In this document: positions 1 through 37,867 of the stretch, in pieces
Layout: the number at the start of each line of letters is the position of its first letter
How positions within the stretch are numbered: position 1 is the first letter of the stretch
DNA from: Bacillota bacterium
Lineage (GTDB): Bacteria; Bacillota; UBA4882; UBA10575
DNA: 37,867 nt
Assembly: GCA_012838955.1 (NCBI GenBank)
Contig: DUOH01000061.1
Span: 1 to 37,867 of the forward strand
Direction of reading: 5' to 3'
The notes under the pieces: model-generated
Seen by the model: the letters and a program-made list of their open reading frames with translations, nothing else
Told to the model about the DNA's origin: nothing
Databases searched by the model: none
Position numbers and translations under genes: made by a program

Positions 1-2
1 GA

Positions 3-275
3 GGACGTAAAGGCTATTGTTTGGTGAGACCGTCCGATCTGGATGTCAAATTTAAGATCGGCGATCGGATCTTGACCTCCGAATCCAGTCTCTATTTTCC
101 AAAAGACTTGGTGATCGGTGAGATTACGGAGATCATCGATCACGGTGACGGATTTGAGCAAGAGGCAGTCATGAAACCGGTGGTGAAATTAGGTCAATTG
201 GAGATCTTATATGTGATTAAGAATGCCAAAAACGTACAGAAGACAGTACGTAACGAACTGGAAAGGGAAAGATAG
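3..275 (+). CDS. mreC: Rod shape-determining protein MreC, C-terminal fragment
   Basis: The frame is open from the left edge, so this is the tail (about 90 residues) of a gene starting outside the window. The fragment carries the MreC beta-barrel pattern: a DVKFKIGDRILTS stretch, then FPKDLVIGEI, and a final segment ending near LEILYVI, as in the periplasmic domain that scaffolds the elongation complex with MreB, MreD, RodA and PBP2. The stop is followed by two bases and then the GTG of mreD, so the genes are co-transcribed. The first residues are hydrophilic and no internal start is needed. Recognition rests on the motif and on the mreD-mrdA neighbours. Confidence 0.85.
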   Translation, partial: GRKGYCLVRPSDLDVKFKIGDRILTSESSLYFPKDLVIGEITEIIDHGDGFEQEAVMKPVVKLGQLEILYVIKNAKNVQKTVRNELERER

Positions 276-277
276 CC

Positions 278-790
278 GTGGGAGGATTAATCTTATTTGT
301 AGTTCTACTCTTCTCGATTGCGTTGCAATCAACAGTTTTGGCGGAAATCAGCCTGTTCGGCGTTACACCTGATTTAATTTTAGTGATTACCGTCTGCTAC
401 GGTCTACTTCATGGTCCCGTCAAGGGACTGTTTTTTGGTTTGCTCGGTGGATTCTTATTGGACCTGACCGGTGGGGGCATTTTAGGCCTACATACCCTGA
501 TCAAAGCGGTTTTAGGTTATGGCGCCGGATTTTTGGAGAAGACAGTTTTCAAGGATAATATTCTAGTGCCTGCCCTCGCTTTGGTGGTTGCCACGTTCAT
601 TCAGGGCGTGATCTCACTGTTGATCTTGATTACCTTTGATTGGCAGGGAAGGTTCTTTACGCACTTTGTCTATACAGTGTTACCGCTCTCCATATATCAT
701 CCCCTCCTGACTGTTCCGGTTTATTATGGGGTATTGAAATTAACCGGTCATAACCATCGCGGACTGGGCCGGGGAGGGATGGAGTTTTGA
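278..790 (+). CDS. mreD: Rod shape-determining protein MreD
   Basis: A 170-residue, strongly hydrophobic protein with about five membrane segments, the usual size and profile of MreD. The N-terminus is a membrane helix, followed by a typical ISLFGVTPDLILVITVCYGL segment and a glycine-rich loop (GLLGGFLLDLTGGGILGLHT) that is conserved in the family. MreD is the small integral membrane partner linking MreC to the lateral-wall synthesis machinery. The start is GTG, two bases after mreC, with purine-rich sequence in the mreC tail as its ribosome-binding site. The end overlaps the TTG of the PBP2 gene by four bases (TTGA), which suggests translational coupling. Confidence 0.92.
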   Translation: MGGLILFVVLLFSIALQSTVLAEISLFGVTPDLILVITVCYGLLHGPVKGLFFGLLGGFLLDLTGGGILGLHTLIKAVLGYGAGFLEKTVFKDNILVPALALVVATFIQGVISLLILITFDWQGRFFTHFVYTVLPLSIYHPLLTVPVYYGVLKLTGHNHRGLGRGGMEF

Positions 791-2796
791 AGGAACAGGC
801 TTTACGAAGTATGGAAAGGAGAGCAAAAATCCTTTCTACTTTAATTATTCTGATTTTTCTGGTCTTGCTTTCCCGCTTGTGGTATCTTCAGATTATCCGA
901 GGGGAAGAGTCGTATGCTCTTTCCCGTCAAAATCAAACCAGACAGATTAGGATTTCCGCTCCCAGAGGCAATTTCTATGACCGGTCCGGGCGTACCATCG
1001 TCACCAGTCGGATGTCTCATGTTGTTTCCGTCATGCCGGAGGATATCAAGAAAGATCCCCAGGCTATGGCGCTATTAGGTAGGCTGCTGGACTTGTCTGT
1101 AGAGGAGATCGAGAAAAAACTGGAGGAAAAGTCCGGATCCGTCAAAGATCAGTATATCCCCATTAAGTATGATGTAGATCCATCCACTGTAGGGAAGATC
1201 CTCGAGGCCAATCTTGATCTCCCCGGAGTAGTAGTGGAAAAATATCCGGTCCGTAATTATCCCTTGGGAGAATGGGCCTCCCATCTCATCGGTTACATCG
1301 GTGAGATCAACGAAAAAGAGTTGGAGGAATTGAGGCATTTAGGTTATCGCTTAGGTGATCAAGTAGGAAAAATGGGATTGGAAAAAACCTATGAAACTTA
1401 TTTGCGAGGAACGGACGGGATCCGGATCGTGGAAGTAAATCGCGTGTCCGAACCTTTGAAAGTATTGGAGGAGAGCCGCTATTTACCAGGCAATAACCTC
1501 TATCTGACCATCGATTACCAACTGCAGAACGAAGCCGAGCGGATTTTGCGTGAACAAATGCTGTGGCTGCAAAAGAATACGGACTATAAAAACGCCCGTT
1601 CCGGAGCGGTGATTGCCATTAATCCCCAAAACGGTGAGATCTTGGCGATGGTCAGTTACCCGGAGTTTGATCCCAATTTATTTGTGGGCAGCATCTCCGG
1701 CCAGGAAATGCAGAAATTGCTCACCAACCCTCTGCACCCCTTCACGAACAGGGTAACCAGAGGTGGTTTCATGCCGGCCTCCACCTTTAAGCCTGTGACA
1801 GTCATCGCAGCCCTGGAAGAAGAGGCGGTCGATTTGAATCAGGAGTTTTATTGCTCCGGGATTACGAAGATCGGTAATGCCACCTTCAGATGTGATAAAC
1901 GCGAAGGCCATGGGAGACAGACCTTAGTGGAAGGCCTCCAGAACTCCTGTAACCTCGTCATGGCCGAGCTGGGCCGGAAGATCGGCCCGGAAAAACTGGC
2001 TAAATATGCCAGGATGTTTGGGATTGGTTCCACTACCGGCTTGAATCTGAATCCGGAGGAAATTACCGGTTTGATCGGCGACCCGAATTGGAAACGGAAG
2101 ACCAGAAACCAAATATGGTTTCCTATGGAAACCTTGCATCTCTCCGTAGGCCAGGGTTATATATTGGCTACCCCCATCCAGTTGGCGCAGATTTACTCTG
2201 CCATCGCCAATGGTGGTAAATTTTATCGCCCAAGACTTGTCACTCAGATCCGCTCCGTGACCGGGAAGAAAATAAAAGAGTTTCCACCAGAGGTAATCAA
2301 GACGGTTGACTTAAAACCGAGCACACTTGGACTGGTGCGTGAAGGATTGCAGAGGGTAGTGACCCAAGGATCCGCCAGATATGCTTTTGCCGGTTTTCCA
2401 TTGAATAAAATACCGGTGGCTGGTAAGACCGGCACCGCCCAGAATCAGGGAAAGGATAATTTTGCTTTCTTCGCCAGCTATGCGCCGGCGGATCACCCCG
2501 AATTAGTAATTGTTGTAGTGATGGAGGAGGGTGGATATGGTTCGGTAGCCTCCGCTCCGATCGCCCGCAAACTATTTGAAGCATATTTCAACCTGCAGTC
2601 CTCTTCCGGAACTAAAGGTCAACAAGATAAGGCAGGCGCGGCAGAGGCAGGAAGCGAGCTTCCTCCGGTTGCTTCCTTACCTGCCTCCACTCAGGAAATA
2701 AAAGAGCTCATGAAGATGCAGGAGATATTGAGAGAAGAGGCGCGCGCGCCTGAGAAAGAATCGACTACACACTTTCATAAGCAGGATTTGACCTAA
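787..2796 (+). CDS. mrdA: Penicillin-binding protein 2 (class B transpeptidase of the elongasome)
   Basis: A 669-residue class B PBP that cross-links lateral-wall peptidoglycan with RodA. One membrane anchor lies at about residues 15-37. The pedestal domain contains the family signature around APRGNFYDRSGR. The transpeptidase domain has all three catalytic motifs: S332-T-F-K335 (nucleophile), S387-C-N389 and K547-T-G. The TTG start at 787 overlaps mreD and follows GGGGAGGG at a good distance; an in-frame ATG at 811 would remove only eight residues. After the transpeptidase fold there is an extra hydrophilic tail of roughly 70 residues rich in Ala, Glu, Gln and Ser, with no recognised domain. 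A perfect GC palindrome at 2738-2751 lies within that tail. Confidence 0.95.
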   Translation: MKEQALRSMERRAKILSTLIILIFLVLLSRLWYLQIIRGEESYALSRQNQTRQIRISAPRGNFYDRSGRTIVTSRMSHVVSVMPEDIKKDPQAMALLGRLLDLSVEEIEKKLEEKSGSVKDQYIPIKYDVDPSTVGKILEANLDLPGVVVEKYPVRNYPLGEWASHLIGYIGEINEKELEELRHLGYRLGDQVGKMGLEKTYETYLRGTDGIRIVEVNRVSEPLKVLEESRYLPGNNLYLTIDYQLQNEAERILREQMLWLQKNTDYKNARSGAVIAINPQNGEILAMVSYPEFDPNLFVGSISGQEMQKLLTNPLHPFTNRVTRGGFMPASTFKPVTVIAALEEEAVDLNQEFYCSGITKIGNATFRCDKREGHGRQTLVEGLQNSCNLVMAELGRKIGPEKLAKYARMFGIGSTTGLNLNPEEITGLIGDPNWKRKTRNQIWFPMETLHLSVGQGYILATPIQLAQIYSAIANGGKFYRPRLVTQIRSVTGKKIKEFPPEVIKTVDLKPSTLGLVREGLQRVVTQGSARYAFAGFPLNKIPVAGKTGTAQNQGKDNFAFFASYAPADHPELVIVVVMEEGGYGSVASAPIARKLFEAYFNLQSSSGTKGQQDKAGAAEAGSELPPVASLPASTQEIKELMKMQEILREEARAPEKESTTHFHKQDLT

Positions 2797-2855
2797 TAAT
2801 GTGGAAATAATTTTATAATCATTGTTTTTTGCGTAAATACTTCCAAAGAGGTATA

Positions 2856-3521
2856 GTGGATATGGCTTTTTCAGTTCCCAAGAAAGCTTTCCAAAACCAA
2901 CTGGTTTTTAAAGGGCTGAAACAGGGATTAACTTTGATTATTCCTGAGGAAAAATCCTTCTCTTTCTGGCTTGAAGCCTTAAATTCCCAATTGATGGAGA
3001 CAAAAACTTTTTTTCGCGGCGCCTTAATCAATGTGGAATTAGGCGCCAGAAAGCTGACAAAGGCGGAAGAAGAAAGCTTGAAAAGAATTCTCTCATCTTT
3101 CAGTATAATTGCCAAGTCTTTTACCAATCAATACGCAGAGACCGACAGGGGTCCACGGGAAGAAGGCAAAGGTAAAGAAAGAATCACCAGGAGCTATATG
3201 GTTCATGGCACCGTACGGAATGGGCAACGGATTGAGTATGACGGTAATATTATCGTTAAAGGAGATGTCAATCCCGGAGCGGAGATTGTGGCTACCGGTG
3301 ATATCATCATTCTTGGCCGTTTGCGGGGGACCGCCCATGCCGGAGCGAAGGGCAATGATCGAGCCGAAGTCATCGCCATGCTGATGAACCCCGTACAAAT
3401 CCGGATTGGAAATCACTTCTCCCGTTCACCGGAGACCGGAGCCAACCGAACCTGTCCGGAGATTGCCAGAGTACGCCAGGGGAAGATTGTCGTGGAAAGA
3501 TACGATGTCAATCAGCACTAG
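2856..3521 (+). CDS. minC: Septum site-determining protein MinC
   Basis: An inhibitor of FtsZ assembly that works with MinD to block division at the poles. The C-terminal half (from about residue 108) is the MinC beta-helix: a VRNGQRIEYDGNIIVKGDVN run followed by GDIIILGRLRGTAHAGAKG, which carries the MinD-interacting glycine-rich motif. The N-terminal 100 residues match the FtsZ-inhibiting domain in size. AGAGG at 2847-2851 serves either GTG 2856 or ATG 2862; the frame is also open to a TTG at 2829, which lacks a ribosome-binding site. The gene follows mrdA after a 59-base gap and precedes minD, the usual clostridial order. Confidence 0.93.
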   Translation: MDMAFSVPKKAFQNQLVFKGLKQGLTLIIPEEKSFSFWLEALNSQLMETKTFFRGALINVELGARKLTKAEEESLKRILSSFSIIAKSFTNQYAETDRGPREEGKGKERITRSYMVHGTVRNGQRIEYDGNIIVKGDVNPGAEIVATGDIIILGRLRGTAHAGAKGNDRAEVIAMLMNPVQIRIGNHFSRSPETGANRTCPEIARVRQGKIVVERYDVNQH

Positions 3522-3589
3522 GCGACCGGGGGGCCCATAGGCGCGTGGCCGGTAAAGCAAAGTAGAATTCGTTGTTTGACTCTTATGGA

Positions 3590-3607
3590 ATAATGATCGA
3601 TCATTAT
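3590..3607. promoter_or_regulatory. 18-bp perfect palindrome between minC and minD
   Basis: The sequence ATAATGATCGATCATTAT reads identically on both strands. It lies in the 163-base gap between minC and minD, about 78 bases before the minD start and just after a TTGACT at 3576-3581 that could be a -35 element. The size and symmetry are typical of a dimeric repressor operator, but there is no good -10 at the right distance and no known regulator is suggested. It is short for a terminator and has no U tract. Confidence 0.35.
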
Positions 3608-3684
3608 CTAATGGTAAGGAACTGGCTGTAACAGATTGCATTTTGCAGGATTTATCTTTTTATGATCAAAGGAGGTCAGACTTG

Positions 3685-4482
3685 ATGTCTGGACGAGTAA
3701 TAGTAGTCACTTCAGGCAAAGGAGGAGTTGGGAAAACTACCGCCGTGGCTAATATCGGTACCGGCCTTGCCTTGAACAATCATAAAGTTGTCATGATCGA
3801 TGCGGACATCGGTTTACGCAATTTGGATGTGGTCATGGGTTTGGAGAACCGTATTGTTTATGACTTGATTGATGTAGTTGAAAAGAAATGCCGCTTGCGC
3901 CAAGCCTTAATTAAAGATAAACGCTTTGAAAACCTTTTTCTGCTCCCAGCGGCGCAAACTAGGGATAAAAGTGAGATCTCCCCTCAACAAATGAAGGCAT
4001 TATGCGCTGAGTTGAGCGAAGAGTTTGATTATATCTTGATTGACTGCCCGGCCGGCATCGAACAGGGTTTTAAGAACGCAGTGGCCGGAGCGACTGAAGC
4101 TATTATTGTTACCACGCCGGAAGTATCCGCAGTCCGGGATGCGGACCGGATTATCGGTCTCCTGCATTCCAGTGATTTAGATGACCCGATGTTAATCTTG
4201 AACCGGATCCGTCCGGATATGGTGCGCAAGGGTGATATGATGAATATTGATGATGTCAATGATATTCTTGCTATTAGACTGCTGGGGGTTGTTCCGGACG
4301 ATGAAGGGATTATTATCTCCACCAACAAAGGGGAGCCTGCTGTCTTGGGCAAGAACTCCAAAGCAGGTGAAGCTTTTCGGAACATTGTCCGGAGAATCCA
4401 AGGAGAGACTGTGCCACTGATGTCCATGGATTTTGATCCGGGGCTCTTCGGCTTTTTACGAAAGATGTTTAATAACAAATGA
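3685..4482 (+). CDS. minD: Septum site-determining ATPase MinD
   Basis: A 265-residue ParA/MinD-type ATPase that binds the membrane in its ATP dimer and recruits MinC. The deviant Walker A motif is at the N-terminus (SGKGGVGKTT), followed by DADIGLRNLDVVMGLENRI, which is nearly diagnostic for MinD, and DYILIDCPAGIE (Walker B). The last residues, around LFGFLRKMFNNK, form the amphipathic membrane-targeting helix. The start is set by GGAGG at 3671-3675; ATG 3685 (or the adjoining TTG 3682) gives the family N-terminus, whereas the frame is open further upstream without a second site. It lies in the min operon before minE. Confidence 0.96.
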   Translation: MSGRVIVVTSGKGGVGKTTAVANIGTGLALNNHKVVMIDADIGLRNLDVVMGLENRIVYDLIDVVEKKCRLRQALIKDKRFENLFLLPAAQTRDKSEISPQQMKALCAELSEEFDYILIDCPAGIEQGFKNAVAGATEAIIVTTPEVSAVRDADRIIGLLHSSDLDDPMLILNRIRPDMVRKGDMMNIDDVNDILAIRLLGVVPDDEGIIISTNKGEPAVLGKNSKAGEAFRNIVRRIQGETVPLMSMDFDPGLFGFLRKMFNNK

Positions 4483-4518
4483 AATGGAGAATGGTGATGA
4501 AAAGAGAGGGGGAGAGCG

Positions 4519-4815
4519 TTGGATTTTATAAAGAGGTTTGGTGAGGATACCCCCAGTAAAAAGCAGGCAGTGGAGAGACTGCGTTTAGTACTGGTGCATG
4601 ACAGAGCCAGAGTCTCTCCTGGGTTAATGGAAAAACTACGCGAAGATATTATCAAGGCGATTACCCGTTATATTGATATTGATGAAGACAAGATGGAAAT
4701 TGAGCTCAACTCTACTGAGAATAGGGCCGAACTCGTAGCCAACATTCCGGTCAACAGAATACGGAGAGTTCCGGATAAAAAGATAGGTGAAGAGATTGGA
4801 ACGTCGCTTAGTTAA
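4519..4815 (+). CDS. minE: Cell division topological specificity factor MinE
   Basis: A 98-residue MinE, the protein that stimulates MinD ATPase and drives pole-to-pole oscillation of MinCD. The N-terminal amphipathic helix (DFIKRFG), the contact region (KKQAVERLRLVLVHDRA) and the C-terminal dimerisation part (LREDIIKAITRYIDID) appear in the usual order. The initiator is TTG after a GAGAGGGGGAGAG purine run. Having minE together with sporulation genes points to a clostridial rather than Bacillus-type Min system, since Bacillus uses DivIVA/MinJ. Its 3' end overlaps the start of rodA. Confidence 0.92.
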   Translation: MDFIKRFGEDTPSKKQAVERLRLVLVHDRARVSPGLMEKLREDIIKAITRYIDIDEDKMEIELNSTENRAELVANIPVNRIRRVPDKKIGEEIGTSLS

Positions 4816-5929
4816 AAACCTGGACTTTTTATTACTTGGGGTCGTTCTGGTTTTGGTCGTCATTGGCTTGCTGACGATCTTTAGTGCTACCAGAGCTAAT
4901 ACAGCTATTAATAATGGCAATCCCTATCTTTTTGTGGAAAAGCAGTTTATTTCGGTGCTGATCGGCCTGGTGGGAATGGCCTTATTAATTGGGGTGGATT
5001 ACCGTTTGTCGGATTTGGCTTACCGGTTGATTTACGGAGTAAATATACTGCTTTTGGTGGCGGTAATCTTCTTCGGAACCGAGGTTAACGGCGCCAAATC
5101 CTGGTTGAATCTGGGCTTTTATTCCTTACAACCGTCTGAGTTTGCCAAGTTGGCGGTGATCCTGACCTTAGCCAAGCATTTATCGGAGAAGGAGAAACTC
5201 AGCTCGCTTTGGGACTTATGGAGTCCCTTTCTCCATATTTTTCCTCCGTTAATACTGATTCTCTTACAACCGGATTTCGGTACCGCCCTGGTCTTTGTCT
5301 TCATCTTCTTTGTCATGTTATATATGGCCGGGACGAACGGCCGTCTTTTATTTAGCATCATTCTCACCGGAATTCTATTGATCACGCTAATCTTCGTTAG
5401 CCATCATTTCTTCGATACTCCGCTGCCCCTCAAGGATTACCAGATCAAACGGTTGACGTCTTTTATTAATCCTGATGCCGATCCAAGGGGAGCGGGATGG
5501 AATGTGAACCAAGCCAAAATCGCTGTTGGTTCCGGCCGTTTCTTCGGCAAGGGTCTTTTCCAAAACACCCAGGGCCGGCTCGGGTTCTTGCCTGAGAATC
5601 ATACAGACTTTATTTTTGCGGTTTTCTGTGAGGAATGGGGTTTTATTGGCGGCTTTATCTTGCTCAGCCTCTTTTTAATCTTGATTTGGCGTAGTTTACG
5701 TATTGCTGTGCAGGCTAAGGAGAGATGCGGTTCGTTGATTGCCATCGGCATTATGGCCATGTTTACCTTTCACGTCCTGGAGAACGTGGGAATGAATATG
5801 AGCATCATGCCGATCACAGGCATCCCACTTCCTTTTATCAGTTCCGGTGGGAGTTCCATGATGGCCAATTTGTTTGCTGTCGGCTATTTGGAAAACATCT
5901 GGGCGCGCAGGCAAAAAATTTTATTTTAA
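4796..5929 (+). CDS. rodA: Peptidoglycan glycosyltransferase RodA (SEDS family)
   Basis: A polytopic membrane protein of about 377 residues in the RodA/FtsW/SpoVE family, which polymerises lipid II with the class B PBP. The family start (ERRLVKNLDF) is followed by about ten membrane segments, with the hallmarks GVNGAKSW-like (EVNGAKSWLNLG), LQPSEFAKL, LLQPDFGTALV, LPENHTDFIFAV and a closing PLPFISSGGSSM. Placement in an mre-mrdA-min cluster favours RodA over FtsW. AGGTGA at 4785-4790 spaces well to TTG 4796; a GTG at 4787 would add three residues. Either start overlaps minE by 20-29 bases, so translation is probably coupled. It is the last gene of the operon. Confidence 0.94.
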   Translation: MERRLVKNLDFLLLGVVLVLVVIGLLTIFSATRANTAINNGNPYLFVEKQFISVLIGLVGMALLIGVDYRLSDLAYRLIYGVNILLLVAVIFFGTEVNGAKSWLNLGFYSLQPSEFAKLAVILTLAKHLSEKEKLSSLWDLWSPFLHIFPPLILILLQPDFGTALVFVFIFFVMLYMAGTNGRLLFSIILTGILLITLIFVSHHFFDTPLPLKDYQIKRLTSFINPDADPRGAGWNVNQAKIAVGSGRFFGKGLFQNTQGRLGFLPENHTDFIFAVFCEEWGFIGGFILLSLFLILIWRSLRIAVQAKERCGSLIAIGIMAMFTFHVLENVGMNMSIMPITGIPLPFISSGGSSMMANLFAVGYLENIWARRQKILF

Positions 5930-5959
5930 ATCCAGCGCTAAAGCGATCACGTGTCAAAG

Positions 5960-5987
5960 AGCCCAGAGCGGATCGGATCCCTGGGCT
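5960..5987 (+). terminator. Possible rodA terminator hairpin
   Basis: AGCCCAG (5960-5966) and CTGGGCT (5981-5987) can form a seven-base-pair stem 30 bases after the rodA stop. The following sequence is only moderately T-rich (TTGTTATGATTATT), so it may be a weak terminator backed up by the stronger hairpin downstream. Confidence 0.4.
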
Positions 5988-6054
5988 TGTTATGATTATT
6001 ACTGAAACAACTGTTTTATCGTGTCCTCAGGTTCTATCTATTGCTGCTGCGCAT

Positions 6055-6086
6055 AAAGAACCCCCCAAATGCTTGGGGGGTTCTTT
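6055..6086. terminator. Bidirectional terminator between rodA and the class A PBP gene
   Basis: AAAGAACCCCCC and GGGGGGTTCTTT form a 12-base-pair perfect stem around a small AAATGCTT loop. It is flanked by A-rich and T-rich ends, so it can stop transcripts of the convergent rodA (+) and PBP (-) genes alike. Confidence 0.85.
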
Positions 6087-6150
6087 ATATTCCGGTTAAA
6101 TATACTGTAGAAGATACTAGAAGATTCGGATCCCACATATGATCATGTCT

Positions 6151-8493
6151 TCAGTGATGACGACGGTTTCTGTTGGGAAGGTGTTTATTACAGTATAAAG
6201 TCGGTTCTTCGCCTTCCTTAAACGTTTGGGTGACTACTGCTTCCGCTGGACAGAAGGGGGTGGCCAGCAGGCCGGATTCAGTACAAATGCTCACTGTCAC
6301 CTCATTCTCTCGTCCGTGATATCGGCACTTTTCTGTAGGAAGTGGAGTTTCGTCCTTAATCTCCAAGCCAGTGGTTACCCAGTAAGTTTTGCGCACCACT
6401 CTTTCCCTGGGACAGTCAGGGGTGGCCAATTGTCCGGAATCAAGACAGATTTCCAAAGTGATCGTACTGGCCAGAGGGGCGGTTTCACTGTGTAGGTTAC
6501 AGGTGGTAGTGGGCTCGGTTCCCTCAATAAATATTTCCGTGATTACCTCGGGACAGAATGGTGTGGCTTGTAGTCCCGATTGCGCACAGATTTTCACTCC
6601 GAATTTTATACCTTGGGGAGGCGTGAAATCCGCAATTGGTTTATCCGCTAAGGCCTTCCGCATAAACATCCCCCAAATTCTGGCCGCAGTAGCGCTTCCT
6701 ATATTGTACCCGTTGATTTTAAGGGGAATGGCTTGACTGTCGTTACCAATCCAGATACTGGCCAGCAGATCCGGGGTATACCCTACAAACCAGGCGTTTG
6801 TATAATCGCTGGTCGTTCCGGTTTTTCCGGCAGCCGGTCGGTCAAGCCGGGCGCGTCTCCCGGTTCCTTCTTCCACTGCATCTTTCAGCATATCGGTAAC
6901 TAGATAAGCGGTAGTCTCTTTGAGCACCACCTGCCGGTGAGGAATATTCTCCACCACTGTTTGGTTGTGATCGTCAATTACTTTTAAAATGGCCATGGGT
7001 TCGGAGTAGATGCCTCTGTTCGCCAGTGGAGTGTAGGCAGCGGCGATTTCCATCGGGGTGACCCCTTTGGTCAGACCGCCCAGAGCCAAGGAGGAATAGC
7101 CTAAATCATTCTTTTCGCCGGATGTGATTAAACTGTTTAACCCCATTTTTTGTCCGGTCTTAATTACCGTGCTGGGACCCAGTTCATCAACGAGCTTAAC
7201 GGCGATGGTATTAATCGAATGCTTCAGGGCTTCTCTTAAGCGCACCGGCCCTTGATAAGTCTTATCATAGTTCTGCGGTGTCCAGAACGTATCTTCTCCG
7301 TTTTCATCTTTACCAGCTGGATATTCCACGGGTTCATCGATTAAAACCGAGGCCGGAGTAAACTTGCCGCTGTCGATGGCGGCTACAAAAACAAACGGCT
7401 TTATGGCAGAACCCGGCTGTCTGTAAGCCATGACCGATCGGTTTAATTGGGTATTTTGAAAATCTCTCCCGCCAATCATCGCCCGGATATGACCGTTCTT
7501 CGGATCCAAGGCTAGTAAGGCTGCTTGAGGTTGGGTAACTCCGTTTTTATCCGGCTCTTTCGCTGTGGGTAGCTCGGTAAAGGCTTCTTCAGCCGCGCTT
7601 TGCACCTTCAGGTCCAAGGTGGTATAGATCTTATAACCTCGTGTATAGAGAATTTCTTCGGTAAAATTGTACTTCTTGGTCAGTTCTTGGATGATATAGT
7701 CCACAAAGTAAGGGGCTCTTCTACGGTTGGCCCGTAAAGAGAAGACGTCCAAAGGCTTTTTGTTGGCAGCCTCCATCTCTTCTTTTGTAATGAAGCCCAT
7801 TTCCAGCATGGAATTGAGGACAATAGACCGCCGTTTTAGCGCTGCTTCCGGGTCTTTATAAGGCGAATAAATTTCGGGTCCTTTGACTATGCCGGCCAAC
7901 ATAGCGAATTGATGCAGTTCCAACTCCCAGATACTCTTATTGAAGTACCATTGCGCTGCGGCTTCCACGCCATATCTGCCATGTCCAAAATATATATAAT
8001 TCAAGTATTGTTCCAGGATCTCTTCTTTAGTTAAAGTACGCTCAATATTAATGGCGATCAGAGCTTCTTTAATCTTTCTGGATAGTTTTTTTTCGTGCGT
8101 AAGCAAGGCGTTCTTGGCCAATTGTTGCGTGATGGTGCTGGCCCCCTGTTGGTATTCGCCGGAGCGGATGTCGACCCAGAGGGCGCGTAGAATCGCCTTG
8201 AAATTGATTCCCCGGTGGGTATAGAACTCCTGATCTTCTACGGAGATAATGGCATCTTTCATTAGTTTTGGAATCCGATCAATATCGACTTCGATCCGGT
8301 TCTCCAGAAATAGTCGGGTAATTTCTTCTCCGTTTACATCATAAATTATGGTGGCTACTTTTGAATCAGGAATGTCCATCGGAAGCTTGGAGCCGAAGTA
8401 AAGTGAGACAAAGATCCCGATCAAAAGCCCAGAGATAATAATAGCGATAATTAGTGGCCAGGTTAAGCCAAATATTACAGTACGGTTGGACAT
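6151..8493 (-). CDS. Class A penicillin-binding protein (PBP1A family) with three C-terminal Cys repeats
   Basis: A 780-residue bifunctional peptidoglycan synthase. Residues about 10-33 are the membrane anchor. The GT51 glycosyltransferase domain has E86-D-Q-E-F-Y and the GASTITQQLAKN motif (about 117-128). The transpeptidase domain has S362-A-I-K365, S426-I-N428 and K557-T-G. After about residue 630 come three repeats with a core such as CAQSGLQATPFCP (about 634-669, 680-726, 734-772), each ending in Cys-x2-His, with a basic tail. Such motifs occur in Bacillota PBP1 proteins, but three copies are notable. GAGGGG five bases upstream selects ATG 8493; an ATG at 8520 is in frame but poorly placed. 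The gene is monocistronic and divergent from yunB. It could be named ponA, mrcA or pbpF, so no symbol is assigned. Confidence 0.95.
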   Translation of the reverse strand: MSNRTVIFGLTWPLIIAIIISGLLIGIFVSLYFGSKLPMDIPDSKVATIIYDVNGEEITRLFLENRIEVDIDRIPKLMKDAIISVEDQEFYTHRGINFKAILRALWVDIRSGEYQQGASTITQQLAKNALLTHEKKLSRKIKEALIAINIERTLTKEEILEQYLNYIYFGHGRYGVEAAAQWYFNKSIWELELHQFAMLAGIVKGPEIYSPYKDPEAALKRRSIVLNSMLEMGFITKEEMEAANKKPLDVFSLRANRRRAPYFVDYIIQELTKKYNFTEEILYTRGYKIYTTLDLKVQSAAEEAFTELPTAKEPDKNGVTQPQAALLALDPKNGHIRAMIGGRDFQNTQLNRSVMAYRQPGSAIKPFVFVAAIDSGKFTPASVLIDEPVEYPAGKDENGEDTFWTPQNYDKTYQGPVRLREALKHSINTIAVKLVDELGPSTVIKTGQKMGLNSLITSGEKNDLGYSSLALGGLTKGVTPMEIAAAYTPLANRGIYSEPMAILKVIDDHNQTVVENIPHRQVVLKETTAYLVTDMLKDAVEEGTGRRARLDRPAAGKTGTTSDYTNAWFVGYTPDLLASIWIGNDSQAIPLKINGYNIGSATAARIWGMFMRKALADKPIADFTPPQGIKFGVKICAQSGLQATPFCPEVITEIFIEGTEPTTTCNLHSETAPLASTITLEICLDSGQLATPDCPRERVVRKTYWVTTGLEIKDETPLPTEKCRYHGRENEVTVSICTESGLLATPFCPAEAVVTQTFKEGEEPTLYCNKHLPNRNRRHH
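6178..6594 (-). repeat. Three degenerate protein repeats in the PBP C-terminus
   Basis: Three units follow one another: CAQSGLQATPFCP, CLDSGQLATPDCP and CTESGLLATPFCP. Each is followed after 15 to 30 residues by a C-x2-H end (CNLH, CRYH, CNKH). Every unit has three cysteines and a terminal histidine, a pattern suited to metal or disulfide stabilisation outside the membrane. The DNA of the copies has diverged, so this is an old protein-level duplication. Confidence 0.8.
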
Positions 8494-8515
8494 AGAATCC
8501 CCTCGCTTTCGGCAG

Positions 8516-8546
8516 GTCACAAATCTTTTTAATTATATCATAAAAT
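8516..8546 (+). promoter_or_regulatory. Possible sigma-E-type promoter of yunB
   Basis: GTCACAAA (8516-8523) and CATAAAAT (8539-8546) are separated by 15 bases and resemble the mother-cell sigma-E pattern GTCATATT / CATACAAT, the second with a single mismatch. In Bacillus subtilis yunB belongs to the sigma-E regulon, which supports this reading. The -35 match is only partial. Confidence 0.35.
8532..8540 (-). promoter_or_regulatory. Extended -10 element for the class A PBP gene
   Basis: On the minus strand this reads TGATATAAT, an extended -10 box (TGnTATAAT) about 40 bases before the PBP start codon. No good -35 hexamer is present at 16-18 bases upstream, which extended -10 promoters can tolerate. 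Confidence 0.4.
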
Positions 8547-8603
8547 CTGTAGAAGAAGTTAGATTATATATCCCATTAATTGAAGGGGGTAGAAGGAGTG
8601 CGC

Positions 8604-9305
8604 ATGCGGTTAACTGGACGAAGAAGGCGTCCCGTGCTTTCCATTGCTATAAAAAAACCCTCTGTTAAACTCCTCTGTTTCCTGGCTTTAGTCGCCATCG
8701 GCTTCTACTATGCGGACGTGCGTTTAAGGCCTACCCTCAAAGGCATGGCGGAAGCCAGAGCCAGGGTGGTCGCGACCAACTCGATTAATCGGGCTATTAG
8801 AGAGCAAGTAGTGGCCAATATTCACTATGAGGATTTAATCTTTGTCAAAGTTGATAACCGGGGTCGTGTTGTTTTAATGCAACCCAATACCGGCGAAATC
8901 AACCGGTTAGCCTCGGATGCCACCATCACGGTGCAAGAATTATTGAAACAGATCAGCCGGGAGAAGATTGGTATTCCTTTAGGGCAGCTCTTTGGCGCGC
9001 AACTATTGGCTGGTTTAGGCCCGGATCTTCCCGTCAGGATTGTTCCGGTCGGTACGGTAGAAAGCCGGGTTTTTGATCTGTTTGAAGAGGCTGGAATTAA
9101 CCAGACCAGGCACAAGATCTATCTGGAAGTAAAAACCAAGGTTAGAGTATTAGTTCCTTTGCTTCTATCAAACGTCGAAGTCAAGGTGGAAGTTCCATTA
9201 ACAGAAGCAGTAATCATGGGGGAGGTTCCCCAGGTTTATTTCGGCGGACGCCCCTTGTTTTCCTTGCCGTATTTCAACTCCGGGCAACCAGAGCCAGTGG
9301 AATAG
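8604..9305 (+). CDS. yunB: Sporulation protein YunB
   Basis: A 233-residue protein matching the YunB family, required for normal sporulation in Bacillus and made in the mother cell. There is a basic N-terminus, one membrane helix at about residues 22-38, and then an extracytoplasmic domain containing the recognisable ATNSINRAIREQV, GQLFGAQLLAGLGPDLPVRI and EAGINQTRHKIYLEV segments. AAGGAG at 8593-8598 is five bases before ATG 8604; the frame is open further upstream (TTG 8580, GTG 8598) without a better site. It is transcribed away from the PBP gene and appears monocistronic, with prs facing it. Confidence 0.9.
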   Translation: MRLTGRRRRPVLSIAIKKPSVKLLCFLALVAIGFYYADVRLRPTLKGMAEARARVVATNSINRAIREQVVANIHYEDLIFVKVDNRGRVVLMQPNTGEINRLASDATITVQELLKQISREKIGIPLGQLFGAQLLAGLGPDLPVRIVPVGTVESRVFDLFEEAGINQTRHKIYLEVKTKVRVLVPLLLSNVEVKVEVPLTEAVIMGEVPQVYFGGRPLFSLPYFNSGQPEPVE

Positions 9306-9468
9306 GTTTCTATAAGGCGCTTAGTTCTTGTAAAAAGAAGTCGTGAGACACGGAAGTATTATTCTGCTCTGATAAAAATCAGAAAAACCTGAATTTATTT
9401 TTATATCTGAACCGGCTGGAGAAGATAGTACGTCCCCTGATACTGCAATCCAATCATGAGAAATTTAT

Positions 9469-9516
9469 AAAAAAAGAGTGTCATTAACTGTGAGCAAACA
9501 GTTTTACAACACTCTC
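9469..9516 (-). terminator. Rho-independent terminator of prs
   Basis: AGAGTGT (9475-9481) and ACACTCT (9509-9515) enclose an inner AACTGT/ACAGTT stem. On the minus strand the hairpin is followed by seven T residues, so it ends the prs transcript. The rest of the 270-base gap between yunB and prs is AT-rich and shows no gene; a weak hairpin for yunB may lie near 9370-9405. Confidence 0.8.
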
Positions 9517-9576
9517 TTCCTGATTATTCTAAACTTAATTTTAATTGCTCTTCAGCTGAAAGCCGGAGAGAAAGGC

Positions 9577-10524
9577 TTAGTCAAATAAGACACTGACCGA
9601 GATGTTTTGGTGGATACGTCTGATCGCGTCACCTAATAACGGCGCTACAGAGATGGTTTTAATCTTGGGAATCATCTTTTCTTTAGGAATCGGCAGGGTA
9701 TTGCAGATTACTACTTCTTTAACCGCAGGATGGGACAGTCTTTCTATAGCAGGAGGTGATAATATACCGTGAGTGGTCAGGATCCGGATCTCTTTTTTCG
9801 CGCCCCTTTCGATCAAAGCTTCAATAACCTGCGAGAGGCTTCCAGCTGTGTCCACCATATCATCGATGATAATGGGGGTCATGCCTTCGACATCGCCGAT
9901 GAAAAACGACATCTCCGCCACATTAGGCGCTGGCCGCCGCTTATACATAACACCCAAGGGCATGTGCAGTCGGGCGGCTAGTTTTTCCGCTTTTTTCACA
10001 CTACCGGCGTCCGGAGCGATAATTACTCCGTCATCAATCTTTGAATTTTTTATGTATTGAGCCAACATGGGGAGGGCTGTCATATGATCAACTGGAATAT
10101 TGAAAAAACCTTGAATCGCCGGGGTATGCAGATCCATGGTCACTACCCGGTCGACCCCGGCAGTGCTTAGAATATCAGCCACCATACGGGCGGTAATCGG
10201 TTCACGCGGCGCTGATTTCTTTTCCTGACGGGCATAGGCGTAAAAGGGAATGACCGCAGTAATCCTCCCGGCGGAGGCGCGTTTTAGGGCATCAACCATA
10301 ATCAATAATTCCATTAAGTTCTCATTAACCGGATTGGAAAAGGGTTGTATGACAAAGACATCCACACCTCTGATGCTTTCTTCATAGCGAACATAGATCT
10401 CCCCATTGGCAAAGCGTGATATATGTACACCACCCAAAGATACTCCTAAAAAGTCGGCAATCTCCTGAGCCAATACGGGGTTTGCTGTTCCGGAAAAAAG
10501 CTTCATTTGGCTAAACTGACTCAC
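9577..10524 (-). CDS. prs: Ribose-phosphate pyrophosphokinase (PRPP synthetase)
   Basis: A 315-residue class I PRPP synthetase, which transfers pyrophosphate from ATP to ribose 5-phosphate for nucleotide, histidine and tryptophan synthesis. Family motifs are FANGEIYVRYEESIRG near the N-terminus, a cation and active-site segment VTMDLHTPAIQGFF, the flexible loop VIIAPDAGSVKKAE, and the PRPP-binding loop PIIIDDMVDTAGSL. Length is typical. The GTG start at 10524 is preceded by GGAGG at nine bases; an internal ATG at 10506 would cut into the conserved N-terminus. It is the second gene on this strand after rpmB, but a terminator between them suggests separate transcription. Confidence 0.96.
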   Translation of the reverse strand: MSQFSQMKLFSGTANPVLAQEIADFLGVSLGGVHISRFANGEIYVRYEESIRGVDVFVIQPFSNPVNENLMELLIMVDALKRASAGRITAVIPFYAYARQEKKSAPREPITARMVADILSTAGVDRVVTMDLHTPAIQGFFNIPVDHMTALPMLAQYIKNSKIDDGVIIAPDAGSVKKAEKLAARLHMPLGVMYKRRPAPNVAEMSFFIGDVEGMTPIIIDDMVDTAGSLSQVIEALIERGAKKEIRILTTHGILSPPAIERLSHPAVKEVVICNTLPIPKEKMIPKIKTISVAPLLGDAIRRIHQNISVSVLFD

Positions 10525-10555
10525 CTCAAGACACCTCCAAATTTGATTCAGACAA

Positions 10556-10586
10556 AAACAAAAAAGACCAAGATCGGTCTTTTTTG
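10556..10586 (-). terminator. Terminator of rpmB
   Basis: AAAAAGACC and GGTCTTTTTT form a stem over AAGATC. On the minus strand it lies just after the rpmB stop and ends in a T run. Readthrough into prs remains possible. Confidence 0.8.
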
Positions 10587-10593
10587 GAAGAAA

Positions 10594-10785
10594 TTAGATC
10601 GCACGTTGCACTTTTCCTGACCGCAGGCAACGAGTACAGACCTTTACGGTTTTGGGGGTTCCTTCTATGATTGCATGCACCCGTTTAATATTGGGTTTCC
10701 AAGCCCGATTGGTTTTAATGTTAGAATGACTAACTTGGTGGCCGGTTTGCCGTTCTTTTCCGCAAAACTCGCAACGAAAGGCCAT
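10594..10785 (-). CDS. rpmB: 50S ribosomal protein L28
   Basis: A 63-residue L28 of the zinc-binding (C+) type, with CEFCGK near the N-terminus and CTRCLRSGKV near the end giving two Cys-x2-Cys pairs. The middle segment (VSHSNIKTNRAWKPNIKRV) is characteristic. Three consecutive ATG codons lie after GGAGGTG; the third (10785) gives the usual Met-Ala start and a spacing of nine bases. A longer frame upstream does not resemble L28 and is not translated on current evidence. rpmB next to asp23 and fakA is a standard Bacillota arrangement, although here rpmB is divergent. Confidence 0.96.
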   Translation of the reverse strand: MAFRCEFCGKERQTGHQVSHSNIKTNRAWKPNIKRVHAIIEGTPKTVKVCTRCLRSGKVQRAI

Positions 10786-10825
10786 CATCATCCACCTCCA
10801 CATCGACAATAATTCAGCAAATTCG

Positions 10826-10854
10826 ATTGTATCATATTGCGTAGTTGTCCGCAA
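10826..10854 (-). promoter_or_regulatory. Sigma-A promoter of rpmB
   Basis: On the minus strand TTGCGG (10854-10849), a 17-base spacer and TACAAT (10831-10826) form a good housekeeping promoter, with TGA directly before the -10 as an extended element. It lies about 40 bases before the rpmB start codons. Confidence 0.7.
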
Positions 10855-11275
10855 GAAAAAGAAGAACAATCCAAGACTTTTTACAAGAAATTTGTATAGA
10901 CTTTCTAGTGTGCAGTATATAGCCTTATATATAACCTTGGTCAGGATATACAGAATAGACCTACGAGACTCTTTCCCGCTTTTGCTCCGCGTATACCGCG
11001 TATACACCGCGTATACGTGGATGAGAGGCGAGCGACTGCGACTACTGCGACTGATGCTCAACAACGCCCCCGGTTATCCAGGTTACTTTGGGAGGAAGAA
11101 AAAAATAGAGAAAGGAATTTTCGGGTAAATGACGAAAATATTAAAAGTCGCGTGTGCGAGCGGCTTTGGTTGAATAATATACATAATAAACAGATGAGGT
11201 GAGTCGTCCGGATTGTAGAATTATAGCAGAAAAATTCCTTTTGTCTTGGTTTTTGTGTTTTTTTTCCGAAAAATA
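10855..11275. other. Noncoding stretch between rpmB and asp23
   Basis: About 550 bases separate the two genes. No convincing gene is seen: the short open frames on both strands are Arg- and Tyr-rich and have no ribosome-binding site. It holds a small tandem repeat (10987-11016), a nine-base-pair hairpin around 11132-11156 followed by T-rich sequence on the minus strand, and the left arm of an inverted repeat (11228-11239). Confidence 0.6.
10987..11016. repeat. Three tandem CCGCGTATA units
   Basis: CCGCGTATA occurs three times in a row, the second and third copies followed by CA and CG. Each copy contains the palindromic core GTATAC or its near match. A run of GCGACT-like triplets follows at 11030-11055. 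Slippage or a protein-binding array could explain it. Confidence 0.6.
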
Positions 11276-11321
11276 GCAGGAGTTATTCTTCTAAAGGCGA
11301 ATAGACACTAGGAATTTTTCT
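11228..11321. repeat. 12-bp inverted repeat flanking the asp23 promoter
   Basis: AGAAAAATTCCT (11228-11239) and AGGAATTTTTCT (11310-11321) are exact reverse complements with 70 bases between them. The enclosed sequence carries a T-rich run and the sigma-H-like promoter. The right arm is 24 bases before the asp23 start, so in RNA from a promoter upstream of both arms the pair could bring a long loop together. Confidence 0.6.
11276..11304 (+). promoter_or_regulatory. Sigma-H-like promoter upstream of asp23-fakA
   Basis: GCAGGAGTT (11276-11284), an 11-base spacer and GGCGAATAG (11296-11304) fit the sigma-H pattern RnAGGAwWW-N11/12-RnnGAATww with two mismatches. Transcription would begin near 11311, about 35 bases before the asp23 GTG. 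Sigma-H controls the transition to sporulation in Bacillus and Clostridia. Confidence 0.5.
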
Positions 11322-11345
11322 TGCCGGCAAAGGGGGACTGATTTA

Positions 11346-11723
11346 GTGGAGGGAATACTCTCCGTTAATTCCAAACGGGATTTGGGAAAGATTAACATCG
11401 CTCCGGAAGCCATTGCCATGGTTGCAGGAATTGCGACTCTTCAATGCTTTGGTGTAGTGGGTATGTCATCCCGGAGTCTTCAGGATGGGATTGCTCAACT
11501 TTTACATGGAAAAGAGAATCTGACAAAAGGCATTGAAGTGCGAATTGATGACGATCTTGTTGAAATCGATCTGTATGTGATTGTTGAATACGGAACCAAA
11601 ATCAACGAGGTAGCCCATAATGTGATTGAGAACGTTAAGTATACTGTAGAAGATCAGTTGGGCTTACGTGTACATAAAGTTAATGTGCATGTTTTAGGAG
11701 TACGTACCGGAGATAAAGGATGA
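11346..11723 (+). CDS. Asp23/Gls24 family envelope-stress protein
   Basis: A 125-residue protein of the Asp23 family (YloU in Bacillus). The recognisable parts are GKINIAPEAIAMVAGIAT at the N-terminus, a central variable segment, and the IDLYVIVEYGTKINEVAHNV and QLGLRVHKVNVHVLGV strands and helices. Asp23 relatives are cytoplasmic or membrane-associated; those linked to fakA are of unknown exact role, possibly envelope homeostasis. GTG 11346 follows an AAAGGGGG run. It precedes fakA in nearly all Bacillota, as here, with a 60-base gap containing a hairpin. Confidence 0.92.
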   Translation: MEGILSVNSKRDLGKINIAPEAIAMVAGIATLQCFGVVGMSSRSLQDGIAQLLHGKENLTKGIEVRIDDDLVEIDLYVIVEYGTKINEVAHNVIENVKYTVEDQLGLRVHKVNVHVLGVRTGDKG

Positions 11724-11726
11724 CTT

Positions 11727-11743
11727 GTGCGCATACTGCGCAC
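11727..11743 (+). other. Perfect short hairpin between asp23 and fakA
   Basis: GTGCGCA, loop TAC, TGCGCAC: a seven-base-pair perfect stem with a three-base loop, three bases after the asp23 stop. There is no U tract, so it is more likely an RNA processing or stability element than a terminator. Confidence 0.5.
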
Positions 11744-11783
11744 ATTTGCGTTTGAGTGTATACGGGATAGGGAGGGTCAAGGA

Positions 11784-13412
11784 TTGAGCCTTGATTATAT
11801 TGATGGTCCAAAGTTAAAAAAACTACTTGAAGCAGGCGTGGAAACACTTTTCGAGCATAAGGAAGAAGTAGATGACTTGAATGTATTTCCGGTTCCGGAT
11901 GGAGATACCGGCACCAACATGTATCTTACTTTTCAAGCAGCCTTACGAGAAGCGTTAAAAGCCCAGGATGATGTGGAAAGCATACTGGAAGCAGCGGCTC
12001 AAGGCGCGTTAATGGGCGCCAGAGGAAATTCCGGTGTCATTACCTCACAATTCTTTCGGGGATTCGCCAAGGGGGTAGGGAACACCAAAAAAATGGGGAT
12101 CTCTGAGATCGCCAATGGGATTGCCGGAGCATCCGCCCTTGCTTATCAGGCTGTACGTAAACCGGTGGAAGGAACAATGCTTACCGTCGTCCGTGAGGCA
12201 GGGGAAAAGGCCAAGTCTTTGGTTGGTAAAAAAATCAAGTTGGAAGAGTTTTTACTGACCGTTTTTGAGCATGCCGAAGTAATCCTCGATAAAACTCCGG
12301 AGATGCTGCCTACCCTGAAGCAAGCGGGAGTTGTCGATGCGGGAGGAAAAGGCATCCTCTTTTTCTTTCAGGGCGTAATCGAAGGTTATAAAGGTAAAAC
12401 GTTAAAGAGAAAATTGGCGGAAGAGAAGCCGGTCATCAAATCCGCTTCCAATTATACTGAGGGAGAAGTAAGTCTGGTTGACTTTGCTTTTCAGTATTGT
12501 ACCGAATTCATTCTGCAAGGGAAGAATCTGAATGTTGAAGAGATTAAGAAGGACCTTTCTCCTCATGGCGATTCCATGTTGGTGGTGGGCGACGAGAATA
12601 CAGTGAAGATTCATATTCATACCAACAACCCGGGATTAATCTTGGATTATGCGGTTAGATTGGGAGATATGTCGGAGATTCAGATCAACAACATGGTTGA
12701 GCAAAGCCAACAACGTTTGGAGAAGATCCGTCAGCGTAATGAAGAGGAACTCCCGCAAGAAGTCGGTCTGGTAGCGGTTGTTCCCGGTGAAGGCTTGCAC
12801 AAAATCTATAAGAGTCTGGGTGTGGCAGAGGTTATTGAAGGCGGACAGACCATGAACCCGAGTACCGAGGATTTATATAAGGCGGTGACCAAGGTTCCGG
12901 CCAAACAAGTTATTATCCTGCCTAATAACGGCAATGTGATTATGACCGCTGGGCAGGTCGGAGAATTGACCGAGATTCCGGTAGCGGTGGTTCCTTCCAA
13001 GACAATACCGCAGGGGATCTCCGCCTTGATGGCTTTTAACCCCCATGAAGGCCTACGGGAAAATTTGGAGGCGATGACCAGAGCCATCGGTAACGTGGTT
13101 ACCGGTGAAGTGACCTTCGCCGTACGTAATTCTCAGTATAATGGGTTTGAGATCAACGAAGGCGATATCATGGGATTGAGGGATGGAGATATCGTCTGCG
13201 TAGGTAAAGATTCTTCTCAGGTATTAATCGATTTGCTAAAACAAATAGTGGATAAAGAGGATTCGTTCATCACCATTTATTATGGGCATGATATAAACGA
13301 AAATGAGGCCCAAGCCACACTAGCAAAAGTGCAGGATCTTTTCCCCGAAGCGGATGTAGAACTGTACTATGGTGGACAACCTTTATATTCGTATATACTC
13401 TCTGTTGAATAG
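11784..13412 (+). CDS. fakA: Fatty acid kinase subunit FakA (DAK2/DegV-like, YloV)
   Basis: A 542-residue protein that phosphorylates the acyl group carried by a FakB protein, feeding exogenous fatty acids into phospholipid synthesis. The N-terminal DhaL-like kinase domain holds NVFPVPDGDTGTNM (residues 33-46, metal-binding aspartates) and a nucleotide loop ARGNSGVITSQFFRG. The middle (FAFQYCTEFIL, GDSMLVVGDENTVKIHIHTN) and C-terminal parts resemble the YloV family. GGAGGG at 11771-11776 selects the TTG at 11784, which gives the normal N-terminus; the frame stays open upstream to a GTG within the hairpin. A FakB-type gene follows directly, a partner arrangement. Confidence 0.94.
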   Translation: MSLDYIDGPKLKKLLEAGVETLFEHKEEVDDLNVFPVPDGDTGTNMYLTFQAALREALKAQDDVESILEAAAQGALMGARGNSGVITSQFFRGFAKGVGNTKKMGISEIANGIAGASALAYQAVRKPVEGTMLTVVREAGEKAKSLVGKKIKLEEFLLTVFEHAEVILDKTPEMLPTLKQAGVVDAGGKGILFFFQGVIEGYKGKTLKRKLAEEKPVIKSASNYTEGEVSLVDFAFQYCTEFILQGKNLNVEEIKKDLSPHGDSMLVVGDENTVKIHIHTNNPGLILDYAVRLGDMSEIQINNMVEQSQQRLEKIRQRNEEELPQEVGLVAVVPGEGLHKIYKSLGVAEVIEGGQTMNPSTEDLYKAVTKVPAKQVIILPNNGNVIMTAGQVGELTEIPVAVVPSKTIPQGISALMAFNPHEGLRENLEAMTRAIGNVVTGEVTFAVRNSQYNGFEINEGDIMGLRDGDIVCVGKDSSQVLIDLLKQIVDKEDSFITIYYGHDINENEAQATLAKVQDLFPEADVELYYGGQPLYSYILSVE

Positions 13413-13456
13413 GCCTGGCTCTACTGCTGGCAAAGGAAGTTTATGAGGTGGTTAGT

Positions 13457-14302
13457 ATGGTTCACATCGTAACGGACAGCACCGCCGATCTTCCGAAAAA
13501 GGTGGCGGATGCTTATCATATTTCCGTAATGCCTTTAAACCTTCATTTTGGCGAAGAAATTCTAAAAGACGGTGAGGATATCTGGGCGGAAGAATTTTAT
13601 CATCGCTTATCTTTCGAGGCGACGCTTCCCACAACCTCGCAACCGTCTCCCGGAGAATTCGTGGATTTATATCGCAGGATCGCAAAAAAAGGTGATACAG
13701 TAGTCTCTATTCACCTCTCCGAAAAACTCAGTGGTACCATTAATTCCTCGCGTTTAGCCGGAGAGATGCTGAAAGAGGAAATACAGGTAGTCGCTGTTGA
13801 CAGTTCCTTTGTGACCATGCCTTTAGCCTTGGTGGTTTTGGAAGCTGCCAAAGCCGCCCAAGCAGGTCGGGAGCTTGAGGAGATATTATCCAGGATTGAA
13901 TGGACTCAACGGAATATGGCGTTCTATTTTACAGTCGGTAGTCTTGAACATTTACATAGGACTGGCAGGATTGGCAAAGCTACCACCCTGTTAGGAAACC
14001 TCTTGAGCATCAGGCCGATCCTAAGTATAAAGGATGGTCTGATTGTTCCGGTGGAAAAGTTTAGGGGTAACTCGAACCGTCTTGATCGTAGATTTTTGGA
14101 TTTGATCCGGGCGGATTTGGGGGAGGATCCGGCTGAAGTGTTTATTATTCACGCCAATGCCCCGGATGAAGAAAAACGGTTGGAGGAAACTTGTAGGGAG
14201 CGCATCTCCGGAGTTAAGGTATTCAGCGCGATCGCCGGGCCGATTGTCGGAGTGCATACCGGTCCGGGCGCTTTCGGTCTAGCCGCGCTTCCTACCAGTT
14301 GA
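13457..14302 (+). CDS. fakB: DegV family fatty acid-binding protein (FakB type)
   Basis: A 281-residue DegV-family protein, the fatty acid carrier that presents acyl chains to FakA. N-terminal HIVTDSTADLP, the TTSQPSPGEF loop and the SEKLSGTINSSRLA loop are the fatty-acid-binding signatures. The C-terminal domain includes GRIGKATTLLGNLLSIRPIL and VHTGPGAFGL. GAGGTG at 13445-13450 leads to ATG 13457; a GTG at 13448 in frame overlaps that site. Position immediately after fakA supports a FakA-FakB kinase pair. The specific fatty acid preference cannot be told from sequence. Confidence 0.93.
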   Translation: MVHIVTDSTADLPKKVADAYHISVMPLNLHFGEEILKDGEDIWAEEFYHRLSFEATLPTTSQPSPGEFVDLYRRIAKKGDTVVSIHLSEKLSGTINSSRLAGEMLKEEIQVVAVDSSFVTMPLALVVLEAAKAAQAGRELEEILSRIEWTQRNMAFYFTVGSLEHLHRTGRIGKATTLLGNLLSIRPILSIKDGLIVPVEKFRGNSNRLDRRFLDLIRADLGEDPAEVFIIHANAPDEEKRLEETCRERISGVKVFSAIAGPIVGVHTGPGAFGLAALPTS

Positions 14303-14308
14303 GGAGTA

Positions 14309-14917
14309 ATGAGAGTCATCGCAGGTTTGTATAGAGGATTGCGGCTCATGGGACCGAACCATCAAGGTCTCCGTCCCACCACTGATCTGGTGCGAGAGGC
14401 TTTATTCAATATTTTACAGAACCTTCCTTCCCCCTCTGTGAAAGGAGGAAGAGTACTGGATTTGTTTGCCGGGTCAGGGGCTTTGGGTATAGAAGCCTTA
14501 AGCAGGGGAGCCTATTATGTAACCTTTGTGGAACAGGATCCCAGGAGTTTGCGGCTGCTAAAGCAAAATCTACTGCGTTTACGGGAAGAGCATTTAGCGG
14601 TCAGGGTCATTCCGGGAGATGTTTTTAGAACATTACCCAGGCTCAGTAAGGAAGATGAAAGTTTTGATTTAATCTTAATCGACCCTCCCTACCATGCTAA
14701 TCTTTGGCACCGGGTAGTCAGAGATGTTGATGAACTTCATCTGTTGAAAGCAGAAGGCGTGATCGTTTTAGAGTTGCCAAAGAGATTGGAGTTACCGGCA
14801 AATATTGGGGGATTGACCCGTAAAGATAAGAGAATTTATGGTGAAGTCTCTTTGGAGTTTTGGGGGCATAAAACAAGTGGAGTTGAAAGAGATGATGACT
14901 GCCATCTGTCCGGGTAG
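14309..14917 (+). CDS. rsmD: 16S rRNA (guanine966-N2)-methyltransferase RsmD
   Basis: A 202-residue SAM-dependent methyltransferase acting on assembled 30S subunits. The start [13 protein letters not shown] and [15 protein letters not shown] are typical of RsmD. The SAM-binding motif [18 protein letters not shown] covers residues 51-68 and the catalytic DPPY lies at 125-128. GAGGAG precedes ATG 14309, six bases after fakB stops. In many Bacillota recG sits between the fak genes and rsmD; it is absent here. The gene overlaps coaD by 26 bases, the common rsmD-coaD pairing. Confidence 0.94.
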
Positions 14918-15389
14918 TTTTGATCCAGTGACCAACGGACATTTGGATATTATTGAAAGAGCAGCTGAGATCTTTGGCCATGTGATTGTGGGAGTTTTGA
15001 AAAATCCTAGTAAAAAGTCGCTTTTTACTGTGGAAGAGCGTTCCGCTCTGCTACAAGCGGCAGTCAGTCATCTACCCAATGTGGAAGTAGACCATTTTCA
15101 GGGGCTCCTGGTGGATTATGCGAAGCGTAAGGGAGCTAGGGTAATCATTAAAGGGCTCCGGGCGATCTCCGACTTTGAATATGAATTTCAAATGGCGTTA
15201 ACTAATAAACGACAGAACCCGGAGATTGAAACGATGTTTATGATGACTAAAAATGAGTATTCTTTCCTGAGCTCTAGTATGGTAAAGGAGTTGGCTTACT
15301 TCGGAGGAGATCTTACCGGTTTGGTTCCGGATCAGGTCATCGCCGCTCTGGATAGAAAAGTCCATACTCGGGGGTTAAGTAATGACTAG
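14892..15389 (+). CDS. coaD: Pantetheine-phosphate adenylyltransferase
   Basis: A 165-residue nucleotidyltransferase catalysing the fourth step of coenzyme A synthesis (4'-phosphopantetheine to dephospho-CoA). The [16 protein letters not shown] start with its T-x-G-H motif, [20 protein letters not shown] in the middle, and [12 protein letters not shown] (the ISSTxVRE-type motif) near the end are complete. Two adjacent ATG codons (14892, 14895) follow GTGGAG; the longer is given. The start lies inside the end of rsmD, so translation is coupled. The end overlaps the next gene by eight bases. Confidence 0.95.
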
Positions 15390-15828
15390 GATACATTTTT
15401 TATTATTATTGGATCGCTTGGAAGAATTGGTTACAAATCGCCCGCGAATTGCCGGGCGGTCTTTGGTAGTAGTGGATGATGTCTTGGAACTACTTGATAA
15501 AATTCGTATGGCCTTGCCCCCGGAAGTAAAAAGAGCTGATGAGATCCTCACCGAACGGGAGGAATTTTTAAAGAATTCCAGAAAAGAAGCTGATCAAATC
15601 ATTAAAGCCGCTCAAGAAGAGGCCAAAAAACTCGTGGCCGAACATGTTATCTTAAAAAAAGCTCAAGATGAGGCCAGAGCAATTAAGAAAGAAGCTGATG
15701 ATTACTGCCAGCAAGTAAAGAAAGAACTTAGTCAATATATACATAGAATCTCCGAACGTTTAGAAGAAAATTTAACTCTCGCGGTGAAGATTATTCAAAG
15801 TATAGACGATGAATTTAAGGAATCATAG
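15382..15828 (+). CDS. Coiled-coil protein downstream of coaD
   Basis: A 148-residue hydrophilic protein with no catalytic motif. The first 50 residues include a possible short structured region ([22 protein letters not shown]). Residues about 55-135 form a long heptad-like helix rich in Lys, Glu and Ala ([20 protein letters not shown]), similar to DivIVA-type or ATP synthase subunit b-like helices. Proteins of this kind are commonly found after coaD in Clostridia and are annotated only as ATPase-like or hypothetical. It overlaps coaD by eight bases, so it is co-translated. A structural or membrane-associated role is possible but not shown. Confidence 0.75.
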
Positions 15829-15829
15829 A

Positions 15830-15844
15830 GTCTGCGCAGCAGAC
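15830..15844 (+). other. Perfect short hairpin after the coiled-coil gene
   Basis: GTCTGC, loop GCA, GCAGAC directly after the stop codon. It has the same design as the hairpin at 11727-11743 (perfect stem, three-base loop, no U tract), placed at the start of an intergenic gap. Confidence 0.45.
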
Positions 15845-15909
15845 GTTAGAGCGCTTTGTGACTATATCCCCATCTGCTTTGGTGAAAGAGGGATTTGGGC
15901 TTAATAGTA

Positions 15910-15937
15910 ATATTTGTATCTATTTTATACATACCTT
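15910..15937 (+). promoter_or_regulatory. Sigma-E-like promoter of the peptidoglycan-binding exoprotein gene
   Basis: ATATTT (15910-15915), a 14-base spacer and CATACCTT (15930-15937) match the mother-cell sigma-E consensus (ATATT / CATACAAT) closely, with one mismatch in the -10. It lies 40 bases before the gene's start. A second CATACA follows at 15946-15951. Confidence 0.45.
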
Positions 15938-15977
15938 GTACATATACATACACGGTAGGCTTAAGGAGTGGAGAAGA

Positions 15978-16838
15978 GTGCGAAAACGCCCTCTCGGTCA
16001 AGCCGGGGTCGGCCCGGCGCGTCACAGTAGAACAACTATTCTCTGGTCTGCTCTTGTCCTAATTTTATTGGCTCTGTCTTTACCGGTCCGCGCGACTCTT
16101 CTGCAATCCGGGACAAAAAACCAAGTAGTATTACAGGTTCAGCAGTGGCTGGTACTCCTTGGCTATCTGAAACATCAACCCACCGGGTATTATGGCGCCC
16201 TAACCGAGCAAGCGGTGAAAGCATTTCAAACCGAACAAAACATCGTAGTGGACGGGGTAGTGGGCCGGGAAACCTTCTCTTTACTGAGAGAAAGAATTTG
16301 TCAGACTTTTCGCCCTACCGATGTGGTTTCTTCCAATCCTGATAGCGGATCACTCAGTGAACGGCGATCATTTTACGAGACAGCGGCGAGGAACACCCGG
16401 TCTACACCGGAGGCTTTCCCGGTTCACGGGGAACTGCTCTCCTGGGACCAGGTAAAACAAGTGTTTTTAATCGGAGATACAGCCCGGGTGCTGGATTTAG
16501 AGACCGGACTCTCTTTTCGTATCTATAGACACGGCGGACATCTTCATGCTGATTGTGAACCCTTATCTCCAAAGGATACAGCCATTATGTTTGCGGTTTT
16601 TGGCGGAAAGTGGAGTTGGGAGAGGAGAGCCGTCATTGTGGAGGTTGGAGAACACCGGATAGCCGCTTCTCTCAATGGACAACCTCATGGTAGATATAGT
16701 TTAAGAAATAACAATTTCTTCGGCCATTTTTGTGTGCACTTTTATCAGAGTCGTTTACACAAGAACGGTAAATTGGATCCCACCCACCAGCAGATGATTC
16801 TAAAGGCGGCTGGGATCAAGGAGAGTAAGGACTTGTGA
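15978..16838 (+). CDS. Secreted peptidoglycan-binding protein with GHFCVHF domain
   Basis: A 286-residue exported protein. A basic N-terminus and hydrophobic segment (about residues 20-40) look like a signal peptide or anchor. A PG_binding_1 domain follows (VLQVQQWLVLLGYL to AVKAFQTEQNIVVDGVVGRE). After a Ser-rich linker the C-terminal domain (about 150-286) has VLDLETGLSFRIYRHGG, WSWERRAVIVEV and GHFCVHF-x2-SRLH, with HQQ further on. This C-terminal domain recurs with PG_binding_1 in Clostridia; its function is unknown to me, although the Cys/His pattern suggests a catalytic or metal site like L,D-transpeptidases. AAGGAG at 15963-15968 selects GTG 15978. A sigma-E-like promoter suggests a role in the spore coat or cortex. 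The stop overlaps cmk. Confidence 0.8.
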   Translation: MRKRPLGQAGVGPARHSRTTILWSALVLILLALSLPVRATLLQSGTKNQVVLQVQQWLVLLGYLKHQPTGYYGALTEQAVKAFQTEQNIVVDGVVGRETFSLLRERICQTFRPTDVVSSNPDSGSLSERRSFYETAARNTRSTPEAFPVHGELLSWDQVKQVFLIGDTARVLDLETGLSFRIYRHGGHLHADCEPLSPKDTAIMFAVFGGKWSWERRAVIVEVGEHRIAASLNGQPHGRYSLRNNNFFGHFCVHFYQSRLHKNGKLDPTHQQMILKAAGIKESKDL

Positions 16839-17515
16839 TGGGTAAAAAAGGTATTAGTATAGCAATTGATGGTCCGGCCGGTTCCGGAAAGAGTACGGTT
16901 GCCCGCAGAGTGGCGGAGGCATTGGGCTTGCTTTATGTTGACACCGGCGCAATGTACCGCGCGGTTACCCTCAAAGCCCAGCGGGAAAAGATCTCCCTTG
17001 ATGATGGTGAAGCTTTGACTAAATTAGCTAATGAGCTTGATCTTTCCTATAAAAAAATGCCGGACCATACTTACCGGCTGTTCATGGATGGCGAGGATGT
17101 CAGTGACGAGATTCGCACGGAAAGAGTCAGCACAGGTGTATCTTTGGTCGCAGCCGTAAAAGGTGTACGCCGGGCTTTGGTGGAAAGGCAAAAGCAGATG
17201 GGAGCCGCCGGTGATGTGGTGATGGATGGGCGGGATATAGGTTCTACTGTATTGCCTGAGGCTGATTACAAGATCTTCTTAACAGCCTCCATCCACGAAA
17301 GGGCGAAACGCAGGTGGCTTGAGCTACAAGCTCAAAAGGTTGACGTCTCGCTGGAAGAGATAGAAGAAGGGCTGCAGAAACGGGATTATATCGACTGTAA
17401 CCGAGAGACGGATCCGTTGCGCCCTGCTCCCGGTTGCCTAATATTGGACACTACGGATCTTGATATAGATCAGGTAGTAGGGAAAATCCTAAGCCTGATC
17501 AATAATAATCCTTAA
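16838..17515 (+). CDS. cmk: (d)CMP kinase
   Basis: A 225-residue cytidylate kinase that phosphorylates CMP and dCMP with ATP. The P-loop is GPAGSGKST at about residues 11-19, followed by LYVDTGAMYRAVTL, the family hallmark. Also seen are VVMDGRDIGSTVLP in the CMP-binding region and the lid-type RRWLELQ. The ATG overlaps the stop of the preceding gene (TGATG). A GTG three bases earlier is in frame. With plsC, ispH and rpsA it forms the conserved clostridial cmk cluster. Confidence 0.96.
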   Translation: MGKKGISIAIDGPAGSGKSTVARRVAEALGLLYVDTGAMYRAVTLKAQREKISLDDGEALTKLANELDLSYKKMPDHTYRLFMDGEDVSDEIRTERVSTGVSLVAAVKGVRRALVERQKQMGAAGDVVMDGRDIGSTVLPEADYKIFLTASIHERAKRRWLELQAQKVDVSLEEIEEGLQKRDYIDCNRETDPLRPAPGCLILDTTDLDIDQVVGKILSLINNNP

Positions 17516-17554
17516 TAATCCTTGAACGGAGATTTACGCGGAGGAAGAACTATA

Positions 17555-18169
17555 ATGTTTTATAAATTTGCCTGGCATTTATTGTATTTATTTGTTAAAA
17601 TCCTATATAGATTGGAAGTCAAGGGGAGAGAGAATTTTCCCCAACAGGGTCCGGTGATTGTCGTTGCTAATCATGCCAATCTGATGGATCCGATTTTACT
17701 GGGAATTGGTCTAGGCAAAAGACAAGTCTGTTTCATGGCTAAAGAGCAGTTGTTTAAGATTCCGGTGTTGGGTTGGATCATTCGGAGACTGGGGGTTTTT
17801 CCGGTGAAAAGAGGCGCTAGCGACCGGGAGGCAATCCGCTCTGCCTTGCGTATACTGGGAGAAGGTAAGGTATTGGGCATGTTTCCAGAAGGGACCCGTT
17901 ACCGGGATGGCCGTATTCATGCTTTACGGTCCGGAGCTGCCACTTTAGCTGTGAAAAGTGGGGCTGTTGTCTTACCCATTTTTATTCATAATTCTCATCG
18001 CATAAAATTTCTGCGCTTCCCGAAGATTCGGATGCTCATTGGAGAGCCGTTTAAAATTAAATTATCGGATAATAAAAATAAAAGGGAGACAATAACGGAA
18101 GGAACCCGTTTGCTTCAGGAAAAAATGGGCGCCCTTTCCGAGCAGTTGAGTCAATCCGTGACTGATTAG
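17555..18169 (+). CDS. plsC: 1-acyl-sn-glycerol-3-phosphate acyltransferase
   Basis: A 204-residue membrane-associated acyltransferase that adds the second acyl chain in phosphatidic acid synthesis. It has an N-terminal hydrophobic helix, the catalytic NHANLMDP (H-x4-D) box, a KIPVLGWIIRRLGVFPVKRG segment and the FPEGTR substrate-binding motif, then PIFIHNS. GGAGGA at 17540-17545, nine bases before ATG 17555, fixes the start; the frame is open another 33 bases upstream. It belongs to the cmk-plsC-ispH-rpsA block and, with FakAB nearby, supplies phospholipid synthesis. Confidence 0.94.
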   Translation: MFYKFAWHLLYLFVKILYRLEVKGRENFPQQGPVIVVANHANLMDPILLGIGLGKRQVCFMAKEQLFKIPVLGWIIRRLGVFPVKRGASDREAIRSALRILGEGKVLGMFPEGTRYRDGRIHALRSGAATLAVKSGAVVLPIFIHNSHRIKFLRFPKIRMLIGEPFKIKLSDNKNKRETITEGTRLLQEKMGALSEQLSQSVTD

Positions 18170-18210
18170 GAATGATTTAGATTGATTAACAATCTGTGAT
18201 TGATTAGCAA

Positions 18211-18219
18211 TGATATAAT
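18211..18219 (+). promoter_or_regulatory. Extended -10 promoter element before ispH
   Basis: TGATATAAT is a perfect extended -10 box, in the AT-rich 160-base gap after plsC. There is no clear -35 hexamer at the right spacing. It could give ispH-rpsA a promoter of their own. Confidence 0.4.
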
Positions 18220-18260
18220 TTTTGAATTAATTATTAAATTAATTACTGAATTAAGCTTGG

Positions 18261-18303
18261 TACTGGCCAACAGGCCAACTGGGCGAACCGGCAATAGCCA
18301 GTA
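18261..18303 (+). other. Hairpins in the ispH leader
   Basis: TACTGGC (18261-18267) and GCCAGTA (18297-18303) are complementary, and within them TGGCC-AACA-GGCCA (18264-18277) forms an alternative perfect hairpin. The two are mutually exclusive. No known riboswitch is recognised and there is no U tract. Confidence 0.35.
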
Positions 18304-18330
18304 TTCATTAGTAATTTGGGATGAGGAAGT

Positions 18331-19230
18331 ATGATAGGGAATAAGCATGGTAGAAAAAAGATACTAATCGGAGAAAAAGCCGGATGCTGTTTTGGTGTAA
18401 ACAGAGCCCTGAAAATCGCAGCACAAACCCGGAAAAACCATTCCGAAAATGTTTATACATTGGGGCCTTTGATTCACAACCCCAGAGTAATACAGAAGTT
18501 GGCCGGTGAGGGCATTACTCCCATCGAAAGTCTGGATCAGGCGGCGCCCGGGGGGATATTAATCATTAGATCGCACGGTGTTGGTCCGCAATTGGTGGCC
18601 GCCGCGAGGGACAAAGGTTTAAAGATAGTTGATGCCACTTGTCCCTTTGTGAAGCAGGAACAGAATCTGGCAATGGGTTTGCTCAACCAAGGTTATGAAG
18701 TAGTGGTGGTGGGAGAAGCCAGCCACGCGGAAGTGATTGCGGTGGTAGACTCTTTGTCCGGTCAGGCTCTGGTGATCGCTCCTGATGATTTGACTCCTTT
18801 AGCGGAGAGAAAGCTTTCTCCCCGTGTGGGTGTGGTCTGTCAAACCACCCAGAGTCAGGAAGGTTTAAACCGGGTGGTCAATGCCTTACTCCCTTTGGTG
18901 AAAGAGCTGAAGATCTATAATACTATTTGTAGCGCTACCACACAGAGACAGAATGAAGTCTTAGCGCTCGCCAAAACAGCACAGGTTTTATTAGTGATCG
19001 GGGGAAAAAACTCCGCCAACACCCGTCATTTGGCAGAGATTGGGTCCTCCCTGGTTCCTACCTATCATATAGAAGATAAAAACGAGATCAAGCCAGAATG
19101 GTTTAGAAATATTGATACTATTGGGATTACAGCCGGCGCTTCAACTCCGCAAGAACAGATCGAGGAGGTTGTGAACTGGCTGGAAGAAAACTTGCAGGAG
19201 GAATTGGAATGGACGAAAGAGATCAAATGA
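18331..19230 (+). CDS. ispH: 4-hydroxy-3-methylbut-2-enyl diphosphate reductase
   Basis: A 299-residue iron-sulfur enzyme making IPP and DMAPP in the last step of the MEP pathway. The three cluster cysteines are C20 (GCCFGV), C104 (DATCP) and C200 (NTICSATTQRQ). Substrate-binding histidines are in LIHNP (H50), RSHGV (H82) and SHAEV (H132). GAGGA before ATG 18331 gives the start. In several Clostridia ispH is fused to an S1 gene; here they are separate but overlap by 22 bases. The product feeds the polyprenyl synthase encoded later in the window. Confidence 0.96.
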   Translation: MIGNKHGRKKILIGEKAGCCFGVNRALKIAAQTRKNHSENVYTLGPLIHNPRVIQKLAGEGITPIESLDQAAPGGILIIRSHGVGPQLVAAARDKGLKIVDATCPFVKQEQNLAMGLLNQGYEVVVVGEASHAEVIAVVDSLSGQALVIAPDDLTPLAERKLSPRVGVVCQTTQSQEGLNRVVNALLPLVKELKIYNTICSATTQRQNEVLALAKTAQVLLVIGGKNSANTRHLAEIGSSLVPTYHIEDKNEIKPEWFRNIDTIGITAGASTPQEQIEEVVNWLEENLQEELEWTKEIK

Positions 19231-20501
19231 CCCAAGAAAAACCAGAAGAGGAGGTAAAAACCACGCCTGAGCTTTCTGCAGAAACCTCTGCGGAAGAAAG
19301 CGTCATGACGATGGAGACCGACCTACCCACCTTGGAAGAGGGCGCTATTATTCAGGCCAAAGTAGTGCTGGTCCAAGATGATGCCGCTTATGTTGACGTG
19401 GGATGGAAATCAGACTTACCTGTGCCTTTACCTGAACTAACCGCTGAAAAGGTTACTTCCGCCCATCAGGTAGTAAAAGAGGGCGATTATATAGAAGTCA
19501 AGGTCGTAAGGTCACGCGATGAGGACAAAGTTCTTTTATCCAAACGTCAAGCGGAGCAGAGCAGGTTATGGCAGGAATTGGAAGAAGTTTATAAAGAAAA
19601 ACAACAAGTTACCGGAGAAATCAAGAAGGCGATCAAAGGTGGTTTGGAGGTAGAAATCAAAGGACTAAGGGCATTTTTGCCGGCCTCCCAAGCCGACCTT
19701 GGTTTTGTCCGCGACCTGAATACCTTAGTCGGGCAGGAAAGTAACTTCTATATAATCGAATTTTCTATTCCCAAGAGACAATTGGTCGTCTCCAGACGGG
19801 CGGTACTGGAAGAGGAGAAGGCTGCAGCGGAAGAAAGAATTTATTCCCAGATCAAGGAAGGGGATACCCGAACCGGAGTAGTCACCCGGTTAGCCTCTTT
19901 TGGCGCGTTTGTGGATATCGGCGAAGGGGTCGAAGGATTACTACATGTCTCCGAGCTCTCTTGGGATCACGTGGGACATCCGTCCGAACGCCTGAAAGAA
20001 GGGGACCAGATTGAAGCCTTGATTATCAAGATTGATGCGGAAGCCAAGCGCATCTCCTTAAGTCTAAAACAGCTTATCCCGCATCCTTGGGAGACCGCAG
20101 CGGAAAAGTTTAAGGCCGGGGACATCGTAGAGGGAGAAGTGGTGAGGATCACGCCCTTCGGCGCTTTTGTGCATTTGGGTGAGGGGATTGACGGCTTGAT
20201 TCACATCTCGCAATTAAGCGAGGAGCGGGTAGAAAAACCCGAGGACGTGGTGGCAGTCGGGCAAAAGGTGAAGGCCAGGATTCTGAAGGTCGATCCGGAG
20301 AACAGAAGGATTGGTCTAAGCCTTAGGGAGCCAAAGGCCAAGAAAGAGCCGGAATTAGAGAAAACAGAGCCAAAAGGAGCGAGCAAAGAGGAGACGCCCC
20401 TCCTTTACCAGGAAGATAATAAGCCCTTGGCCTCTAATTTAGGGGACTTATTGGCGGAAAAGATGTCCGCTGCCAATAACCATAACGAAAAAGAAGACTA
20501 G
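19209..20501 (+). CDS. rpsA: 30S ribosomal protein S1 homologue (four S1 domains)
   Basis: A 430-residue RNA-binding protein with a Glu-rich N-terminal leader and four S1 domains at about residues 43-112, 130-196, 216-286 and 302-372. The last two are closest to consensus (GVVTRLASFGAFVDIGEGVE, VVRITPFGAFVHLGEGIDGL). A charged tail follows. Four domains are usual for Gram-positive S1 homologues, which aid translation or RNA turnover rather than being full-length enterobacterial S1. GGAGG before ATG 19209 sets a start inside ispH; ATG 19227 is an alternative. A strong terminator follows. Confidence 0.92.
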   Translation: MDERDQMTQEKPEEEVKTTPELSAETSAEESVMTMETDLPTLEEGAIIQAKVVLVQDDAAYVDVGWKSDLPVPLPELTAEKVTSAHQVVKEGDYIEVKVVRSRDEDKVLLSKRQAEQSRLWQELEEVYKEKQQVTGEIKKAIKGGLEVEIKGLRAFLPASQADLGFVRDLNTLVGQESNFYIIEFSIPKRQLVVSRRAVLEEEKAAAEERIYSQIKEGDTRTGVVTRLASFGAFVDIGEGVEGLLHVSELSWDHVGHPSERLKEGDQIEALIIKIDAEAKRISLSLKQLIPHPWETAAEKFKAGDIVEGEVVRITPFGAFVHLGEGIDGLIHISQLSEERVEKPEDVVAVGQKVKARILKVDPENRRIGLSLREPKAKKEPELEKTEPKGASKEETPLLYQEDNKPLASNLGDLLAEKMSAANNHNEKED

Positions 20502-20527
20502 AACCTATATTAACTTGGTGTTCTTTT

Positions 20528-20557
20528 AAAGACTGTCCGTATGGACAGTCTTTTTTT
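20528..20557 (+). terminator. Rho-independent terminator after rpsA
   Basis: AAAGACTGTCC, loop GTAT, GGACAGTCTTT and a run of T: an 11-base-pair stem with a tetraloop and a U tract, 27 bases after rpsA. It ends the long asp23-to-rpsA block. Confidence 0.92.
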
Positions 20558-20621
20558 GTGCGCCTGAATCGAAGATTTTCTTTTCCTCCGGTATTGGATG
20601 GGACTTACGGTGAAATAATAA

Positions 20622-20765
20622 GGTAGTCCCTACTCCCTGACTACCGGAACGGACGCCCCAGCCAGTAACCAGTAAAGAGTAATTACCAGTTGATAAATAC
20701 ACGATCACACTCTGTTTGATCCGGCGAGTGCTGTGCGTAACAGTGATGAGCTACCGAAAGGGTAG
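20622..20765 (+). other. Possible structured leader of the sporulation block
   Basis: The 286-base gap before the DUF1614 gene has several short complementary stretches: GGTAGTC (20622-20628) with GACTACC (20639-20645), CTGT-GCGTA-ACAG (20731-20743) and CTACC-GAAAG-GGTAG (20751-20765). GGTAGTCC occurs twice (20622, 20761), so the CTACC arms could pair alternatively. No known riboswitch class is recognised. Confidence 0.3.
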
Positions 20766-20787
20766 TCCAGGAACAGGAGGTAAGAGC

Positions 20788-21465
20788 ATGAATATTGGGA
20801 TCCTACTCTTAATCGGGGTTGGCATATTGATCCTGCTTGGCCTGGCTCAACAGGTTCTGGATAGACTTTATCTCACTGATAAACAGGCCTTGATTCTGCT
20901 AGCCGCGATTATCGGCGGTAGCTTCATTGATCTGCAGCTGTACCGAGGAACTCCGGAGATCTCGGTGAATCTCGGAGGGGCGATTATTCCGGTGACTGTG
21001 GGTATTTATGTGTTATCCAGGGCAGGAACTAGGAAGGAACTGGTACGGGGGGTGATGGGCGCTCTCATTTCCGGGCTGGTACTCTACGGGGTCTCAAAGT
21101 TCTACGAATTCGATACCCATACCGGTTTTTTAGACCCGCAATACTTATGGGGTCTGCTCACCGGAGCAGTGGCCTATCTGATCGGTCGCTCGCGCAGACT
21201 GGCCTTTATCTGCGCTACCTTTGGCGTAGTCTTGGCTGACCTGGCCCATGCGGTGGAAGCCATCAGCAAGGGTCTGCCCTCACCCACCCGGATCGGAGGC
21301 GCAGGTGGCTTTGATACGGTAATCATTGCCGCGATCATTGCCGTGGTATTAGCGGAGTTGATCGGAGAATCCGGGGAAAGGTTACAAGGCGGGCCGGTGC
21401 GTTCGGAGGAAAGACCTAAAGGGCTCTTAGAACCTGATCACTGGGAGGGAGGGAATGAAGATTAA
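20788..21465 (+). CDS. DUF1614 family membrane protein
   Basis: A 225-residue integral membrane protein with about six or seven hydrophobic segments, starting with a membrane helix. Residues such as IGGSFIDLQLYRGTPEISVN, GGAIIPVTVGIYVLSRA and GAGGFDTVIIAAIIAVVLAE match my recollection of the DUF1614 family, which is of unknown function. ACAGGAGG is seven bases before ATG 20788. The gene overlaps the SpoIIP-like gene by 11 bases. The association with sporulation genes suggests an accessory membrane role during engulfment or spore envelope formation, but this is inference. Confidence 0.75.
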   Translation: MNIGILLLIGVGILILLGLAQQVLDRLYLTDKQALILLAAIIGGSFIDLQLYRGTPEISVNLGGAIIPVTVGIYVLSRAGTRKELVRGVMGALISGLVLYGVSKFYEFDTHTGFLDPQYLWGLLTGAVAYLIGRSRRLAFICATFGVVLADLAHAVEAISKGLPSPTRIGGAGGFDTVIIAAIIAVVLAELIGESGERLQGGPVRSEERPKGLLEPDHWEGGNED

Positions 21466-22582
21466 GGTTAAAATCAGCCGGTTTTCTCTGGGAATATTCC
21501 TTCTGTTGGTAGCCGGTCTGTCCTGGCCGGTGTCTGGAGAAGGAGAAAGAACAGACGGGCACTATTCCATGGTGGATCAGGAGGGAAGAGTGATCTGTCG
21601 AACAGCCCATCGTTTGGAGCGGGGCGATGAATATTTAACCGCCGACAATTCCCTGTACAGAGTGGAATCCGTCGAAGGAGACCGGGCTCATGTACGCTTT
21701 GTAAAAAAAGTACAGTTGACCGCCTCTCCGTCCTTTCTCTCGCAAGTGGGCCGGAAGATTCGGGCCTTGGTGAGGGGCGGCAGCGCGGCAGAAGATGAAT
21801 GGGGATTACCCGCTCAAGCCAAGGAAAGGCCGGTTGCCATCTATCATACGCATTCCGATGAATCATATGTGCCGACCGAGGGCCGGGCTAGTGTGGAGAA
21901 GGAGGGCGGGATCATAGAAGTTGGTGAGGCCTTTGCGCAAGCGTTGAAAGAACGCGGTATACCGGTGGTTCATGACCGAACCTCCCATGTCCCCCATGAT
22001 TCTATGTCTTATGACCGCTCGCGTCGGACTGCCATAGAACTGTTGAAGAAGAACCCCATTGCCTTGGTGGATATTCACAGGGATGCGGTTCCCCGGGAGG
22101 AATATACGGATGAAGTTAACAATACAACCATCTCCAAAATACAGTTTGTCGTTGGCAGACAGAACCCGAACAAAGGTGCGAATGACGCCTTTGCCAGGCA
22201 AATCAAAGCGGAAGTAGATAAAAAGTATCCTGGGTTGGTCAAGGGGATCTTTTATGGCAAGGGAAAGTACAATCAGGATTTGGCGCCTCGGTTGATCCTG
22301 ATTGAGGTAGGAACCCATACCAATACCAGGCAGGAAGCGGAGCGGGGGGCGGCGATCTTCGCTGCGGCCGCCCGAGAAGTCCTGGCCCGACCGGTCCGGA
22401 CGGAAAGAAACGTCAAGCAAGGCTCAGGCCGATCCTTGTTATGGATTATCGGTCTGGCTGCGGTCGGAGTAGCCATCTTTCTGGCGCTGAATGGCGGATG
22501 GAATAAGATTCGAAGTGAGGTGGGGAGAATGTCCGGGGATAGTGATTCCGGAGGAGAGCATGACTCACCGGGAGAGGAATAA
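21455..22582 (+). CDS. SpoIIP-like cell-wall amidase
   Basis: A 375-residue exported protein of the stage II sporulation protein P family, an N-acetylmuramoyl-L-alanine amidase and endopeptidase that with SpoIID remodels peptidoglycan during engulfment. It has an N-terminal signal or anchor helix. The catalytic domain (about 125-310) begins with IYHTHSDESYVPTEG (H131, H133 and E136), followed by VDIHRDA and LIEVGTHTNT, the other metal and active-site elements. A C-terminal helix (SLLWIIGLAAVGVAIFLAL) is a second possible anchor. GGGAGGGA precedes ATG 21455. Whether it is the main SpoIIP or a paralogue cannot be told here. Confidence 0.88.
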   Translation: MKIKVKISRFSLGIFLLLVAGLSWPVSGEGERTDGHYSMVDQEGRVICRTAHRLERGDEYLTADNSLYRVESVEGDRAHVRFVKKVQLTASPSFLSQVGRKIRALVRGGSAAEDEWGLPAQAKERPVAIYHTHSDESYVPTEGRASVEKEGGIIEVGEAFAQALKERGIPVVHDRTSHVPHDSMSYDRSRRTAIELLKKNPIALVDIHRDAVPREEYTDEVNNTTISKIQFVVGRQNPNKGANDAFARQIKAEVDKKYPGLVKGIFYGKGKYNQDLAPRLILIEVGTHTNTRQEAERGAAIFAAAAREVLARPVRTERNVKQGSGRSLLWIIGLAAVGVAIFLALNGGWNKIRSEVGRMSGDSDSGGEHDSPGEE

Positions 22583-22973
22583 AGTAAAAGTGGTTTACCA
22601 TTGGTCCGGCTCCGGAAATATAGGCGCCTTGGCCGCCGCTCTGCATCTGGGATTTTTGGCAACTACAGACGGTGGTTCTCAGGTGGCCACGGAGATAAAC
22701 CTCCCCTTTGAGGGAGGTTTTACCGGTAAAAATCAAGGATCTCTCTGCTTTGTAGGGCGGGCCCGGGAAGGGGAGGAGATTTATATATTCCCCAGGGGTA
22801 AAAAACCTGCTTTACCTCTGAAGACACTCAAAGAGACGGTCCGGCTCCTCGAAGCGGACCCTGCCGATTATTATTTGGTGGATTGTGATTTCTGCTTAAA
22901 ACAGGGGAAAAGCCAGGTCTTGATCACCCTCAGCCGGATTGTAACTCAAGTCAAAGAGGAGTTGGCGGATTGA
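22560..22973 (+). CDS. DUF3189 family protein, first copy
   Basis: A 137-residue protein of unknown function. Its start VKVVYHWSGSGNIGALAAAL resembles the DUF3189 N-terminus, but it lacks the Cys and the Gly-Ala-His-Ser stretch seen in the second copy. The C-terminal half contains CDFCLKQG. GGAGGAG four bases before ATG 22560 gives the start; the frame is open further upstream inside the SpoIIP gene. It overlaps the SpoIIP-like gene by 23 bases and the next gene by four, so all are co-translated. Confidence 0.75.
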   Translation: MTHRERNKVKVVYHWSGSGNIGALAAALHLGFLATTDGGSQVATEINLPFEGGFTGKNQGSLCFVGRAREGEEIYIFPRGKKPALPLKTLKETVRLLEADPADYYLVDCDFCLKQGKSQVLITLSRIVTQVKEELAD

Positions 22974-23428
22974 AGGTGATCTACCATTGCCATGGAGGTG
23001 CCCATTCGTCGGTGGTCGCCGCTCATCTGCACTTAGGAAATATCCCGATGCAGGGTGAAGTTCCACCGGAGGCGATCATGCTGCTGCCCGAATTCGACCG
23101 GGCCACCTCGGAGGATTGGGGAAGTCCCAAGCTGGTTGGGGTGGACGGACAGGGAAACCAGGTCTATATCTTGGGCTTGGGCAGAAAAACAGCCATTTGT
23201 ATTAGAGCGGCCACTTCTTTATGCCTGCAGTTGAGGAAAGGCGGTGAGGTGGTCTTCGTGGAAACTCTGTCTTCCATCGGCGCGTTGACCAGAATCGGTG
23301 GCTTCACCTCTAAAGTGTTGGGAGCTGAACATTTAGGGAGAACCCTGGCGGCCAGAGGGATCGTCAAATCCCTGGAGCGGTTGAGACAGTTAGTCGCCTC
23401 CACTAAAAAAATATATGGAATGGAATGA
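22970..23428 (+). CDS. DUF3189 family protein, second copy
   Basis: A 152-residue protein whose N-terminus MKVIYHCHGGAHSSVVAAHL has the canonical DUF3189 signature (YHC-x-GGAHSS). The family is widespread in spore-forming Clostridia and has no assigned function. The loop resembles a P-loop or phosphatase-like active site, but that is only suggestive. It begins with TTG overlapping the stop of the first copy (TTGA). The middle part is GNQVYILGLGRKTAICIRAA, and an ETLSSIGALTRIGGFTSK segment follows. Confidence 0.8.
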   Translation: MKVIYHCHGGAHSSVVAAHLHLGNIPMQGEVPPEAIMLLPEFDRATSEDWGSPKLVGVDGQGNQVYILGLGRKTAICIRAATSLCLQLRKGGEVVFVETLSSIGALTRIGGFTSKVLGAEHLGRTLAARGIVKSLERLRQLVASTKKIYGME

Positions 23429-23432
23429 AGAG

Positions 23433-24002
23433 ATGATTCCCAAAAAAATCATTATCATCACTGACGGTGACGGCAACGCCAAAGCAGCGGTGGAAAAGGC
23501 CGGGCAGAATCTGGGTCTGCGGACGATCTCCTTATCTTCGGGAAACCCTACGCTCATCCCCAAAGAAGAACTGGTTGACCAGATTCTGCATTGCCAAGGG
23601 GAACCCGTATTGGTAATGGTGGATGATGCTGGCGCCCGGAGAAAAGGCGAGGGTGAGCAGAGACTGGAGGGCTTGGTCAAAGACGAACGCCTCCAGGTCC
23701 TGGGAGTCTTGGCTGTGGCCTCGGATACGGAAAAAGTTGAGGGCACGCCGGTTGATCTATCCGTGAACCGCCAAGGACAAATACTGCGCCGACCTGTTGA
23801 CAAAGAAGGTCACGCCGAAAGGAAAGGCCGGTTCAGAGTAGAGGGGGATACTGTTGATATTTTAAACCGGTTGGACGTGCCGATTGTGGTAGGAGTCGGC
23901 GACCCCGGAAAGATGGGTGAAGCCGATGCGGTGGAGGACGGAGCACAAATCACCACCCTGGCTATTAAAGAAGTGTTGAAACATCATGGTTTGACTCACT
24001 GA
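23433..24002 (+). CDS. Stage V sporulation protein AE1-type protein
   Basis: A 189-residue soluble protein of the SpoVAE1 family (the soluble protein named with spoVA genes, not the membrane SpoVAE). Recognised parts are KKIIIITDGDGNAKAAVEKA, ISLSSGNPTLI, a VLVMVDDAGARRKGEGEQ stretch, VLGVLAVASDTEKVEGTPVD and VPIVVGVGDPGKM. SpoVA proteins move dipicolinic acid into the spore; the precise role of this subunit is unclear. No spoVAC or spoVAD gene is nearby. The N-terminus at ATG 23433 is chosen by homology; an ATG at 23415 is in frame, and both have weak ribosome-binding sites, so coupling to the preceding gene is likely. Confidence 0.85.
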   Translation: MIPKKIIIITDGDGNAKAAVEKAGQNLGLRTISLSSGNPTLIPKEELVDQILHCQGEPVLVMVDDAGARRKGEGEQRLEGLVKDERLQVLGVLAVASDTEKVEGTPVDLSVNRQGQILRRPVDKEGHAERKGRFRVEGDTVDILNRLDVPIVVGVGDPGKMGEADAVEDGAQITTLAIKEVLKHHGLTH

Positions 24003-24105
24003 CCCGGCAAGGCTCGCGTACGGATTAGCGGATAACTGTGGCGGTAATCATTTACTGGTGACGGCGGACGCCATCAAGGTTAGAAAGTGAGGGAGGGAGC
24101 AGTAA

Positions 24106-25104
24106 GTGCGGATCGGTTTACCCAGGGCCTTGTTATATTACTGGTTTGGTCCGGCCTGGAAAGCTTTTTTGCAGGAAATCCGGTTAATGCCCGTGGTTTC
24201 AAGGATGACCACCAAAGAGATTCTAAAGCAAGGGGTGCGGGTGGGTGTAGACGAGGCTTGCCTACCGGTCAAGGTCTATCTGGGCCATTGCTTGAACCTG
24301 ATGTCCGAGTGTGATTTGTTGTTGGTCCCCCGGATCGTGAACCTCAGAAAGAAAGAGTTCATCTGTCCTAAATTCATGGGCTTACCGGAGATGGTAAAGG
24401 CGGCAGTAACCAACGAATACGGGCCTGAAGGAAAGGAGCGGGTTTTAGTTTGGAAGAGTGAGCACCGTTCTTTCTGGGATGCCCCTCCAGCCTTACCTGA
24501 TTATCTACGAAAGCTGGCTGGACCCGGGAAGATCAAGACTGGTCTACACCGGGCCAAACAGGTGTTCCGGGAGTACCGGGCACTTTTACACCAAGGATAT
24601 CTTCCGGACGAGGCCGAGGAGATACTGGCCGGAAAAAATGTACACCGGCGGGAACAGGGAGCAGCTGGCCTCGGAGTGATCGGGCATCCCTATTGCCTAT
24701 ACGATCATTTTTTAAATATGTCCTTATTAACTTTACTGCAGAGGAGGGAGTATAACTATGCTGTCTTTACTCCGGAACTCTTCTCTGAAGAGGAGCTCTC
24801 TGCAGAAGTGGCGGATTTAGCCAAACCAATCTTCTGGACTTTGGGCCGGAGGATGCTCGGCGCCGTACGGGCCTTACGAAAGAAGCATGTGGCCGGTATC
24901 ATACATCTTGCTGCATTTGCCTGCGGACCTGAGGCTCTGATCGGCGAATTGATTCGCCGGGAATGTCAAAGCTACGGTTTACCACTCTTACAGATCAATC
25001 TGGATGAGCATTCGGGGGAAGCCGGATTGTTAACGCGGATCGAGGCTTTTCTTGATCTAATCAATACTCACGCTCACAGAAGGGAGGGGATAGGATGCGG
25101 GTAA
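24106..25104 (+). CDS. Acyl-CoA dehydratase-related iron-sulfur protein (COG3580/DUF2229 type)
   Basis: A 332-residue protein of the DUF2229/COG3580 group, a relative of the 2-hydroxyacyl-CoA dehydratase subunits. Four conserved cysteines are candidates for an Fe-S cluster: C52 (VDEACLPVKVYLGH), C87 (EFICPKFMGLPE), C197 (GHPYCLYDHF) and C273 (FACGPEALIG). The ending LLQINLDEHSGEAGLLTRIEAFLD is also conserved. GGGAGGGAGC sets the GTG at 24106. It is followed by the COG3581 partner, overlapping by ten bases, and then by an activase, so the three probably form one complex. The substrate is unknown. Confidence 0.88.
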   Translation: MRIGLPRALLYYWFGPAWKAFLQEIRLMPVVSRMTTKEILKQGVRVGVDEACLPVKVYLGHCLNLMSECDLLLVPRIVNLRKKEFICPKFMGLPEMVKAAVTNEYGPEGKERVLVWKSEHRSFWDAPPALPDYLRKLAGPGKIKTGLHRAKQVFREYRALLHQGYLPDEAEEILAGKNVHRREQGAAGLGVIGHPYCLYDHFLNMSLLTLLQRREYNYAVFTPELFSEEELSAEVADLAKPIFWTLGRRMLGAVRALRKKHVAGIIHLAAFACGPEALIGELIRRECQSYGLPLLQINLDEHSGEAGLLTRIEAFLDLINTHAHRREGIGCG

Positions 25105-26198
25105 CCTTTCCCCACATGGGACAATTATCCATTCCGGTCAAGGCGTTATTTGAAGGCCTCGGACACGAGGTGGTAGTTCCGCCGGTTACCAATAAATTCA
25201 CTTTTGAGCTTGGCAGCAAATATGCGCCGGAATTTGCCTGTCTCCCCTTTAAGATTAATTTGGGCAATTTCATCGAAGCCTTGGAAGCTGGGGCGGACAC
25301 CGTGGTGATGGGCGGTGGGGTCGGACCTTGCCGGTTCGGCTATTATGCGCAGGTTCAAAGAGAGATCCTGCAAGATTTGGGTTATAATTTTCAGCTTTTG
25401 CTCCTTGATCCGCCAGGCGCCGGTACCAAGGAGTTGTCAAAAGCAATCAAGCTGTTAGCAGAAGCGGCCTCGCCCGGTAGGATCCTCTCCGCGCTCCGTT
25501 TGGCTTGGGTGAAGACCAGATTACTGGATGAAGGAAACCGACTATATAGAATGCAAGCGCCGTATATTCTCCCAGATAATACAGTCCGTCAAATCTATGG
25601 GGATTTCTTAGACCAAATTGACCGGGAGAATCGGGTAAACCGCCTGCTTAAAATCTATTCTACCTTTACGGTCAAAATTAATCAGCTCAGAAAAGAGGTG
25701 AAGCCGAAGCCGGTCTTACGGGTAAAAATTATCGGTGAGATCTATATGGTTCTTGAACCCAAGGTCAATTTCGATCTCGAAGACAGGCTAAGTGAATTAG
25801 GAGTGGAAGCGCACCGTCAGATCTCGATGAGCGGATGGGTAGAGGAGCATCTATTCGGTGTGTTCTTTCCTCACCATGCAAAACGGAGAAAATGCTTGGC
25901 TAAACCATATTTATCAGCCTTTGTGGGTGGCCATGGACAAGAAACCGTGGCTGAGACGGTGGATGCCGGAGTCAACAAGTATGATGGGGTGATTCAGGTG
26001 TTACCCTTTACCTGCATGCCGGAGATCGTCGCCCAAAGCGTCCTTCCGGAGATTAGCCGGGATTTTGCCCTGCCTATCCTCTACTTAGTCTTGGATGAGC
26101 ACTCAGCGGAGGCTGGGATCCATACCAGGCTGGAGGCGTTTGTTGATCTGATGGCCAGAAAAAAAAGAGCGCGCGACCTGCGTGCGAAGATCATGTAA
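25095..26198 (+). CDS. Acyl-CoA dehydratase-related iron-sulfur protein (COG3581 type)
   Basis: A 367-residue partner of the previous protein, also in the 2-hydroxyacyl-CoA dehydratase superfamily. Cysteines at C49 (PEFACLPFKINLG), C79 (GGGVGPCRFGYY), C267 and C307 (LPFTCMPEIVAQS) occur in the typical places. The end (LVLDEHSAEAGIHTRLEAFVDL) repeats the motif at the end of the COG3580 gene, showing common ancestry of the two. ATG 25095 lies within the previous gene after GAGGGGA. In many organisms the COG1924, COG3580 and COG3581 modules are fused into one large protein; here each is a separate gene. Confidence 0.88.
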   Translation: MRVTFPHMGQLSIPVKALFEGLGHEVVVPPVTNKFTFELGSKYAPEFACLPFKINLGNFIEALEAGADTVVMGGGVGPCRFGYYAQVQREILQDLGYNFQLLLLDPPGAGTKELSKAIKLLAEAASPGRILSALRLAWVKTRLLDEGNRLYRMQAPYILPDNTVRQIYGDFLDQIDRENRVNRLLKIYSTFTVKINQLRKEVKPKPVLRVKIIGEIYMVLEPKVNFDLEDRLSELGVEAHRQISMSGWVEEHLFGVFFPHHAKRRKCLAKPYLSAFVGGHGQETVAETVDAGVNKYDGVIQVLPFTCMPEIVAQSVLPEISRDFALPILYLVLDEHSAEAGIHTRLEAFVDLMARKKRARDLRAKIM

Positions 26199-26221
26199 GA
26201 GGAATGTTAAGGGGATTGAGC

Positions 26222-27199
26222 ATGAAAAAGCGTTTGTATCTAGGGGTGGACGTCGGTTCGGTCAGCACCAATTTGGTAGTCATCAATGAACAAGGCGATG
26301 TTTTAGAAAAACTCTATCTGCGTTCGGAAGGCAATCCCATCAAATCTGTGCAAAAAGGGCTGGCGCACTTGGGGGAGACCATTGCCAAACACACCTTACT
26401 GGGGGTCGGGGTGACCGGTTCCGGCCGACAATTAATCGGGAGGATTCTCGGGGCGGATTTGGTCAAGAATGAGATTACCGCCCATGGTATGGCTGGGTTG
26501 TTTACGGATCCGACCGTGAAGACCATCATTGAAATCGGTGGTCAGGACTCGAAGTTGATTTTAGTGCGCCAGGGTACAGTGGTGGATTTTGCCATGAATA
26601 CGGTCTGTGCGGCGGGAACCGGATCTTTCCTGGACCAACAGGCCGGCCGCTTGAATATTTCCATCGGTGATTTTGGAGCCATTGCCCTCCGCTCCAAGTA
26701 TCCGGTGCGAATCGCCGGGCGTTGTTCGGTCTTTGCCGAATCGGATATGATTCATAAGCAGCAAATGGGCTATCCTTTGGAGGATATTGTCGCCGGACTC
26801 TGTGAGGCTTTGGTCCGGAATTACTTGAATAACGTGGGAAAGGGGAAGGAAATTCTACCGACCGCGCTCTTTCAAGGGGGAGTGGCGGCCAACGCCGGGA
26901 TCAAGGCGGCTTTCGAAAAAGAACTGGGCTTTGCCGTGAAGGTTCCAGAGCATTTTGAGGTAATGGGCGCTTTAGGCGCCGCCCTTTTGGTGCGGGAGTC
27001 GAAGATGGAAAATGGTGAAGAGACCAGCTTTCGTGGTCTGCGGCTCTGCGAAGCGGAGATTGCCATTGATAGCTTTACTTGTTCCGACTGTCCCAACCAT
27101 TGCGAAGTTGTTACAGTCCTCATCGGTCAGGAGCGGATCTCCGGCTGGGGCGACCGGTGCGGTAAATGGCAACACTTAGCGAAAGAGGCTACGGGATAA
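26222..27199 (+). CDS. BcrA/BadF/HgdC-type ATPase activase (COG1924)
   Basis: A 325-residue ATPase of the acetate/sugar kinase fold, which delivers one low-potential electron to dehydratase-type partners by ATP hydrolysis. It has YLGVDVGSVSTNLVVINE (phosphate loop), IIEIGGQDSKLI, and the two cysteines that share a [4Fe-4S] cluster between subunits of the dimer, C129 (TVCAAGTGSFLDQQA) and C168 (AGRCSVFAESDMIH). QGGVAANAG is the second nucleotide loop. A C-terminal extension has C287-x2-C290-x3-C294 and C313, which may hold another metal site. AAGGGG before ATG 26222 fixes the start. It follows the COG3581 gene by 23 bases. Confidence 0.93.
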   Translation: MKKRLYLGVDVGSVSTNLVVINEQGDVLEKLYLRSEGNPIKSVQKGLAHLGETIAKHTLLGVGVTGSGRQLIGRILGADLVKNEITAHGMAGLFTDPTVKTIIEIGGQDSKLILVRQGTVVDFAMNTVCAAGTGSFLDQQAGRLNISIGDFGAIALRSKYPVRIAGRCSVFAESDMIHKQQMGYPLEDIVAGLCEALVRNYLNNVGKGKEILPTALFQGGVAANAGIKAAFEKELGFAVKVPEHFEVMGALGAALLVRESKMENGEETSFRGLRLCEAEIAIDSFTCSDCPNHCEVVTVLIGQERISGWGDRCGKWQHLAKEATG

Positions 27200-27249
27200 A
27201 GTAAGCGATTTTCCACGTACCTGTGATTAATTGGAAGGATGGAGCAGGA

Positions 27250-28887
27250 GTGAAATTCAGACAGTATTTTCGCCGTCCCAAAAAACTCAAGGAATTATGC
27301 GAAGAAAAAGAGACTCCCCGGCAGCAGCAGGGGGAGGAAGGCCCGTTTCTCACCGCGTGTTTGGCGGATAATGTCAATTACCTAAAGAAAAGGCTTGGTG
27401 AGAGCGAAGATGTAATCTTTCGGGAATACACTCTGGATTTATCCGAACCCATTCCCGTGATGGTAGTATTCGTTGACGGTCTGGTCTCCAAAGAAGTGAT
27501 TAACGAGTTCATTCTACAGTCCCTGACCTTCAAAGGCGAACTCAAAACCGAGTGGGCCAAAGACCGCTCCCAGTTGTTAAAGCATATCAAGGATCGGGTG
27601 CTGAACATTAATGAGGTCAGCATGGTCTCGAGTTTTCCGAAACTCTTCACCATGGTGTTGTCCGGGGAGACCGCCCTCTTAATCGAAGGGCATGATGAGG
27701 CCTTGATCTGTAACACCAGAGGCTGGGAACACCGGGGAATCGCCGAACCCCAAGTTGAGGCGGTGATCAAGGGACCGCGGGTCGGGTTCAATGAAATTCT
27801 CCGCTCTAACACAGCACAGATTAGAAGATGGATTAGAGATCCGCATCTCACCATCAAGACCATGCAGATTGGCAAGAGATCCAAGACGGATGTGGCCCTC
27901 GTTTACCTGGAGACCGTGGCCAACCCCAAGATTGTTCAGGCTGTAGAGAAAAGGCTTAAACAGATCGATATTGACGGGGTGATAGAGAGTTCATTCTTGC
28001 AGGATATGATCGAAGATAAACCCTTTAGCCTCTTTCCCACCGTACAGAGTACGGAACGGGCCGACCGGGTGGTAGCCTCCATCCTCGAAGGCAGGGTGGC
28101 GGTGCTTTGCGATAATACACCTTTTGTGCTAATGGCGCCGGTAACCTTCTGGCAACTCTATCACGCGGCGGAGGACTATTATCACCGCTGGCCGCTGGCC
28201 TTTCTATTACGGACAGTACGGTATCTATCCTTCTTATTCTCCTTGTATCTTCCTTCCGTTTATATAGCGCTTTCTTTGTATAACCCGGAATTAATCCCTT
28301 TTAATCTGGCGGTAAAGATCGCCGCGACCCGGGAGGGTGTGCCTTTTCCCGTTTTTCTCGAGGCTTTGCTGATGGAGATCGCCATTGAGATCATTAGAGA
28401 AGCCTCCGCCCGCCTTCCCGGGCCTTTGGGTCAAACCATCGGGATCGTCGGCGGCTTTATTCTGGGAGACGCCGCAGTACGGGCCGGCCTAATCTCCCCA
28501 ATTACTACAATCGTGGTGGCCTTGACCGCTTTGAGTTCATTTACCGCCCCCAGCTTTGAAGTAGCAGTGACCATGCGCCTTCTACGCTTCCCACTCATGT
28601 TCTTTGCCTTGATTGGGGGGTTGTACGGGATCGCCATCGCCACGATTCTGCTATTGATCCACATGTCGGGGATCCTGTCTTTCGGTGTGCCGTATCTCGC
28701 ACCTGTAGTCCCCTTTAGTCTGGATGACTTAAAAGACACTTTCTTTACAGTACCGCGGTGGGCTATGATCAACCGGCCTTCTACCTTTAAAGCGATTGAC
28801 CAAAAACGGAAGGGAACAAAGGCGAACCGGTGGTGGCAGGAGATTTATAAACCGCCACAACTGGAAGGGGACGAGGAAGAAGAGTAA
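27250..28887 (+). CDS. gerKA: Spore germination receptor subunit A (GerA family)
   Basis: A 545-residue GerA-family protein, the A subunit of a germinant receptor in the spore inner membrane. The N-terminal half (to about 290) is a hydrophilic domain with EPIPVMVVFVDGLV, LLIEGHDEALICNTRGWEHR and RGPRVGFNE-like (IKGPRVGFNEILRSNTAQIR). The second half is hydrophobic with about four or five membrane segments and the signature PFPVFLEALLMEIAIEIIRE. GGAG followed by six bases gives GTG 27250; the frame is open 27 bases upstream. It starts 50 bases after the activase and is coupled to gerKB. The germinant cannot be told. The letter K is used by analogy only. Confidence 0.93.
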   Translation: MKFRQYFRRPKKLKELCEEKETPRQQQGEEGPFLTACLADNVNYLKKRLGESEDVIFREYTLDLSEPIPVMVVFVDGLVSKEVINEFILQSLTFKGELKTEWAKDRSQLLKHIKDRVLNINEVSMVSSFPKLFTMVLSGETALLIEGHDEALICNTRGWEHRGIAEPQVEAVIKGPRVGFNEILRSNTAQIRRWIRDPHLTIKTMQIGKRSKTDVALVYLETVANPKIVQAVEKRLKQIDIDGVIESSFLQDMIEDKPFSLFPTVQSTERADRVVASILEGRVAVLCDNTPFVLMAPVTFWQLYHAAEDYYHRWPLAFLLRTVRYLSFLFSLYLPSVYIALSLYNPELIPFNLAVKIAATREGVPFPVFLEALLMEIAIEIIREASARLPGPLGQTIGIVGGFILGDAAVRAGLISPITTIVVALTALSSFTAPSFEVAVTMRLLRFPLMFFALIGGLYGIAIATILLLIHMSGILSFGVPYLAPVVPFSLDDLKDTFFTVPRWAMINRPSTFKAIDQKRKGTKANRWWQEIYKPPQLEGDEEEE

Positions 28888-28888
28888 A

Positions 28889-29998
28889 ATGAGGCAAAAA
28901 AAGGAACGTTTCATAACAATACGGCAGACTGTCCTATTGATTATCTGTTTTAGCATAGGTGGGGGTATTCTTTACTTACCGAATACCGCAGCAAAAGTCC
29001 TGCAATCCGGCGGTTGGTTATGGATCTTCGGCGTCGGCCTACTGGTGATCTTGAGCGGGTTAATTACTGCTTTCTTAATACGGATGTTTCCTGAGGATAC
29101 CTTGGTTGAACTCAGTCAAAAACTTCTGGGTAAACCCCTGGGGATAGCGGTAAGCTTGATGCTGATCCTCTTCTTCTTCTCCTTTGTCCCCTTGGAGGTG
29201 CGTATTCTCCAGGAATTAGTTAATATTTCGATTTTACAGCAAGCTCCGTTCTGGTTTGTGGGGGGTCTATTCCTGTTGACCCTGGCTTATGCCGCTTCTC
29301 AAAATATCAAATCCATAGTCTATGTTAATGAACTATTAATGGAGATTGCCTTAGGAGTCGGCCTGGTCGTTACTGTTTTGGCTTGGCAACACTTTGACCC
29401 CGTTCATCTACTGCCTGTTTTCGGGGAGAGCCGGATCAACCCAGCGCATTTTCGGGAGGAATTAGGGGTGGCTTACATCTATACGGGGTTTCCCGTGATC
29501 TTCTTCTTAGTTCCCTATCTTAAACTCCCACAAAAGGTGGTAAAAGCTACTTTCATCGGCACTGCCTTCCTTACCTTGATCTATACTTTCTTTACCCTGA
29601 CTGTGCTGGGGGTCTTTGGCTATAAAGAAACGCTTAATCTGACTTACCCCGGATTAGAGCTGGCTAAGTCGGTGAACTTGGAGACCGTGATTCTGGAACG
29701 CTTGGATTTGGTCTTAATCGTCTCTTGGATCTCCGCCATCTTCACTACCTGTTTGGTCTCTTACTTCTTTACCGCGTTGAGTATCAGTAAACTGTGTGGT
29801 TTTAAAAGTCACTCCCTGGTGGCCTGGGCATTAGCGCCGCTCACCTATTATCTGAGCACCTTATTCACCAACTATTTCGTATGGAAAGAATACAGCGCCT
29901 ATCTGGGATTCTTCGCCCTATTGGTCACTGTGCTCCTACCGGCAATTCTCCTGATTGCCGCCTTGATTAAACGCCGTAGTATACAGGGGAATCAGTGA
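28889..29998 (+). CDS. gerKB: Spore germination receptor permease subunit B (GerB family)
   Basis: A 369-residue membrane protein with about ten transmembrane segments, of the APC-superfamily spore germination permease type. The N-terminal RQTVLLIICFSIGGGILYLP, LISGLITAFLIRMFP-like and the FFEVRIL... region (FVPLEVRILQELVN) are family features. GAGGAAG is followed by ATG 28889, with one base between this and the gerKA stop; the frame stays open 93 bases into gerKA, but that N-terminus is unlike the family. The B subunit is thought to bind the germinant. It is followed by the lipoprotein subunit after 67 bases. Confidence 0.92.
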   Translation: MRQKKERFITIRQTVLLIICFSIGGGILYLPNTAAKVLQSGGWLWIFGVGLLVILSGLITAFLIRMFPEDTLVELSQKLLGKPLGIAVSLMLILFFFSFVPLEVRILQELVNISILQQAPFWFVGGLFLLTLAYAASQNIKSIVYVNELLMEIALGVGLVVTVLAWQHFDPVHLLPVFGESRINPAHFREELGVAYIYTGFPVIFFLVPYLKLPQKVVKATFIGTAFLTLIYTFFTLTVLGVFGYKETLNLTYPGLELAKSVNLETVILERLDLVLIVSWISAIFTTCLVSYFFTALSISKLCGFKSHSLVAWALAPLTYYLSTLFTNYFVWKEYSAYLGFFALLVTVLLPAILLIAALIKRRSIQGNQ

Positions 29999-30065
29999 GC
30001 AGTGGGGATGACTTCACGGCGTAACTATTTATCTGACTACATAGATGAATTCTAGGAGGACCAGA

Positions 30066-31280
30066 ATGAGAAAGATCTGCTTAAGCCTATTCGTCGTCTT
30101 CTTCAGCTGGACACTGACCGGCTGTTGGGCGGGGCGAGAGCTCAACCAACGGGCTTTCGTCACGGCAGTAGCCTTTGATCTGGCCCAACCTGAAAATGAA
30201 AGTAACCCGGGCGCGCCTGGGAACGGCCGGAACAAAGAGGATAAAACCGAGACGAAGCAGGCAGTATCCGCTCAGGAGAAGTTGGAGATCAGTCTGCAGA
30301 TTCCCAAACCGGACCAAGTTGCCGGAGAGGAAGGCGGCGGCGGAGGCGGTGGTGGAGAGAAAGCCTTTTTAGTATTGAGCGCGACCGCTGATTCGTTTCT
30401 GAACGGAGTATTACAGATCCAGCAACAACTGGACAGGGAGTTGTTCTTCGGGCATGTCCGGTTGATTATGATCGGAGAAGATTTAGCCAAAGAAGTAGGG
30501 ATCGAAAGAGTGGTGGACTTTGCCAACCGTTGGTTTCAAATTCAGCGCATGTCCAGATTGGCTGTGGTGCAAGGAAGAGCCGAGGAGGTTTTATCCATGG
30601 CTCCTCCGATCGGGCAGTCTACTTCCGCCTACATCCTCAACCTGATCTCCCCGTCCAGCGGCAGCAGCCTCATTTATATTTCGGACTTGGGGAAGTACAA
30701 TGTATACCAAGCGGATGACGGCATTGATCCGGTTTTACCACGAGTAAAAAAAGGAAAAACATCCATTGAGACCGGAGGCGCGGCCATAATTAAAGACGGC
30801 AAACTGGCGGGGTGGTTGACGCCCTATGAAACTCGAGCTCTAGATATTTTACAAAACGAATATCAAGAATCAAATTATGTGATCGCCTCTCCTCTTCACC
30901 CGGAGGATTTGATCGTCATCGGCTTGGTGAAGGCCGGTTCTGTCTATAGGATAAAAAAAGAGGGGCGGAGTTTCAGAGTAAAGATTGAGATTTCTGGAAG
31001 TTTTGAAACCAGAGAGTTCTCCGGTGATTACGGGCCAGCTGATCTTGAGGCGAAAGATTTGGAGAAAAGAGTGGCGGCCAAGGTTCGACAGGAGGCGGAG
31101 GCGACCATTGGCCGAGCACAGGCTGTGGCAGCGGATATATTCGGCATCGGCAGAATGATCAAAGCCCGTTATCCCAAGGACTGGCAGAAGCTGGACTGGG
31201 CGGCTGAATTCTCCAAATTGCCTATAGAAGTAACAGTTGACATGAGATGGTCGCAGACAATCAGAAGACTTGGCCGCTAG
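30066..31280 (+). CDS. gerKC: Spore germination receptor lipoprotein subunit C (GerC family)
   Basis: A 404-residue lipoprotein of the Ger(x)C family, the third germinant receptor subunit. The signal peptide ends in the lipobox LTGC with C20 as the lipidated residue, followed by WAGRELNQRAFVTAVAFDL, typical of GerC. A variable low-complexity insert (about residues 40-70) and an octaglycine run (about 90-97) precede LVLSATADSFLNGVLQIQQQ and FFGHVRLIMIGEDLAKEVG. AGGAGG six bases before ATG 30066 sets the start. It completes a gerA-type operon with the two previous genes. Confidence 0.92.
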   Translation: MRKICLSLFVVFFSWTLTGCWAGRELNQRAFVTAVAFDLAQPENESNPGAPGNGRNKEDKTETKQAVSAQEKLEISLQIPKPDQVAGEEGGGGGGGGEKAFLVLSATADSFLNGVLQIQQQLDRELFFGHVRLIMIGEDLAKEVGIERVVDFANRWFQIQRMSRLAVVQGRAEEVLSMAPPIGQSTSAYILNLISPSSGSSLIYISDLGKYNVYQADDGIDPVLPRVKKGKTSIETGGAAIIKDGKLAGWLTPYETRALDILQNEYQESNYVIASPLHPEDLIVIGLVKAGSVYRIKKEGRSFRVKIEISGSFETREFSGDYGPADLEAKDLEKRVAAKVRQEAEATIGRAQAVAADIFGIGRMIKARYPKDWQKLDWAAEFSKLPIEVTVDMRWSQTIRRLGR

Positions 31281-31327
31281 AACCACCGGTAAGATCATCG
31301 GTGGCCGGGAATGAATGGAGGTAACCC

Positions 31328-32329
31328 ATGTATACTGAAGAAACACGAAAGATCTTTTATGGGCAGACCCGGGTCTTGGAATGCGCATCCCCTTTAAAGG
31401 AGATCTTGGTTGATCTACTGAGTCATCCCGGAAAGTTTTTACGGGGCCGGTTTTTGCTGTTATGCGCCTCCCTCCGGCAGAACCAGGCCTGTGCCAGGCA
31501 GAGGGTTTACTCGCTGGCCGCGGGCGCGGAAGTATTGCACCTGGCTACTTTGATCCATGATGATCTGCTGGACCGGGGAGAACTGCGCAGAGGATACCCG
31601 ACGGTCTGGAAGAGGTGGGGGGATAAGCCCGCGGTTTTGGTAGGAGATTATCTCTTTGCCACTGCATACCGGATCTTCCACGAGAACACCATGCCCCGCG
31701 GGATGGCTTTGGTAAACAATTTACTCAAAGAGATGGTCGAAGCACAGATGGAAGAGGATGCGCTACGGTTTGCCCCGGACGGCCTCGCTTCCTATTTATT
31801 GCGGATTGAAAAGAAGACCGCCCGCTTCTTTCAGACTGTTTGCCTCTTAGGGGGAGAAGCAGGCTTTCTCCCCAGAGAAGTAACTGAACTGTGCGGTAGT
31901 TTCGGTCGGGAATTCGGCATGGCATACCAAATATTGGATGATATAATGGATTTAGTGGGTGACCCCGGCTTCTCCGGCAAGACATGCTTCCGGGATTGGC
32001 GAAACGGCATAGCTACTTTGCCTTTGTTCTTACTCAACGACCGGGAGATGATGATGAAGATCTTACGAAAGGCGGCGGAGACTGAGGAGTTGACCCCAGA
32101 GTTTAAGCTGGAGTTGTTCCCGGTATTGAGCGGTCATAATATCCCCGGAAAAGTATGGCTCATTTACCATGGTTACCTCCAAAACGCCAAAAAAATACTG
32201 AGAGAGATAGAGCAGGTCTTAAAAGGTGAGCCCGGTGTGTTGCGTAACCTCGCTGCACTGGACTGTTTGGTGAAGAAGCTTCTAAACCAGGGCAGACGCG
32301 CCATAAATGCGCTGAAGATGGAAGGCTGA
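31328..32329 (+). CDS. Polyprenyl diphosphate synthase (trans-prenyltransferase)
   Basis: A 333-residue all-helical prenyltransferase that elongates allylic diphosphates with IPP. Two aspartate motifs are present: D78-D-L-L-D82 in LATLIHDDLLDRGELRRGYP and D204-D-I-M-D208 in MAYQILDDIMDLVGD. GKFLRGRF replaces the common GGKRLRP near the N-terminus. The length suggests a heptaprenyl-, hexaprenyl- or nonaprenyl-type enzyme for quinone side chains, but product length cannot be read reliably. ATGGAGGT before ATG 31328 gives a strong site. It lies 47 bases after gerKC, so it may be co-transcribed with the spore genes. Confidence 0.9.
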   Translation: MYTEETRKIFYGQTRVLECASPLKEILVDLLSHPGKFLRGRFLLLCASLRQNQACARQRVYSLAAGAEVLHLATLIHDDLLDRGELRRGYPTVWKRWGDKPAVLVGDYLFATAYRIFHENTMPRGMALVNNLLKEMVEAQMEEDALRFAPDGLASYLLRIEKKTARFFQTVCLLGGEAGFLPREVTELCGSFGREFGMAYQILDDIMDLVGDPGFSGKTCFRDWRNGIATLPLFLLNDREMMMKILRKAAETEELTPEFKLELFPVLSGHNIPGKVWLIYHGYLQNAKKILREIEQVLKGEPGVLRNLAALDCLVKKLLNQGRRAINALKMEG

Positions 32330-32455
32330 GCTTTTTTCCCGGGCGTAAGGTATAAAAAATCATCTGGAGCGGGCAGGATTATTGGAGAGAAAAATTTAAT
32401 AATATCTAATAACTAACCAAGGCTGATATCGTCGAAGAGAAACAGGTGTTTTGTT

Positions 32456-33277
32456 ATGAAAATGGTGTATCGAATCTTGTCATTTATTGTACCACTGATT
32501 ATGATCTGTACCAGGCCCGTTCTTCCCGGAACCGCGCATGCCGGTAAACCTCCGGCCATCCAGGCGGGCGCCGTAGTTTTGATGGAGGCGGCGACCGGTA
32601 AAGTATTGTATGCCAAGAACGCCCATAAAATATTGCCGCCAGCCAGCACCACCAAGATCATGACCGCCATCTTGGCCATAGAAGAAGGCGATCTCCGCGA
32701 TAAAGTGTGGGTCGGTCCCCGGGCGGCCAGGGAGAGAGGTTCTTCCATGCACTTGAGGCGAGGGGAAAGCAGAACGCTGGAAGAATTGTTATACGGACTC
32801 ATGCTTCCCTCCGGCAACGACGCCGCCGTGGCCATTGCGGAGCATATCGCCGGTACGGAATGGGGATTCGCCCAAATGATGACGGAAAAAGCCAAGCGGA
32901 TCGGGTTAAAGAATACGGGATTCCAGAACGCCAGCGGTTTGTCGGCCTACGGCCACTATAGCACAGCATACGATCTTGCTGTGTTAACCAGGTATGCTTT
33001 GCAGAACCGGGTCTTTGCCCGGATCGTCCGCACCAAAGTAAAGACCGTGCCCGGACCGGGGAAAGGCAGTACCCGAAGGCTGAGAAATAACAATAGATTG
33101 CTGTGGGAGTATCAATACGCCACCGGAGTGAAGACCGGTTATACCAGCAGCGCCGGAAGCTGTCTGGTAGCGTCGGCCACCAAAAAGGGGAAGACATTGA
33201 TTTCGGTGATCCTCCGCTCCCCACAGCGCTTTACTGGGGCGGTGAAGCTTTTTGAATATGGGTTCGCTCAGCCCTGA
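32456..33277 (+). CDS. D-alanyl-D-alanine carboxypeptidase (S11 family)
   Basis: A 273-residue S11 serine peptidase that trims the terminal D-Ala from peptidoglycan stem peptides. The N-terminal signal peptide ends near residue 29 (AHA-G). Active-site motifs are S64-T-T-K67, S119-G-N121 and K226-T-G. The protein stops soon after the catalytic domain, so it lacks the extra beta-rich domain of vegetative PBP5 proteins; it may therefore be a DacB- or DacF-like sporulation enzyme, which the neighbours also suggest. The start ATG 32456 has an AGAGAAACAGGTG purine run before it. The gap of 126 bases upstream contains no certain promoter. Confidence 0.92.
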   Translation: MKMVYRILSFIVPLIMICTRPVLPGTAHAGKPPAIQAGAVVLMEAATGKVLYAKNAHKILPPASTTKIMTAILAIEEGDLRDKVWVGPRAARERGSSMHLRRGESRTLEELLYGLMLPSGNDAAVAIAEHIAGTEWGFAQMMTEKAKRIGLKNTGFQNASGLSAYGHYSTAYDLAVLTRYALQNRVFARIVRTKVKTVPGPGKGSTRRLRNNNRLLWEYQYATGVKTGYTSSAGSCLVASATKKGKTLISVILRSPQRFTGAVKLFEYGFAQP

Positions 33278-33362
33278 CCGGCTCGGATGGAAGTATTCTA
33301 TTTTTCAGAACCGAACTCGGAAAGCTCAACACCCATTTGGTCAGGTCCGGAGGCGTTAAAAG

Positions 33363-33409
33363 AAGAGAGTGCCGCGAACTGCTTAAAATAGTCTTGCGGC
33401 ACTCTCTTT
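33363..33409. terminator. Terminator after the carboxypeptidase gene
   Basis: AAGAGAGTGCCGC (33363-33375) pairs with GCGGCACTCTCTTT (33396-33409), a 13-base-pair stem with a T-rich end. Its symmetry means it may also stop the opposing trpS transcript, whose own weak hairpin is at about 33509-33532. Confidence 0.85.
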
Positions 33410-33548
33410 CTCTGTAAGCCTCGTCTGCCCAAAAAAGGTTATTCTTATCTTCTGCATCAAGTTGTCATCAGCCTTTATTCCTTTTCATCCGCCACTGAGA
33501 CTCTGAAGGGGGCCGGTCCGTTCCGGTGCCCCAGGTGAACTTCTTTTC

Positions 33549-34544
33549 CTAGAAGCGAAGCACCCCTAATTTATCTTGGCAGAGGCGTAGTTTCTCAGCG
33601 GCTGTCTCTTCAGCTTTCTCCGCGCCCTTCTTCAAGATCTCCTCAATGGCGCCGGGCGCGGATAATTCCGCGACTTTCTGCTGAATCGGCTTGAGCGTCT
33701 CCACGGTCAACTCTGCTAAGTCCTTTTTGAACTGGCCATATCCTTTACCAGCGTAGAGCCTGGTAATCTCCTCCATGGTTTTCCCGGAGAAGAGAGAGTA
33801 GATGACCATCAGATTGGAGACAGCGGGTTTGGCCTCTTCGTCATAACGGATTACCGCTTCCGAGTCGGTGACCGCCGACATGATCTTCTTCTGAATAACC
33901 TCCGGGGGATCCAGTAAAGCAATATAGCTCTTGGGATTCTCCGCGGATTTTGACATCTTCTCTGCGGGATTCTGCAGGCTCATAATCCGGCCGCCGCTGT
34001 TCTTGGGAGGGATATAGGGTTCCGGCACTTTGAAGACCTCCTCCCGGAAGCGGTTATTAACCCGGAGGGCCAGATCTCTGGCTAATTCCAGATGTTGCTT
34101 CTGGTCTTCACCCACAGGGACCAGATCCGTATTGTAGAGCAGAATGTCCGCGGCCATCAGAACCGGATAGGTGAAGAGTCCTACTGAGACGTTCTCTCTC
34201 TTCTTGGCTTTATCTTTAAATTGGGTCATCCGTTTCAACTCGCCTATATAGCCCTGACACTCCAGCAGCCAACTTAACTCCGCATGCGCGGGTACTTGTG
34301 ATTGTACAAAAATGGCAGAAACATTAGGGTCGATTCCGCAAGCCACGAAGAGCCTGGCTACGTCCAGGGTATTCTTCTTCAACTCCTCCGGGTCTTGGGG
34401 AACGGTCAGGGCATGAAGGTTCACCACGCAAAAATAGCAGTCCGCCTCGTATTGCAGGCGGGCAAAGTTTCTGATTGCTCCCAGATAGTTACCGATGGTC
34501 AGAGAACCGCTGGGTTGGACGCCGGAAAAAACTCTCTTCTTCAA
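33549..34544 (-). CDS. trpS: Tryptophanyl-tRNA synthetase
   Basis: A 331-residue class I aminoacyl-tRNA synthetase charging tRNA-Trp. PSGSLTIGNYLGA (about residues 11-23) is the HIGH-type motif of this family, GELKRMTQFKDK and LMAADILLYNTDLVPVGEDQ form the tryptophan and ATP sites, and K196-M-S-K-S200 is the second signature. GAGGAG about eight bases before TTG 34544 gives the start; the product begins KKRVFSGVQPSG, as in homologues. The gene is monocistronic and controlled by the T-box upstream. The 270-base gap to the previous gene holds only terminators. Confidence 0.96.
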   Translation of the reverse strand: MKKRVFSGVQPSGSLTIGNYLGAIRNFARLQYEADCYFCVVNLHALTVPQDPEELKKNTLDVARLFVACGIDPNVSAIFVQSQVPAHAELSWLLECQGYIGELKRMTQFKDKAKKRENVSVGLFTYPVLMAADILLYNTDLVPVGEDQKQHLELARDLALRVNNRFREEVFKVPEPYIPPKNSGGRIMSLQNPAEKMSKSAENPKSYIALLDPPEVIQKKIMSAVTDSEAVIRYDEEAKPAVSNLMVIYSLFSGKTMEEITRLYAGKGYGQFKKDLAELTVETLKPIQQKVAELSAPGAIEEILKKGAEKAEETAAEKLRLCQDKLGVLRF

Positions 34545-34775
34545 CTTAATACTCCTCTCTTTTGCCTCTGAACTTATTTTTGGCTATTTTTAATGAACAA
34601 CCCAACTTATACTTAACTATTTAGCTCTCCCTTGGACGGCCTCGTCGCCGAGGACGCTCATCAGGGGCAATTCTTCTATGTCAAAGTCGGGTCAATGTGA
34701 GTAAGTTTACAGATCTCACCCGGGCTACGGTTAATTTGCTGAGAACCAGGTAATCCTGGAGCACACAGTGATAGA

Positions 34776-35095
34776 TACAAAAAACCCCGTCCTGTTTTGG
34801 GACGAGGTTGCTCGCGGTGCCACCCAAGTTGACCATATGGTCCACTCTTTCTCTCCCCTTGCTAACGGAGGGGTTCCGTCACAGCCTACCCCGGATCGTC
34901 CGGTTCAACCATGAAGCTCGCGGGTCCATTTCCCTTTGTCCTGGTTCCGGTTTGCACCAGCCACCGGCTCTCTGTGACCACGGAACAAAGAGTACTCCTC
35001 CCGGTCTGCGCTTGTGTAAGATATGCACTGTTCTTATCTGCCTGATTTGATTTGCTAGGGTAAAACAGATGTTTGTTCTGCTGTCACCTTCGCTA
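34776..35095 (-). ncRNA. T-box leader RNA of trpS
   Basis: A tRNA-sensing leader. The conserved T-box reads TTGGGTGGCACCGCG on the minus strand (34827-34813). It is followed by the terminator CCTCGTCC-loop-GGACGGGG and six T residues (34808-34776). The stem I distal part AGAGAGCC...GGTGCAAACCGG is also recognisable. A UGG specifier codon (34928-34926, GGGAAATGGACCC context) matches tryptophan, and the UGGC bulge fits the G73 discriminator of tRNA-Trp. Uncharged tRNA would favour antitermination. About 230 bases between the terminator and trpS hold two small hairpins and no gene. Confidence 0.93.
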
Positions 35096-35101
35096 CTAGG
35101 T

Positions 35102-35130
35102 AGTATAAATAAAAGCGAAATATTTGTCAA
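35102..35130 (-). promoter_or_regulatory. Sigma-A promoter of the trpS T-box transcript
   Basis: On the minus strand TTGACA (35130-35125), a 17-base spacer and TATACT (35107-35102) form a near-perfect housekeeping promoter. Transcription would start about 35095, matching the beginning of the T-box leader. Confidence 0.85.
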
Positions 35131-35210
35131 CAATTAGGCGGACTGGTTCATTTTAAAACGTGGAGGAGACAAATTCTGCCTATGAAAAATCAAGAAAATT
35201 AATAAGTTTG

Positions 35211-35238
35211 TTGAAAAAAAATAACTAGATGTTATAAT
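35211..35238 (+). promoter_or_regulatory. Promoter of the first lipoprotein gene
   Basis: TTGAAA (35211-35216), a 16-base spacer and TATAAT (35233-35238), with TG at the extended -10 position (TGTTATAAT). It lies 67 bases before the start codon in an AT-rich region. Confidence 0.7.
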
Positions 35239-35304
35239 AAATATGATTAGTAAAATATTGGAATTATGGTAATGATATTACAATTAACAAAGGAGATGAA
35301 GCGC

Positions 35305-36258
35305 GTGAAGAAAAGAGCGCTAAAAGTCATGGTCTTGGTTTTAAGTTTTGTAATCGCCTTTACCGGTTGCGGGGGAGGGGGTTCGTCAGGAGGGTATAAT
35401 CCGCCTCCGCAGTATCCGGAGAACCCGGTCGAACCGGAGAACCCGGTCAAACCGACGAACCCGCTTCCAGTTGTCCAGCCGGAGGAAGCGAATGTTAAGA
35501 TCACTATAAAAAATATAGCTGGTCCGGTGGAATTTCCATGTCCGCCCGGGCATTATGAAAATAGAGGAATGGGACGAGAAACCTGGCTTGAACTTGTGGT
35601 TTATGAAACAGCCAAGATGTATTCTGTAGATTACGAGCCTTACCGTGGGGCGAAGGTTTTTACTACGGATGCTGAATATCATCTTCAGCTTTCTCCGGGT
35701 ATTGAGTATACAATTAAAGCATATGTTTATAAGGTTTTACTAGTGTCTATTGATCAAGTTACATACAAAATTAAAGTTATTCCCCTCGCTGGACAGGGCG
35801 ATATTACGATAACAGGTGGAAAGATGGAAAATCTCGAAATAGAATTAGAAAAGTTTTCCGTTCGTAATATAGCGGCGGGGTCGGCGGAGGTTGAAGGAGG
35901 GGAACGTATTACTATGGAGAGTGAACTGTATTCCCCGGTCGGCATTCATTCATTTGATGGTGGCCATTTAAAATTTTTCTTTTACTATAAAAAAACTGGC
36001 GGAGAAGAATTGCTTGAAACCGATGATGATGCTAAAATTAGTGAGATTAACGCCAAAGAATCATATCCATGCCCTATTTCAGGGTGGACGAAGCCAGTAT
36101 TAGATGATACGACATATGATTTCTGGATGGGGTATCATATGGGTGGTATTCAGGAAGACTTATCAGTTTTTTGTTATATTTTCTTTCCGGATATGGCCCA
36201 TCAAATCAAGGTTACCAAGATGGAAGATGCTGGTGAACTGATTATCGGAGTCAATTAA
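35305..36258 (+). CDS. Secreted lipoprotein of unknown function, first of a pair
   Basis: A 317-residue protein with a lipoprotein signal peptide: basic start, hydrophobic core and lipobox AFTGC, with C22 as the lipid site. A Gly/Ser patch and a Pro-rich PENP-type linker (ENPVEPENPVKPTNP) follow. The mature part is beta-strand rich and has no recognised motif; it includes QGDITITGGKMENLEIELEK. AGGAG at 35291-35295 spaces nine bases to GTG 35305; the ATG at 35296 directly abuts it and is unlikely. The gene shares layout with the next gene, suggesting duplication. The function is unknown. Confidence 0.75.
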   Translation: MKKRALKVMVLVLSFVIAFTGCGGGGSSGGYNPPPQYPENPVEPENPVKPTNPLPVVQPEEANVKITIKNIAGPVEFPCPPGHYENRGMGRETWLELVVYETAKMYSVDYEPYRGAKVFTTDAEYHLQLSPGIEYTIKAYVYKVLLVSIDQVTYKIKVIPLAGQGDITITGGKMENLEIELEKFSVRNIAAGSAEVEGGERITMESELYSPVGIHSFDGGHLKFFFYYKKTGGEELLETDDDAKISEINAKESYPCPISGWTKPVLDDTTYDFWMGYHMGGIQEDLSVFCYIFFPDMAHQIKVTKMEDAGELIIGVN

Positions 36259-36291
36259 TTGAAATGATCTAAAGAGAGGAGTGTGATTATC

Positions 36292-37208
36292 TTGAAGAAG
36301 CAGGTAGCTATTTCTTCTACCCTAACCCTATTACTGCTATTGTGTTTATTTTAACCGGTTGCGGCTCAAGATCTTCCGGGCTGCCTCCGCAGGAACTGGC
36401 AAAAACACCGGTGAAAGTCAGTGGGGGCCTTCCCCCCGGAACTCCGGGCACTGGGATGGTAAGATTTACGGTCACCGTCCCGGAGGGCCCTTCTGCTTAT
36501 CCAAACTTGAAGCCAGGCACAAGAGAAATCCCGGCGGGGACAGAAGAAATAAAGGTCTATATTTATGGTAAAGATGTAGAGTATAAGGAGGTTGTAGGAT
36601 ACTTCGATTGGTTTGAATTTGAAGTCAAACCGGGCACAAACACCATCGATTGTTCCATGGTGGTTCCGGTCGGTGAAGGCTATGATATACTAGTTTTGGC
36701 TTCGGATGATGATTACACTCTAACTATCGGTAGAGCTACGGGAGTGAAAATTGGTTCTGGGGAAAATAAGATCAGTATTACCCTTGAGAGGTTAAAAATT
36801 AAAAATCTCACTGTTCAACCAGAAGGCGCCAACTTGACAGCAACTTTTGATATGACATGTCCGATTGATTTAGATGAGTCCTGTTACCTGCGAAATGTCG
36901 AAGTCTTACTGGTCAGCAAGAATGATAATTTGGACGAAACGTGTCTTTGTTCTTCTCAATCAATAAATGATCTTCCGGCCAACACATCAAGACGTTTGAA
37001 TCTGACGCTGGAAGGCCCTCCACTATCGGGGGAGGAGGAAAAGGTTTATGTTTGCCCTCTTCTTCAATTTTTTATAGGTTTTAAAACAAGTGAGTATACT
37101 AGTACTGGTTGCAATGTAACTTACGTTAAACAAGATCAAAGCCCGCTTTTTGAGGTTACACTTAAAGGTGATGGAACCTGGGGCAATCTTAACATTGAAG
37201 TTAATTAA
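36292..37208 (+). pseudogene. Second secreted lipoprotein, interrupted by a frameshift in its signal peptide
   Basis: A GAGGAG site leads to TTG 36292, which encodes 20 residues (KKQVAISSTLTLLLLLCLF after the initiator) before a TAA at 36352-36354. The remaining body continues in another frame with LTGCGSRSSGLPP, a perfect lipobox, and runs about 285 residues to 37208. One extra T in the TTTT run at 36349-36352 would join signal peptide and lipobox exactly. The downstream frame has only a GTG at 36342, with no ribosome-binding site. The body has IGSGENKISITLERLKIKNL, a match in layout to the first lipoprotein, and both end in a short GVN or EVN. The break may be a real mutation, a sequencing error or phase variation. 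Confidence 0.8.
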
Positions 37209-37250
37209 GGATTATAAAAACTAATAATGAAAACTCCTTCCTACGGAGAG

Positions 37251-37299
37251 AAGTGCACCCCAAATGTTAGACGCAAAGCCTAACATTGGAGGTGCGCTT
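37251..37299. other. Long hairpin resembling an IS3-type end, also terminator-like
   Basis: AAGTGCACCCCAAATGTTAG (37251-37270) is nearly complementary to CTAACATTGGAGGTGCGCTT, which begins at 37280, with ACGCAAAGC between. A T run follows. The TGCACCCCAAATGTTAGAC part looks like the terminal sequence of IS3/IS150-type elements, but no transposase is found here. It may be a remnant end or a small hairpin element, and it can serve as a terminator for the lipoprotein genes. Confidence 0.5.
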
Positions 37300-37316
37300 T
37301 TTTATGGCGAGGTAAA

Positions 37317-37454
37317 GTGAAGTATAGTAAAGATCTGCGACAATTTCTGAAAAGAAAGTTGGAAGCAGTGGAAAGTATAGAGCCGTTCGCCCTAGAAACC
37401 ATGGCTTGCTTAATTGAAAGACTTGTTGCTAATTTTAGTATTACCAGGTATTAG
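37317..37454 (+). CDS. Possible 45-residue small protein
   Basis: GTG 37317 after a GCGAGG purine run opens a frame of 45 codons, beginning KYSKDLRQFLKRKLEAVE and rich in charged, helix-forming residues. There is no homology I recognise. It lies between the hairpin and dnaE in a 430-base gap; the remainder of the gap shows only a likely dnaE promoter. Its coding status is uncertain. Confidence 0.3.
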   Translation: MKYSKDLRQFLKRKLEAVESIEPFALETMACLIERLVANFSITRY

Positions 37455-37515
37455 TGGTCAGTTTCGATCGGGGATGAATAGTCAGGAAAGTTGAAGATGG
37501 CATCCGGCACAGATA

Positions 37516-37524
37516 TGTTATAAT
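37516..37524 (+). promoter_or_regulatory. Extended -10 element before dnaE
   Basis: TGTTATAAT is an extended -10 box about 117 bases before the dnaE start. A TTGAAG lies at 37491-37496, 22 bases upstream, too far for a canonical -35. Confidence 0.4.
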
Positions 37525-37640
37525 TGATAAAAGAAAAAACCGGAAGCGCGGAGTGATTAAGAACCCTCGGGAAACCTGGAGATATACCGAGCGGATCCCG
37601 AAGCGTCCTGCGTAAGTTCTTTTTTAAAGGGGTAGGTGCC

Positions 37641-37867
37641 ATGGCTGACTTTGTTCACCTGCATGTCCATTCTCAATACTCCCTGCTGGACGGGGCGGCT
37701 TCCATTAACCAACTGGTCCGGGCCGCGGCGGCCTCCGGTGCTCCAGCCTTGGCCTTGACCGACCACGGGGTGATGTATGGGGCGCTCAAGTTTTATCAGG
37801 CGGCGGAGAAGGCCGGGATCAAGCCCATCTTAGGCTGCGAGGTATATGTGGCCAGGCGGACCCGCCA
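37641..37867 (+). CDS. dnaE: DNA polymerase III alpha subunit, N-terminal fragment
   Basis: The first 75 codons of a gene that continues beyond the window. The N-terminal PHP domain is recognisable: [19 protein letters not shown] with the HxH metal motif, [17 protein letters not shown], and [13 protein letters not shown]. This matches DnaE-type alpha subunits (HVHSxYSLLDG), rather than PolC, whose PHP domain lies further in. AAAGGGG about nine bases before ATG 37641 supports the start. It is preceded by a 186-base stretch without a gene. Confidence 0.93.

Follow-up and report, generated by a model that had tools for sequence, protein, structure and literature searches.

Linkage of an HgdC-type activase trio to spore genes of anaerobic Bacillota: a probable low-potential iron-sulfur enzyme of the forespore

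Why should genes of a chemistry that ranks among the most strongly reducing known in biology stand among the spore genes of anaerobes? The spoVA operon is one of the best-studied spore loci, although most of that work concerns aerobic Bacillus and C. difficile; in numerous anaerobic spore-formers just such genes come after it, a trio encoding a COG3580 subunit, a COG3581 subunit and an HgdC-type activase. The question was raised by a 37,867-nucleotide stretch of a Bacillota genome (contig DUOH01000061.1, hereafter the window), for which the original prediction had described DUF1614, SpoIIP, two DUF3189 genes and SpoVAE1 as overlapping or nearly abutting, with the trio and then ger genes behind them. 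Our answer, to which we assign a probability of roughly 0.75, is that the trio encodes an iron-sulfur enzyme made in the forespore, driven by ATP and working at very low potential, and that it belongs to the SpoVA gene set of anaerobic spore-formers as an accessory member.

The gene run of the window

The ORF list of the window and profile searches located all the genes that had been named, each on the forward strand:

20528..20553, + strand: intrinsic-terminator-like hairpin, 11 pairs then a T run, between rpsA and the spore operon
20591..20620, + strand: candidate forespore-type (sigma-F/G-like) promoter, GTATT-N18-AATAATA, 2 mismatches
20788..21465, + strand: DUF1614 membrane protein (PF07758, 51 bits), start ATG at 20788
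21455..22582, + strand: SpoIIP-family peptidoglycan amidase/hydrolase with its membrane anchor at the C-terminus (PF07454, 220 bits; TIGR02867)
22560..22973, + strand: DUF3189 protein a (PF11385)
22970..23428, + strand: DUF3189 protein b (PF11385)
23415..24002, + strand: SpoVAEa (PF14097, 223 bits)
24106..25104, + strand: COG3580 subunit, DUF2229 plus the C-terminal part of HGD-D; invariant Cys52, Cys87 and Cys273
25095..26198, + strand: COG3581 subunit with the HadBC/DCCP/BzdNO fold; invariant Cys49, Cys79 and Cys307
26204..27199, + strand: activase, BcrAD_BadFG, HgdC type (TIGR00241, 177 bits); invariant Cys135 and Cys174
27223..31280, + strand: gerA-gerB-gerC germinant receptor operon, adjoining the trio in the window's gene order only

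Coordinates and profiles bore out the proposed arrangement, the genes from 20788 to 27199 following one another head to tail with their ends abutting or overlapping throughout, except for a single 103-bp gap between spoVAEa and COG3580. The terminator-like hairpin sets the run apart from rpsA. The protein originally called SpoVAE1 belongs to the SpoVAEa family, its score against NF052647 (186 bits) falling under that profile's cut-off of 200 bits, and for DUF3189 protein a the ATG at 22560, right behind GGAGGA, is a more likely start than the longest-ORF start at 22491. The SpoIIP is the second in its genome, which also carries a second copy of the trio elsewhere. Essentially all genomes of the window's class with a contig reaching this far have the same run, a recurrence that excludes a chance arrangement. 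No CoA-transferase or acyl-CoA gene was found among the genes of the window, in keeping with the original remark that acyl-CoA metabolism is not represented nearby.

Fold, cysteines and cluster chemistry

That the trio would deliver electrons at low potential had been proposed at the outset, and the fold and invariant cysteines of its proteins support it. AF2 models of COG3580 and COG3581 reached a pLDDT of 93, and the 17 PDB fold matches at E<=1e-3 for each subunit were solely DCCP, HadBC, BzdNO and MbdON; for COG3581 a sequence search against the PDB gave nothing convincing, its likeness showing in the fold comparison only. Each subunit has three invariant cysteines (60/60 and 54/54 sequences), and the cluster cysteines of the activase, Cys135 and Cys174, were kept in 30/30. 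The window's protein has in addition an extra C-terminal four-cysteine motif, Cys293-x2-Cys296-x3-Cys300...Cys319. Activase family, partner fold and three cysteines per subunit were all found, placing the trio in the superfamily of HgdABC/HadBCI, BCR and DCCP.

A more doubtful reading has the two subunits of the heterodimer share a double cubane ([Fe8S9]) between them and reduce small molecules, like the DCCP of Carboxydothermus, as opposed to holding a HadBC-type pair of single cubanes. Both subunits found their best PDB fold matches in DCCP chains, and the 3+3 invariant cysteines of the heterodimer equal the six of DCCP's double cubane; six conserved cysteines, however, are present in neither chain alone, and three per chain is the pattern of HadB and HadC, which counts against a double cubane. 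A double cubane within one chain was rejected outright, since each chain has three conserved cysteines instead of six. No natural COG3580-COG3581 fusion was encountered among the loci examined.

Linkage, promoters and distribution across the Bacillota

Gene-neighbourhood comparison across the Bacillota tied the trio to spore genes elsewhere too, mainly spoVA. There it directly follows the canonical spoVA operon, in the order dacF-spoIIAA-AB-sigF-spoVAC-AD-AEb-AEa-AF-trio-lysA; Halonatronum has dacF-spoIIAA-AB-sigF-spoVAA-AB-AC-AD-AEb-AEa-AF-trio, with lysA one gene further on. Among the 80 nearest loci of other Bacillota the upstream neighbour was recognised in 66, always as a SpoVA or DUF3189 gene and in 63 of them at most 550 bp away. 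COG3581 lay less than 20 kb from spoVAD in 75 of the 109 genomes, drawn from an even sample of the phylum, in which both genes were listed, in every case on spoVAD's strand and downstream of it, at a median distance of 2.9 kb, and 18 of the others had spoVAEa, spoVAF, sigF or a run of the window's type directly upstream of it; the genomes counted are related by descent, so such counts are not independent. Linkage to spoVA was seen in 31 GTDB family codes. The part of the original prediction that joined the trio to spore genes stands well beyond the window for spoVA, while its gerKABC part is local to the window's gene order, and gerABC linkage as the main signal was rejected for that reason. 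Among genomes of the window's class the spoVA cluster has probably been split, its spoVAEa-trio half having moved behind rpsA-DUF1614-spoIIP-DUF3189 and spoVAC-AD-AEb having been left elsewhere.

Promoters, scored by consensus match only, point to the forespore. At the place equivalent to 20591..20620 most relatives have a related motif, GAATT-N17-GATAATA, and a sigma-G-like site with at most 2 mismatches lies upstream of the run in 25/26 class loci, compared with 4.2 in shuffles. Ahead of COG3580 itself, sigma-F/G-type promoters were found at 35/156 loci (shuffles 1-5, about 3; reverse strand 5) and ahead of housekeeping genes at 1/177. The window's own trio has no such site immediately upstream, the best having 4 mismatches, and would therefore rely on the operon promoter with its 2 mismatches. 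Control by sigma-E or sigma-K was rejected, as a motif scan revealed no enrichment.

COG3581 of the window's type was present in 171/214 genomes with SpoVAD and in 6/35 without (Fisher p 8e-13, kinship ignored). The trio is thus far from equally common in non-sporulating relatives, and its linkage to spore genes elsewhere holds in at least three genomic contexts (the spoVA operon, the rpsA-spoIIP-DUF3189 run and a DUF421/YheCD neighbourhood), so that neither of these two observations, named in advance as contradicting the original prediction, was made. Its absence from 43/214 SpoVAD-positive genomes makes it accessory, not essential for spores. In the tree, a split with support of 100/99 divides all spore-linked COG3581 rows from the homologues that four genomes without SpoVAD carry; a fifth such homologue is on a very long branch, and the sixth comes from the contig edge of a short contig of a fragmentary genome (G228). 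By distribution and tree, COG3581 of this type was lost along with the sporulation genes.

Could the trio be an ordinary vegetative enzyme, for instance one that reduces small molecules or dehydrates 2-hydroxyacyl-CoA, and stand beside spore genes merely through inherited gene order? The wider family, PF09989, whose members are often fused (~1440 aa), occurs in 231/249 genomes of the phylum, those lacking SpoVAD included, and the family as a whole was on that count rejected as spore-specific; homologues outside the spore clade are in vegetative contexts, and paralogous trios of the same genomes (loci L050-L058) in non-spore ones; and the 43 genomes just mentioned have spore genes and manage without the trio. 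Such an enzyme is nevertheless unlikely, for the spore association outlasts relocation among the three contexts, sigma-F/G-type promoters directly precede trios without adjacent spoVA genes (11/26), and the spore clade was not found in the SpoVAD-negative genomes tested, the one fragmentary genome aside.

Least probable of all is a part in anaerobic dipicolinate metabolism, as an alternative DPA synthase or in reductive DPA handling, which would explain the trio's place in an operon for the DPA channel (spoVAC-AD-AEb) and draws on the aromatic-ring reduction of its benzoyl-CoA reductase relatives, but the trio remains behind spoVAEa/AF even where AC-AD-AEb are elsewhere, its promoters are of forespore type whereas the abstract of PMC5629000 places DPA synthesis in the mother cell, and dpaA accompanies it in 144/171 SpoVAD-positive genomes and is present in 40/43 without it (p 0.22), so that replacement of the DPA synthase, for want of any anticorrelation with dpaA, was rejected.

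A proposed role and its relation to known systems

Linkage, distribution and promoters together support the original idea that the trio acts at some stage of spore formation, dormancy or germination, on an as-yet-unnamed substrate. Its product is most likely an ATP-driven low-potential reductase or dehydratase that anaerobes make in the forespore and package into the spore core, probably catalysing an undescribed redox step inside their spores. Sigma-G (or sigma-F) RNA polymerase would transcribe the trio in the forespore, and its protein would then be enclosed in the core; reduced ferredoxin would load the activase dimer, perhaps through an extra entry cluster in the four-cysteine tail, and ATP hydrolysis would drive single electrons into the COG3580/COG3581 heterodimer, where one open [4Fe-4S] cluster per subunit may reduce or dehydrate a small substrate. 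Counting against this reading, a dormant core is expected to offer little ATP or reduced ferredoxin, and the enzyme needs both. It most likely acts on the return to growth, since the genes closest to it encode SpoVAEa and SpoVAF, which function in germination (in B. subtilis they affect germination and have no effect on DPA loading; PMC11841064), with late forespore maturation nearly as likely. A bolder and quite tentative picture would make this dedicated super-reducing enzyme a soluble extension of the SpoVA machinery for germination and DPA, its redox reaction, possibly at an intersubunit double-cubane cluster, being needed for dormancy or for the metabolic restart at germination.

Should the trio work inside the spore, a compartment regarded as almost inert would be the site of an ATP-dependent reduction at low potential in anaerobes. 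The linkage also gives the DUF2229/COG3580/COG3581 families of unknown function a first biological context. In the open-access literature searched, COG3580, COG3581 and DUF2229 gave no relevant match, no paper connected activases to sporulation, and no transcriptome or proteome of a species carrying the trio came up; the regulon and gene-list papers examined made no mention of the activase or a CoA dehydratase. A C. difficile sigma-G table gives the spoVA operon as CD0773-CD0775 only (PMC3789822), and a control profile search found B. subtilis to have no PF09989 protein.

Among characterised enzymes, HgdAB/HadBC with HgdC/HadI share with the trio the fold of both subunits (3o3m), three invariant cysteines in each, and an activase with the ASKHA ATPase fold and two bridging cluster cysteines (1hux, 4eht). 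The trio differs in its 11-15% identity, its split COG3580/COG3581 architecture, the lack of CoA-pathway genes nearby, its forespore-type promoters and spoVA linkage, and the four-cysteine extension of its activase beyond the ~270 aa of the solved activators. DCCP and DCCP-R (6eno, 7yyl), the top structural match for both subunits, resemble COG3580 also in the sequence of its C-terminal third (E 6e-7), but the trio has three and not six conserved cysteines per chain, heterodimer genes, a longer activase and a spore context. BzdNO and MbdONPQ, the benzoyl-CoA reductases, have the same fold and activase families (8s02, 9gai), although identity is 11-13% and aromatic degradation genes were not seen beside the trio. 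Relative to the spoVA operon known from Bacillus and Clostridia (spoVAA-AF), the trio occupies the slot directly behind spoVAEa/spoVAF and before lysA and has the same forespore promoter type, yet where spoVA encodes a membrane channel, the trio encodes soluble iron-sulfur enzymology.

A displaced half of the spoVA cluster

The eight genes that the original prediction had joined into one run, namely DUF1614, SpoIIP, two DUF3189 genes, SpoVAEa and the trio of COG3580, COG3581 and an HgdC-type activase (a predicted ATP-driven low-potential iron-sulfur enzyme), do lie head to tail on the forward strand between a terminator and gerA, every junction abutting or overlapping except for 103 bp 5' of COG3580; gerABC follows the trio, as had been noted.

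20528-20553, terminator 3' of rpsA
20591-20620, forespore-type promoter candidate (consensus match, GTATT-N18-AATAATA) upstream of DUF1614
21455-22582, forward strand, SpoIIP
26204-27199, forward strand, activase
27223-31280, gerABC (gerA from 27223)
35266-37208, two neighbouring secreted proteins, lipoprotein-like, of similar appearance and of unknown family, 3' of trpS

Since the spoVAC-AD-AEb genes of this genome (67 contigs, 2.52 Mb) sit on contig C45 unaccompanied by AEa, AF or a trio, the window holds the displaced spoVAEa-trio half of a spoVA cluster, joined to an rpsA-DUF1614-spoIIP-DUF3189 run. The genome has two SpoIIP paralogues, one at 8516-9127 of locus L204 and the window's copy, which is downstream of the forespore-type candidate; the classical spoIIP of Bacillus subtilis is a mother-cell (sigma-E) gene.

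Linkage to sporulation across the phylum

The decisive step for linkage was a scan of named genomes, in which the trio lies behind canonical spoVA genes in Thermincola, Pelotomaculum, Desulfofundulus, Desulfovirgula, Syntrophomonas, Fervidicola, Orenia, Natroniella and Halonatronum. In the last, dacF, spoIIAA, spoIIAB and sigF precede SpoVAA, AB, AC, AD, AEb and a GerA-type SpoVAF (SpoVA genes Pfam-confirmed), and the trio, plus one EamA-like gene, occupies the interval between spoVAF and lysA; in B. subtilis the two genes are direct neighbours, spoVAF first. The upstream neighbour of COG3580, visible in 66 of 80 loci, was a SpoVA or DUF3189 gene in all 66, with a gap below 550 bp in 63, and at three loci (L139, L148, L150) SpoVAEa/SpoVAF is closest to the trio though AC-AD-AEb are elsewhere. 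COG3581 occurs in 29/29 genomes of the window's class, and essentially all with a long enough contig share the order cmk-ispH-rpsA, DUF1614-spoIIP-DUF3189x2-(spoVAEa), trio; 31 family codes beyond this class have spore-linked trios. Two loci titled Deltaproteobacteria and Desulfovibrio (L074, L095) carry Firmicute-type spoVA-trio arrangements, L074 also with spoIIA-sigF, and are probably mis-binned or mis-named metagenome assemblies.

In an even draw of 249 genomes from the phylum, SpoVAD was above its cut-off in 214 and window-type COG3581 (E<=1e-60) was present in 177: 171/214 SpoVAD-positive versus 6/35 SpoVAD-negative genomes (Fisher p 8e-13, uncorrected for ancestry). The trio is accessory, because 43 of the 214 are without it. 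Among the listed rows, 75 of 109 genomes with both genes had them within 20 kb, COG3581 always lying downstream of SpoVAD in the same orientation, at a median of 2.9 kb. Of the 34 remaining genomes 26 were inspected, and in 18 the trio directly followed spoVAEa, spoVAF, sigF or a run of the window's type; at three further inspected loci, from one family, the trio adjoins DUF421/YetF and YheC/D-type spore genes. Loci L137, L146, L147 and L162 have genes for a DUF421/YetF-type membrane protein and YheC/D ATP-grasp proteins before the trio (by Pfam in L137 and L147), which makes a third type of spore-gene setting. A DUF1657 gene near the trio of L141 (12327-12551) recalls the spoVA2mob set (DUF1657, DUF421).

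In a careful tree, a 100/99 branch parts every spore-linked COG3581 from four SpoVAD-negative homologues and four paralogues; a larger quick tree places a fifth SpoVAD-negative homologue outside this spore clade on a very long branch, and the sixth case (G228) is at a contig edge in a fragmentary genome, the relatives of which do carry SpoVAD. Equal frequency without sporulation, and absence of spore-gene linkage elsewhere, were thus not what was found: co-occurrence, spoVA linkage and clade separation uphold the predicted tie to sporulation. Spore-specificity of the whole PF09989 superfamily is rejected, as 231/249 genomes carry it.

A second complete trio of the window's genome (contig C36, 115880-117959; locus L050, 8222-11466), flanked by an aldose-epimerase-like gene and anthranilate/tryptophan-type genes, is a paralogue within the spore clade with no adjoining spore genes. 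Solitary COG3581 genes, without COG3580 or activase, occur at L035 (9738-10811, directly 3' of spoVAC-AD-AEb), L043 (9658-10731, convergent with spoVAC-AD-AEb), L039, L045 and L131. Fused DUF2229-containing proteins of ~980-1490 aa, widespread (G006, G015 and many other genomes) and found in SpoVAD-negative genomes also, appear to be the trio's vegetative counterpart.

Candidate forespore promoters

Promoter calls are consensus matches, not measurements. Within 200 bp upstream of COG3580 at 156 distinct loci, a sigma-F/G-type site deviating from the consensus at one position at most was present in 35 (dinucleotide-model shuffles 1-5, reverse strand 5), all these sites ending 22-100 bp ahead of the match; such sites preceded 1/177 housekeeping genes of the same loci and 18/56 first spoVA genes. 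Trios without adjoining spoVA genes had one in 11/26 (e.g., GTATG-N18-CATACTA at L137), with strong sigma-G-type candidates at L137, L146 and L147. In the window's class the site lies before DUF1614 instead, a sigma-G-like match (<=2 mismatches) in 25/26 loci versus 4.2 in shuffles, with GAATT-N17-GATAATA in most loci and a sigma-F-like GCATA...GGAAAATCTA in another family.

Predicted enzyme and its possible time of action

The gene set, its linkage, the restriction to a clade, the promoter enrichment, the fold and the ligands are computational findings. Beyond them, the trio would be transcribed in the forespore and its proteins enclosed in the spore core; ferredoxin would supply the activase for ATP-gated electron transfer to a COG3580/COG3581 heterodimer, and this would then act on a small molecule by reduction or dehydration. 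In B. subtilis, SpoVAEa and SpoVAF influence the release of DPA and the early flux of ions when spores germinate, with no effect on DPA loading (PMC11841064). Because these closest neighbours, even with AC-AD-AEb elsewhere, affect germination, the balance leans slightly to action at germination or outgrowth (probability about 0.4), with action in maturation almost as likely. A role as dpaA replacement is rejected, there being no such pattern across SpoVAD-positive genomes.

The AlphaFold models (pLDDT 93.1 for COG3581, 92.8 for COG3580) matched, at E<=1e-3 in the PDB, only chains of DCCP, HadBC, BzdNO and MbdON; by these models superfamily membership is certain and, with query-normalised TM-scores of 0.43-0.58, the relation distant. 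Three invariant cysteines per chain (Cys52/87/273 in COG3580, Cys49/79/307 in COG3581) would, as ligands, fit two open [4Fe-4S] clusters paired as in HadBC; a less likely alternative is a double cubane spanning the subunit interface.

No description of a trio-sporulation link was found in the open-access literature searched. Besides Cys135/174, the activase carries an added Cys293-x2-Cys296-x3-Cys300...Cys319, and matches to solved activators stop near residue 274 of its 331. That CxxCxxxC...C tail (residues 293-319), a possible site of an additional iron-sulfur cluster, is missing from the solved HgdC, HadI and DCCP-R activators. The trio's proteins belong to an enzyme superfamily already known, here in an apparently new developmental setting, and differ in having an extended activase and split subunits.
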